From Catenulisporales bacterium (GTDB lineage Bacteria > Actinomycetota > Actinomycetes > Streptomycetales > Catenulisporaceae), in contig JAEKKI010000153.1 in NCBI GenBank assembly GCA_019510485.1, positions 1 through 42,337 of the forward strand: a stretch of DNA of 42,337 nt, in the 5' to 3' direction. Numbering within the stretch: the stretch's first letter is position 1; every line of letters starts with the position of its first letter. The position numbers and the translations under genes are program-made. The notes below the pieces were generated by a model. That model searched no databases, was not told the origin of the DNA, and saw only the letters and a program-made list of their open reading frames with translations. Of this stretch, positions 1 through 42,337 are shown in pieces.

Positions 1-933
1 GGTGGTGACGGCGGGCTCGCCGTGCAGGACCACGGCCACGTCGGTGGAGGTGCCGCCGCCGTCGAGGGTCAGGATGCGGTCGAAGCCGGCGTGCGCGCAG
101 ATCAGGGCGGCGCCGAGCGCGCCCGCGGCCGGGCCGGACAGCACGGTCGTGACCGGCTGGCGGACGACCTCCTCGGCGGAGAGCACGCCGCCGTTGGACT
201 TCATGACGTAGAAGGGGATGCGGCGGCGGTGTTCGGTGAGCGTGTCGAGGCGTTCGCGGATGCGGCTCACGTAGCGGGAAACCGTGGGCTTCACGGCGGC
301 GTCGACGAGGGTGGTCATCGAGCGCTCGTATTCGCGGTACTCGGGGAGGACATCGCAGGACAGCGATACCGCGGCCTCGGGGAACTCGGCTTCCAGGACG
401 GCGCGCATGGCTAGTTCGTGTTCCGGGTTGGCGTAGGAGTGCAGGAACGAGACGCCGATCGAGCGCACATCGGCGGCTTTGAGCAGGCGTGCGGCCTCCT
501 TGGCGCCGACTTCGTCGAAGGGGCGCACCTCCGCGCCGGACGCGTCGAGGCGGCCGCCCACGCCGCGGACCAGGTCGGCCGGGACGATGCGGGGCGGCTT
601 CACCCAGAAGTAGCTGTTGCCATAGCCGTCCGGGACCGACTGACGCGCGATTTCCAGCAAGTGTTCGAAGCCTGCTGTGGTGATGAAGCCGAGGCGTTCG
701 ACCTTGCCCTGCAACAGCTGGTTGGTGGCGACGGTGGTGCCGTGGCTGACGACGGCGATGGCGTCGGGGGTCGCGTCGAGCATCGTCAGGGCTTTGCGGA
801 CGGCGGCGATGAGCCCCTCGGACGGATCGGCCGGGGTCGAGGGAACCTTGCCGGCGGCGAACCGGCCGTCGGCTTCGTCAACCGCGACGACGTCGGTGAA
901 TGTCCCGCCGGTGTCGATACCGATCCGGATCAT
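1..933 (-). CDS. hyuA: Hydantoinase/oxoprolinase subunit A (HyuA), N-terminal 311 codons
   Basis: HyuA-type proteins catalyse ATP-dependent opening of cyclic amides such as hydantoins or 5-oxoproline in the cytoplasm. The translation opens with MIRIGIDTGGTFTDVVAVD, the Hydantoinase_A N-terminal nucleotide-binding motif, and continues with VSHGTTVATNQLLQ, typical of the family. Near the cut edge it reads LDGGGTSTDVAVV, the second ATPase motif. The gene leaves the window, so about half of the usual 650-700 residues is missing and hyuB cannot be seen. The ATG overlaps the stop of the preceding carbon-nitrogen hydrolase gene as ATGA, which implies translational coupling. The location behind a molybdenum hydroxylase operon and a nucleobase permease suggests a cyclic ureide substrate; that is inference. 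Confidence 0.9.
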   Translation of the reverse strand, partial: MIRIGIDTGGTFTDVVAVDEADGRFAAGKVPSTPADPSEGLIAAVRKALTMLDATPDAIAVVSHGTTVATNQLLQGKVERLGFITTAGFEHLLEIARQSVPDGYGNSYFWVKPPRIVPADLVRGVGGRLDASGAEVRPFDEVGAKEAARLLKAADVRSIGVSFLHSYANPEHELAMRAVLEAEFPEAAVSLSCDVLPEYREYERSMTTLVDAAVKPTVSRYVSRIRERLDTLTEHRRRIPFYVMKSNGGVLSAEEVVRQPVTTVLSGPAAGALGAALICAHAGFDRILTLDGGGTSTDVAVVLHGEPAVTT

Positions 934-1826
934 GGGCGGTCCCCGAGCGGGAACGGGGTGGTGGCCGCGCTGCTCAGCTCCTGCTGATAGGCGCTCAGGA
1001 GCTTGAGGTTGCGTCCGGCGAGATGGTCGAAGGTCTGGGCCCGGTCGGATCCGGGTGTCAGGGTCCGCATCGCGGTGGCCGGGTCCAGGCGGGCACTGGC
1101 CCAGCCCTCGTGCGAGGCGGCGCGGGCGACGACCTCGGCGACGGGGGTGACGATCAGCGAGTTGCCGAAGTAGTGGACGCCCGCCGGGTCGGTGCCGGTG
1201 GCGTTCGCACCGATGATGAAGACGTGGTTGTCATAGGCGCGGGCGCGGTTCGTCAGCTCCCAGATATCGGCGGAGCGCAGCAGCGCTGAGGGGCGGCAGA
1301 TGATCTCGGCACCGAGTACGGCCTGGATGCGGAACAGTTCGGGGAAGTCGCCGTCGAAGCAGACGGTCAGACCGATACGCCCGAGTTCGGTGTCGACGAC
1401 GGTGACCGAATCGCCGGGAGTCACCCATTGCGTCTCGCCGGGGAAGAGGTGGGTCTTGCGATAGACGCCTAGGACGTCGCCGCCAGGGCCGATCAGCACG
1501 GCCGAGTTGTAGACGACGCCGCGCTCGGCTCCACGCTCATAGGTGCAGTGGACGACGTGGACGCCGAGGCGGCGTGCGGCTTCCTGGACGGGCTCGGTGG
1601 CGGGGCCGGGGATCGGACTCATCAGGTCCCAGAGATCCTCGGTGGCGATGCCCGGGGTGAAGCCGGTGGTGACGGCCTCGGGCAGGACGAGCAGGTCGGC
1701 GCCGGTCGCACTGACGCACCGTTCCATGAGCTCGACGGCGCGATTGAGGTTCTCGGCCACGCTGTTCGCGGTGAGCGGGCCGGGGTGGGGCGCCAGTTGG
1801 AGGGCCGCTGCGGTCATCGGGCGCAT
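930..1826 (-). CDS. Carbon-nitrogen hydrolase (nitrilase superfamily amidohydrolase/carbamoylase)
   Basis: A 298-residue soluble member of the nitrilase superfamily, which hydrolyses amide or N-carbamoyl bonds with a Glu-Lys-Cys triad. All three residues are visible: Glu50 in LVLPEAVTTGF, Lys124 in YRKTHLFPGE and Cys156 in LTVCFDGDFPE. The start is the ATG at 1826 because GGAG lies six bases upstream; a second ATG at 1817 is possible. The reading frame stays open far upstream, but that extension is low-complexity and overlaps coxG, so it is not real. Its stop overlaps the hyuA start by four bases. In this context it may act as a ureide or oxamate-like amidohydrolase or an N-carbamoyl amidohydrolase; the sequence alone does not choose among them. 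Confidence 0.9.
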   Translation of the reverse strand: MRPMTAAALQLAPHPGPLTANSVAENLNRAVELMERCVSATGADLLVLPEAVTTGFTPGIATEDLWDLMSPIPGPATEPVQEAARRLGVHVVHCTYERGAERGVVYNSAVLIGPGGDVLGVYRKTHLFPGETQWVTPGDSVTVVDTELGRIGLTVCFDGDFPELFRIQAVLGAEIICRPSALLRSADIWELTNRARAYDNHVFIIGANATGTDPAGVHYFGNSLIVTPVAEVVARAASHEGWASARLDPATAMRTLTPGSDRAQTFDHLAGRNLKLLSAYQQELSSAATTPFPLGDRP

Positions 1827-1873
1827 GGCACGCTCCAGCACTGTGACCCACAGGATCGCCCGGCATCGGTCAT

Positions 1874-1908
1874 CGACCGGGTTTCGCTCCAGCGGCCGAA
1901 CCCGGTCG
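1874..1908 (-). terminator. Hairpin between coxG and the amidohydrolase gene
   Basis: Perfect 10-base arms, CGACCGGGTT at 1874-1883 and AACCCGGTCG at 1899-1908, enclose a 15-base loop. The hairpin lies in the 148-base gap between two same-strand genes. There is no T-run, so it could be an mRNA-processing or attenuation structure instead of a full terminator. Confidence 0.45.
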
Positions 1909-1974
1909 TCGCAGCTGGCATTCGGCCTTCGCGTGCGGCGCCGAGGCCTCGGCCGGCTGACGAAGTCGCGGCCC

Positions 1975-2622
1975 TCATCGCGACCCCCGCCGACCGCGCG
2001 AGCGCCCCATCGTCCAGCCGAGCACCACCCCGCCCAGGGCCGCGGCCGCGCCGGCCAGTGTCGCCGACGTGATCGCGGCGGTTCCAGGCGCGGGCGCTCC
2101 GGCGGCTCCGGCCGGCACATACCGCGCCGCTTCCGGTGCCGCGGCTTCGACGGGCCGGGCCTGCGCCGACGCGGGCGCCTCCTCCCCCACCAGCACCCCG
2201 TCCATCCCGGAGAAGAACTGCCCCGCGAGCTTGCGCGCCACCCCGCCGAGCATCCGCTGCCCGACCCCGCCGACCACGCCGCCGACCACCGCGTCGGCGT
2301 CGTACTCGACGCGGGTGTGGCCGTCGGCCTCGTCGACCAGCAGCATGCGGCACTCCGCCGAGACCGTGCCCGGGGCGCCGGCACCCGAGGCGCGCAGGGT
2401 GAAGGACCTCGGTGCCGCGCGGTCGGCCAGCTCCACGCGTCCCTTGTACGTGCCCTTGATCGAACCGACGCCGACCGTGACGACCATGTCGTAGACGTCT
2501 GGCTCGACCAGTTCCAGCCGTTCACAGCCGGGGATCGCGGCGGCGAGCGTCGCCGGATCCGTCAGGGCCTCGTAGACCCGTCCCACGTCGGCTCTCAGAA
2601 CCGCGTTGCCGGAAACCTTCAC
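1975..2622 (-). CDS. CoxG-like SRPBCC protein with C-terminal membrane anchor
   Basis: A 215-residue protein of the carbon monoxide dehydrogenase subunit G family (SRPBCC fold). CoxG proteins accompany CoxMSL-type molybdenum hydroxylases and are thought to help recruit the enzyme to the membrane. The N-terminal part, GNAVLRADVGRVYEALTDP with AAAIPGCE, is the typical CoxG opening. A Pro/Ala linker at about 150-180 precedes a hydrophobic segment near residues 183-203 and a basic tail, a plausible single membrane anchor. The start is GTG at 2622, overlapping the coxL stop as GTGA. Function here is assigned from family and operon position only. Confidence 0.88.
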   Translation of the reverse strand: MKVSGNAVLRADVGRVYEALTDPATLAAAIPGCERLELVEPDVYDMVVTVGVGSIKGTYKGRVELADRAAPRSFTLRASGAGAPGTVSAECRMLLVDEADGHTRVEYDADAVVGGVVGGVGQRMLGGVARKLAGQFFSGMDGVLVGEEAPASAQARPVEAAAPEAARYVPAGAAGAPAPGTAAITSATLAGAAAALGGVVLGWTMGRSRGRRGSR

Positions 2623-4988
2623 GCGTGTACCCGACCTTTCCGCAACTCGTACAGTTCGCTCGGCGAGATCGGCATCCGCCGGATGGTCAGCCGCTCAGCG
2701 TCTTCGATGGCTGATGCGATCGCCGCCGAGGTGGGGATGACGCCCGCCTCTCCCGCGCCTTTCAAACCCAGGGGGTTCAGTCCCGAGGCCGTCACCATGT
2801 GCGCCGTCGTGATCTGCGGCACCTCAGTGGCGAACGGGATCAGGAAGTCCATATAAGAGGCGTTCACCAGCTGCCCTGCCTCGTCGTAGACGATCCGCTC
2901 GTACAGCGCTCCCCCGACGCCCTGCGCCACGCCGCCGTGTACTTGTCCCTCCACGATGCGCGGGTTCACGACCACACCGCAGTCGTGCACGACGCAGTAC
3001 CGCAGGATCCGGATATCGGCGGTCTCCGGATCGGTCTCCACGACGACCCCGTGCGCTCCGGCGGCGAATGTCGACCGCTCCGGCATGTAGTAACCGGTCG
3101 CCTCCAGGCCCGGCTCCTCCCCGGAGCTGGAAACGGAGGCGAACTGCGTCGCCGCCTTGGCCGCCTCGTCGAAGGCGTAGCGCAGCGGATTCGACAGCAC
3201 CGCGACAGTGCGCAGGTCGATGGAGACCGTGTGGTCGTCCCGGTGCCGTACCAGCCCGTCGACGAGCTCCAGTTCCCCGGGCTCGACGCCGCCGCCGAGG
3301 GCCGCCGCCGCGACCCGTTTGGCCTTCTCCGCGACCTTGCCGGCGGCCACCGCCACCGCGTTGCCGCTGGTCACGATCGCCCGCGAGGCGAACGTGCCGA
3401 CCGCGTACTTGAACCGCCGGGTGTCGCCGGTGACGACCGTGACGTCGGCGACCGCCACGCCGAGCTGGTCCGCCGCGATCTGCGCCAACGTCGTGTAGTG
3501 CCCCTGTCCCTGCGTGGTCAGCCCGGCGGAGACCACGACTTCGCCGGTCGTCTCCACCTTCACATGAGCACCCTCATACGGCCCCATGCCGGTGCCTTCG
3601 ACGTAGGCCGCGACTCCGATCCCGATCCGGCGTCCCTCGGCGGCCGCGGCCTCGCGCTCGGCTTCGAAGCCGTCCCAGCCGACCAGCTCGCGGATCATCC
3701 GCAGCATCTTCGGATAGTCGCCCGAGTCGTAGATCAGGGGGCGGCCGTCCTGGAACACCAGGCCTTGGTCGTACGGCATCTCCTCGGGCTGGATCAGGTT
3801 GGCCTCGCGCACGGCCAGCCGGTCCAGCCCCAGGTATTCGGCGATCGCGTCCATGGTCCGCTCCATCGCGAACACGCCCTGCGGACGCCCGGCGCCGCGA
3901 TACGGCGTCACCATCACAGTGTTCGTATACAGCGAGGTGAACTCGACCCGGTACGCGCCGACCTTGTACGGTCCCAGCAGCTGCGTCGACGACACGATCG
4001 GCACGATGATCCCGTACGGCGTATACGCGCCGTTGTCGTGCCAGATCTCGACGCTGAGCCCGTGCAGGCGCCCGGAGCCGTCGAAGCCGACCTCGATCCG
4101 CTGCTGCTGGCCGCGCTCGTGCGCGCTGGAGATGAAGTGCTCGCGCCGGTCCTCGGCCCACTTCACGTCCCGCCCGAGCGTCATCGCCGCCCAGGGCACC
4201 AGGATCTCCTCGGGCCAGGGATGCACGATCTTCACACCGAAGCCGCCGCCGACGTCGGGGGTGACCACCTCGACCCGGTCCGGCGGCAGCCCGAGCTTGG
4301 CCGCCACCGCCAGGCGGACGCTGGTCGAGGTCTGCGTCGAGGAGTGGACCCGCAGGGTCTTGTCGTCTGCGTCCCAGCGCGCCAGGACCCCCTTGCCCTC
4401 CATCGGCATCGAGGCGCTGCGCTCGATCTCCAGGTCCAGCGTGAGGCGGTGCGGGGCGGCGGCGATCGCCTGGTGCGCGTCGCCTTTGCCGTTGACCTGC
4501 ACGCTGCGCGCGGCCACGTTGCCCGGGACGTCCTCGTGCACCAGCCGCTCGGCGGCGCGCGCCGCTCCGATGCCGACCACCGGCGGGAGTTGCTCGTACG
4601 TCACCACGATGCGCTCGGCGGCGTCCTCGGCGAGGTAGCGGTCGGTCGCGACCACCATCACCACGGCTTCGCCGACGTGGTTGACCTCGCCGTTCGCCAG
4701 GCAGTGCGGAGTGCGGGGGTGGGTCAGGTCGGGGTGCGGGATCAGCAGCGGGAGCGGTTCGGCGATGCGGTCCGGGAGGTCCTCGTGGGTGTAGACGGCG
4801 ACCAGGCCGTCGACGTCGAGGGCGTCGCTGACATCGATGTCGAGGATGCGCGCGTGTGCCACCGGGCTGCGGACGAACGCCGCCGCCAGGGCGTCATGGC
4901 CCAGGTCGTCGAGATAGCGGCCGTCACCTCTCAGGAGTCTGGGATCCTCTTTGCGCACCAGCGGCTGGCCGAGGTATTTGTCGCTCAC
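2619..4988 (-). CDS. Molybdenum hydroxylase large subunit, form II CoxL / xanthine dehydrogenase family
   Basis: Catalytic molybdenum-cofactor subunit of 789 residues. It begins with SDKYLGQPLVRKEDPRLLRG, the common CoxL N-terminus, and carries the C-terminal KGAGEAG motif with the catalytic Glu near residue 746. The active-site loop near residues 362-368 reads PYRGAGR. Genuine aerobic CO dehydrogenases have a Cys-bearing AYxCSFR loop, so this is the form II type that oxidises other substrates, probably a nitrogen heterocycle judged by its neighbours. The start is GTG at 4988, seven bases after GGAGG and overlapping the coxS stop as GTGA. The upstream open frame is a shadow of coxS. Together with the FAD, 2Fe-2S and CoxG-like genes it forms one translationally coupled unit. 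Confidence 0.93.
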   Translation of the reverse strand: MSDKYLGQPLVRKEDPRLLRGDGRYLDDLGHDALAAAFVRSPVAHARILDIDVSDALDVDGLVAVYTHEDLPDRIAEPLPLLIPHPDLTHPRTPHCLANGEVNHVGEAVVMVVATDRYLAEDAAERIVVTYEQLPPVVGIGAARAAERLVHEDVPGNVAARSVQVNGKGDAHQAIAAAPHRLTLDLEIERSASMPMEGKGVLARWDADDKTLRVHSSTQTSTSVRLAVAAKLGLPPDRVEVVTPDVGGGFGVKIVHPWPEEILVPWAAMTLGRDVKWAEDRREHFISSAHERGQQQRIEVGFDGSGRLHGLSVEIWHDNGAYTPYGIIVPIVSSTQLLGPYKVGAYRVEFTSLYTNTVMVTPYRGAGRPQGVFAMERTMDAIAEYLGLDRLAVREANLIQPEEMPYDQGLVFQDGRPLIYDSGDYPKMLRMIRELVGWDGFEAEREAAAAEGRRIGIGVAAYVEGTGMGPYEGAHVKVETTGEVVVSAGLTTQGQGHYTTLAQIAADQLGVAVADVTVVTGDTRRFKYAVGTFASRAIVTSGNAVAVAAGKVAEKAKRVAAAALGGGVEPGELELVDGLVRHRDDHTVSIDLRTVAVLSNPLRYAFDEAAKAATQFASVSSSGEEPGLEATGYYMPERSTFAAGAHGVVVETDPETADIRILRYCVVHDCGVVVNPRIVEGQVHGGVAQGVGGALYERIVYDEAGQLVNASYMDFLIPFATEVPQITTAHMVTASGLNPLGLKGAGEAGVIPTSAAIASAIEDAERLTIRRMPISPSELYELRKGRVHA

Positions 4989-5482
4989 GGTGTCGCCTCC
5001 CGCTCCCGCTTGAGCTCTGCCGCCCGCAGGACGGCGGCGACGATGTTCTGATAGCCGGTGCAGCGGCAGAGGTTGCCGCCGATCGCTTCGCGCGCTTCTT
5101 CCTCGGTGGGCTTGGGGTTCTCCTCCAGGTAGGCGGTGATGGTGGTGATGAAGCCGGGGGTGCAGAAGCCGCATTGCAGGCCGTGGCATTCGTGGAAGGC
5201 TTGCTGGACCGGTCCCAACTCGCCCGCCGGTTCGCAGCATCCTTCGACGGTCGTCACCGCGTGGCCGTCGACCGAGACCGCGAAGATCAGACAGGAGCGG
5301 ACCGGTACGCCGTCGAGCAGCACGGTGCAGGCTCCGCAGACCCCGTGTTCGCATCCCAGGTGCGTACCGGTCAGGCGCAGGTCCATGCGCAGGAAGTCCG
5401 CGAGCAGGCGCCGGGCCGGAACCTCGGCGCGCCGGGTCACGCCGTTGACCGTCACGGTGACCTGGTGCCGTTGTTCGCTCAT
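4985..5482 (-). CDS. Molybdenum hydroxylase small subunit, two [2Fe-2S] clusters
   Basis: A 165-residue electron-transfer subunit that passes electrons between the molybdenum centre and FAD. Both cluster motifs are intact: Cys44, Cys49, Cys52 and Cys64 in the plant-ferredoxin-like domain (GCEHGVCGACTVLLDG), and Cys104, Cys107, Cys139 and Cys141 in the helical domain (QCGFCTPG and LCRCTGYQNI). Length and spacing match the family. The ATG overlaps the FAD subunit stop as ATGA, and its own stop overlaps the large subunit GTG. The tight coupling argues for stoichiometric production of a heterotrimer. Confidence 0.95.
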   Translation of the reverse strand: MSEQRHQVTVTVNGVTRRAEVPARRLLADFLRMDLRLTGTHLGCEHGVCGACTVLLDGVPVRSCLIFAVSVDGHAVTTVEGCCEPAGELGPVQQAFHECHGLQCGFCTPGFITTITAYLEENPKPTEEEAREAIGGNLCRCTGYQNIVAAVLRAAELKREREATP

Positions 5483-6351
5483 GGCGCCACCGCCTCGTAC
5501 GCGGCCTGCAGAGAGCGCGCCGTGAGGACACGTGCCAGGTGTCTGCGATAGTCGGCGCCGGCGTGGATGTCGTCCTCGGGTTCCAGCCGGTCGGCCGCGA
5601 TCTGGCCGGCCGCCGCCCAGGCGACGCCGCTGGCGATGTCGGCGCCGGCCACCGCCTCGGTCACGTCCACCACCTGCGGCACCGGTCCCATCGCGATGTA
5701 CACGGCCGTGGCGCCGACCACCGCGCCGACCTCGTCGACGCGTACCAGCGTGCCGACGCCGCACAGCGCGTAGTCGCCGTTGCGTCTGGACACCTCGCGC
5801 CAGTCGCTTCCGGTGCGGCCGCGCGGTCTCGGGAAGTAGGCCTCCACGGCGATCTCGTCCTCGCGGCAGGCGGACTCCATCGGCCCGACGAAGAAGTCCC
5901 GCGCGGCGACGATTCGTTCGCCGTCGCGTTCCGAGCGCAGCGTCACCTCGCCGTCGAGCAGGGCCAGCACCGCCGGCATCTCGCCGCAGGGGTCGGCGTG
6001 CACGAGGCTGCCGACGGTCGTGCCGCGGTTGCGGATGGTCGGATGCGCGACGGTGCGCACGGCCTGGCGCAGCAGCGGGATCGCTTCGAAGGCATGAGTG
6101 GCCCGCTCGACGTCGGCGTGCCGGGCCAGGGCGCCGACGCGGACGCCGTGCAGGTCGGTGCGCACGTAGGCGAGCTCGTCCAGCCGGTTCACGTCGACCA
6201 GCCGCGCGGGGGCGGTCAGCCGCATGTTCAGCATCGGCACCAGGCTCTGGCCGCCGGCCAGCACCTTGGCCTCGGCGCCGTGCTCGGCCAGCAGGCGCAC
6301 GGCCTCGGCGACCGTGTCCGGGCCGTGGTACACCACCGGCGGGGGCTTCAT
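5479..6351 (-). CDS. Molybdenum hydroxylase medium (FAD-binding) subunit
   Basis: A 290-residue CoxM-type FAD subunit. It shows AGGQSLVPMLNMRL at about residues 32-45, the first FAD loop, and TIRNRGTTVGSLVHADP at about 98-114, the second, followed by a C-terminal CO_deh_flav_C region. The start at 6351 is chosen because GAGG stands eight bases upstream and the protein then begins MKPPPVVYHGPDTV, the normal start; an in-frame ATG at 6396 adds 15 unconserved residues. It is the first gene of the coupled hydroxylase unit. The 109-base gap after the permease gene may hold a separate promoter, but I could not identify one confidently. Confidence 0.93.
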   Translation of the reverse strand: MKPPPVVYHGPDTVAEAVRLLAEHGAEAKVLAGGQSLVPMLNMRLTAPARLVDVNRLDELAYVRTDLHGVRVGALARHADVERATHAFEAIPLLRQAVRTVAHPTIRNRGTTVGSLVHADPCGEMPAVLALLDGEVTLRSERDGERIVAARDFFVGPMESACREDEIAVEAYFPRPRGRTGSDWREVSRRNGDYALCGVGTLVRVDEVGAVVGATAVYIAMGPVPQVVDVTEAVAGADIASGVAWAAAGQIAADRLEPEDDIHAGADYRRHLARVLTARSLQAAYEAVAP

Positions 6352-6460
6352 GTCGGCATCCTCTTCTCGCCCAAAGGGCCGCGGCGACGTCGACATGTGC
6401 CGAACGCCGCCGCGATCGCTGGCTTAACTTGCCCAAGCACTGATCTTCATCCGGCTCGTT

Positions 6461-7876
6461 TCACAGCCCTGTACCCGCCTCGGCGACCGGCGACTCTTCC
6501 CGCGTCATACCACCCGGTCGTTTCAGATACTCCGGCGCTATCAGCCGGGCGCCGTGGTAGGCCACGATGGTGACGATGGTGCCGAGCGCGATGCCGGACA
6601 GCGAGAAGTCGTCGGTGAACTTCAAACTGGTGTTCCCGATCCCGATGATGACGCCGGCGGCGATCGGGACCAGGTTCAGCGGGTTGCCGAAGTCGACCCG
6701 GTTCTCGGTCCATATCTTGACCCCGAGCAGGCCGATCATGCCGTAGAGGACGACCGTGATGCCGCCGAGCACGCCGCCGGGGGTGGCCGCGACCAGGGCG
6801 CCGAACTTGGGTGAGAGGCCGAACAGGATCGCCACGAGCGCTGCGACGTAGTAGGCGGCCGTGGAGTAGACGCGGGTGGCGGCCATGACGCCGATGTTCT
6901 CGGCGTAGGTGGTGGTCGGGGAGCCGCCGAAGGTGCTGGCCAGGGCCGTGCCGAGGCCGTCGGCGGCGATGGCGCGGCCCATGGACGGATCGAGGTCGTT
7001 GCCGGTCATCTCGGCGACCGCCTTGACGTGGCCGGTGTTCTCGGCGACCAGGGCGATCACGGCCGGCAGGACCAAAAGGATGAAGGCCCACTTGAATTCC
7101 GGGAAATGCCAGCCGGCGAGCTGGTGCGCGCCGCTGCCGGTGGTCTTGTCCGGGAACCCGATCCACTTGGCCGACTTGACCGCGTCGAAGCTCGCCCGCC
7201 AGTGCGTGGTGTCGTGGCCGGCGCCGGCGTCGTAGGCGGTGATCTTGCCGAAGACCCGGTCGGCGAGCCAGGACAGCACATAGCCGAACACCAGCGCGAC
7301 GAAGATCGCTATCCGGCCGAGGAAGCCGCGGACGCCGACCATGATGCCGATCGCGACCAGCATGGTGATCAGCGCTATCCACTGGTCCTGGGGCCAGTAG
7401 ACGTTCGCCACGACCGGCGCCAGGTTGAAGCCGATCAGCAGCACCACGGCGCCGGTGACGGCCGGTGGCAGGACGGCGTGGATCACCTGGGATCCGAGGA
7501 AGTGGACCAGGACACCGACGGCCAGCAGGACGACTCCGGCGATCAGGATGGCGCCGGTGACGTGCTGGTCGTCGCCGCCCTGGGCGCGGATCGCGGCCAC
7601 ACCGCCGACGAAGCTCGCCGAGGTGCCCAGGTAGCTGGGGACCTTGTTCTTGACGATCAGCAGGAAGCAGATCGTGGCGACGCCGCTCATCATGATGGCC
7701 AGTTGTGGGTTCAGGCCCATGACCAGCGGGAAGACGAAGGTGGCGCCGAACATGGCGACCACGTGCTGCGCGCCCAGGCCCACGGTGCGGGGCCAGGACA
7801 GGCGTTCGTCGGGACGGACGACCGAGCCCGGTGGTGGTGTCTTGCCTTCGTATACGACCCGCCAGCCCAATGTCAT
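6461..7876 (-). CDS. NCS2 nucleobase:cation symporter (uracil/xanthine permease family)
   Basis: A polytopic membrane transporter of 471 residues in the nucleobase-cation symporter-2 family, which imports xanthine, urate or uracil. Family hallmarks are the VAENTGHVKAV segment and the signature block TTTYAENIGVMAATRVYST. There are about twelve to fourteen hydrophobic segments. I choose the ATG at 7876 (MTLGWRVVYEG) because a TANNNT -10 element ends seven bases before it, giving a leaderless start; the in-frame ATG at 7894 would lie inside the promoter spacer. It precedes the molybdenum hydroxylase genes on the same strand, which suggests that the transported base or ureide feeds that enzyme. 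Substrate specificity cannot be read from the sequence. Confidence 0.92.
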   Translation of the reverse strand: MTLGWRVVYEGKTPPPGSVVRPDERLSWPRTVGLGAQHVVAMFGATFVFPLVMGLNPQLAIMMSGVATICFLLIVKNKVPSYLGTSASFVGGVAAIRAQGGDDQHVTGAILIAGVVLLAVGVLVHFLGSQVIHAVLPPAVTGAVVLLIGFNLAPVVANVYWPQDQWIALITMLVAIGIMVGVRGFLGRIAIFVALVFGYVLSWLADRVFGKITAYDAGAGHDTTHWRASFDAVKSAKWIGFPDKTTGSGAHQLAGWHFPEFKWAFILLVLPAVIALVAENTGHVKAVAEMTGNDLDPSMGRAIAADGLGTALASTFGGSPTTTYAENIGVMAATRVYSTAAYYVAALVAILFGLSPKFGALVAATPGGVLGGITVVLYGMIGLLGVKIWTENRVDFGNPLNLVPIAAGVIIGIGNTSLKFTDDFSLSGIALGTIVTIVAYHGARLIAPEYLKRPGGMTREESPVAEAGTGL

Positions 7877-7883
7877 GGGCGGG

Positions 7884-7913
7884 ACTGTAGCCATGCTGTG
7901 ACGCCCGTCACAA
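7884..7913 (-). promoter_or_regulatory. Leaderless promoter of the permease gene
   Basis: Reading leftward, a -35 element TTGTGA (7913-7908) is followed by an 18-base spacer and a -10 element TACAGT (7889-7884). The ATG at 7876 begins seven bases later, so transcription should start at or next to the start codon. Confidence 0.55.
7897..7912. promoter_or_regulatory. CRP-type palindromic operator over the permease promoter
   Basis: TGTGACGCCCGTCACA is a perfect 7-2-7 palindrome that fits TGTGA-N6-TCACA, the binding pattern of CRP-family regulators. Its centre lies about 28-29 bases upstream of the predicted start and it covers the -35 and spacer, so a bound protein would most likely repress. 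The protein that binds is unknown. Confidence 0.55.
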
Positions 7914-7975
7914 GTACTGCGGGGTAACGGAATTCGCAGGTGGCGCGGGTGGGGGTCCGCTTCGCGGGACGGCTG

Positions 7976-9779
7976 TCACAGACCTCGCATGTGCAGGATC
8001 CTGAGCGCGACGGACAGGTCCAGGCGCAGGTCGGGGCGCTCCATGAACGGGCCGACCAGGCGTTCGATCTTGCCTATGCGGTAGCGGAGGGTGTTGTAGT
8101 GGAAGTGGAGGCGGCGGGCGGCTTCGGCGACGTTCAGGTTGGTGTCGAGGAGGACCTCCAGGGTGGTGCGCAGGTCTTCGGCGTCGGGATCGCCGTCGAC
8201 GGCCAGGCCCTTGAGCGTCTGGCGGGCGAAGTCGCGCAGCTCGGCCGGGTCGGGGACCAGGGAGAGCAGGCGGTAGACGCCGAGGGCGTCGAAGTGGACG
8301 ACCGAGCCGGGGCCGTTGAGGCGGCGGCCCATGCGCACGGCGCGGCGGGCTTCCTCGTAGGCGGCGGGGAGGTCGGCGATGGCCGTGACGGCGCGGGACA
8401 CGCCGGTGGAGAAGGTGCGGCGGCCGCCTCCGCCGGTGCCGGAGACCTCGGCGATCATGCTTCTGACCAGGGGGTCGGGGTTGTCGCCGGTTTTCAGTAC
8501 CACGACGACTTCCTGGTTGAAGCCGGCCACCGGCGTGCTGCGGTCGCGGGCGGTGACGACGGTCTGCCAGGCGGCGGCGAAGCGTTCGCGGGCGGGGCGC
8601 AGGGCGTGTTGGGAGGCGGGGAGGACGGACTGGCCGGGGTCTAGCTCGGCTACGAGGACGATGAGGTTGCGTGGGGGGCGGCGTTGGGGTGAGGAGGAAG
8701 TCGGCGCGGTATTTGTCCTCCACGGCGGATACCGCGAGTTGCTTCACCACGGCCAGGGCGGCGACCGTGGCGGCGCGCTCCAGGGCGGCGATGTCGGCGG
8801 CGTCGAAGGGGCGCTGGTCGGCGAAGGCGACGAGGCGGCCGTGGTCGACGCGGCCGGCGACGATGGGGATGACGGCGTGTTGGACGCCGTGGTGGGTGGT
8901 CAGGCCGGGGGGTTCGGTTTCGGTGCGGAGGCGGTGGGTGGGTTCGGTGGTGTGCTGCGTATCGAAAGCCGGGTCGAAGTCCGTGTCGAAGTCCGTGTCG
9001 AAACATGGGAAGTCGCGGACTTCGGCCGCGTCGTGCTCCGCGACGATGCGGCCGTCCGGGGACGTCACCAGCACCGGGCCGCCGAGGAGGCGGGCGAGCT
9101 CGGCGGTCAGCTCGGCCAGGCCGCCGCCTTCCAGGACGATCTGGGCCAGGGCCCGGTGCACGCGGTCGGCGCGGGCCAGGACGGCGGCTTGACGGTCGAG
9201 GACGTCGGACAGGACGTCGGTGAGGATTTCATCGAAGGCCACGCCCTCGGGGAGTTCGATGACCGGGAAGCCCAGGGCGTCGGCGGCGCGGAGCAGGTCC
9301 GCGGGGAGGTCGCCGAGGTAGCGGTGGGGTTTGATCGCGATCGCGGACAGGCCGGCGCGGTCCAGGTCGGCTATGAGGTCGGTGAGCGGCGAGGGCGAGT
9401 GGCGCAGGGGGTAGCCGGTGGTGAGGAGGAGTTCCTTGGGTTTGACCCAGGGAAGGATGTCGGGGACCTCCATCACGTTGACGCGTTCGACGACGCGGTG
9501 GCGGCCGGCGTGGCCCGCGACGATGCGGGCGCCGGCCAGGGCGGGGAGGTTGAGGGTCTGCTCGACGGTGAGGGCGACGGGGGCTGCGAGGGATGCCGCC
9601 ACCGCCGCTGCCGCCGCTGCTGCAGTTGCGGGGCTAGACGCCGGCCTCTCGACCCGAGTCGATCTTGCCGGGGACACGCCGGCTCCACCCGAGCCCTCCA
9701 CCCCTTTCTCGGCACTTTCTTTCACCGGTGATGTCGACATTCGCGAAGCTTCGGCGTCTTCCTTGGCAGAATTGCCCAT
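7976..9779 (-). pseudogene. pucR: PucR-family purine catabolism regulator, disrupted by deletion and frameshift
   Basis: PucR regulators control purine and ureide genes. The N-terminal half holds the PucR ligand domain (LPALAGARIVAG to KPKELLLTTGYPLR) and a GAF-like region, reading to about 8697. The C-terminal half, from about 8671, has the HTH_30 region with LEVLLDTNLNVAEAARRLHFHYNTLRYRIGKIERL. Between DKYRADFL and RNLIVLVAELDP the frame moves by one base and about 25 residues normally found there are absent, so the loss is roughly 75 bases. A run of six G's marks the junction. A Ala-rich N-terminal extension of about 70 residues is unusual. The ATG at 9779 fits a leaderless promoter. It could still make two fragments; assembly error is an alternative because of the homopolymer. 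Confidence 0.8.
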
Positions 9780-9785
9780 GCCGGG

Positions 9786-9791
9786 ACAGTA
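9786..9791 (-). promoter_or_regulatory. Leaderless -10 element of pucR
   Basis: TACTGT lies six bases before the pucR ATG at 9779 on the minus strand. No convincing -35 is visible. The 71-base gap to fdrA must also carry the divergent fdrA promoter, for which TAGCGT at 9803-9808 is a candidate -10. Confidence 0.5.
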
Positions 9792-9850
9792 GTCCTGCGG
9801 TCTAGCGTCGCGACAGGTTCTCGTCGACGGGTTTCTCGCGGAAAGGATCG

Positions 9851-11578
9851 ATGCCGGTGGTGGCGTCCGAGGGACGACAAGCGCTGTCGCACCAATCGCA
9901 CCTATCGCACCAATCGCACCTGGAGGTGCGGCGCGGGGAGTATCACGATTCCGTCACGCTCATGCTCGCCGCGCGGGCGGTCGCGGGGGTCGCCGGAGTC
10001 GAGCGCGTGCTGGTGGCGATGGGGACGGAGCTGAACATCGAGCTGCTGACCGCGCTCGGCTACCCGCCGCCGCGGCCGACGGCCGGCCCCGCCGACCTGA
10101 TGATCGCCTTCACCTGCCCGGACGAGGCCACCGAGGCCACGGCCCTGACCACCCTGACCGCATCGCTGACGCCCGGCGGCCCCATCACAGCCTCCGGACA
10201 TCAACCCCCTGACCGGCCCCTCCCCCGCACCACCGGCAGCGCACTAGGCCGAACGAGTGCACCTTTGACCCTGATCTCCACCCCGGGCCTTGCCTCCGTC
10301 CCCGAAGCCATGGAATCATTACAACACGGCGCATCAGTGGTCATCTTCAGCGATAACATCCCCATTCACCACGAGATCCGCCTCAAGGAAGAAGCTAGAC
10401 GACGCAGCCTGCTGGTCATGGGCCCGGACTGCGGCACCGTCGTCCTCCAAGGAATCGGCCTCGGCTTCGCGAACGCCACCCGCCCCGGCCCGATCAGCCT
10501 GGTAGCGGCCTCCGGCACCGGAGCCCAACAGTTGATGTCTCTCCTCGACGCGGCAGGCACCGGCATCCGCCACTGCCTCGGCGTAGGCGGCCGCGACCTC
10601 ACCGAACCAGTCGCCGGCCGCTCCACCCACGCAGCCCTGGACATCCTCGCCGAAGACGAGGAAACAACCCTCATCGTTCTCATCTCCAAACCACCGCATC
10701 CCGCAGTGGCGCGAAGCATCGAAGAACACGCATCCCGCCTCCCCAAGCCGGTGATCCTCGCCTTCATCGGCCCCGACCAGCCCACCCTCACCACCACCGC
10801 CGAAAGGATCCTCGCCACCCTCCACCACACCCCCACGCCCACCTGGCCGCACTGGGCCCCGTCCGGTGACGACGACGCGCGCGCCGTCAGCGATGGCAGC
10901 GGCCAGGCGGCGCGGGAGTCCGACCCCGGCCGGGCTGCCGCGCCGGACGCCGACCCCGGCCGGCCTCCACGGACGGCCGACCCCGACCGGACTGGTCCCG
11001 GCCAGGCTGCGCAGGAGGCCGATCCCGGCCGAACCATCCGCGGTCTCTTCAGCGGCGGCACCCTGTGCGCCGAGGCTGAAGTGGTGCTGACGCGGGTGCT
11101 TGCAGAACAGTTGGGTGGGTGGGGGGAGGGGGAAAGCAGAAAACTGAAGAAGACCACACCACAGGCGCCGCCCGAACCGCACGCCCCCTTCACCCCCCAC
11201 CTCACCGACTTCGGTGACGACACCTACACCCGCGGCCGTCCGCACCCGATGATCGACAACACGTTGCGGCTACGGGCGATCGCGGAAGCGGCGGCGGATC
11301 CACGGGTGGGCGTGCTGCTGCTCGACGTCGTGCTGGGGCGGGGGGCGCATCCGGATCCGGCGGGTGAGCTGGTGCCGGCGGTGGTCGCGGCGCGCGCCGA
11401 GCGCAGGCTGCCGGTGGTCGTGTCGTTGTGCGGGACCGCCGGGGATCCGCAGGGGTTGGAGCGGCAGGCGCGGGCCTTCGCCGACGCCGGGGCGTGGGTG
11501 TACCTGTCGAATGCGGAGGCTGCGACGGCCGCGGCGCGTTTGGTGCCGCGAGGACGCAGCGGTGGTGGTGACGAGTGA
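9851..11578 (+). CDS. fdrA: FdrA-family protein (acyl-CoA synthetase-like; carbamoyltransferase component)
   Basis: A 575-residue FdrA-family protein, related to the CoA-binding and ligase halves of succinyl-CoA synthetase. It shows VVIFSDNIPIHHEIRLKEEA, LLVMGPDCGT and VAASGTGAQQLMSLLDAAGTGIRHCLGVGGRDL, the family core, then SGGTLCAEAE and a GRPHPMIDNTLR block. In E. coli FdrA works with DUF1116 and DUF2877 proteins in carbamoyl transfer at the end of anaerobic allantoin use. Two low-complexity inserts interrupt it: DPGR-type repeats at about residues 340-395 and a Lys/Pro-rich stretch near 425-450. The N-terminus carries a tandem SHQSHL duplication. A purine-rich AAAGGA lies just before the ATG. 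The DUF1116 gene follows. Confidence 0.85.
   Translation: MPVVASEGRQALSHQSHLSHQSHLEVRRGEYHDSVTLMLAARAVAGVAGVERVLVAMGTELNIELLTALGYPPPRPTAGPADLMIAFTCPDEATEATALTTLTASLTPGGPITASGHQPPDRPLPRTTGSALGRTSAPLTLISTPGLASVPEAMESLQHGASVVIFSDNIPIHHEIRLKEEARRRSLLVMGPDCGTVVLQGIGLGFANATRPGPISLVAASGTGAQQLMSLLDAAGTGIRHCLGVGGRDLTEPVAGRSTHAALDILAEDEETTLIVLISKPPHPAVARSIEEHASRLPKPVILAFIGPDQPTLTTTAERILATLHHTPTPTWPHWAPSGDDDARAVSDGSGQAARESDPGRAAAPDADPGRPPRTADPDRTGPGQAAQEADPGRTIRGLFSGGTLCAEAEVVLTRVLAEQLGGWGEGESRKLKKTTPQAPPEPHAPFTPHLTDFGDDTYTRGRPHPMIDNTLRLRAIAEAAADPRVGVLLLDVVLGRGAHPDPAGELVPAVVAARAERRLPVVVSLCGTAGDPQGLERQARAFADAGAWVYLSNAEAATAAARLVPRGRSGGGDE
9887..9922 (+). repeat. 18-base tandem duplication at the fdrA 5' end
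   Basis: Two adjacent 18-base units beginning TCGCACCAATCGCACCT differ only at the last base. They encode SHQSHL twice in FdrA, upstream of the conserved domain. Confidence 0.85.
10918..11036 (+). repeat. Degenerate DPGR-coding repeats inside fdrA
   Basis: Four imperfect units built on GACCCCGGCCGG encode DPGRAA, DPGRPP, DPDRTG and DPGRTI with variable spacers. The stretch interrupts the fdrA core between the two ligase-like regions and looks like local repeat expansion. Confidence 0.7.
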
Positions 11579-11707
11579 CAACTCCGTGCGGTGTCGCGGC
11601 GCGTTCGGTCCGCAGCAGGGCAGCGGCGACGAACAGTGATGACCGCGTGCGGCGGCCGCGGCGCGTTTGGTGCTGCGGCGGCGCGACGGCCGCGGTGGTA
11701 AGTGATG
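11521..11707 (+). repeat. Three degenerate copies of the fdrA 3' end
   Basis: Segments starting at 11521, 11587 and 11648 each begin TGCGG or TGCGA, continue with CGCGGCGCGTT and end near a GTGA or TGATGA. The first is the true end of fdrA; the next two, with spacing of about 61-66 bases, fill the gap before the DUF1116 gene and look like decayed tandem duplicates. Confidence 0.65.
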
Positions 11708-11737
11708 AGTGCTTCAGCGGCGACTGGGGAGTCTGCG

Positions 11738-13231
11738 ATGTCTGATCTTCTGAAACCGATGCCGCACATCGTCACGACGGGCATCGCAACGTTTGCCGAC
11801 GACCTGGTCGAGCAGGGCCTGCCCGTGACCCGGGTCGACTGGCGTCCGCCCCCGCCCGGGACCGAAGGTGATCTCGCCGACGTCGCGCTGGATGCGCGGC
11901 GGGTGGATGCCAACGAGATGGCGGTGCGGCGGATGCTCGCGGCCGGTGCCGAGTTGGTGGACGTGCGGCCGGCGCGGGAAGTGCTCGGGTTGGAGGTGGG
12001 GCAGTTTCTGCATGCCGGGCCGCCGATCGGGTGGGAGCGTGCGTCGGGGCCGTTGCGGGGGGCGCTGATCGGGGCCGTGCTGTTCGAGGGGATCGCCGAG
12101 ACGCCGGACGCCGCAGAGTCGTGGCTCGGCGCAGGCGCAGGCACAGGCACAGGCACGAGTACAGGCGCGCCGAGCGAACCAAGCCCCCTCCGCCACGCCC
12201 ACTCCCCCGAACTCGCCCCCTGCCACAGCCGCGGCGGCGTGGGGCCGATGGCCGGCGTCGTCTCCCCGAGCATGTGGCTGTTCGAGCTTCGCGATCCGAA
12301 CAGCGGCCGCACCTCGTGGTGCAGCCTCAACGAGGGTCTCGGCAAGGTCCTGCGGTACGGCGCCTACGGTCCCGACGTGATCACCCGCCTCCGGTGGATG
12401 GCCGAGGTGCTCGGGCCGGTGTTGCAGCGGGCCGTGCGGCGGAGTGGGCCGGTCGACGTCAAGGCGATCATCGCGCAAATGCTGCACATGGGTGACGAGG
12501 GGCACAACCGCAATCGGGCCGGGACGTTGATGCTCCTGCGCGAGTTGCTGCCCGCGCTGATCGAGAACGGGGAGGATGCCAAGGCGCTGGCTGATGTCGT
12601 GCGCTTCGTGTCGGGGAACGACCACTTCTTCCTCAACCTGGTCATGCCCGCGTGCAAGTTGGCGGCCGGGGCGGCGGCGGGGGTGGCGGGCAGCAGTGTC
12701 GTGACCGTGATGGCGCGCAACGGCACCGACTTCGGGATCCAGACCGCCGGGACCGGCGATCGGTGGTTCACCGCGCCGGCGCATACGCCCGAGGGCCTGT
12801 TCCTGGCCGGGTACGGCCCCGAGGACGCCAATCCCGACATCGGCGACTCCGCGATCACCGAGACGGCCGGGGTGGGCGGCTTCGCCATGGCCGCCGCGCC
12901 CGCGATCGCGCGGCTGGTCGGCGGGACGGCGGCCGGCGCCGTGGCCGCCACCGGGCTGATGTACGAGATCACGCTCGCCGAGAACCCGGCTCTCACCATC
13001 CCGGCGCTCGACTTCCGCGGCACGCCGACCGGCATCGACGTCACCCGCGTCGTGCGCACCGGCGTCCTGCCGCAGATCAACACCGGGATGGCGGGACGCG
13101 TCGCGGGGACCGGGCAGGTCGGCGCCGGGCTCGTGACGCCGCCGGCCGAGTGCTTCACGCAGGCGCTGACGGCGCTGGCGGAACTCGCCCGGGACGCCGC
13201 CGGGCCGCAGGACGGGGATGACCTGCGCTGA
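11738..13231 (+). CDS. DUF1116 protein (YlbE-like), partner of FdrA
   Basis: A 497-residue DUF1116 protein. Typical blocks are PHIVTTGIATFADDL (replacing the usual opening), VTRVDWRPP, MWLFELRDPNSGRTSWCSLNEGLGKVLRYGA, MLHMGDEGHNRN and FVSGNDHFFLN. In E. coli the homologue YlbE is paired with FdrA and linked to oxalurate/oxamate carbamoyl transfer; here it follows fdrA directly on the same strand. The ATG at 11738 is preferred because GGGGAG lies six bases upstream; an in-frame GTG at 11702 lies inside the decayed repeat. An insert of about 40 residues, Gly/Thr- then Pro/Ser-rich, at about 130-170 makes it longer than enterobacterial homologues. A DUF2877 gene, the usual third member, is not in the window. 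Confidence 0.88.
   Translation: MSDLLKPMPHIVTTGIATFADDLVEQGLPVTRVDWRPPPPGTEGDLADVALDARRVDANEMAVRRMLAAGAELVDVRPAREVLGLEVGQFLHAGPPIGWERASGPLRGALIGAVLFEGIAETPDAAESWLGAGAGTGTGTSTGAPSEPSPLRHAHSPELAPCHSRGGVGPMAGVVSPSMWLFELRDPNSGRTSWCSLNEGLGKVLRYGAYGPDVITRLRWMAEVLGPVLQRAVRRSGPVDVKAIIAQMLHMGDEGHNRNRAGTLMLLRELLPALIENGEDAKALADVVRFVSGNDHFFLNLVMPACKLAAGAAAGVAGSSVVTVMARNGTDFGIQTAGTGDRWFTAPAHTPEGLFLAGYGPEDANPDIGDSAITETAGVGGFAMAAAPAIARLVGGTAAGAVAATGLMYEITLAENPALTIPALDFRGTPTGIDVTRVVRTGVLPQINTGMAGRVAGTGQVGAGLVTPPAECFTQALTALAELARDAAGPQDGDDLR
12127..12168 (+). repeat. GCAGGC/ACAGGC hexamer tract in the DUF1116 gene
   Basis: A run of GCAGGC and ACAGGC units encodes a Gly/Ala/Thr tract (GAGAGTGTGTSTGA). The repeat is in frame and marks the start of the insert that is absent from the conserved DUF1116 core. 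Confidence 0.7.
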
Positions 13232-13672
13232 CAGCGGAGCGGAATCGGCCGACGGGCGGCACGACCCGATGCAAGGCCACCCTTGTGTCGAAGGCGACCG
13301 CTGAAGCGCCGGCTGTCTCCTGCACACGATCCGCCTCCCTCTGGTGTGGTTCCGGTCTATCCCCCGAATCGTTGCCCGCTGCCCTCGACGGACGCTGCTA
13401 TATCGAGCACGTAAAAAGTACCCTCCGGCGTTGTCAGGGCCTTCACCCAAATGGCCGCCGACATCACCTCACGCCGGCCACGTCTCCCGCACCCAAGCGT
13501 GCCGCAGGTCGTCGCTGAACACCGTCGGCACGGCTCGATCTATGTCCCCGAATACGTCCCCCACACCGCCTTGGCCGCAACGCGGCCCTCCCGCGTCGAT
13601 GACCGGCGTGGAGACGATCGCCGCCCCTCCGAAGCGACGGAACCGCACGCCGCCGGGCCGCGTCGAAGCGTC
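13232..13672. other. Intergenic stretch without a recognised gene
   Basis: 441 bases separate the DUF1116 gene from the lipoprotein gene. Short open frames exist on both strands, including one in frame with the lipoprotein, but they are Arg/Pro-rich and lack a ribosome site. A local AT-rich dip at about 13397-13420 may hold a promoter. I saw no RNA gene. Confidence 0.5.
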
Positions 13673-15823
13673 ATGGGAAACAGGGCACGCACGTTTCGCG
13701 GTCTCGGCGGGGTCGCGCTCGCGATAAGCCTCACGGGCCTCGCACTGACTGGTTGCTCGCACAGCACCGGTCACCCCACCGGGAAGGTGGCCAAAACGCA
13801 CATCTTAGGCGACAGCACCCAAACCGAGTCGGTCGCGGTCCCGCTGAAGCGCTACGCCTCCTGCGAGGAAGCCCTCGCCACGCTCCGCCTCGCGCAGGCA
13901 GCCGCCAACGCCCACAACCCGCGGCATCCGACGTCCGAGTTCGGAGGCGCACCGGACTCGGCTCGAAACGCGGCCCCGGCTGCCCCCGGAGGAGCACCCG
14001 GCGCAGGCACCAACGGGGACGAGAAGCAGCCCTCCACCACCTCCGCCCACTCCACCACCAACACCGCCGAACCCGGCGTCGACGAACCCGACACCGTCAA
14101 AACCGACGGCAAAATCATCGTCACCGTCCACCGCGGCACCGTCTCCGTCGTGAGCACATCCGACAAGCGCATCGAAGGCAGCATCGGCCTCGAAGACGCC
14201 ATCGCCCCGCAGGAAGGCGCCTACTACAGCGCCGACGACTCCGCCGACCAACTCCTGCTGGCCGGCGACCGGGTCCTGGCGATCAGCCGCAAACCCGCCA
14301 CCGGCATGCTCCCCTACGCCGAGAGCGGTCCCGCTTCGGACGACGCACCGCAGAACCGCCCCCAAAACCGCGGGTCGCAGACCACCTTCACCCTCATCGA
14401 CATCAGCGACCCGGCCCACCCGCGGACCGTCAGCACCCTGCATCTCGACGGCGACTTCATCGACGCCCGCATGATGGGCACCACAGTCCGCGCCGTCACC
14501 CGCACCAACCCGGTCGTTCCCCAAAGCGGCAACAGCACCGGAACCGACTGGCTCCCCCACTACAGCCTCGAATCGCACCTCTCCGGCACCGGCGGAATCG
14601 GCGGAATCGGCGGCACCGGCACCCGCAGCATCTCCGAAGGCAGCGTCGACTGCGCATCCGTCATCCACCCGGACACCTACAGCGGCACCGCACTGCTGTC
14701 CCTGGAAACCTTCGACCTGGCCGCCCCCGCCAACCGCTACAGCCTCGGCACCGGCAACGCCGTGTCCGTCGTGGCCGACGGCGACACCGTCTACGCGACT
14801 GGTTCCAGCCTCTACGTTGCCAACGATCTGCAGGCCTGGCGCGGCGTTCCGCTGATCCGCCCCGGCTTCGCGGTCGAAGGAAGCTCCGCGGCCAAAACCC
14901 ACGCCGATCCCTACACCCTGCCGTCCTCCCGCACCGAGGTCTTCAAGTTCGACGTCTCCGGGACCGCCGCACCACGGCCCGTCGCCTCCGGAACCGTCCC
15001 GGGCTGGCTCCTGAATCAGTACTCACTGTCGGAATACCAAGGCAACCTCCGCATAGCCACCACCGACAGCGCCGCCGGCGACGCGGGCGGCGCCGGCCGG
15101 GACATCGCCACGGCCGCCACCAGCAGCGCCGTCTACGTCCTCGCGCCCCGCGGCGACACCCTCGCGCGCATCGGCGCCGTCACTGGTTTGGGTGAAGGCG
15201 AGAAGATCTACTCCGTCCGGTTCGCGGGGCCCGTCGGCTACGTCGTCACCTTCCGGCAGATGGATCCACTGTTCGTCATCGACCTGCGCGACCCGAGCCG
15301 CCCCAAAGCCGTGGGAAAGCTGGATCTCACCGGCTACTCGTCGTATCTGCACCCCGTCGACGACAAGACTCTCATCGGCCTCGGACAAGCGTCCTCGGGC
15401 ACCGGTCGCAGGCAAGGTACCCAAGTGTCCCTGTTCGACGTCTCCGACCCCTCAGCGCCCCGTCTGACGGCCCGCTACGAGCTTCCCGGCGCGTCCTCCA
15501 CCGCTGAGGGCGACCCGCACGCGTTCCTGTATTGGGCGCCGACCGGAATGCTCGTTGTGCCCCTTTCGCAAGACTCGGATGGTTTGGGAGGCTCTGCGAG
15601 CGGAGCTCTCGTACTGCGTGTCGGGAACGGGGGAATCACCGAGGAGGGGTTCGTGAAACACGCCGGGCGATCGGCGGGTGGCTCGTTCGGATCAATCCCC
15701 GGTGTGGAGCGGATCACCCGATCATTGGTCACCAATGACACGCTTTGGACGGTTTCGGACGCCGGTTTGCTAGGCTCGAAGGGTCTCACCTTGGAAGACA
15801 TGGGGTGGATCCCCTACCCCTGA
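13673..15823 (+). CDS. Secreted beta-propeller lipoprotein (Beta_propel, PF09826-like)
   Basis: A 716-residue exported protein. A basic N-terminus and hydrophobic segment end in the lipobox LTGC with Cys28, so it should be a membrane-attached lipoprotein. After a Ser/Thr/Pro-rich linker comes AEPGVDEPDTVKTDGKIIVTV, the hallmark opening of the Beta_propel family, then repeated blades such as FTLIDISDPAHPRTVSTLHLDGDFIDARM and VIDLRDPSRPKAVGKLDL. A Gly/Ile/Thr repeat sits near residue 305. The start at 13673 is chosen because the signal peptide begins there; no strong ribosome site is visible. The family has no settled function. Its length and C-terminal end look complete. Confidence 0.85.
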   Translation: MGNRARTFRGLGGVALAISLTGLALTGCSHSTGHPTGKVAKTHILGDSTQTESVAVPLKRYASCEEALATLRLAQAAANAHNPRHPTSEFGGAPDSARNAAPAAPGGAPGAGTNGDEKQPSTTSAHSTTNTAEPGVDEPDTVKTDGKIIVTVHRGTVSVVSTSDKRIEGSIGLEDAIAPQEGAYYSADDSADQLLLAGDRVLAISRKPATGMLPYAESGPASDDAPQNRPQNRGSQTTFTLIDISDPAHPRTVSTLHLDGDFIDARMMGTTVRAVTRTNPVVPQSGNSTGTDWLPHYSLESHLSGTGGIGGIGGTGTRSISEGSVDCASVIHPDTYSGTALLSLETFDLAAPANRYSLGTGNAVSVVADGDTVYATGSSLYVANDLQAWRGVPLIRPGFAVEGSSAAKTHADPYTLPSSRTEVFKFDVSGTAAPRPVASGTVPGWLLNQYSLSEYQGNLRIATTDSAAGDAGGAGRDIATAATSSAVYVLAPRGDTLARIGAVTGLGEGEKIYSVRFAGPVGYVVTFRQMDPLFVIDLRDPSRPKAVGKLDLTGYSSYLHPVDDKTLIGLGQASSGTGRRQGTQVSLFDVSDPSAPRLTARYELPGASSTAEGDPHAFLYWAPTGMLVVPLSQDSDGLGGSASGALVLRVGNGGITEEGFVKHAGRSAGGSFGSIPGVERITRSLVTNDTLWTVSDAGLLGSKGLTLEDMGWIPYP

Positions 15824-15910
15824 GCTGTGATCTGTCGCCTGGATCCGCCATGATGGGCACGGCTCCGGCGCCGTCGCGGGCCCTGACCGTACTAGGCAAG
15901 GAGAAGTTTC

Positions 15911-16225
15911 ATGGCTCTTCCGACACTGACCCCCGAGCAGCGCGCGGCCGCTCTGGCCAAGGCAGGGGAGGTGCGCCGGGCCCGTTCGGAGATGCTGGCC
16001 GACGTCAAGGCCGGGAAGCTGTCCCTGAAGGCGGTGCTCGACCGGGCGGCCAAGGGCGAGGAGATGGTCAAGAAGACGAAGGTGACCGCCCTCATCAAGG
16101 CGCTGCCGGGCTACGGCCCGGCCAAGGCGGCCAAGCTGATGGCGGACGCGGAGATCGACGAGAACCGCCGCATCGGCGGCCTCGGCGACCGCCAGCGTCA
16201 GGCGCTGCTCGCCGCCACCGCCTGA
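15911..16225 (+). CDS. Actinobacterial integration host factor (sIHF/mIHF family), divergent
   Basis: A 104-residue nucleoid protein of the actinobacterial IHF family, which bends DNA through a helix-two-turn-helix motif and supports integration and nucleoid organisation. It starts MALPTLTPEQRAAALAKA, the family hallmark, and has LPGYGPAKAAKLMADAEIDENRRIGGLGDRQRQALL as the S13-like H2TH region. AAGGAGAAG stands seven bases before the ATG, so a conventional leader is used. The middle helix differs from the highly conserved Streptomyces form, and the gene is not beside pyrF or gmk, its usual place; it may be a second copy. A strong hairpin follows. Confidence 0.88.
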   Translation: MALPTLTPEQRAAALAKAGEVRRARSEMLADVKAGKLSLKAVLDRAAKGEEMVKKTKVTALIKALPGYGPAKAAKLMADAEIDENRRIGGLGDRQRQALLAATA

Positions 16226-16266
16226 TCGAGGCGCTCTCCAGGCGCTCTCACTCGTAAACGGCGCAC

Positions 16267-16292
16267 GCCGGCCGTCCCCCGGGACGGCCGGC
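16267..16292 (+). terminator. Hairpin terminator after the IHF gene
   Basis: Perfect 12-base arms GCCGGCCGTCCC and GGGACGGCCGGC are separated by two bases, about 40 bases after the IHF stop. No T-run follows, as is common for GC-rich actinobacterial terminators. Confidence 0.65.
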
Positions 16293-16337
16293 ACGAGGCG
16301 TTGCCGGCGCGGCTCCCCGGGACTGCCGCGGCTGAAC

Positions 16338-16343
16338 TACCGT
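16338..16343 (+). promoter_or_regulatory. Leaderless -10 element of the DUF1707 gene
   Basis: TACCGT lies exactly seven bases before the ATG at 16351, the spacing expected for a leaderless transcript. It decides the start against a GTG at 16342 that would fall inside the promoter. Confidence 0.55.
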
Positions 16344-16350
16344 GGGACCC

Positions 16351-16926
16351 ATGGCCAGTGACCAGTCCGGGCTGCGGGCGTCGCACGAGGACCGGGATCG
16401 GGCGGTGGAGACGCTGCGGGTGGCCGCCGGCGACGGCCGGCTGACCGCCGAGGAGCTCGACACCCGCGTGGAGGCCGCGCTTTCGGCGCGCACGCTGGGC
16501 GAACTCGCGGAGCTCACCGCCGATCTGCCCGACGCCGCGGTGGCCGGCCTTCCGGCGCCGAAGGACCTGCTGGTCATCGAGCAGAAGGGCGGCGGACAGC
16601 ACGTCCGCACCGGGCCGTGGGCGGTACCCGGGCGCATCGAACTGCGGACGAAGACATGCGACGTCACCCTCGACTTCACCGACGCGGTCCTGACCCGGGA
16701 TTCGCTGCACATCGACGTCGACATGCGGCTCGGCAAGCTGATCATCATCGCCGATCCCGGGATCGTGATCGATTTCGACGACCTGGCCCTGGCCTTCTCG
16801 AAGCTCAAATCGCTCGGTGAGAGCGCGGCGGATACCCGGCCGCGACTGCGGATCCGGCTGACCGGCACGCTCAGACACGGCAAGCTCATCGAGCGGCGGC
16901 CTCGGAGACGGCGCTCCGGCAGGTAG
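16351..16926 (+). CDS. DUF1707 (SHOCT-like) domain protein
   Basis: A 191-residue protein with an N-terminal DUF1707 domain: RASHEDRDRAVETLRVAAGDGRLTAEELDTRVEAALSARTLGELAELTADLP. The remainder forms a beta-rich region resembling the cell-wall-active-antibiotics-response domain that often follows DUF1707. No signal peptide or membrane segment is seen, so it should be cytoplasmic or peripheral. The C-terminus is very basic. DUF1707 proteins are abundant in actinobacteria and mostly uncharacterised. It is convergent with the next gene. Confidence 0.8.
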   Translation: MASDQSGLRASHEDRDRAVETLRVAAGDGRLTAEELDTRVEAALSARTLGELAELTADLPDAAVAGLPAPKDLLVIEQKGGGQHVRTGPWAVPGRIELRTKTCDVTLDFTDAVLTRDSLHIDVDMRLGKLIIIADPGIVIDFDDLALAFSKLKSLGESAADTRPRLRIRLTGTLRHGKLIERRPRRRRSGR

Positions 16927-16944
16927 CAGGGCACTCGCCGAACC

Positions 16945-18483
16945 CTAGAACCGCAGATCCGCCTCGATCGGCCGGTGCGCCTGCTTGGCCCCCACCGCCG
17001 GCAGCACCACGCTGCGGACCGGCTTCAGGCCGCGGGTGAGCACGTCGTCCAGCCGCATCATCGGGAAGCTCGCCGGCCACGTGAAGCCGAAGCCGGCCCC
17101 GGCCTTCGCCTGTACGGACACCAGGCGGGTCGCGGAGTTCAGCAGCGAGGCCATCCCGCGGTCGGTCTGGGCCAGGTCCAGGTCGCCGACCACGACCAGG
17201 TTCGGCTCCGGCTCGGCTTTGACGGCCGCCACCAGCTGCTCCAGCGCCCCGGCGCGGGCGACGCCGAAGCCGTCGTGGGACAGGGACGGCTGCGGCAGAT
17301 GGACGGCGTAGACGGTGGCCACGCGGTTCGGGTCCAGCTGCACGGTGAACCGCAGCAGCCCGCCGAACTGCCCGGAGGTGGCGTCGGCCATCTGCGAGGG
17401 CTGGTTCGGGTCGGACGCGTGCGCGGCCAGGTCCATCGGCTGGCTGCCGTGCACCAGGGGGAAGCGCGACCAGACGACGAACTCGTACATCGCCAGATGG
17501 AACGGGTAGCGGGCCGGGACCGACTGGTCGGCTGCCAGCACGTCGCCGGACGAAAGGCCCTGCAGCACCACGATGTCGGCCTGCCGCTGCTCGGCCAGCC
17601 GGGCGATGTCGGTCAGATCGGGGGCGGGCGAGGAAACGTTCTGGCTGAGGATCCTGAGATCGGCCGGCCCCGAACCCCCGCTGCGCGCCAATTCCGGCCC
17701 GAAATCCCCGCCCCACACGCCGCACGCCAGCAGCGTGACGCCGACCGCCCACTTGTCCCGGCTGAGCAGCGCTCCCGGCACCATCAGCGCCAGCGGCACG
17801 AACGTCCACGGCAGGAAGCTGTCGACCAGCGAGCCGAAGCCCATGGTGTCGGGCAGGTGGCGGTGGCCGAGCAGCACGGCCACGACCACCAGGCACACGG
17901 CGCGGACCAGCAGGGATACCTGACGGCGGGCGCTGGGCCAGCGGTCGTCGAGGTCTGGTTCGCCGGTGAAGTCAGGCTTTGAGGGTTCGAGCTCTGGTTC
18001 GGGCTCTGGTTCGGGCTCGGGCTCGGCGACGGCGGCATCGGCCGGCTCGGGGAAATCACCAGCGGGGTAATCAGGCTCCGGATGCGCAACGGTTTCCGCA
18101 GGCGGAGCCGGTGGTTGCGGCAGAACCACAGGGCTCTCGCGGCGCTGGGCCGGAACCGAGCCGACCCGCCACGTGGCAACAGCCTGATCAGCCGCCGAGC
18201 GTATGATCTCGCTGACGGCGAACATCGCCGGAGCGGAAACAGCGGGAGCAGCAGGAGCGGCCGGCTCTGCGGCCATCGCCGAGGCCTCATCGGCACTCGC
18301 CTCACCCGCCGCCGACGCCGCCCCCAACACCGGAGCCGCCGCGGCAGCAGCCCGCAGCACCTCGTCGGCCGTCCGGGAAACCTCCGGCACCGCCTCGACC
18401 CGCACCAGCGCGCCGTTACCCGTCGCCGCCTCGGCTATCGGCCCGTCGCCGTCCGCATCAGCCTGAAGTTGATCGAAACGCAA
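16945..18483 (-). CDS. Membrane protein with endonuclease/exonuclease/phosphatase fold, active site degenerate
   Basis: A 512-residue protein. The first 165 residues are Ala/Pro/Glu-rich, ending in a Glu-Pro repeat; three hydrophobic segments follow at about 188-262; the C-terminal 240 residues have the EEP fold. LRILSQNV keeps the first Asn, but the catalytic Glu in the usual LQE is Gly (VVLQGLSS, near 305), the GDxN motif is GDLDLA (Asn lost, near 432), and the final SDH reads QAH (Asp lost, near 503). Histidine in VHLPQP and RLDDVLT remain. It may therefore be a binding rather than hydrolytic protein. The start appears to be TTG at 18483, but this is not well supported. Confidence 0.78.
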   Translation of the reverse strand: MRFDQLQADADGDGPIAEAATGNGALVRVEAVPEVSRTADEVLRAAAAAAPVLGAASAAGEASADEASAMAAEPAAPAAPAVSAPAMFAVSEIIRSAADQAVATWRVGSVPAQRRESPVVLPQPPAPPAETVAHPEPDYPAGDFPEPADAAVAEPEPEPEPEPELEPSKPDFTGEPDLDDRWPSARRQVSLLVRAVCLVVVAVLLGHRHLPDTMGFGSLVDSFLPWTFVPLALMVPGALLSRDKWAVGVTLLACGVWGGDFGPELARSGGSGPADLRILSQNVSSPAPDLTDIARLAEQRQADIVVLQGLSSGDVLAADQSVPARYPFHLAMYEFVVWSRFPLVHGSQPMDLAAHASDPNQPSQMADATSGQFGGLLRFTVQLDPNRVATVYAVHLPQPSLSHDGFGVARAGALEQLVAAVKAEPEPNLVVVGDLDLAQTDRGMASLLNSATRLVSVQAKAGAGFGFTWPASFPMMRLDDVLTRGLKPVRSVVLPAVGAKQAHRPIEADLRF

Positions 18484-18521
18484 GTCTTCTCGTCCGCTCC
18501 GCGTAGCCAGACCCGCCCGTT

Positions 18522-18540
18522 CCGTGCGCGCCGCGCACGG
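18522..18540. promoter_or_regulatory. Palindrome in the EEP-gene promoter region
   Basis: CCGTGCGC and GCGCACGG are perfect 8-base arms around a 3-base centre. On the minus strand a -10-like TAACGT stands just upstream at about 18549-18544, so the palindrome covers the likely transcription start and could be an operator or a 5' hairpin. Confidence 0.45.
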
Positions 18541-18626
18541 GTGAACGTTACTACCATCCGATGAGCGTTTCGGTCACGGTCCGATGTCCATCGCAACAAC
18601 CGTGTCACAACTTCCTGAGATGGCCG

Positions 18627-19196
18627 CTACAGCCCCGGCGCACCCCAGACCGGGAACCACCGGCTGAGGTCCTGCTCCACCCGCAGGTCGTCGGTCAGCA
18701 AGGCCTTGATTTTCAGTTCCAGGCCGCTGTCGCGCTGCTCGCCGGGCCGCGGCGCGAAGGGATAGAAGGTGCCGCGCTTGTACAGGTACACCAGCGCCAG
18801 CCGGGTGTCGTGGTCGTCGGTGAAGGACACCAGGGAGCACAGCAGCTGCGGGCCGAAGCCGGTGTCCTGCAGCGAACTGTTCACCGCGTGCAGGTCGGTC
18901 ACCAGGCCGGCGGTGTCGTCCGGCTCGTGGTGCGAGACCAGCCAGGTGTAGCCGTAGGAGTCGTCGCGCGCCTCGACCTTCGGGCCGTTGCCGGCGGCCA
19001 GCAGCGTCGTGATGTCCGACTCCACGTCGTCGAAGGCGCGGCCCTCGGCCCGCTTGAAGCAGACCGAGCCCAGGCCCGTGGGACGGAAGCTGGTGGCCGC
19101 CTGCAGGGTCAGGGCCGCCGACGGCAGTCCGAAGAGCTGGTCGAGGTCCGGCTTGACCGGCTTGGTCCGACCGAGCAGCGTGTCCAGGAATCCCAT
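18627..19196 (-). CDS. pspAB: PspA-associated protein PspAB
   Basis: A 189-residue cytoplasmic protein of the PspAB family, which is genetically tied to PspA and HtpX in actinobacteria. It begins MGFLDTLLGRTKPVKPDLDQLFGLPSAALTL, the family opening, and contains DDSYGYTWLVSHHEPDD and FAPRPGEQRDSGLELKIKALL. Its exact job is not settled; membrane-stress defence is inferred from the partners. It lies 230 bases after htpX on the same strand, separated by an inverted repeat, so it may have its own promoter. Length agrees with homologues. Confidence 0.9.
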   Translation of the reverse strand: MGFLDTLLGRTKPVKPDLDQLFGLPSAALTLQAATSFRPTGLGSVCFKRAEGRAFDDVESDITTLLAAGNGPKVEARDDSYGYTWLVSHHEPDDTAGLVTDLHAVNSSLQDTGFGPQLLCSLVSFTDDHDTRLALVYLYKRGTFYPFAPRPGEQRDSGLELKIKALLTDDLRVEQDLSRWFPVWGAPGL

Positions 19197-19320
19197 GGCT
19201 ACCAGCTTGCCTTGTCTCGGGGGGACCCGGCGGTAGGTCCCGCGGTCCGTTCGCTTATCGTGATCGTCTTGTGCAGATCCCCGTGACTAATCGGGTATGT
19301 TCCCGCCCGCGGCGCGCACG

Positions 19321-19378
19321 ACGCCTGTCGGACGGCATCGGCTCGCATGGTGGAACGCACGGGGTGTCCGACAGGTGT
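19321..19378. repeat. Inverted repeat between htpX and pspAB
   Basis: ACGCCTGTCGGAC at 19321-19333 and GTCCGACAGGTGT at 19366-19378 match in 12 of 13 positions around a 32-base loop. It may act as a terminator of htpX or as an operator for pspAB. Confidence 0.5.
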
Positions 19379-19426
19379 CGAGGAGTTCACAGTGCCCGAA
19401 GACCGGTTCCGCAGGTGGCGGTCGGC

Positions 19427-20362
19427 TCAGCGGCCGATCTCGACGGCCAGCTGCGCCAGCTTCTCCTGCCGCACCTTCAGCGTCGGGTGGGTGGAGAACA
19501 GGTTCGACACGCTCGCCCCGCCCCGGATCGCCGGGGTGAAGAAGAACGCGTTGAACGCCTCCTGCTTGCGCAGGTCCTGGACCGGGATCCGGGCCATCTC
19601 GCCGCTGATCTTGTACAGGGCATTGCTCATCGCCGTCGGATTGCCGGTGAGCAGCGCGCCGGAGCGGTCGGCGGCCAGCTCCCGGTAGCGGGACAGGCTG
19701 CGGATCAGCAGGAAGGACAGCGCGTAGGTGAGCATCGAGACGATCATCACCATGAACAGGATCGCCGCCGGGCTCTCCTCGTCGTCACGGTCGCGCCGGT
19801 CGGAGAAGCCGCCCCACAGGCCGATCTCGAAGCTGATGCGGGTGATCAGGCCGGCCAGGACGCCCAGGAACGAGGCGATGGTCATCACCGCGACGTCCTT
19901 GTGCGCCACGTGCGAGAGCTCGTGCGCGAGCACGGCCTCCAGCTCGCGGTCGTCCGGCAGCCGGCGCATCAGGCCGGTGGTGGCGCAGACCACGGTGGTC
20001 TTGGAGCTGCGGCCGGCGGCGAAGGCGTTGGGGACGTCGGTGTCCACCAGGCCGACCCGCGGCTTGGGCATGTCGGCCAGCGCGCACAGCCGGTCCAGCA
20101 CGCCGTGCAGCCGGCGCGCGTACTCGTTGTCGTTCGGCTGTACCAGCTTGGCGTTCATCGAGAACAGCGCGATCTTGTCGGACAAGTACCACTGCGCGAA
20201 GAAGAAGCCGGCGATGACGATGATGAGGATCGGCAGCAGGCCCTTGGGGGCGAGGGCCACCGCCACGCCGATCGCGGCGACGTAGACCAAACCGAGCAGG
20301 AACATCACGAACACCATCCGCGATGTCAGCTGCCGGTCCGGTGCGAAACGGGTCCTTGCCAC
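19427..20362 (-). CDS. htpX: Membrane zinc metalloprotease HtpX (M48)
   Basis: A 311-residue M48 protease that clears damaged membrane proteins. Two hydrophobic segments follow the start (MVFVMFLLGLVYVAAIGV and GLLPILIIVIAGFFFAQW). The zinc site HELSH lies near residue 146, and the third ligand is likely in RYRELAADR near 227; two more membrane segments lie between them. ALADMPKPRVGLVDTDVPNAFAAGR is the conserved pre-catalytic block. I choose the GTG at 20362 (VARTRFAPDRQLT) because AGGGAG stands about nine bases upstream and homologues begin there; an ATG at 20404 would read through a tandem repeat. Confidence 0.93.
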   Translation of the reverse strand: MARTRFAPDRQLTSRMVFVMFLLGLVYVAAIGVAVALAPKGLLPILIIVIAGFFFAQWYLSDKIALFSMNAKLVQPNDNEYARRLHGVLDRLCALADMPKPRVGLVDTDVPNAFAAGRSSKTTVVCATTGLMRRLPDDRELEAVLAHELSHVAHKDVAVMTIASFLGVLAGLITRISFEIGLWGGFSDRRDRDDEESPAAILFMVMIVSMLTYALSFLLIRSLSRYRELAADRSGALLTGNPTAMSNALYKISGEMARIPVQDLRKQEAFNAFFFTPAIRGGASVSNLFSTHPTLKVRQEKLAQLAVEIGR

Positions 20363-20390
20363 TGGTGGTCTCTCCCTGTCCCCTCGGTCG

Positions 20391-20426
20391 TGTCGATCGG
20401 CCATGTCGATCGGTTGTGTCGATCGG
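20391..20426. repeat. Three 13-base iterons upstream of htpX
   Basis: TGTCGATCGG occurs at 20391-20400, 20404-20413 and 20417-20426, each separated by a 3-base spacer, giving an exact 13-base period. A weaker match precedes at about 20378. The array lies directly upstream of the htpX ribosome site and is a candidate regulator-binding region. Confidence 0.6.
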
Positions 20427-20550
20427 TCCTGCTCACCCGCCGGCGACACGCGTCTGGCGTGCGCCGAAGGCGTCAACCCTGTCAAAATCAAGAAACGCGG
20501 AACGCCGCCCAGAGGTTCCCGGGGCCCGCGATCCGCGTGGGGAAAAGACT

Positions 20551-20594
20551 ACCGCCACACCGGAGCCCGGTGATCGGGCGTCCGGCGTGGCGGT
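20551..20594 (-). terminator. Strong terminator after pspAA
   Basis: ACCGCCACACCGG and CCGGCGTGGCGGT pair with one mismatch; an inner GCCCG/CGGGC pair closes a 5-base loop. Reading leftward the hairpin is followed by AGTCTTTT, a short T-run. It separates pspA-pspAA from htpX. Confidence 0.75.
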
Positions 20595-20640
20595 GAGAAA
20601 AGGACCAGCGAGAGCGCGAGGAGTGGACGGCCGCGGCTCG

Positions 20641-20919
20641 TCAGCCGGGGATGAGGCCCTCGTCGGACATCATCGCCTCGACCTCCTCCAGCGTGGAGTC
20701 GGACATCGGGAGCACGAAGTCGCTCTCGACGATCTCCTCCAGCGGCAGCGGCTCGCCGACCTCGCGCACCCGGGTCAGCAGCGTGTCCAGGGCGGTCCGG
20801 AAGGCGGCCTCGTCCTTGGCCACGCAGGTCTCCAGGACCTTCTCGTCGAGCGTGTTCAGCTCGTCCATCTTGTCGTCGGGCACGCGCAGCTGGCCCTCGG
20901 TGAGGATCCGCACGATCAT
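20641..20919 (-). CDS. pspAA: PspA-associated protein PspAA
   Basis: A 92-residue acidic protein: MIVRILTEGQLRVPDDKMDELNTLDEKV, the PspAA hallmark, with a C-terminal EEVEAMMSDEGLIPG. It is the usual small partner encoded directly after actinobacterial PspA. The ATG overlaps the pspA stop by four bases, so translation is coupled. A strong hairpin follows its stop. Molecular role is not established beyond association with the PspA system. Confidence 0.92.
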   Translation of the reverse strand: MIVRILTEGQLRVPDDKMDELNTLDEKVLETCVAKDEAAFRTALDTLLTRVREVGEPLPLEEIVESDFVLPMSDSTLEEVEAMMSDEGLIPG

Positions 20920-21722
20920 CGCGCTTCACCCTCCTTGCGAACCTCTTCGGCGTCGGAGACGTCGGCGTTGCTGGCATTGCCGACCGCGCCGGCCTCGATC
21001 TGCTTCTTGGCCGCCGGGCCGCCGGACAGCTCCCGCTTCATGGCCTCCAGCTGGTTGTCGACGTCGGAGCCGGAGGACAGGCGCTCCAGCTCGGTGGTGA
21101 TGTCGTCCTTGGCCATGCCGGTCGGGTCGTTGAGCGCGCCGGAGGCCAGCAGCTCGTCGATGGCCGAGCCGCGGGCCTGCAGCTGCAGGGTCTTGTCCTC
21201 GGCCCGCTGGATCGCCATGCCGACGTCGGACATCTCCTCGGAGATGCCGGAGAAGGCCTCGCCGATCCGGGTGGTCGCCTCGGCCGCGGTGTAGGTGGCC
21301 TTGATCGTCTCCTTCTTGGTGCGGAAGGCGTCGACCTTGGCCTGCAGCGACTGGGAGGCCCGGGTGAGCTTCTCCTCCTCGCCCTGCAGCGCCGTGTACT
21401 GGGTCTGCAGGTCGGTGATCTGCTGCTGGATGCCGCCGCGCCGGGACAGGGCCTCGCGGGCCAGGTCCTCGCGGCCCACCTCCAGGGCCCGGCGGGCCTG
21501 GGTCTCGTGCTTGTCGGACTGGTCCTGCAGACCCTTCATCTGCAGTTCCAGACGCTTGCGCGAGGTGGCCACGTCGGCGACGCCGCGCCGCACCTTCTGC
21601 AGCAGTTCCAGCTGCTTCTGGTACGACAGGTCGAGCGTCTCGCGCGGGTCCTCGTACTTGTCCAGCGCCTTGTTGGCCTTGGCCTGGAAGATCAGTTTCA
21701 TGCGCTTCATGACGCCACTCAT
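20916..21722 (-). CDS. pspA: PspA/IM30 family membrane-stress protein
   Basis: A 268-residue, mostly coiled-coil ESCRT-III-like protein that binds and protects the cytoplasmic membrane. MKRMKLIFQAKANKALDKYEDPRETLDLSYQKQLELLQKVRRGVADV is the classical opening with an amphipathic helix, followed by long helices rich in Lys/Glu/Gln to about residue 200. An acidic C-terminal tail follows. The ATG at 21722 is used; an in-frame ATG at 21710 is also possible. It is first in the pspA-pspAA unit. The 184-base upstream gap is shared with a divergent gene; I could not name the sigma factor from it. Confidence 0.95.
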   Translation of the reverse strand: MSGVMKRMKLIFQAKANKALDKYEDPRETLDLSYQKQLELLQKVRRGVADVATSRKRLELQMKGLQDQSDKHETQARRALEVGREDLAREALSRRGGIQQQITDLQTQYTALQGEEEKLTRASQSLQAKVDAFRTKKETIKATYTAAEATTRIGEAFSGISEEMSDVGMAIQRAEDKTLQLQARGSAIDELLASGALNDPTGMAKDDITTELERLSSGSDVDNQLEAMKRELSGGPAAKKQIEAGAVGNASNADVSDAEEVRKEGEAR

Positions 21723-21870
21723 GGGCTCTGCCGCGCCCCCTTCACGTCCTCATGTGTCCGACGCGACCCGCGATTGCGAATCGCCCTGAATGTCGTCCAA
21801 CGATGGTCTCCTGGTCAGGACTTACCATACGGCGCCCCGCCCCCTCCCGGCATCTACCGGTGGTCATGGC

Positions 21871-21900
21871 TTCGTCGTCGGCCCCCGGAAGCCTTAGAGT
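21871..21900 (+). promoter_or_regulatory. Leaderless promoter of the DUF3043 gene
   Basis: TTCGTC (21871-21876), an 18-base spacer and TAGAGT (21895-21900) end six bases before the GTG at 21907. Confidence 0.5.
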
Positions 21901-21906
21901 CTTCCC

Positions 21907-22461
21907 GTGTTCCGGAAGCAGAAATCCAACGTCGCCACCGACGAGGCCACGCAGGCGCAGCAGGACGAGGCCGCCGCACAGGCCGCCGCCCAGGCTGCCA
22001 AGGGCCGTCCCACCCCCACCCGCCGCGAGGCCGAGCTGGCGCGCCGGCAGCGCCTGGCCGGCATGAGTTCGAACCCCAAGGTGGCCAAGCGCCAGGCGCG
22101 GCAGCGCGACTTCGAGGCGGCCACCGAACGGCAGCACGGCGGCCCGGTGAAGCAGTTCGCGCGGGACTACGTCGACTCGCGTTTCCGGATCGCGGAGTTC
22201 TTCATCCTTTTCGCGGTGCTGCTGTTCGTGGTGGCCTCGGTCCCGTCGATCGCGCTGCTGTCGGTGGTGCTGTGGCTGGTCATGCTGGTCGCGATCGTCA
22301 TCGACTCGGTGCTGCTGGTGCGCGGGGTGAAGAAGGAGGCGCACAAGCGCTTCCCGAACGAGGATCTGGGCCGCATCGGGTGGTACTCGCTCATGCGTTC
22401 GATGCAGTTCCGGAAGTGGCGGCTGCCCAAGGCGCGGATCAAGCGCGGCGAGCCGTTCTAG
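21907..22461 (+). CDS. DUF3043 membrane protein
   Basis: A 184-residue protein. The N-terminal 75 residues are charged and Ala/Gln-rich (GRPTPTRREAELARRQRLAGM is the family motif); two adjacent membrane segments lie at about 98-140 (FILFAVLLFVVASVP and LLSVVLWLVMLVAIVID); the C-terminus ends in GWYSLMRSMQFRKWRLPKARIKRGE, also family-specific. It begins with GTG and seems to be leaderless. The family is common in actinobacteria and has no assigned function. Its 3' end meets the convergent gene with 16 bases between. Confidence 0.88.
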   Translation: MFRKQKSNVATDEATQAQQDEAAAQAAAQAAKGRPTPTRREAELARRQRLAGMSSNPKVAKRQARQRDFEAATERQHGGPVKQFARDYVDSRFRIAEFFILFAVLLFVVASVPSIALLSVVLWLVMLVAIVIDSVLLVRGVKKEAHKRFPNEDLGRIGWYSLMRSMQFRKWRLPKARIKRGEPF

Positions 22462-22477
22462 AGGTTCGCCGAGCGCG

Positions 22478-23035
22478 TCAGCTCTCGGTGGCCGGGGTCT
22501 GCCGCCGGCCGGACGGGGTCGGCAGCAGCCGCCAGAGCCGGCCGCAGGCGATGGTGCCGGCGAGCCAGCCCGCGTAGACGGCCGGGGTCCATGCTCCGCC
22601 CGAATGGGTGGTACCGCCCTGGTCGACGGTGAAGGTCAGCGGGCTTTGCAGGTAGCCGATCCCGCTCCACGTGAAGGTGCCGGGGGCGGCGTGCGCGGCG
22701 CTGAGGGCTTGCGCGTAGGCGTTGGCGGCCTCGCTGAGCACGAAGTTGAGCAGCAGCGGCACGAGCGTGGCGAAGTAGGTGGCGGCTATCCACGAGTGGC
22801 GCGGGCTGTCGCCGAATTCCGCGCCGCGGTATTCGCGGGCCAGGGTGCCGCTGGTCCCGATGCGGCGCAGCGCTTCGCGGGCGCCGTGGTCGGCCGAGGC
22901 CTCGAGCAGGTTGGCGCGTACCTCGCGGCGCTTGGCTATGCGCGACTTGCGCGGCAGGTCGTAGAGGCGCTGGTCGAGCATCCAGACCAGGCGCTCGATG
23001 CGGAGCCGGTCGAGCTTCGTCACCTTGGACGGCAT
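22478..23035 (-). CDS. Membrane protein paired with PadR regulator
   Basis: A 185-residue protein with a charged helical N-terminus (LDRLRIERLVWMLDQRLYDLPRKSRIAKRREVRANLLEASADHG) resembling the HAAS/DUF1700-type signalling region found beside PadR genes. A first membrane segment lies near 86-104 and a second near 148-168. The ATG begins one base after the padR stop, so the two are co-transcribed and likely act as a pair. The function is not known; a role in reporting or adjusting the membrane is inference. Confidence 0.75.
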   Translation of the reverse strand: MPSKVTKLDRLRIERLVWMLDQRLYDLPRKSRIAKRREVRANLLEASADHGAREALRRIGTSGTLAREYRGAEFGDSPRHSWIAATYFATLVPLLLNFVLSEAANAYAQALSAAHAAPGTFTWSGIGYLQSPLTFTVDQGGTTHSGGAWTPAVYAGWLAGTIACGRLWRLLPTPSGRRQTPATES

Positions 23036-23036
23036 G

Positions 23037-23393
23037 TCAGGGACCTTTCTCGGAGGTGGCGGGGAGCGGGCGGGCCAGCACGGCCTGGACGCTCGCCACG
23101 TGCCGCGCCCAGGCGGCGTTCGCGGCTTTCAGGGCGTCACGGCCGGCCGGGGTGAGCCGGTAGTACTTGCGCGCCGGGCCGCTCGGGGAGGGCACCAGCC
23201 GGGTGGCCAGCCGCCCTTCCCGCTCCAGTCGCGTGAGTGCGGGATAGACCGTGCCTTCGAGCACGTCGGCGAAGCCCGCCGCCTGGAGCCGCTGGGCCAC
23301 CTCGTAGCCGTAGGACTCCTGTTCGGCCAGCAGGTGGAGCAGCAGCAGCGACAGCACACCCTTGAGCAACTGGGGGTCATGGCTGGTGGTCAC
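23037..23393 (-). CDS. PadR-family transcriptional regulator
   Basis: A 118-residue winged-helix regulator: LLKGVLSLLLLHLLAEQESYGYEVAQRLQAAGF, then VLEGTVYPALTRLEREGRLATRLVPSPSGPARKYYRLTPAGRDAL, the PadR signature. The GTG at 23393 is chosen because it coincides with the predicted transcription start of a good promoter (leaderless); a TTG at 23429 lies in the -35 element and is rejected. A dyad over that -35 suggests autorepression, as is usual for PadR genes. It is co-transcribed with the membrane protein gene that follows. Confidence 0.9.
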   Translation of the reverse strand: MTTSHDPQLLKGVLSLLLLHLLAEQESYGYEVAQRLQAAGFADVLEGTVYPALTRLEREGRLATRLVPSPSGPARKYYRLTPAGRDALKAANAAWARHVASVQAVLARPLPATSEKGP

Positions 23394-23400
23394 AGCTACT

Positions 23401-23434
23401 AGACTGCGCCTACTACTCGATATAGTCAAGTAGT
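23401..23434 (-). promoter_or_regulatory. padR leaderless promoter with overlapping operator
   Basis: On the minus strand TTGACT (23429-23424), a 17-base spacer and CAGTCT (23406-23401) precede the GTG at 23393 by seven bases. ACTACT at 23412-23417 and AGTAGT at 23429-23434 form an inverted repeat over the -35 and spacer, a likely PadR operator. Confidence 0.6.
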
Positions 23435-23461
23435 GGCGGCCCGGCCCGCGGCGCCGGGTTC

Positions 23462-23467
23462 TAGGGT
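23462..23467 (+). promoter_or_regulatory. Leaderless -10 of the aldo/keto reductase gene
   Basis: TAGGGT ends six bases before the ATG at 23474. The padR operator lies about 30 bases upstream, so PadR could also affect this divergent gene. Confidence 0.5.
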
Positions 23468-23473
23468 GGAGTC

Positions 23474-24475
23474 ATGGAATTCCGTCATCTCGGCCGCTCC
23501 GGCCTGGTCATCAGCGAGATCGCCTACGGCAACTGGATCACCCACGGCTCCCAGGTGGAGGAGGACGCGGCGACGGCCTGTGTGCGCGCCGCGCTGGACG
23601 CCGGGATCACCACGTTCGACACCGCCGACGTGTACGCCGGGACCCGGGCCGAGGCCGTGCTGGGCCGGGCGCTGGCCGGGGAGCGGCGCGCCGGCCTGGA
23701 GATCTTCACCAAGGTCTACTGGCCGACCGGCCCCGGCAAGAACGACCGCGGCCTGTCGCGCAAGCACATCATGGAGTCGATCGACGGCTCGCTGAAGCGG
23801 CTGCAGACCGACTATGTCGACCTGTACCAGGCGCACCGCTACGACCACGAGACGCCGCTGGAGGAGACGATGACGGCGTTCGCCGACGTCGTGCGCTCCG
23901 GAAAGGCCCTGTACATCGGCGTGTCGGAGTGGAAGGCCTCGGAGATCCGGGCGGCCAAGGCGCTGGCCGACGAGCTGCGGATCCCGCTGATCTCCAACCA
24001 GCCGCAGTACTCGATGCTGTGGCGGGTGATCGAGGCCGAGGTCGTGCCCACCTCCGCGGAACTGGGGCTGAGCCAGATCGTGTGGTCCCCGATCGCCCAG
24101 GGCGTGCTCACCGGCAAGTACCTGCCCGGCGCACCGCTGCCCGAGGGCTCCCGCGCCACGGACGGGAACGCGGGCGCCAACTTCATCCGCGGGCTGGTCA
24201 GCGACCAGGACCTGCTGGAGCGCGTCCAGCGGCTCAAGCCGATCGCCGCCTCCGTCGACCTGTCGCCGGCCCAGCTGGCCGTCGCGTGGGTGCTGCAGAA
24301 CTCGAACGTCGCCGCGGCGATCATCGGCGCGTCCCGCCCCGAGCAGGTGGCCGAGAACGTCAAGGCGGCCGGCGTGAAGCTCGACTCCGAGATCCTCAAG
24401 CAGATCGACGAGGTGCTCGGCGACGGGGTCATCCGCGACCCCGCGCTCACCACCTCGCCGGCGCAGCGGCCGTAG
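23474..24475 (+). CDS. Aldo/keto reductase, Kv-beta-like
   Basis: A 333-residue NADPH-dependent oxidoreductase of the aldo/keto reductase superfamily, close in layout to the potassium-channel beta subunit group. The catalytic tetrad is intact: Asp49 and Tyr54 in FDTADVYAG, Lys80 in IFTKVYW and His121 in YQAHRYD. GASRPEQVAENVKA near the C-terminus is the NADP phosphate-binding motif. Sequence length is normal. It is divergent from padR and has a leaderless promoter. Substrate is unknown. Confidence 0.93.
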   Translation: MEFRHLGRSGLVISEIAYGNWITHGSQVEEDAATACVRAALDAGITTFDTADVYAGTRAEAVLGRALAGERRAGLEIFTKVYWPTGPGKNDRGLSRKHIMESIDGSLKRLQTDYVDLYQAHRYDHETPLEETMTAFADVVRSGKALYIGVSEWKASEIRAAKALADELRIPLISNQPQYSMLWRVIEAEVVPTSAELGLSQIVWSPIAQGVLTGKYLPGAPLPEGSRATDGNAGANFIRGLVSDQDLLERVQRLKPIAASVDLSPAQLAVAWVLQNSNVAAAIIGASRPEQVAENVKAAGVKLDSEILKQIDEVLGDGVIRDPALTTSPAQRP

Positions 24476-24629
24476 CGGGCGCGCGCGATTCCACTATCAG
24501 CCACCTGACAACCAGGCTGCGCGCCTGGCGCCGTCGCGGGCCATGGCCGACGCCGTGGGTGCGGTGGGCCGGGGCCGGCCACCGACATCTTCGACCACTG
24601 CGGCTTGACGTCGAATCCGCGGACCTGAT

Positions 24630-24656
24630 CCCCTGGTCGTCGGAAGCGACCAGGGG
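24630..24656 (+). terminator. Hairpin in the gap before the phosphopantetheinyl transferase gene
   Basis: CCCCTGGTCG and CGACCAGGGG are perfect 10-base arms around TCGGAAG. It lies 155 bases after the reductase stop and 44 bases before the next start. No T-run; it could be a terminator or a leader structure. Confidence 0.55.
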
Positions 24657-24662
24657 AACCAG

Positions 24663-24676
24663 GGATATCAGTATCC
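24663..24676. promoter_or_regulatory. Small dyad before the phosphopantetheinyl transferase gene
   Basis: GGATA-TCAG-TATCC is a perfect 5-4-5 inverted repeat, 24 bases before the GTG start. It may be an operator or part of the promoter region. Confidence 0.35.
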
Positions 24677-24699
24677 GATGACGAACCGAGAGGAGCGCT

Positions 24700-25380
24700 G
24701 TGCTGTCCTCGCTGCTGCCGGCCGAAGTCGCGGTCGCGGAGTCCTTCGACGACCCCGAGGACGCGGTGCTCTTCCCGGGCGAGGAGGCCGTGATCGCCCG
24801 CGCCGTGGACAAACGGCGGCGCGAATACATCACGACCCGGCATTGCGCCCGGCTCGCGCTGGCCCAGCTGGGCATACCGCCGGCGGCGATCGGCACCGGC
24901 GGAAACCGGGAGCCGCTGTGGCCGGACGGGATCGTCGGCAGCATGACGCACTGCGCGGGGTACCGGGCCGCAGCGGTGGCCCGGTCCGGTGGTGCCGTCG
25001 CGGGTCTCGGGGTGGACGCCGAGCCGCACGCGCCGCTGCCCGATGGCGTGTTCGACACCATCGCGCGGCCGGACGAGGTGCCGGCGCTGGCCGCATTGGC
25101 GGCGGCCCGTTCGGAGGTGCAGTGGGACCGGCTGCTGTTCAGCGCCAAGGAGTCCGTGTACAAGGCGTGGTTCCCGGTGGCGCGGCGGTGGCTGGGGTTC
25201 GAGGAGGCCTCGCTGGACTTCGCCGCGGACGGCCGGAATGCCGCGCCGGATGCGGCCGCCGGTGAGATCGTCACCGGCACGTTCTCGGCCCGGATCCACC
25301 AGAGCGGCGCCCCGCTGACCCGGATGTCCGGGCGCTGGATCGTCGGATCAGGGCTGGTGGTCACGGCGATCGCGCTTTGA
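24700..25380 (+). CDS. 4'-phosphopantetheinyl transferase (Sfp/EntD type)
   Basis: A 226-residue enzyme that transfers phosphopantetheine from CoA to acyl or peptidyl carrier proteins. GVDAE at residues 104-108 and the WDRLLFSAKESVYKAW block at 142-157 give the magnesium and CoA-binding residues (Asp106, Glu108, Glu151, Lys155). RRREYITTRHCARLAL and GSMTHCAGY match the EntD-like group. The start is GTG with AGAGGAG four bases upstream. No polyketide or peptide synthetase genes are in view, so it probably serves genes elsewhere. The next gene follows after six bases. Confidence 0.93.
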   Translation: MLSSLLPAEVAVAESFDDPEDAVLFPGEEAVIARAVDKRRREYITTRHCARLALAQLGIPPAAIGTGGNREPLWPDGIVGSMTHCAGYRAAAVARSGGAVAGLGVDAEPHAPLPDGVFDTIARPDEVPALAALAAARSEVQWDRLLFSAKESVYKAWFPVARRWLGFEEASLDFAADGRNAAPDAAAGEIVTGTFSARIHQSGAPLTRMSGRWIVGSGLVVTAIAL

Positions 25381-25386
25381 GGCGGT

Positions 25387-25932
25387 TTGCCCGATAGCGG
25401 CGCCGGGCAGTTCCCAGCCGTGGCGCTCACCGTGAAGTTCGACGGCACCGACCAACCGACCACAGCCATCAGCGACAGCGTCGAGGAGATCGCCGCCGGG
25501 ACCCAGGTCCTGGCGCTGGCGACCGCCGACGCCACCGGCACCCCGCACGCCAACATGGCGTTCTTCGCCCTGGGGCGCGAATTCGACCTCTTCTTCGTCA
25601 GCGAGCCCAGCACGCTGCACGGCCGCAACGCCGCGAGCCGGGCGAGCGCGTCGGCGGCGATCTGGCTGCCGCCGCCGGAGTTCGGCGAGGGACTGCGCGG
25701 GATGCAGCTGACCGGGGAGTGCGCGATCGCGCGCGGGCAGGACGCGGGAGCGGCGTTCGAGGCGTATCAGGGGCGGTTCCCGTCGTTCGGGACCGATCCG
25801 GCGGTGCGGGCGGCGTTCCTGGACGGGACCGCGGCGGCGAATCTGTACCGGCTCCGGGTGACCCGCCTGCGGTTGGTCGATGAGCCGAACCTGGGACGGC
25901 GCAACTATGTGGAGCTTAGGGTCTTGAGATAG
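25387..25932 (+). CDS. Pyridoxamine 5'-phosphate oxidase-fold flavoprotein
   Basis: A roughly 166-181-residue protein of the split-barrel PNPOx-like family. VLALATADATGTPHANMAFFALGREFDLFFVSEPSTLHGRNAASRASASAAIW is a typical FMN-binding beta-barrel core. The start is uncertain: TTG at 25387 directly after the preceding stop, or GTG at 25420 or 25432. It probably shares a transcript with the phosphopantetheinyl transferase. A specific substrate is not predicted; many members reduce F420- or FMN-dependent substrates or bind haem. Confidence 0.75.
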   Translation: MPDSGAGQFPAVALTVKFDGTDQPTTAISDSVEEIAAGTQVLALATADATGTPHANMAFFALGREFDLFFVSEPSTLHGRNAASRASASAAIWLPPPEFGEGLRGMQLTGECAIARGQDAGAAFEAYQGRFPSFGTDPAVRAAFLDGTAAANLYRLRVTRLRLVDEPNLGRRNYVELRVLR

Positions 25933-26028
25933 CGGCAGGTGTAAGGGGTGCCGGCGCGGCGGAACCCGGTGAACTGGCACTTCTGCTCGACGTTGTGGAC
26001 AAGGCCCGCAATCGGGTAAACAGGCGGC

Positions 26029-27903
26029 GTGAGGAACGGGCTGGTCGAAGGCATGTCGCTGCGTGCGGTACTGCGGGAGTCGGGGGCGATGGCGCCGGAG
26101 GCTGCCGCCTCGGTGCTGGCCGGGATGCTGTTGACGCTGGCGGGGGTGCACGGCGACGTGCGTCCGGAGAATGTTCTGGTCGACGCCTCCGGCGGCCTGA
26201 CCGTGACCGGCTTCGGTGCCAGTCCGGCCTTCGACCCGGCCGAACCCGCCTACCTGGCGCCTGAAGTCCTCGCCGGCGCACCCCCGACCGCAGCCGCCGA
26301 TGTCTTCGCGGCGACCGCGGTCTTCTTCGAATGCCTCACCGATGAGCCTCCTTTCCGCGCGGCGACTCCGGAAGACCTCAACGCCCTGCACGAATACACG
26401 CAGATCATCGCGGAATTCGCCCCCAAGGAGCTTCAGCCGCTGATTCAGCGCGGCCTGTCGGCCGATCCGGCGCAGCGTCCGGAATCAGCCCATGAATTCC
26501 TGGCGGAGGTTGAAGCGACCGCTTCCGAGGCGTACGGCCCGGATTGGCGCACCCGCGGTCGCGATCTGCTGGCGGCCTGGGCCCGAGCGGCGGCGACCGT
26601 GGACGGCGCGGAGCTGGCGGCGCCGGCCGAGATGCCCGAGCCGCCGCCGGTCGGCGAGCCGATCGACGAGCAGCTGCTGGGATCGGGTCCGGACGGCTCG
26701 GCTGCCGTGGAAGACGCGGAGTCGCTCGACGAGCAGTCCGAAGCTCACCAGGAGCGCGCCGAACAGATCTCCGACGCTGACTCGCTCGCCGGCGAGGCGG
26801 CGGATCCGGAAGCCGATGTGCTCGCGGGATCCGGACTCGATGCCGAGGATGGTGAAGCGCTCGATGCGAGCGCCGAAGCGGGCGAGGTGCTGGCGAGCGA
26901 CCTGCTGAGTGCCTTCGACGACCTGGCTCCGACGCACGAGGAGCCTGAGGAGCCGGAGCCCGAGGAGCCGGAACTCGAGGAGCCGGAACCTGCGGAACCG
27001 GAACCCGAGGAGCCCGAGCCCGCCACCGCGCCCGCGACCACGCTCCTGATCGAATCCGCGGCGGAGCAGACCGCCAAGCTGGAGCGGGAGCCGTTGGTGT
27101 CGCCGAGCTTGCAGGCGGACATCGATCATGACTGGGAGATCCCGGCGAAGTCGGCGCCGCGGTCGTTCTCGGCCTACGCGAACAGCCTGCCGAGCCTGCC
27201 CCGGCCGGCGGCCGAGCCGGTCGAGCCGGCGGAGCCGGTGGTGACCAGTGCGCCGGACGACTGGTTCCGGCCGGGGGCGGCCGAACCGGTGAATCGGGGA
27301 CCCCGGCCGACGCGGCCGACCGCGTTCCTGGATCCGGATCGGGAGCTGACCGTCGCCGGCGGGTTCGACGGCGTCGACGACAAGCCCGCGGATCCGGAGG
27401 AAGGGCCGGAACCGGGTGCGGTTCCCGGGGGCCCGCCGCGCAAGACCCTCGTCGGGGCGGTGACCGCCGCCGTGCTGCTCGTGGCGGGCGCCGCCGCGGT
27501 GGTGTTGAGCGGGTCCGGGAACTCCGGGCCGGCGCCGACCGCGCAATCGTCGACCGGGTCCGCGCCGACGGCGACCGGGTCCTCGTCGCCGGGGACGCCG
27601 ACCGCGACCGATACCTCCACTTTCTCGACGACCTCCCCCGGCGGGGTGCCGACCCGGCATTCGTCGTCCCATTCCAGCTCGCACAGCAAGTCTTCGAGTC
27701 CGAGTTCCTCGCCCACAGGGCACTCGTCGAGCCCGGAGACGACGCCGTCGACCAGTTCCGCCAGCTCCAGCGGGACGCCGACCGGCACCACGAGCCGCAG
27801 TTCGACGCCGTCGCCGTCCGGCAGCGGCTCCTCCAGCTCGTCGCACTCGTCGAGCCCGCCCAGCGCGACCTCGACCTCGTCGACCAGCGACTCGAGCGGG
27901 TAA
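26029..27903 (+). CDS. Membrane-anchored pseudokinase lacking the N-lobe
   Basis: A 624-residue protein. Residues 10-165 match the C-lobe of Hanks-type kinases: HGDVRPENVLVD (41-52) keeps the catalytic-loop Asp43 and Asn48, but the DFG motif is GFG (61-63) and AYLAPEVLAG follows. There is no glycine loop or ATP-binding Lys, and only 96 bases separate it from the gene upstream, so the N-lobe is truly absent. Residues 200-340 are acidic with Glu-Pro repeats; a membrane segment lies at about 470-492; a 130-residue Ser/Thr/Pro-rich tail would be extracellular. It probably works as a scaffold or sensor. The GTG is used; the ATG at 26053 is an alternative. Confidence 0.75.
   Translation: MRNGLVEGMSLRAVLRESGAMAPEAAASVLAGMLLTLAGVHGDVRPENVLVDASGGLTVTGFGASPAFDPAEPAYLAPEVLAGAPPTAAADVFAATAVFFECLTDEPPFRAATPEDLNALHEYTQIIAEFAPKELQPLIQRGLSADPAQRPESAHEFLAEVEATASEAYGPDWRTRGRDLLAAWARAAATVDGAELAAPAEMPEPPPVGEPIDEQLLGSGPDGSAAVEDAESLDEQSEAHQERAEQISDADSLAGEAADPEADVLAGSGLDAEDGEALDASAEAGEVLASDLLSAFDDLAPTHEEPEEPEPEEPELEEPEPAEPEPEEPEPATAPATTLLIESAAEQTAKLEREPLVSPSLQADIDHDWEIPAKSAPRSFSAYANSLPSLPRPAAEPVEPAEPVVTSAPDDWFRPGAAEPVNRGPRPTRPTAFLDPDRELTVAGGFDGVDDKPADPEEGPEPGAVPGGPPRKTLVGAVTAAVLLVAGAAAVVLSGSGNSGPAPTAQSSTGSAPTATGSSSPGTPTATDTSTFSTTSPGGVPTRHSSSHSSSHSKSSSPSSSPTGHSSSPETTPSTSSASSSGTPTGTTSRSSTPSPSGSGSSSSSHSSSPPSATSTSSTSDSSG
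26932..27022 (+). repeat. Glu-Pro coding repeat in the pseudokinase gene
   Basis: GAGGAGCCGGA-type units encode about ten EEPEPEEPE repeats in the cytoplasmic linker. Similar Glu-Pro tracts occur in the EEP-fold protein and in CobT in this window. Confidence 0.75.
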
Positions 27904-27946
27904 CGGGAAGATACGGGATACCCGGGTACCGCCGAACGAGGGATCC

Positions 27947-28687
27947 ATGGGAGGCTGCGTCCCCGTGGACCTCCCCAACCTCGACAGCCTCGACGACGTG
28001 TGGCACCGCGTGACCGGCACCCAGCCCGACCCGTCCCGGAACCTGGTCCTGGCCGTGGGCGCGGCGGCGCTGCTGGTGGTGCTCTGGCGCCCGGCGTGGC
28101 GCATCGCCCGCAACACCGTGACGATCGCGCACGAGGGCGGGCACGCCGCCGTGGCCCTGCTGTGCGGCCGCCGGCTGTCCGGGGTGCGGCTGCACCACGA
28201 CACGTCCGGGGTGACCGTCTCCTACGGCAAACCGCGCGGTCCGGGCATGGTGTTCACCGTCGCCGCCGGCTACATCACACCGAGTCTGATGGGCCTGGGC
28301 GGGGCCTGGCTGCTGGCCGCCAAGCACATCACGATGCTGCTGTGGGCCAGCATCGCCCTGCTCGCCGTGCTGCTGGTGTCGATCCGCAACTTCTACGGGA
28401 TGCTCAGCGTGGCCCTGACCGGCGGCGCGGTGTTCGCCGCTTCCTGGACCAAGAACACCGATGTGCAAGCCGGATTCGCCTACCTGATGGTCTGGTTCCT
28501 GCTGCTGGCCGGGGTGAAGCCGGTGATCGAGCTCAGCCGGACGCGGGCCCGCACCGGGGCCCGCGATTCCGACGCCGACCAGCTGCACCGGCTGACCGGG
28601 TTGCCGGCGGCCTTCTGGCTGTTCGTGTTCGCACTGGTGGCGCTGGGGTGCGCCTTGGCCGGAGGGCGCTGGCTGCTGCACGTGTAG
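27947..28687 (+). CDS. M50 family intramembrane metallopeptidase-like protein
   Basis: A 246-residue membrane protein with the HEGGH zinc motif (TIAHEGGHAAVALL, near residue 64) characteristic of M50 site-2 proteases. Hydrophobic segments lie at about 35-48, 88-130, 130-170 and 215-245. The GRRLSGVRLHHDTSGVTVSYG strand region after HEGGH is typical of the short M50B actinobacterial group. A third zinc ligand in a later helix is not clear to me. Start is ATG at 27947 with GAGGG upstream, or GTG at 27965. It follows the pseudokinase gene by 43 bases. Substrate unknown. Confidence 0.8.
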   Translation: MGGCVPVDLPNLDSLDDVWHRVTGTQPDPSRNLVLAVGAAALLVVLWRPAWRIARNTVTIAHEGGHAAVALLCGRRLSGVRLHHDTSGVTVSYGKPRGPGMVFTVAAGYITPSLMGLGGAWLLAAKHITMLLWASIALLAVLLVSIRNFYGMLSVALTGGAVFAASWTKNTDVQAGFAYLMVWFLLLAGVKPVIELSRTRARTGARDSDADQLHRLTGLPAAFWLFVFALVALGCALAGGRWLLHV

Positions 28688-28726
28688 CGGAGCCCGAACG
28701 AGTGAGCCGCAGGGGGGTCGACGCCC

Positions 28727-29425
28727 TCAGCCCTCTTCGACCCCGCCGCGGTCCCGCCGCTTGCGGAACAACCCGCCGCACGCCGCGAACAGCGCCGCGA
28801 CCAGGCCGATCCCCAGCAGCCCGGGCTGCCAGTGCTTCGGCGCGGGGCCGCCGGCGTCCGGGCCGTCGGTGAGCTGCTCGCGGACCATGGCGCAGGCCAG
28901 CGCGGGGCCGGTCGCCGAGCCGCGGGCGCAGGCGGTGGACGAGAACTGATGCGCCGCGGGCGCCGACAGCGCGCCCCGCGTGCGCGGCGCGACGTGCTGG
29001 GACTCCTCGACCGTGCCGGCCATCACCTGATCGGTGAACACCAGCGTCCGGCCGGCCGCCGCCGCGGCGATCCAGCGCACGTTCGAGCCCTCCTGCCTCG
29101 CCTCCGGGCTGGAGTCGACCAGCTGGAAGCCGGCCGGGACCAGGTGGAACACCTCGAGGTGCGGATACGACACCGGCGAGTCGTTCTCCACGCGCACCGT
29201 GTAGTCGATGACGTCGCCGGAATGGGCCGAACGGGTGTCGTCGGTGATCTCCACCCGCACCCCGTTGCCGCCCTCGGCCCCGGAGCCGGAGGTCTCGGCC
29301 GGCAGCGCGCCGGCCCGGGCCGCCAGGGGCGTGGACAGGGTCCCGACGGTCACCGCCGCGACGGCGACCAGGCCGGCCGCCGCCGCGCTCCGCATCATCG
29401 TCCGCATACCCGTGTATGTCGGCAT
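28727..29425 (-). CDS. Surface protein with DUF11-like domain and C-terminal anchor
   Basis: A 232-residue exported protein. An N-terminal signal peptide (MMRSAAAAGLVAVAAVTVGTLSTPLAARA) is followed by DDTRSAHSGDVIDYTVRVENDSP, typical of DUF11 / conserved-repeat surface domains. The C-terminus has a hydrophobic segment, LLGIGLVAALFAACGGLF, followed by KRRDR, a stop-transfer arrangement without an LPXTG motif. Start may be 29425 or the ATG at 29407. No function is assigned. It is convergent with the M50 gene and divergent from the rhomboid-like gene. Confidence 0.7.
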   Translation of the reverse strand: MPTYTGMRTMMRSAAAAGLVAVAAVTVGTLSTPLAARAGALPAETSGSGAEGGNGVRVEITDDTRSAHSGDVIDYTVRVENDSPVSYPHLEVFHLVPAGFQLVDSSPEARQEGSNVRWIAAAAAGRTLVFTDQVMAGTVEESQHVAPRTRGALSAPAAHQFSSTACARGSATGPALACAMVREQLTDGPDAGGPAPKHWQPGLLGIGLVAALFAACGGLFRKRRDRGGVEEG

Positions 29426-29446
29426 GGAAGGGGCTTGAGCTTTAAC

Positions 29447-29452
29447 TATTGT
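29447..29452 (+). promoter_or_regulatory. Leaderless -10 of the rhomboid-like gene
   Basis: TATTGT ends six bases before the GTG at 29459. It lies in a locally AT-rich patch (29437-29452). Confidence 0.5.
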
Positions 29453-29458
29453 GAAGGC

Positions 29459-30061
29459 GTGCTGAGCCGCCTGCCGTCCGACGTGTGGCATTACGTGCGG
29501 GACGCGCCGGGCACGTATCTGTGGCTGGCGGCGCTGCTGGCCGCCTCCCGGTGGCTCGCGCGGCTGCCGGCCGAGCGGGCTTCCCGGGTCCTGGTCGCGA
29601 ACTCCACGAACCTGACCGGGCTGCGGCGGGCACCGCTCACAGTGCTGGTCACCAGCGCGTTCTTCACGCCCGGGACGAGTTGGCTGTTCTGCCTCGTCAC
29701 CTACAGCGTGTTCCACGCTCCGGCCGAACATCGGCTCGGGACGTGGCGATGGCTGGCGGTGGTGGCGCTCGCGCACGTCGGGGCGACCTTGATCAGCCAG
29801 GGCTGCGTCGCGGGCGGCATCCGGGCCGGACGGCGCCCGGAGTCCGAACGCGAGGCACCCGACTACGGCGTGAGCTACGCGCTGGCCGGGGTGGCCGCGG
29901 TGCTGGCGTACCGGATCCCGGTGCCGTGGCGGATCCTGTATCTCGTGGTCCTGGTCGGCTTCCACGTCCACGGCCTGGCCAGGAACCGGCGGGACTTCAC
30001 GGCGCTGGGGCACGTGTGCGCGGTCGCGATCGGTCTGGGCTGCTTCTGGATCGTGCCCTGA
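29459..30061 (+). CDS. Rhomboid-like membrane protein
   Basis: A 200-residue polytopic membrane protein with about six hydrophobic segments. VLVANSTNLTGLRRAPLTVLVTSAFF and PDYGVSYALAGVAAVL resemble the actinobacterial rhomboid-like family (Rhomboid_2 type). A canonical GxSG serine motif is not evident: the corresponding region reads SQGCVAGG. A His in GFHVHGL and another in TALGHV are present. Proteolytic activity is therefore uncertain. The GTG start is supported by a leaderless promoter. It is near an M50-type gene, so two potential membrane-protease folds lie together. Confidence 0.7.
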   Translation: MLSRLPSDVWHYVRDAPGTYLWLAALLAASRWLARLPAERASRVLVANSTNLTGLRRAPLTVLVTSAFFTPGTSWLFCLVTYSVFHAPAEHRLGTWRWLAVVALAHVGATLISQGCVAGGIRAGRRPESEREAPDYGVSYALAGVAAVLAYRIPVPWRILYLVVLVGFHVHGLARNRRDFTALGHVCAVAIGLGCFWIVP

Positions 30062-30067
30062 GGCCGG

Positions 30068-30397
30068 TCAGCTCTTCTTGCCGCCCTCGTCCGGCGGCCG
30101 CGGCGGCCGCACCCTGATCGCGACGAAGCGGGACGCCTCCCATTCCAGGGCCGCCTTCCGCGCGGCGTGCCAGGTGCACAGGCCGAGGAGGTTGTCGAGC
30201 GAGTGATCGTCCTTCTTGCCCGCATGGACCACCAGGGCGGCCTCGCGGGTACAGCGCACCAGGAAGTCGGCGCGCTCCCACTCGCAGCGCCGACCGCAGC
30301 GCCGCATGACCTTGCGCACCAGCCGGTTCCAGTTTCGCGGAAGCTTCACCAGACCCTGCGATCCACTCACATAGAGGAGTTCCCCTGAATATCGCAT
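30068..30397 (-). CDS. Degenerate HNH-like protein
   Basis: A 109-residue protein resembling small HNH nucleases in its C-terminal half: ALVVHAGKKDDHSLDNLLGLCTWHAARKAAL, where the usual DH pair reads VH, an Asn remains in DNL, and the CxxCH motif is reduced to LCTWH. The N-terminus has RRCGRRCEW. The metal and catalytic sites are incomplete, so activity is doubtful. The ATG at 30397 is listed; the in-frame GTG at 30370, after AGGGGA, is equally likely. It is convergent with the rhomboid-like gene. Confidence 0.6.
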   Translation of the reverse strand: MRYSGELLYVSGSQGLVKLPRNWNRLVRKVMRRCGRRCEWERADFLVRCTREAALVVHAGKKDDHSLDNLLGLCTWHAARKAALEWEASRFVAIRVRPPRPPDEGGKKS

Positions 30398-30458
30398 CGG
30401 CGCGCGGAACGCCCGACCTGATCACCTCAACGAGTGACAAGTGAGCGTCATCGGCGGC

Positions 30459-30464
30459 TACGCT
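30459..30464 (+). promoter_or_regulatory. Leaderless promoter of the Nudix gene
   Basis: TACGCT ends six bases before the GTG at 30471. A GTGACA at 30434-30439 could serve as the -35 with a 19-base spacer. This argues against the upstream in-frame GTG at 30441. Confidence 0.5.
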
Positions 30465-30470
30465 CGCGAT

Positions 30471-30956
30471 GTGTTGATCGTTACCTCCGTCCTGCTGCTG
30501 CGCGCCGCTGCCGATGGCCGGCGCGAAGTGCTCATGGGACTGAAGAAGACCGGATTCGGCGCCGGAATGGTGAACCCTCCCGGGGGCAAGGTCGAGGCCG
30601 GGGAGACGCCGGCGGAGGGGGTGGCGCGCGAACTTCAGGAGGAGACGGGGATGACGGTCGAGGTCGCGGACCTCGTTCCGGCCGCCGATGTCGTCTTCCG
30701 GTTCCCGGATGTGCCGGAATGGCCGGACTTGCGGCTGCACTACTTCACCGCGACCAGGTTCGCCGGCGAGCCGCGGGAGACTGAGGAGATCGCGGTGGAC
30801 TGGGTGCCGGAAAGGGAAATCCCCTACGACCGGATGTGGGCTGACACGCAGCTGTGGCTGCCGCAGGTGTTGGCCGGCGAGTTCGTCGCGATGGACGTGG
30901 TCTACGCCGGCCGGGACACCGTCGCCTCGCACGCGCGGGTGGGGCCGCGCGCGTGA
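30471..30956 (+). CDS. Nudix hydrolase (MTH1/8-oxo-dGTP diphosphatase-like)
   Basis: A 161-residue Nudix enzyme. The box at residues 38-60, GGKVEAGETPAEGVARELQEETG, has every conserved position (RELQEE). The flanks LMGLKKTGFGAGMVNPPGG and DLRLHYFTATRF match the MTH1-type group that hydrolyses oxidised purine nucleotides. The GTG at 30471 is chosen from the promoter and because homologues begin at this point. It is convergent with the small gene on the other strand. Substrate is inferred from family resemblance. Confidence 0.88.
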   Translation: MLIVTSVLLLRAAADGRREVLMGLKKTGFGAGMVNPPGGKVEAGETPAEGVARELQEETGMTVEVADLVPAADVVFRFPDVPEWPDLRLHYFTATRFAGEPRETEEIAVDWVPEREIPYDRMWADTQLWLPQVLAGEFVAMDVVYAGRDTVASHARVGPRA

Positions 30957-30957
30957 T

Positions 30958-31167
30958 TCAGTGCTCTACGGGGTGCAACGACATCGGGCCGTAGACGACC
31001 GCGCCGTCCTCCAGCAGCGTGACCTGGTCGACGCCCGCTTCCAGCAGGTCCTTCCAGTTCTCGCCGATCCAGCTCTCGGCATCGGCCTGGGTGCTGAACT
31101 CCTCGGGCCTGGCGCCGGTATCCTTCTCGCCGCCGGCGGTGTCCTCATAACGCCACACGAAAGTCAC
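30958..31167 (-). CDS. Small conserved actinobacterial protein
   Basis: A 69-residue acidic protein: VTFVWRYEDTAGG followed by FSTQADAESWIGENWKDLLEAGVDQVTLLEDGAVVYGPMSL. It resembles short actinobacterial proteins found beside cobalamin genes; no function is assigned. The GTG at 31167 is chosen because GGGAGAGG stands eight bases upstream; a longer form from 31185 would overlap the cobU start. Confidence 0.75.
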   Translation of the reverse strand: MTFVWRYEDTAGGEKDTGARPEEFSTQADAESWIGENWKDLLEAGVDQVTLLEDGAVVYGPMSLHPVEH

Positions 31168-31168
31168 A

Positions 31169-31756
31169 GTGTTGACCTCTCCCATTCCCCAGCCGTCTTC
31201 GCCGTCTTCGCCCAGCGTAACGCGGACGTTGCTCCTTGGTGGCGCTCGTTCGGGTAAGTCCTCCGAGGCCGAGCGCCGACTCACCCTGCTGGCGGACGAC
31301 GCGCTCTATGTCGCCACCGGTGGGCGCCGCGAGGGGGACGCGGAATGGGCCGAGCGGGTGCGGCGGCACCGGGAGCGGCGGCCGGCGTCGTGGGAGACGG
31401 TGGAGAGTACTGATGTGGCATCGGTGCTGCGTGACGCGACGCGGCCGGTGCTGGTGGACTGTCTGACGCTGTGGCTCACCGCGATGATGGATGAGGTCGG
31501 GGCCTGGGATGACGCGGCCTGGGCCGGTGGCGGGCAGCGGGCTTTGGCCGAGCGCTTCGACGAGCTCGAAGACGCCTGGCGGGCGGTTCGGGTGCCGGTG
31601 CTGGCCGTGAGCAATGAAGTGGGGCTCGGGATCGTGCCGGAGTCGGCGGGGGTGCGCAGGTTCCGGGACGAGCAGGGGCGGTTGAACCAGCGGATCGCGG
31701 CGGCTTCGGAGTCGGTGGTGCTGATGGTGGCCGGGATCGCTGTGACGGTGCGCTGA
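31169..31756 (+). CDS. cobU: Adenosylcobinamide kinase / adenosylcobinamide-phosphate guanylyltransferase
   Basis: A 195-residue bifunctional enzyme that phosphorylates adenosylcobinamide and attaches GMP in cobalamin nucleotide-loop assembly. Walker A is GGARSGKS at 24-31; EAERRL, VDCLTLWL and VSNEVGLGIVPES with RRFRDEQGRLNQRIA complete the family pattern. No good ribosome site precedes the GTG, and the first 17 residues (Pro/Ser-rich) may not be translated. It is head-to-head with the small gene; the two start codons are almost adjacent. cobT and cobS follow. Confidence 0.93.
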   Translation: MLTSPIPQPSSPSSPSVTRTLLLGGARSGKSSEAERRLTLLADDALYVATGGRREGDAEWAERVRRHRERRPASWETVESTDVASVLRDATRPVLVDCLTLWLTAMMDEVGAWDDAAWAGGGQRALAERFDELEDAWRAVRVPVLAVSNEVGLGIVPESAGVRRFRDEQGRLNQRIAAASESVVLMVAGIAVTVR

Positions 31757-31787
31757 ACGGGTCTCCCCGGTCGGCGTGAGCCGCCGC

Positions 31788-31793
31788 TAGGCT
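31788..31793 (+). promoter_or_regulatory. -10 element of cobT
   Basis: TAGGCT lies nine bases before the ATG at 31803, giving a leaderless or nearly leaderless transcript. It implies that cobT is expressed independently of cobU. Confidence 0.45.
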
Positions 31794-31802
31794 GTTCGCA
31801 CC

Positions 31803-33002
31803 ATGAACGCGTCCGAGAACCCCACCCCCGAGTCGGCCGAGCAGCCCGAGCCCGTCGTGGCGCCGGGCGAGCCCGACACCGCACAGGCCGCCGCATCTGC
31901 CGAGTCGTCGCCCGAGCCCGAGTCCTCGCCCGAGCCCGAGCCCTCGCCCGAGCCTTCCGGCCTGGACCTGGACAAGCTCGCCGACCTGGCCGAGCGCCCC
32001 GACGAAGGCGCGCGCATCCGGATGCGGGAGCGGCTCGCCGAACTCGCGATCCCGGCGGCGGGCCTGGGCCGGCTGGAGGAGCTGGCGGTGTGGCTGGCCG
32101 GGGTGCGCGGCACCGCCGACGTGCGGCCGATCGAGCGCGCGCGGGTCATCGTGTTCGCCGGCGACCACGGCGTGGCCACGCTCGGCGTGTCGGCGACGGC
32201 GCCGTACCAGGCGAGCGACGCCACCGCGGCGCGAGTGAAGCAGATCGAGGACGGCGGCGGCGCGGTCGGCGTGCTGGCGCGGCTGCACGGGGCGACGGTG
32301 CGGCTGGTCGACGTCTCGGTCGGCCGCCCCTCCGGGCGCATCGACCGGGAGGACGCCGCCACCCGAGCCGAGATCGAGGAAGCGTTCCAGGCCGGGATGG
32401 CGATCGCCGACGCCGAGGCCGACTCCGGCGCCGACCTGCTGATCCCGGCGCTGGTCGGGGTCGGCGCCAGTACGGTCGCCTCCGTCCTGTCCGGGGTGCT
32501 GACCGGTAAGGACGCCGCCGCGGTCACCGGCCGCGGCTCGGGTATCGACGATGCCACGTGGATGCGCAAGTGCGCCGCCGTCCGCGACGCCATGCGCCGC
32601 GGACGTCCGGTCCTCGGCGATCAGCTGGAGCTGCTGACGAAGGTCGGCGGCCGCGACTACGCCACGCTGACCGGTTTCCTGTTGCAGGCGGTGATCCGCC
32701 ATGTGCCGGTGCTGCTGGACGGCGTGCCGACCACCGCGTGCGCGATGCTGGTGCAGCGGATTGCCTACCGGTCTCCGCAGTGGCTGCTCGGCGGTGCGCT
32801 TTCGCCGGAGCCGGCGCACAAGTCGGCTCTGGACCGGCTGTCCCTGGAGCCGCTGGTCAGCGACTACGCGGTCCGGCAGTCCGAAGGCGCGCTGGGTTTG
32901 CTGGCGCTGCCGATGGTGAAGGCCGCGGCGGTGCTGGCTGCGGAGCTGGTGACGTTTGAGGAGGCCGGGATTCCCGAGCCGTTGCTGCGGTCGCGGGTGT
33001 GA
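31803..33002 (+). CDS. cobT: Nicotinate-nucleotide--dimethylbenzimidazole phosphoribosyltransferase
   Basis: A 399-residue CobT, which makes alpha-ribazole phosphate for the lower ligand of cobalamin. FAGDHGVATLGVSATAPYQ, VDVSVGR, GRGSGIDDATWMRK and VGGRDYATLTGFLLQAV are family blocks; the catalytic Glu is in RQSEGALGLL near residue 360. The first 55 residues are Glu/Pro/Ser-rich (SPEPESSPEPEPSPEPS) and are not part of the usual CobT. Upstream is cobU and downstream cobS. Confidence 0.94.
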   Translation: MNASENPTPESAEQPEPVVAPGEPDTAQAAASAESSPEPESSPEPEPSPEPSGLDLDKLADLAERPDEGARIRMRERLAELAIPAAGLGRLEELAVWLAGVRGTADVRPIERARVIVFAGDHGVATLGVSATAPYQASDATAARVKQIEDGGGAVGVLARLHGATVRLVDVSVGRPSGRIDREDAATRAEIEEAFQAGMAIADAEADSGADLLIPALVGVGASTVASVLSGVLTGKDAAAVTGRGSGIDDATWMRKCAAVRDAMRRGRPVLGDQLELLTKVGGRDYATLTGFLLQAVIRHVPVLLDGVPTTACAMLVQRIAYRSPQWLLGGALSPEPAHKSALDRLSLEPLVSDYAVRQSEGALGLLALPMVKAAAVLAAELVTFEEAGIPEPLLRSRV

Positions 33003-33037
33003 GGGCTCGGCTGATTTCGAGGCGCCACTGCGCATTG

Positions 33038-33108
33038 CGATCAGGCCACACGGCGAATGCAAAGGCACGATCAGGCCGCCGCTCGCTAAGCACCGGTGCC
33101 TGCGAGCG
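33038..33108 (+). repeat. Repeats and hairpin between cobT and cobS
   Basis: CGATCAGGCC occurs at 33038-33047 and 33068-33077, exactly 30 bases apart. CGCTCGC (33080-33086) and GCGAGCG (33102-33108) pair around a loop that contains the palindrome CACCGGTG. It may be a terminator or a cobS leader. Confidence 0.45.
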
Positions 33109-33132
33109 AACAGGCGCAGCTTGGTGAGTGCG

Positions 33133-33906
33133 ATGGTCTCGGGACTGCGACTCGCCTTCTCCACGCTCACGGCGCTTCCGATCGGGCCGCCGGACCGCGT
33201 CGACCGCGCGGTGGCCGGGCGGGCGATGGCATGCGCGCCGCTCGTCGGTGTGGCGTTGGGAGCGTCGGCCGGCGCGGTGGCTGCGATGCTCGCCTGGTGG
33301 ACGTCCGATCCGATGGTCGCGGCGGTCGGCGGGGTGGCGGCGTTGGCCGCTTTGACGCGAGGCCTTCATCTTGACGGCTTGGCCGATACCGCCGACGGTC
33401 TCGGCTCGGCGAAGCCGGCAGTCGAGGCGCTGCGCATCATGAAGGCTTCCGATGTCGGACCGTTCGGCGTCATCGCGCTGGTTCTGATGCTGCTCGGCCA
33501 AGTCGTGCTGCTCGCGAGCGCGTGGGGACGGCACGGAGCTTGGTACGGCGTATGCGCGCTGGGGATCGCGTGCGTGACCGGCCGCCTCGCAGTGACCTGG
33601 GCCTGCCGGCCCGGCGTTCCCTCAGCGCGGCCGGACGGCCTCGGGGCGTGGGTGGCCGGCAGCGTGTCACGCGCGGCACTGGCCGTCACCACCGCGAGCG
33701 CCCTCGCCGCCGCCGGTATCGCGGGATTCTGCGTCGCCGACGGCGCGCGCCGGCTGCTCTGGCCGACGGCGATCGTCCTCGGACTCGCCGCCGCACTCGC
33801 CCTGCTGCGACATGCGATCGGCCGATTCGGCGGCATCACCGGCGACGTTCTGGGCGCCCTCGTCGAAACCGGTGCTACCGCCGCGCTCCTGGTTCTGGCT
33901 CGTTAG
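33133..33906 (+). CDS. cobS: Adenosylcobinamide-GDP ribazoletransferase
   Basis: A 257-residue integral membrane enzyme that joins adenosylcobinamide-GDP and alpha-ribazole to complete cobalamin. LRLAFSTLTALPIG is the standard opening; the active-site block HLDGLADTADGL lies near residue 79, followed by KASDVGPFGVIAL and the C-terminal FGGITGDVLGALVE. About seven hydrophobic segments. The start is ATG at 33133 (GGTGAG upstream) or GTG at 33124. The stop overlaps that of the convergent epimerase gene in TTAG. Confidence 0.92.
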   Translation: MVSGLRLAFSTLTALPIGPPDRVDRAVAGRAMACAPLVGVALGASAGAVAAMLAWWTSDPMVAAVGGVAALAALTRGLHLDGLADTADGLGSAKPAVEALRIMKASDVGPFGVIALVLMLLGQVVLLASAWGRHGAWYGVCALGIACVTGRLAVTWACRPGVPSARPDGLGAWVAGSVSRAALAVTTASALAAAGIAGFCVADGARRLLWPTAIVLGLAAALALLRHAIGRFGGITGDVLGALVETGATAALLVLAR

Positions 33907-34832
33907 GCCCCGCCGGCCACGATCCCCCAGGTATGCGTCACCGTCTCCCCCGGCGCCAACACGATGATGTCCTTCCCGTCCACGAACGCGTTCGGCGGAC
34001 AGGTCATCGGCTCCACCGCCAACGCCGCCCGGTGATACGCCCCCTCCAACGGGTCGGCGGAGAACAGCTGCAACCACTCCAGCCCCGCGCCGAACCACAT
34101 CGTCGTGCCCGCGGCCCCACGCCCCAGCGTCACCCGCCCCAGTCCGTCGGCGTCGCGGCGGATCTCGGTGTACGCCGTGTCCAGCTCGACACCGCGCAGC
34201 GCGCGCACCTCGCGGAAGTCGTACGGCGTCCCGGCCACCTGCACCTCGCACTGCGGGAGCAGCCGCTCGTCCACCATCAGCCACCGGCCGGCCGGGACGC
34301 GCAACACGCCCTCCGGGCCGTCCAGGCCGCCGTCGACCTTCAGGTAGGCGTGCGAGCCGACGCCGTAGGGCGCGTCGGAGCCGCCGACGTTCTCCGTCGT
34401 CACCGCGACCGTCAGGCCCCTGTCCTGGTCGAGCTCGTACAGCGCCGACAGCTCCAGCGGGAACGGGTAGCCCGGCTGCGGTTCCAGCCGCAGCGTCAGG
34501 CGCACCGCGGAGTGGGTGTGGGTGTCGAGCGTCCAGGGCAGGTGGCGGGTCAGGCCGTGGATCGCGTTGTGGCGCGCGGGTTCGGTGAGCTCGAGCTCGT
34601 AGTCGACGCCCTTGAAGGCGTACTGGCCGTCGCGGATGCGGTTCGGCCACGGCATCAGCAGCTGGCCGCTGCCGCCGATCGGGGAGCCGTCCTCGGGGAA
34701 CTCCATGACCAGTTCGCGGTCGTCCAGTCGCAGGGACCTGAGACCGGCGCCGAGTTCGGTCACCACCGCCGAGTACTGCCCCGCCTGGATCGGGTACTGC
34801 TGTCCGGTCGGCCGCACGCTGGGATCGATCAT
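33903..34832 (-). CDS. Aldose 1-epimerase family protein
   Basis: A 309-residue galactose mutarotase-like enzyme that interconverts sugar anomers. RHNAIHGL and GSHAYLKVD carry the catalytic His residues and ALAVEPMTCPPNAF the catalytic Glu. MPWPNRIRDGQYAF is also typical. The group close to this layout includes YeaD/YphB-type epimerases of uncertain sugar preference. It is convergent with cobS and its stop overlaps by two bases of the neighbouring stop codon. Confidence 0.9.
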   Translation of the reverse strand: MIDPSVRPTGQQYPIQAGQYSAVVTELGAGLRSLRLDDRELVMEFPEDGSPIGGSGQLLMPWPNRIRDGQYAFKGVDYELELTEPARHNAIHGLTRHLPWTLDTHTHSAVRLTLRLEPQPGYPFPLELSALYELDQDRGLTVAVTTENVGGSDAPYGVGSHAYLKVDGGLDGPEGVLRVPAGRWLMVDERLLPQCEVQVAGTPYDFREVRALRGVELDTAYTEIRRDADGLGRVTLGRGAAGTTMWFGAGLEWLQLFSADPLEGAYHRAALAVEPMTCPPNAFVDGKDIIVLAPGETVTHTWGIVAGGA

Positions 34833-34951
34833 GCCGTCATGCTCCCACGGCGGCGTCGATCACAGCGAGCGGGGCCGCGCGGATCTCGCCCCGCGAGAAG
34901 ACGCCCGCGCCCGCGAAAAGGCGCGACGGCCGCCGAGGGCGCGAGAAAGTT

Positions 34952-36061
34952 TCAGCCGCGCGTGCGCACGTCCACGAACGGCGGCTTCACGACGGTGAAC
35001 GCCGCCGCCGTGCCGCGCACGTCCAGGTACACCGTGTCGCCCTCGGTGTAGTCGCGGTCCAGCAGCGCCAGGCCGATGCCCTCGCGCAGTGTCGGGGAGA
35101 AGGTGCCGGAGGTGACCTCGCCGATCTGCTTGCCCGCGGCGTCGTTGACCACCATGTGCGCGCGCGGGATCTTCCGGTCCACGGCCCTGATGCCGCGCAG
35201 CAGCCGCTTGGCCCCGGCCTCGCGCTCGGCCAGCAGCGCGTCCCGGCCCCAGAACGCGGGCTTCTTCCAGCCCACGGCCCAGCCGGCGCGCGCCATGTTC
35301 GGGGTGATGTCCAGCGACAGGTCCTGGCCGTGCAGGGGGTAGCCCATCTCGGTGCGCAGCGTGTCGCGGGCGCCGAGGCCGCAGGGCCGCACGCCCAGGT
35401 CCTCCCCGGCCGCCAGCAGCGCGTCCCACAGCGCCTCGGTGCGGTCCCACAGCGGAACCAGCTCGTAGCCGTGCTCGCCGGTGTAGCCGGTGCGGCACAC
35501 GGTGAGCGGGGAGCCCTGGAAGTCGGCGACGGCGAACGACATGTAGTCGTGCTCGGTCGGCAGGTCGAGCCGGGCCAGCAGCTCGGCCGACTTCGGGCCC
35601 TGAACCGCGAGCACGCCGAACTTCGTGTGCTGGTTCTCGACCGTGACGCCGTCCGGCGCCGCGGCCTGGAGCCGCCGCACGACCTCGGCGGTGTTGGCGG
35701 CGTTGGGGATCAGGAAGACGTCGTCCTGACCGTTGAGGTAGGCGATGAGGTCGTCGACCACGCCGCCGGTGGCCTCGTCGCAGCACAGGGTGTACTGCGC
35801 CTGGCCGGGCTCGATCCGGGCCAGGTCGTTGGCCAGCACCGAGTTGACGAACGCCGCCGCGCCCGGGCCGGTCACCGCGGCCTTGCCCAGGTGGCTGACG
35901 TCGAAGACGCCGACCGCCTCGCGGACCGCCGCGTGCTCCTTGAGCACCCCGCCGGTCTTCGAGTACTCGATCGGCATGTCCCAGCCGCCGAAGTCCGCCA
36001 TCTTGGCCCCCAGCGCGATATGCCGCGCGTGCAGGGGCGAGGTCGACAAGTCCGTGGTCAC
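34952..36061 (-). CDS. gcvT: Aminomethyltransferase (glycine cleavage T protein)
   Basis: A 369-residue T protein of the glycine cleavage system, which transfers the methylene group to tetrahydrofolate. [27 protein letters not shown] is the classical start; [19 protein letters not shown] with the catalytic Asp, and [13 protein letters not shown] follow. The C-terminal barrel is complete. GTG at 36061 is used because TATCGT stands eight bases upstream; a GTG at 36109 gives an unconserved extension. The other glycine cleavage genes are not here, and I saw no glycine riboswitch upstream. Confidence 0.93.
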
Positions 36062-36069
36062 GTGCTGAG

Positions 36070-36075
36070 ACGATA
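36070..36075 (-). promoter_or_regulatory. Leaderless -10 of gcvT
   Basis: On the minus strand TATCGT ends eight bases before the GTG at 36061; a CTCACA 17 bases upstream may be the -35. Confidence 0.45.
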
Positions 36076-36259
36076 CCGGAGGTCCGGTGCCCTGTGAGAC
36101 GGCCCCCACGCAGGTACGGGGCGGTGGATACCGAGCTGCCCCGCGGGAATAAGGTCGCCTAAAGTAGCGATGACCCGGGAGGGCCGTCCGACTGCGCTAG
36201 GTAGGGCGACCCCCATTCCCTTGCGCTCCCCCGAAGTCCTAGCGAGAACTGGATCAACG

Positions 36260-37783
36260 ATGACCTCGATCTCCCTGACCGCCGCCGCGACCGGCAAGGC
36301 GGACGCCGTAATCGTCGGCGTATACGCCACCGAGACCGCCAAGGGGGCCAAGGGTGTGGCCCTGGCCCCGGGCGCCGAGCCGGTGGACGCCGCGTACGGC
36401 GGGTCCTTGCGCAAGGCGCTGGAACTGCTCGGGGCCTCGGGGTCCGACAGCGAGCTGACAAAGCTGCCGGCCCAGGGCGATGTCAAGGCGTCGGTGGTGA
36501 TAGCGGTGGGACTGGGCAAGGCCCCCGGCAAGGACCGGGAGCCGGACCTGGACCGGCTGCGCAAGGCCGCCGCGGTGGCCGCGCGCTCGCTGACCGGCAA
36601 GGCCAAGGCGGTGTTCGCCCTGCCGGCCGCCGACGCCGCGCAGGCCGGCGCGGTCGCCGAGGGCGTGCTGCTGGGCGCCTATGCCTACCAGGGCATCAAG
36701 GCGCCGAAGAAGGACGCCAAGGGCCCGCTGGCCGAGGCCGTGCTGGCCGCCGGACCGGCCGCCAAGCTGGCGGCGGTGAAGGCCGCGGTGCAGCGCGCCA
36801 CCAACGTCGTGGCCGCCGTGAACCTGGCGCGCGACCTGATCAACACCCCGCCGTCGCATCTGTACCCGAAGACGTTCGCCGACCGGGTGCAGTCCGAGGT
36901 GAAGGACGCGGCCCTGCCCGCGCTCACCGCCGAGGTGCTGGACGAGAAGGCGCTGGCCAAGGGCGGCTACGGCGGCATCCTGGGCATCGGGCAGGGTTCG
37001 GCCAAGCCGCCGCGCCTGGTGCGCCTGTCCTACCGGCACCCGAAGGCGAAGAAGCACCTGGGGCTGGTCGGCAAGGGCATCACCTTCGACACCGGCGGCA
37101 TCTCGCTGAAGCCGTCCAACGCGATGGACACCATGAAGTCGGACATGAGCGGCGCCGCCGCGGTGTTCGCCGCCACGGTGGCCGCGGCCAAGCAGGAGGT
37201 GCCGGTGAACATCACCGCGTACATGTCGCTGGCCGAGAACATGCCCGGCGGCAGCGCGGTGAAGGTCTCCGACGTCATCACCATCTACGGCGGCAAGACC
37301 GTCGAGATCATGAACACCGACGCCGAGGGCCGGGTGGTGATGGCCGACGCGCTGGCCCGGGCCAGCGAGGACCAGCCGGACGTGCTGCTGGACGTGGCGA
37401 CGCTGACCGGTGCGCAGGTGCTGGCGCTGGACCGGCTCAGCGCGGTCATGGCGAACGACGACGAGCTGCGCACCCGCGTCGTGGAGACCGCCAAGGCCGC
37501 CGGCGAGGAGATGTGGCCGATGCCGCTGCCGGAATACCTGCGCGAGACCATCGACACCCAGACCGCGGACCTGTCCAACATGGGCTCGCGGATGGGCGGG
37601 ATGCTGGTCGCCGGGCTGTTCCTGCGCGAGTTCGTGGGCGAGGGCATCCCGTGGGCGCACCTGGACATCGCCGGGGCGTCGTACAACGAGAAGGGCCCGT
37701 ACGGCGACACGCCGAAGGGCGGGACCGGGGCCGCGGTGCGGACGCTGGTGAGGCTGGCGGAGGAGCTGGCGGCCGAGAAGTAG
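36260..37783 (+). CDS. pepA: Leucyl aminopeptidase (M17)
   Basis: A 507-residue cytosolic aminopeptidase. The metal-binding block VGKGITFDTGGISLKPSNAMDTMKSDMSGAAAV starts near residue 270, and the M17 signature NTDAEGRVVMADAL lies near 351-364. C-terminal SNMGSRMGGMLVAGLFLREFV and HLDIAGASYNEKGPYG are intact. The ATG at 36260 is preferred since homologues start here (MTSISLTAAATGKADAVIVGVY); a GTG-type extension upstream is unconserved. Position near gcvT, lpd and E2 is consistent with the conserved actinomycete arrangement. Confidence 0.95.
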   Translation: MTSISLTAAATGKADAVIVGVYATETAKGAKGVALAPGAEPVDAAYGGSLRKALELLGASGSDSELTKLPAQGDVKASVVIAVGLGKAPGKDREPDLDRLRKAAAVAARSLTGKAKAVFALPAADAAQAGAVAEGVLLGAYAYQGIKAPKKDAKGPLAEAVLAAGPAAKLAAVKAAVQRATNVVAAVNLARDLINTPPSHLYPKTFADRVQSEVKDAALPALTAEVLDEKALAKGGYGGILGIGQGSAKPPRLVRLSYRHPKAKKHLGLVGKGITFDTGGISLKPSNAMDTMKSDMSGAAAVFAATVAAAKQEVPVNITAYMSLAENMPGGSAVKVSDVITIYGGKTVEIMNTDAEGRVVMADALARASEDQPDVLLDVATLTGAQVLALDRLSAVMANDDELRTRVVETAKAAGEEMWPMPLPEYLRETIDTQTADLSNMGSRMGGMLVAGLFLREFVGEGIPWAHLDIAGASYNEKGPYGDTPKGGTGAAVRTLVRLAEELAAEK

Positions 37784-37795
37784 AAACGCGCTGAT

Positions 37796-37837
37796 CCGAA
37801 GCGGTCATCTCTGCCGGCGCGGAGGTGACCGCTTCGG
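37796..37837 (+). terminator. Hairpin terminator after pepA
   Basis: CCGAAGCGGTCA (37796-37807) and TGACCGCTTCGG (37826-37837) are perfect 12-base arms around an 18-base loop, directly after the pepA stop and just before the next start. Confidence 0.7.
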
Positions 37838-37847
37838 CGTTCCGGGT

Positions 37848-38600
37848 ATGGCGGTAGTCATGACCGCCGCTGACGGCAGCCCAGTCCCCGCCGAACCCCC
37901 CGCACATCCGGCGACCGACCCGCATCTGGGACTCGGCGCGCGGCTCAACTGGCTGCGCGCCGGCGTGCTGGGCGCCAACGACGGGATCGTCTCCACCGCC
38001 GGCCTGGTCGTCGGCGTGGCCGGGGCGACCGACTCGAAGTCGGCGCTGCTGGCCTCGGGCGTGGCCGGGCTCCTGGCGGGATCGCTGTCGATGGCCTCGG
38101 GCGAATACGTGTCCGTGTCCACCCAGCGCGACACCGAGAAGGCGGCGCTGGCGCTGGAGCGCAGGGAACTCGCCGAGACCCCGGAAGCCGAGTTCGAGGA
38201 ACTGGTCGGCCTTTACCAGCAGGAGGGCCTGTCCCCGCCGACCGCCCGCAAGGTCGCCGAGGAACTGACCGCCGCCGACGCCCTCGCCGCCCACGCCCGC
38301 ACCGAGCTCGGCATCAACCCCGACGACCTGGTGAAGCCCTGGAGCGCGGCGATCGCCAGCTTCGTCGCCTTCAGCGTCGGCGCGCTGCTGCCGCTGCTGG
38401 CGATCGTGCTCCCGCCCCGGCAGTGGCGCGTGCCGGTAACGGTGGTCAGCGTGCTGATCGCGCTGGTCGTGACCGGCCACGTCAGCGCCCGGCTGGGAGG
38501 CGCGCCGTCGCGGCGCGCGATGTTGCGGAACGTGATCGGCGGGGCGGTGGCCATGGCGGTCACGTATGTGGTGGGGACGTTTGTGGGGGCGGTGGATTAG
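37848..38600 (+). CDS. VIT1/CCC1 family iron/manganese transporter
   Basis: A 250-residue membrane protein of the VIT/CCC1 family, which moves Fe2+ or Mn2+. RLNWLRAGVLGANDGIVSTAGLVVGVAGA is the first membrane block, and SGVAGLLAGSLSMASGEYVSVSTQRDTEKAAL is the second with the hallmark GEYVSVSTQRD. A cytoplasmic helical region (about 90-155) with Glu-rich metal-binding residues precedes the final three segments. Start is ATG at 37848 or 37860. Its stop overlaps the stop of the convergent TetR gene (TTAG). Confidence 0.92.
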   Translation: MAVVMTAADGSPVPAEPPAHPATDPHLGLGARLNWLRAGVLGANDGIVSTAGLVVGVAGATDSKSALLASGVAGLLAGSLSMASGEYVSVSTQRDTEKAALALERRELAETPEAEFEELVGLYQQEGLSPPTARKVAEELTAADALAAHARTELGINPDDLVKPWSAAIASFVAFSVGALLPLLAIVLPPRQWRVPVTVVSVLIALVVTGHVSARLGGAPSRRAMLRNVIGGAVAMAVTYVVGTFVGAVD

Positions 38601-39121
38601 ATCGGGACGGTCGCGTCCAAAAACGTCTCCCAGGCGGCGTCGACGCGGGCACGCTCGCCGGTGGCCAGCAGGTCGAGGATCAGCCCCCGCATGACCGCCA
38701 GCGCCAGCCGGGCGCGCGCCTCGTCGCCCAGGAGACCGGCCAGCGGCTCCAGCCACGTGCGGACCGACTCCTCGGCGGCGCCTTCGAGCCCCGCGGCGCC
38801 GTCGAGCGAGCGCACGTAGTTCTCGTAGAAGAGCCGGGACAGCTGTGCGCGGTCCGGGTCGCTGATCCAGACCCAGAGGCGCTCCAGCGCGGTGCGGCTG
38901 TCGCCCTCGGCCATGGACTGCTGGAACAGCTCCAGCTCCTGCGCGCGCTCGGCGGCCGAGACTTCCCGCAGCAAGTTCTCCTTGGAGCCGAACAGGTACA
39001 GCAGCACGCGCGGGCTGGAGCCGATCGCCGCGGCGAGCGGCCGCAGGGACAGGTCGGAGACGCTGTGCTCCGCCGCGTAGAGCAGCGTTTTGTGAAGAAG
39101 CTCCTGACGCCGGGCCGACAT
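38597..39121 (-). CDS. TetR-family transcriptional regulator
   Basis: A 174-residue repressor. RRQELLHKTLLYAAEHSVSDLSLRPLAAAIGSSPRVLLYLFGSKENLLREV is the TetR helix-turn-helix region. The ligand domain is Leu/Ala/Glu-rich and cannot be assigned. ATG at 39121 has AGGA nine bases upstream. A strong palindrome lies 27 bases upstream and is probably its operator, shared with the divergent acetyltransferase gene. Confidence 0.9.
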   Translation of the reverse strand: MSARRQELLHKTLLYAAEHSVSDLSLRPLAAAIGSSPRVLLYLFGSKENLLREVSAAERAQELELFQQSMAEGDSRTALERLWVWISDPDRAQLSRLFYENYVRSLDGAAGLEGAAEESVRTWLEPLAGLLGDEARARLALAVMRGLILDLLATGERARVDAAWETFLDATVPI

Positions 39122-39147
39122 GCGGGCTATCCTGCCAAACACAGGCA

Positions 39148-39167
39148 ACTGAAACAGTCGTTTCAGT
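39148..39167. promoter_or_regulatory. TetR operator palindrome
   Basis: ACTGAAAC-AGTC-GTTTCAGT is a perfect 8-4-8 palindrome between the divergent TetR and GNAT genes. Size and place fit a TetR dimer site controlling both. Confidence 0.75.
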
Positions 39168-39184
39168 AAAACCGGGAGGCCAGT

Positions 39185-39682
39185 ATGACTGTGTCCATCC
39201 GCCCGGCGCACCAGCCGGGCGACATCGGAGTGATCATCGGGATGCACGGCCGGCGCTACGCCGCCGAATGCGGCATGGACCAGACCGTCGAGTCGTACAT
39301 AGCCGCCGGGCTGGCGGAGTACGTCGACCGTCGCTTCCGCGACGGCGAGGCGGCGGGCGAGTGCTGGGTCGCCGAGAGTGCCGAGGATGGGATCGTCGGC
39401 TCGATCGGCATCACCCGCGCCGATTCGCGAACCCTTCACCTGCGCTGGTTCCTGCTCGATCCGGCGCAGCGCGGCCGGGGTCTGGGCCGACGACTGCTGG
39501 AGACCGCGCTCGAGTACTGCCACGAACAGGACGCCGACCGTGTCTTTTTGATGACCATCGCCGGCCGGGACACGGCACAGCACCTGTACCGCAAGGCGGG
39601 GTTCGAACTCACCTCGTCGACACCTGCCCACCAGTGGGGGATCGACCTGGTCGAGCAGCGCTTCGATCTGGTTCTGCGATAG
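39185..39682 (+). CDS. GNAT family N-acetyltransferase
   Basis: A 165-residue acetyltransferase. LRWFLLDPAQRGRGLGRRLLETALEYCHE holds the acetyl-CoA loop (Q/R-x-x-G-x-G/A as RGRGLG). FLMTIAGRDTAQHLYRKAGFEL matches the MarR-associated GNAT group. Start ATG has GGGAGG five bases upstream. It is divergent from the TetR gene and probably regulated by it, so a small toxic or signal molecule may be its substrate; that is inference. Confidence 0.9.
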   Translation: MTVSIRPAHQPGDIGVIIGMHGRRYAAECGMDQTVESYIAAGLAEYVDRRFRDGEAAGECWVAESAEDGIVGSIGITRADSRTLHLRWFLLDPAQRGRGLGRRLLETALEYCHEQDADRVFLMTIAGRDTAQHLYRKAGFELTSSTPAHQWGIDLVEQRFDLVLR

Positions 39683-39764
39683 CGGCCTCGACAACGACCT
39701 CATCCGTGACGGCGGGCCGCCGGCGCCCGACGGCGCGCGCCGCGGCGGCTCAGCACCCTCGGAA

Positions 39765-39968
39765 TCAGCCCCCGTCCAACCGCCGCCTGTCCTCCTCGGC
39801 TCTCTTCCGCGTCCAATCCCGCATCCGCTGCGGGTAGCCCACGACCCCCGCGTCGTAAGCGGGAATCCCCAGCGCCCGCGCCATCGCGTGCGCCTGTTGC
39901 GGGCTGCGAACACGGCGACGTGTCCACTCTCCGGTCGCCGCGACGAATACCACTGTGGTGTCGGTCAC
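39765..39968 (-). CDS. Small hypothetical protein
   Basis: A 67-residue protein: VTDTTVVFVAATGEWTRRRV with SPQQAHAMARALGIPAYDAGVVGYPQRMRDW. The pattern looks like real coding sequence and similar short actinomycete proteins exist in my recollection, but I cannot assign a family. The start GTG at 39968 lacks a clear ribosome site. It is convergent with the GNAT gene. Confidence 0.5.
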   Translation of the reverse strand: MTDTTVVFVAATGEWTRRRVRSPQQAHAMARALGIPAYDAGVVGYPQRMRDWTRKRAEEDRRRLDGG

Positions 39969-40283
39969 AGCCGTGCGCGGCTCTATGAACGCCTCGACGC
40001 CGAGGCGGGTACGGGGTGGCGGACCGGCGGCGGCGGAACAGGGGCATATCCACTCCCGGAAGATCGTCGGTGCTCCGTGCCGGGCCGGAGGGCTCGCACG
40101 AACCGGGTCCGCACGCGGACTAGACTGGCGTTCCGGTCGCGGAAGCGCTACCCGCGACTACGCGCCCTGCCCGTCGCTGACCCTTCCACAGCAGTGTGTC
40201 AGTGTGGGGCGGGCCCGGAACGGCTTTTCGCCTCTGGCGACCATTGCTATTGGAAAGCGCGACAGGCAGCGAGAGGAACGCAC
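39969..40283. other. Upstream region of lpd
   Basis: 315 bases without a convincing gene. TAGACT at 40121-40126 is the best -10 candidate for lpd and would give a leader of about 150 bases. GTCGCGG (40136-40142) and CCGCGAC (40152-40158) form an inverted repeat just downstream of it and may be an operator or leader hairpin. Confidence 0.4.
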
Positions 40284-41666
40284 GTGGCAGGCGACAACCA
40301 GTTCGACTTGGTCATCCTCGGCGGCGGTTCGGGCGGCTACGCCTGCGCCTTCCGGGCGGCGGACCTCGGGATGCGAGTGGCGCTGATCGAGAAGGCCGAG
40401 GTGGGCGGGACCTGCCTGCACCGCGGCTGCATCCCGACCAAGGCGCTGCTGCACGCCGGCGAGGTCGCCGACAACACCCGCGAGGCCGCGCAGTTCGGCG
40501 TCGCCGCCACGTTCCAGGGCATCGACATGGCCGCCGTCAACGCCTACAAGGACGGCGTCGTCGGCCAGCTCTACAAGGGCCTGCAGGGCATTGTGAAGGC
40601 CCGCAAGATCGAGTTCATCGCCGGCGAGGGCCGCCTGGTCTCCTCCAACACCGTGCAGGTGAACGGGCAGAACATCACCGGCAAGAACGTGGTCCTGGCC
40701 ACCGGCTCGGTGCCGAAGTCGCTGCCGGGCCTGGCGATCGACGGCGACCGCGTCATCTCCAGCGACCACGCGCTGAAGCTCGGCTACGTCCCGGCCTCGG
40801 CGATCATCCTCGGCGGCGGCGTCATCGGCTGCGAGTTCGCCTCGGTCTGGAAGTCCTTCGGCACCGACGTCACCATCATCGAGGGCCTGCCGCACCTGGT
40901 GCCGCTGGAGGACGAGAACTCCTCCAAGCTGCTGGAGCGCGCCTTCCGCCGCCGCGGCATCAAGTACGAACTGGGCAACTTCTTCTCCGGCGTGGAGTAC
41001 ACCGAGAACGGGGTGCGCGCCTCGATCGCCAACGGCAAGACCGTCGAGGCCGACCTGATGCTGGTGGCCGTCGGCCGCGGCCCGGTCTCGGAGGGCCTGG
41101 GCTACGAGGAGGCCGGCGTCGCCCTGGACCGCGGCTACGTCAAGGTCGACCAGTACTGCCGCACCTCGGTCCCCGGCGTCTACGCCGTCGGCGACCTGAT
41201 CCCGACGCTGCAGCTGGCGCATGTCGGCTTCGCCGAGGGCATCCTGGTCGCCGAGCACATCGCCGGGCTCAACCCCGCGCCGATCGACTACGACGGCGTG
41301 CCGCGCGTGACCTACTCGCACCCGGAGGTCGCCTCCATGGGCCTGACCGAGACGCAGGCGAAGGCCAAGTACGGCGACGCGGCGGTGAAGACGTTCAACT
41401 ACGACCTGGCCGGCAACGGCAAGAGCAAGATCCTGAAGACCTCGGGCCAGGTGAAGGTGGTACAGCAGGCCGACGGCCCGGTGCTGGGCGTCCACATGGT
41501 GGGCGACCGGATGGGTGAACTCGTCGGCGAGGCGCAGCTCATCTTCAACTGGGAGGCGCTGCCGCAGGAGGTGGCGCAGCTCGTCCACGCCCACCCCACG
41601 CAGACCGAGGCCCTGGGCGAGGCCATGATGGCCCTGGCCGGCAAGCCGCTGCACGTCCACGACTGA
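40284..41666 (+). CDS. lpd: Dihydrolipoyl dehydrogenase
   Basis: A 460-residue flavoprotein (E3) that reoxidises lipoamide in 2-oxoacid dehydrogenase complexes. FDLVILGGGSGGYA is the FAD motif; the redox disulfide is Cys44-Cys49 in GGTCLHRGCIPTKALL; GGGVIGCEFASVWKSFG is the NAD site; YAVGDL and the C-terminal HAHPTQTEALGEAMMAL complete the enzyme. GTG start with GAGAGGA upstream is well placed. The E2 gene follows after 99 bases. Confidence 0.96.
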   Translation: MAGDNQFDLVILGGGSGGYACAFRAADLGMRVALIEKAEVGGTCLHRGCIPTKALLHAGEVADNTREAAQFGVAATFQGIDMAAVNAYKDGVVGQLYKGLQGIVKARKIEFIAGEGRLVSSNTVQVNGQNITGKNVVLATGSVPKSLPGLAIDGDRVISSDHALKLGYVPASAIILGGGVIGCEFASVWKSFGTDVTIIEGLPHLVPLEDENSSKLLERAFRRRGIKYELGNFFSGVEYTENGVRASIANGKTVEADLMLVAVGRGPVSEGLGYEEAGVALDRGYVKVDQYCRTSVPGVYAVGDLIPTLQLAHVGFAEGILVAEHIAGLNPAPIDYDGVPRVTYSHPEVASMGLTETQAKAKYGDAAVKTFNYDLAGNGKSKILKTSGQVKVVQQADGPVLGVHMVGDRMGELVGEAQLIFNWEALPQEVAQLVHAHPTQTEALGEAMMALAGKPLHVHD

Positions 41667-41765
41667 TAAGCCTGCTGTATGGACACTGGCCACCGCAGGA
41701 CACGGCCTGCGGAAAACCCTGAGAATTCTGCACTGAATGTTCTGCGAAGGAGATAGAGAGCGCTC

Positions 41766-42337
41766 ATGTCGGTCTCAGTAGTTCTGCCCGCGATGGGTGA
41801 GTCGGTCACCGAGGCCACCATCACCCGCTGGCTGAAGAAGGAAGGCGACCGGGTCGAGGTCGACGAGCCGCTGCTCGAAGTCTCCACCGACAAGGTCGAC
41901 ACCGAGATCCCGTCGCCGGCGGCGGGGTTCCTGGTGTCGATCAAGGTCGGCGAGGACGAGACGGTGGACGTCGGCGCGGAGCTGGCGGTCATCGGTGACA
42001 CGGCGGACGCGTCCGGGGGCGGGGCGCCGCAGCAGGCGGCTCCGGCCGCGGCTCCGGCTCCGCAGCAGCAGGCCGCCCCGGCGCCGCAGGCGACTCCGGC
42101 TCCCGCGCCGCAGCCGGCGGCCCCGGCGCCCCAGGCCCAGCCGCAGGCCGCTGCGGCCCCGCAGCCGGCAGAGTCGGCGTCGGCGAACGGCGGCGGCAAC
42201 GGCGCGGGCAACGGGACCCCGGTGTTCCTGCCCGCGATGGGCGAGTCGGTCACCGAGGCGACGGTCACGCGGTGGCTGAAGTCCGTCGGCGACACCGTCG
42301 AGGTCGACGAGCCGCTGCTCGAAGTGTCCACCGACAA
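41766..42337 (+). CDS. sucB: 2-oxoacid dehydrogenase E2 (dihydrolipoamide acyltransferase), N-terminal 190 codons
   Basis: The beginning of an actinobacterial E2 protein. Two lipoyl domains are present: residues 1-80 ([22 protein letters not shown] with the lipoylated Lys in STDKVDTEI) and a second one from about residue 152, almost identical ([22 protein letters not shown]). An Ala/Pro/Gln linker of about 70 residues separates them. The E1-binding and catalytic domains lie beyond the edge. AAGGAG lies upstream of the ATG, although spacing is long. It is probably the 2-oxoglutarate or combined pyruvate/2-oxoglutarate E2. Confidence 0.92.

Follow-up and report, generated by a model that had tools for sequence, protein, structure and literature searches.

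We analysed a 42,337-nucleotide stretch of actinobacterial DNA (the window, C219:1-42337), and its left end carries half of a conserved actinobacterial gene cluster (Table 1). Pfam confirmed at their places all of the gene families named in a preliminary description made from the letters alone: HyuA, C-N hydrolase, MoCoBD_1/2, the FAD subunit, Xan_ur_permease, PucR, Ligase_CoA/FdrA and AllG. The HyuA frame runs off the left end of the window, and only 311 aa of the protein are seen there because the contig end cuts the gene. Another contig of the same genome, C111, shares 428 bases with this end (95% identity) and carries further genes of the cluster: HyuB, carbamate kinase, XdhC, a MobA-like gene and, out of view of the preliminary description, a barbiturase closely related to the crystallised one; both hyuB and carbamate kinase had been expected to the left of position 1. 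The same gene order was found again in many actinobacteria, and the association is therefore more than chance.

Table 1. Features of the cluster in the window and, for the remainder of HyuA, on contig C111
Feature	Position	Strand	Basis
HyuA (ATP-dependent hydantoinase/oxoprolinase A), N-terminal 311 aa only	1..933	-	Pfam PF05378, PF01968
HyuA remainder	C111, locus L104, 21-1586	+	Contig overlap and alignment
C-N hydrolase (nitrilase superfamily amidase), putative malonamate amidase	930..1826	-	PF00795, 163 bits
CoxG-like protein of the hydroxylase	1975..2622	-	PF06240, 90 bits
CoxL-type molybdenum subunit, putative uracil/thymine dehydrogenase large subunit	2619..4988	-	PF02738, PF20256
CoxS-type [2Fe-2S] subunit	4985..5482	-	Translation, gene call, 89% identical gene in G004
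CoxM-type FAD subunit	5479..6396	-	PF00941, PF03450
NCS2 permease, uracil-permease-like (TTYAENIGVMAATR)	6461..7894	-	PF00860; UraA is best PDB match
PucR regulator, split over two frames	7976..9779	-	PF07905; tblastn of intact G004 protein
FdrA (AllF), divergent from PucR, putative ureidomalonate phosphorolysis subunit	9851..11578	+	PF00549
AllG (DUF1116), FdrA partner	11702..13231	+	PF06545, 320 bits

The 970-aa and 531-aa reading frames were over-long, with true starts near 4988 for CoxL and near 1826 for the C-N hydrolase, the latter from alignment to G004; AllG likely starts near 11738. CoxS is overlapped by longer frames and was assigned from similarity to relatives. The PucR frame breaks near 8694-8740, and its C-terminal HTH_30 part lies in the other frame (7976-8530).

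CoxL matched NF040766 with 1410 bits, and its nearest PDB entry was quinoline 2-oxidoreductase (1t3q). Its translation reads PYRGAGR, and PYRGAGR/YRGAGR is what we take to be the form II marker of molybdenum hydroxylases; the S and M subunits are present as well. The window's enzyme thus resembles the form II CoxL-type hydroxylases (quinoline 2-oxidoreductase, NF040766) in its L/S/M three-subunit make-up, the PYRGAGR motif and its CoxG and XdhC partners, but differs in having a putative pyrimidine substrate. From its linkage to a barbiturase and a UraA-like permease, we infer that CoxMSL is a putative uracil/thymine dehydrogenase. Both subunits of HyuAB are encoded, and HyuB (PF02538, 466 bits) had an N-methylhydantoinase as its best PDB match.

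The C111 barbiturase belongs to the AtzD/TrzD family (PF09663, 481 bits), and its best PDB match was 5hwe "Barbiturase" at 642 bits versus at most 331 bits for cyanuric acid hydrolases; as judged by these matches, the protein is closest to barbiturase and not to cyanuric acid hydrolase. Arg188 of cyanuric acid hydrolase is described as replaced by Gln in barbiturases (PMC4051656). At the column that we took as Arg188 by our own count, for which the paper's numbering may differ, we observed R in the aligned cyanuric acid hydrolase; 5hwe and the cluster protein both have N there. Among PDB matches, the NCS2 permease scored 194 bits with UraA versus 54 with a uric acid-xanthine permease, and it shares ENIGVMA-TR (the UraA-type ENIG..TR motif) with UraA in the alignment. 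Its scores lay under the NCBIfam cut-offs for RutG (338 of 759 bits) and uracil permease (266 of 477 bits). By sequence similarity, UraA is its nearest kin.

FdrA (best PDB match, 3dmy FdrA; PRK06091 at 353 bits, below the cut-off of 433) keeps 85 of the 91 residues that are invariant in 12 other FdrA rows, and AllG keeps 119 of 119 that are invariant in 12 other AllG rows. A predicted-structure model of AllG matched 3clq with a TM of 0.92-0.94 by target length. The AllG proteins of barbiturase clusters form one separate clade (support 100/99), at 44-48% identity to E. coli AllG. Oxalurate is ureidomalonate minus one CH2. In E. coli, AllFGH converts oxalurate to carbamoyl phosphate, and oxamate production needs each of the three genes AllF, AllG and AllH (PMC11326118). 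The window's cluster is like the AllFGH and AllK carbamate kinase of the E. coli allantoin pathway in its FdrA and AllG subunits, its carbamate kinase and the expected chemistry, in which a ureide and phosphate give an amide and carbamoyl phosphate (PMC11326118). However, it is linked to a barbiturase and a hydroxylase where the E. coli genes are linked to allCDE, its AllG stands in its own clade, and it has an amidase for the amide product, called a dead end in E. coli (PMC11326118). AllH (DUF2877, PF11392), predicted in the preliminary description as a missing gene, was found in none of 10 genomes of the window's genus, 7 of which have AllG, and, among loci of other genera with sufficient sequence upstream, was present in 65 of 66; its lack in this genus, although E. 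coli needs it, counts against the reading that we prefer below. Another likeness is to the ureidoglycine carbamoyltransferase (UGTCase) of Rubrobacter xylanophilus, a precedent in which phosphorolysis replaces a hydrolytic ureide step and a carbamate kinase gene is adjacent (PMC4016543); UGTCase, however, is a pseudo-aspartate-transcarbamylase of purine catabolism, and AllFGH is described as being without similarity to that family (PMC11326118).

The best PDB matches of the C-N hydrolase were nitrilase/Nit2-like amidases. Thirteen relatives had an available stretch spanning CoxG to HyuA, and in 9 of them we recognised a close relative of this enzyme or of the amidase-signature enzyme. Of the other four, G225 and G627 had none, and G212 and G346 had, at another place in the stretch, only a distant C-N hydrolase (37%); the last step is thus not uniform, a point against the reading that we prefer below.

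We scored a class sample of 296 genomes for CoxL, AllG and the AtzD family and found them in 63, 72 and 67 genomes, respectively, with all three in 60; the AtzD-family count includes G218, with a 25-residue fragment at 28.8 bits. An AtzD-family gene was present in 62 of the 63 hydroxylase genomes, and 60 of the 72 AllG genomes had both hydroxylase and barbiturase. Fisher tests, uncorrected for kinship, gave p values of 1.4e-46 for CoxL with AllG and 1.1e-56 for CoxL with AtzD. All 50 genomes drawn from the 80 AllG loci also carried the AtzD family, which is not an independent set since some of them are in the class sample. The AllG-AtzD distance was 18-45 kb in 29 of 36 genomes with both on one contig, and 90 kb to 1.7 Mb in the other seven. 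A survey of 6423 genomes reported AtzD/Bar homologues in only 3% of them (PMC3758960), versus 67 of 296 in this class, 62 of these together with the hydroxylase.

The preliminary description had counted independent occurrence of the hydroxylase and FdrA halves in relatives against a joint pathway, and we observed this in part: a half made up of hydroxylase, HyuAB and barbiturase occurs without FdrA/AllG, and diverged FdrA/AllG occurs without this hydroxylase. Within the class sample, however, 60 of the 63 hydroxylase genomes are also AllG-positive, so that the pattern looks like a swapped module and not like unrelated neighbours. Several genomes count against the reading that we prefer below, among them the seven above in which AllG and barbiturase lie far apart. 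G386 and G210 (72% complete) have hydroxylase and barbiturase and no AllG, and within about 10 kb of the G386 barbiturase there is neither carbamate kinase nor amidase. The 35 kb stretch available for G015 holds AllFGH, hydroxylase and C-N hydrolase, and no HyuA, carbamate kinase or barbiturase. G439 carries hydroxylase and HyuAB but has no gene of the AtzD family.

The oxidative pyrimidine pathway of Rhodococcus erythropolis runs from uracil to barbiturate by a dehydrogenase and on through barbiturase and ureidomalonase to malonate and urea. In the Rhodococcus-like genome G683, the barbiturase is identical to crystallised 5hwe at 367 of 369 residues and 82% identical to the cluster's, of the same subfamily; HyuAB, CoxMSLG and NCS2 lie around it, an amidase is next to it, the hydroxylase, HyuAB, NCS2 and PucR are of the same families as in the window, and AllG is absent. 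The window's cluster differs in adding FdrA-AllG and carbamate kinase; the barbiturase-adjacent amidase, a candidate ureidomalonase, is replaced, and urea would not be released. In all 19 AllG-positive stretches examined, carbamate kinase lies next to barbiturase with no more than 120 bases between them, whereas in AllG-negative genomes in the family of G226 barbiturase is flanked by carbamate kinase in 0/6 and by an amidase-signature protein in 6/6. A point against the reading preferred below is that hydroxylase and HyuAB were not within about 20 kb of barbiturase in 3 of 6 AllG-negative genomes examined. Urease was found in 17 of 18 AllG-negative versus 6 of 44 AllG-positive genomes, a contrast confounded by kinship; its presence in 3 of 4 tested genomes of the window's genus, in G015 and in AllG-positive G627, G821 and G853 argues against the simple idea of "no urease, therefore phosphorolysis".

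We favour, with a probability of roughly 0.62, the reading that the conserved cluster, half of which lies in the window, serves an ATP-saving oxidative catabolism of pyrimidines that ends in FdrA-AllG and carbamate kinase. The genes, their linkage, the kinship to barbiturase and UraA, and the swap pattern are read from sequence; the substrates of the hydroxylase, FdrA-AllG and the amidase are putative. Uracil would be taken up by the UraA-like NCS2 permease and oxidised to barbiturate by the CoxM-S-L hydroxylase, with XdhC and the MobA-like protein as its maturation factors, and the C111 barbiturase would open the ring to ureidomalonate. FdrA-AllG, joined by AllH in most relatives though not in this genus, would then convert ureidomalonate and phosphate to malonamate and carbamoyl phosphate. 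Carbamate kinase would turn carbamoyl phosphate into ATP, CO2 and ammonia, and malonamate would go to malonate by the C-N hydrolase or, in relatives, by an unrelated amidase-signature enzyme. Uracil alone needs no second ring-opening enzyme, and HyuAB thus counts against this reading; our guess is that HyuAB serves a 5-methylbarbiturate (thymine) branch.

An unlikely alternative makes the hydroxylase-adjacent amidase the ureidomalonase, with FdrA-AllG and carbamate kinase taking another ureide, for example the HyuAB product in a thymine/5-substituted pyrimidine branch. HyuAB and AllG do both recur, G439 has HyuAB without barbiturase, and an amidase-signature protein lies directly beside barbiturase in all six Rhodococcus-like genomes. 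However, HyuAB also occurs in AllG-negative G683, G787 and G885 and is hence independent of FdrA, the amidases of AllG-positive clusters are nitrilase-type or are amidase-signature proteins that share only about 40% identity with the Rhodococcus-like one, and 4 of the 13 clusters lack a recognised close amidase. It is a little less probable still that FdrA-AllG acts on oxalurate from purine or allantoin breakdown elsewhere in the cell and is merely co-regulated with the pyrimidine cluster via PucR, a regulator named for purine catabolism (Pfam description). The identity to E. coli AllG would fit, but in barbiturase clusters AllG falls in a clade of its own and occurs along with hydroxylase and barbiturase, and no allantoin gene was prominent in the gene groups that recur near the loci (gene starts judged by eye). 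The route suggested in the preliminary description, in which the hydroxylase turns hydantoin into parabanate, HyuAB yields oxalurate, FdrA-AllG gives oxamate and carbamoyl phosphate, and the amidase hydrolyses oxamate, is highly improbable: it would give HyuAB, of the ATP-dependent hydantoinase family, a role, and oxalurate is a known AllFGH substrate (PMC11326118), but it leaves the barbiturase and the UraA-like permease unexplained, and the same hydroxylase and HyuAB lie beside barbiturase in AllG-negative Rhodococcus-like genomes. Barbiturase and permease speak for a pyrimidine ring and move the reading to oxidative pyrimidine catabolism; what held up of the preliminary description is its general scheme, a single catabolic cluster that would import a cyclic nitrogen compound, hydroxylate and open its ring and release the carbamoyl group as carbamoyl phosphate.

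The biochemistry of the oxidative uracil route has been known since the 1950s (PMC3758960, PMC3706326). Barbiturase was its sole enzyme that we could tie to a sequence. The cluster offers gene candidates for the first step, the hydroxylase, and for the last hydrolytic step, the amidase of Rhodococcus-like genomes. We see an even chance that CoxMSL represents the missing uracil/thymine dehydrogenase genes, also in Rhodococcus, that the amidase-signature protein by the Rhodococcus barbiturase is the missing ureidomalonase, and that FdrA-AllG(-AllH) is a ureidomalonate phosphorylase replacing it, ATP-yielding, urea-free and widespread in actinobacteria, with two subunits and no AllH in Catenulispora-type genomes. 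The cluster probably enables soil actinobacteria to turn uracil into barbiturate by oxidation, to open its ring and to regain the urea part as carbamoyl phosphate, and hence ATP, and not as urea. Our analyses suggest a second ending of the pathway, in which the carbamoyl group is kept as carbamoyl phosphate so that nitrogen scavenging would also give ATP, and, if true, FdrA/AllG transcarbamylases would reach beyond allantoin.

The gene set named in the preliminary description was confirmed, with small corrections (see table). The genome that holds the window is 5.53 Mb in size, 77% complete and divided among 326 contigs, and its AtzD-family gene lies on another contig, C111. The start of C111 overlaps the window over 428 bases at 95% identity, and C111 therefore most likely continues the locus, whether it stems from that strain or from a close relative of it. 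An identity of only 95% between contigs of one assembly also suggests that two close strains are present in the binned genome. The complete set, in identical order, was found on the single 10.47 Mb contig of G004, a relative in the same genus. CoxL, the molybdenum subunit of the hydroxylase, carries the PYRGAGR motif, and its top PDB match was quinoline 2-oxidoreductase. PucR is broken in the window: one frame holds the counterpart of residues 49-327 of the intact G004 protein and another that of residues 381-637. G004 and G006 carry a single long gene, and the split in the window may be either a genuine mutation or an assembly error.

Genes of the locus in the window and on contig C111 (locus L104); order on the minus strand is counted leftward from PucR
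Feature	Contig	Strand	Position	Detail
PucR	window	minus		first
PucR break	window		8694-8740	
NCS2 permease	window	minus		second
CoxM (FAD)	window	minus		third
CoxS ([2Fe-2S])	window	minus		fourth
CoxL (molybdenum subunit)	window	minus		fifth
CoxG	window	minus		sixth
C-N hydrolase	window	minus		seventh
HyuA	window	minus	left end	eighth; first 311 residues only
FdrA	window	plus	9851-11578	divergent from PucR side
AllG/DUF1116	window	plus		divergent from PucR side
Overlap	window		1-428	
Overlap	C111		L104 1-428	
Rest of HyuA	C111			first
HyuB	C111			second
Carbamate kinase	C111			third
AtzD-family gene	C111			fourth
XdhC	C111			fifth
MobA-like gene	C111			sixth

By kinship, the ring-opening gene of the cluster is a barbiturase. 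The top PDB match of its AtzD-family protein was 5hwe (642 bits, E 3e-192), which the PDB lists just as 'Barbiturase' and which we take to be the Rhodococcus erythropolis enzyme. Cyanuric acid hydrolases reached at most 331 bits, and we rejected that identity since the protein is far closer to barbiturase. Only for the barbiturase does a close, experimentally named homologue underlie the assignment; we infer all other substrates in the cluster. In the family of G226, which includes the Rhodococcus-like genome G683, 43 of the 401 sampled genomes had an AtzD-family match, with a bimodal identity to the cluster protein of either 78-82% or 38-43%. Seven distant genes of the 38-43% type (G291, G226, G284, G311, G573, G564 and G486) lie in other surroundings, and this cluster's hydroxylase was not found beside them in stretches of 13-20 kb. 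Among 132 plasmid records matching the AtzD family, two were 60-80% identical to the cluster protein (Nonomuraea, 73%; Embleya, 71%) and the remaining 130 fell below 60%.

In a published route, pyrimidines are oxidised to barbiturate, which barbiturase and ureidomalonase convert to malonate and urea, according to PMC3758960; PMC3706326 also cites the oxidative pyrimidine route for mycobacteria. AllFGH forms carbamoyl phosphate from oxalurate (PMC11326118), and ureidomalonate is oxalurate plus one CH2. We reasoned that the UraA-like permease would import uracil, that CoxMSL would hydroxylate it to barbiturate, and that barbiturase would open the ring. Phosphorolysis by FdrA-AllG would then give malonamate and carbamoyl phosphate, with carbamate kinase acting after this step. 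Malonamate hydrolysis would fall to the C-N hydrolase or, where an amidase-signature enzyme is encoded in its place (L049, G382, G464 and G256), to that enzyme. We consider this sequence, from uracil through barbiturate to FdrA-AllG phosphorolysis and malonamate hydrolysis, the simplest joint reading of the cluster, with a probability of roughly three in five. A family III CoA-transferase and an AccA/AccD-like protein near the barbiturase in some genomes (tested for G431, the rest by eye) would fit malonate use.

We graded this explanation slightly lower because a close amidase was unrecognised in 4 of 13 clusters. Across the stretch from CoxG to HyuA fetched from 13 relatives, six had a close C-N hydrolase (G004, G006, G007, G009, G431 and G312) and three a close amidase-signature protein (G382, G464 and G256), and neither was recognised in G212, G225, G346 and G627. 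Malonamidase E2 proved a poor guide to the amidase substrate: the amidase-signature proteins of L049 and G787 resemble many other amidases more closely, GatA and aryl acylamidase among them, and kinship thus does not settle that substrate.

The preliminary description had suggested, as an example, that hydantoin is oxidised to parabanate and then opened to oxalurate. Its general logic holds, but the substrate is most likely wrong, given the barbiturase and the UraA-like permease; on the same two proteins, both this route and a purine route rank behind the pyrimidine reading. HyuAB, which recurs in AllG-positive and AllG-negative clusters alike, has no obvious step in the pyrimidine reading. 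It may be the ring-opening enzyme in G439 (L186-L187), where the hydroxylase, HyuAB, NCS2, PucR, XdhC and an apparent CoA-transferase occur and no AtzD-family match was found in the genome. That HyuAB opens 5-methylbarbiturate in a thymine branch is a guess.

To follow the conservation of the locus, we surveyed the neighbourhoods of 80 AllG loci from named genomes, dropping from each count the loci with too little upstream sequence. FdrA lay by AllG in 71/71 loci with at least 1.6 kb upstream and AllH (PF11392/DUF2877) in 65/66 with at least 2.6 kb. PucR (53/64), NCS2 (53/60), CoxM (55/59), CoxS (54/58) and CoxL (49/57) were similarly counted around AllG; four of the eight CoxL misses were genes cut by the locus edge (L054, L056, L066 and L081), and the other four loci (L021, L038, L041 and L085) had no CoxL within them. 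Because shadow frames overwhelmed six-frame ORF clustering at this high G+C content, genes were identified with a simple codon-position caller; FdrA of the window, G004, G006 and G382 escaped it, and tblastn showed FdrA in the first three. HyuA, carbamate kinase and barbiturase were not found within the fetched 35 kb of G015, from the same order as the window's genus.

In a class sample of 296 genomes, we found AllG in 72, the AtzD family in 67, a CoxL orthologue (E <= 1e-180) in 63 and all three together in 60, counts for which co-occurrence p values assume independent species whereas these species are kin. Six genomes were AtzD-only (G210, G226, G284, G291, G311 and G386), and 12 had AllG without this CoxL. 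All 50 genomes drawn from the 80 AllG loci, a set that shares some genomes with the class sample, had an AtzD-family gene. AllG and AtzD shared a contig in 36 of the 61 genomes having both, at a distance of 18-45 kb in 29 and 90 kb to 1.7 Mb in seven. The cluster is split in L120 (G321) and L121 (G357), probably Jiangella, where over 100 kb separate AllG from HyuAB, carbamate kinase and barbiturase.

AllH, the third subunit of the E. coli oxamate transcarbamylase AllFGH, was not found in any of 10 genomes of the window's genus, seven of which have AllG; it is present in G015. In E. coli, each of the three genes is needed, as stated in PMC11326118. We observed that, at residues invariant in 12 other rows, the window FdrA keeps 85/91 and AllG 119/119, and the pair hence does not look decayed. 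FdrA is longer in the window's AllH-less genus and contains a low-complexity linker: the window protein has 575 aa and those of the relatives L009, L011, L013 and L016 have 552-710 aa (stop to stop), whereas 11 further barbiturase-linked rows measure 448-508 aa, as if FdrA had been altered following AllH loss. In a tree of 23 AllG rows, the 16 from barbiturase clusters formed one clade (support 100/99) apart from E. coli AllG, whose branch is long. The AllG structure model (pLDDT 82.9) had three solid PDB matches (E <= 0.001), all chains of the uncharacterised Enterococcus protein 3clq, and neither the model nor these matches gave a clue to mechanism. For this genus we advise against the name AllFGH oxamate transcarbamylase, given the missing AllH and an activity that is putative.

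Other AllG settings were also seen; in two AllG-only loci, L134 (G398) and the greater part of L132 (G305), the caller gave no genes. Deep-branching AllG proteins (L131, L136, L138 and L139) are ~38% identical to that of the window. In L131, the neighbours are a ComA-like phosphosulfolactate synthase, DUF7714, two lyase-family proteins and a PLP enzyme, an arrangement reminiscent of bacterial coenzyme M synthesis; L136 is similar by gene starts, L138 and L139 partly so. A second group (L128, L129, L133 and L137; ~50-53% identical) lies beside FdrA and carbamate kinase, with an isochorismatase-family hydrolase (Pfam) nearby in L128 and L137. This group perhaps serves a biuret/triuret-type route like the one that PMC12625717 proposes for nitrifiers.

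The barbiturase was also followed in Rhodococcus-like genomes. In G683 (6.34 Mb), the barbiturase matches 5hwe at 367/369 aligned residues and is surrounded by HyuA, HyuB, CoxG, CoxL (64%), CoxS, CoxM, two NCS2 permeases, two PucR, XdhC and amidases; AllG was not found in the genome. G787 and G885 resemble G683; from the reference set, G775, G802 and G838 yielded only the amidase, PucR and barbiturase within ~20 kb. The G683-like genomes indicate that the hydroxylase-HyuAB-barbiturase half can stand on its own, with FdrA-AllG absent. Among the 22 genomes of this family with the 78-82% barbiturase type, three have AllG: G627, ~26 kb from the barbiturase, and G821 and G853, of a lower-scoring type.

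Carbamate kinase lay within 120 bases of the barbiturase in 19/19 AllG-positive stretches examined (C111, G004, G006, G007, G009, G382, G212, G431, G312, G464, G225, G256, G321, G357, G223, G346, G270, G627 and G215). In the family of G226, 6/6 AllG-negative genomes (G683, G787, G775, G802, G838 and G885) had an amidase-signature gene directly beside the barbiturase, and carbamate kinase was not found in the 40 kb fetched from them. Neither gene was found within ~10 kb of the barbiturase in AllG-negative G386, and the contig of G210 (AllG-negative, 72% complete) stops at the barbiturase. Across 70 genomes, including 44 of the 50 from the AllG-locus set and 21 of the 22 above, urease alpha was present in 17/18 AllG-negative genomes of the family of G226 versus 6/44 AllG-positive genomes of the AllG-locus set. 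The contrast fits overall yet is confounded by kinship, and it backs a swap of carbamate kinase and amidase only loosely because of its exceptions: urease is present in three of four tested genomes of the window's genus, in G015, and in AllG-positive G627, G821 and G853.

Among the open-licence matches listed, we recognised no literature linking barbiturase with FdrA/AllG or with this hydroxylase. The Rubrobacter UGTCase, as described in PMC4016543, is a precedent for phosphorolysis and carbamate kinase in place of a hydrolytic ureide step. Overall, the most suitable label for the cluster is a variant form of the known route of oxidative pyrimidine breakdown, with a borrowed AllFGH-type transcarbamylase.
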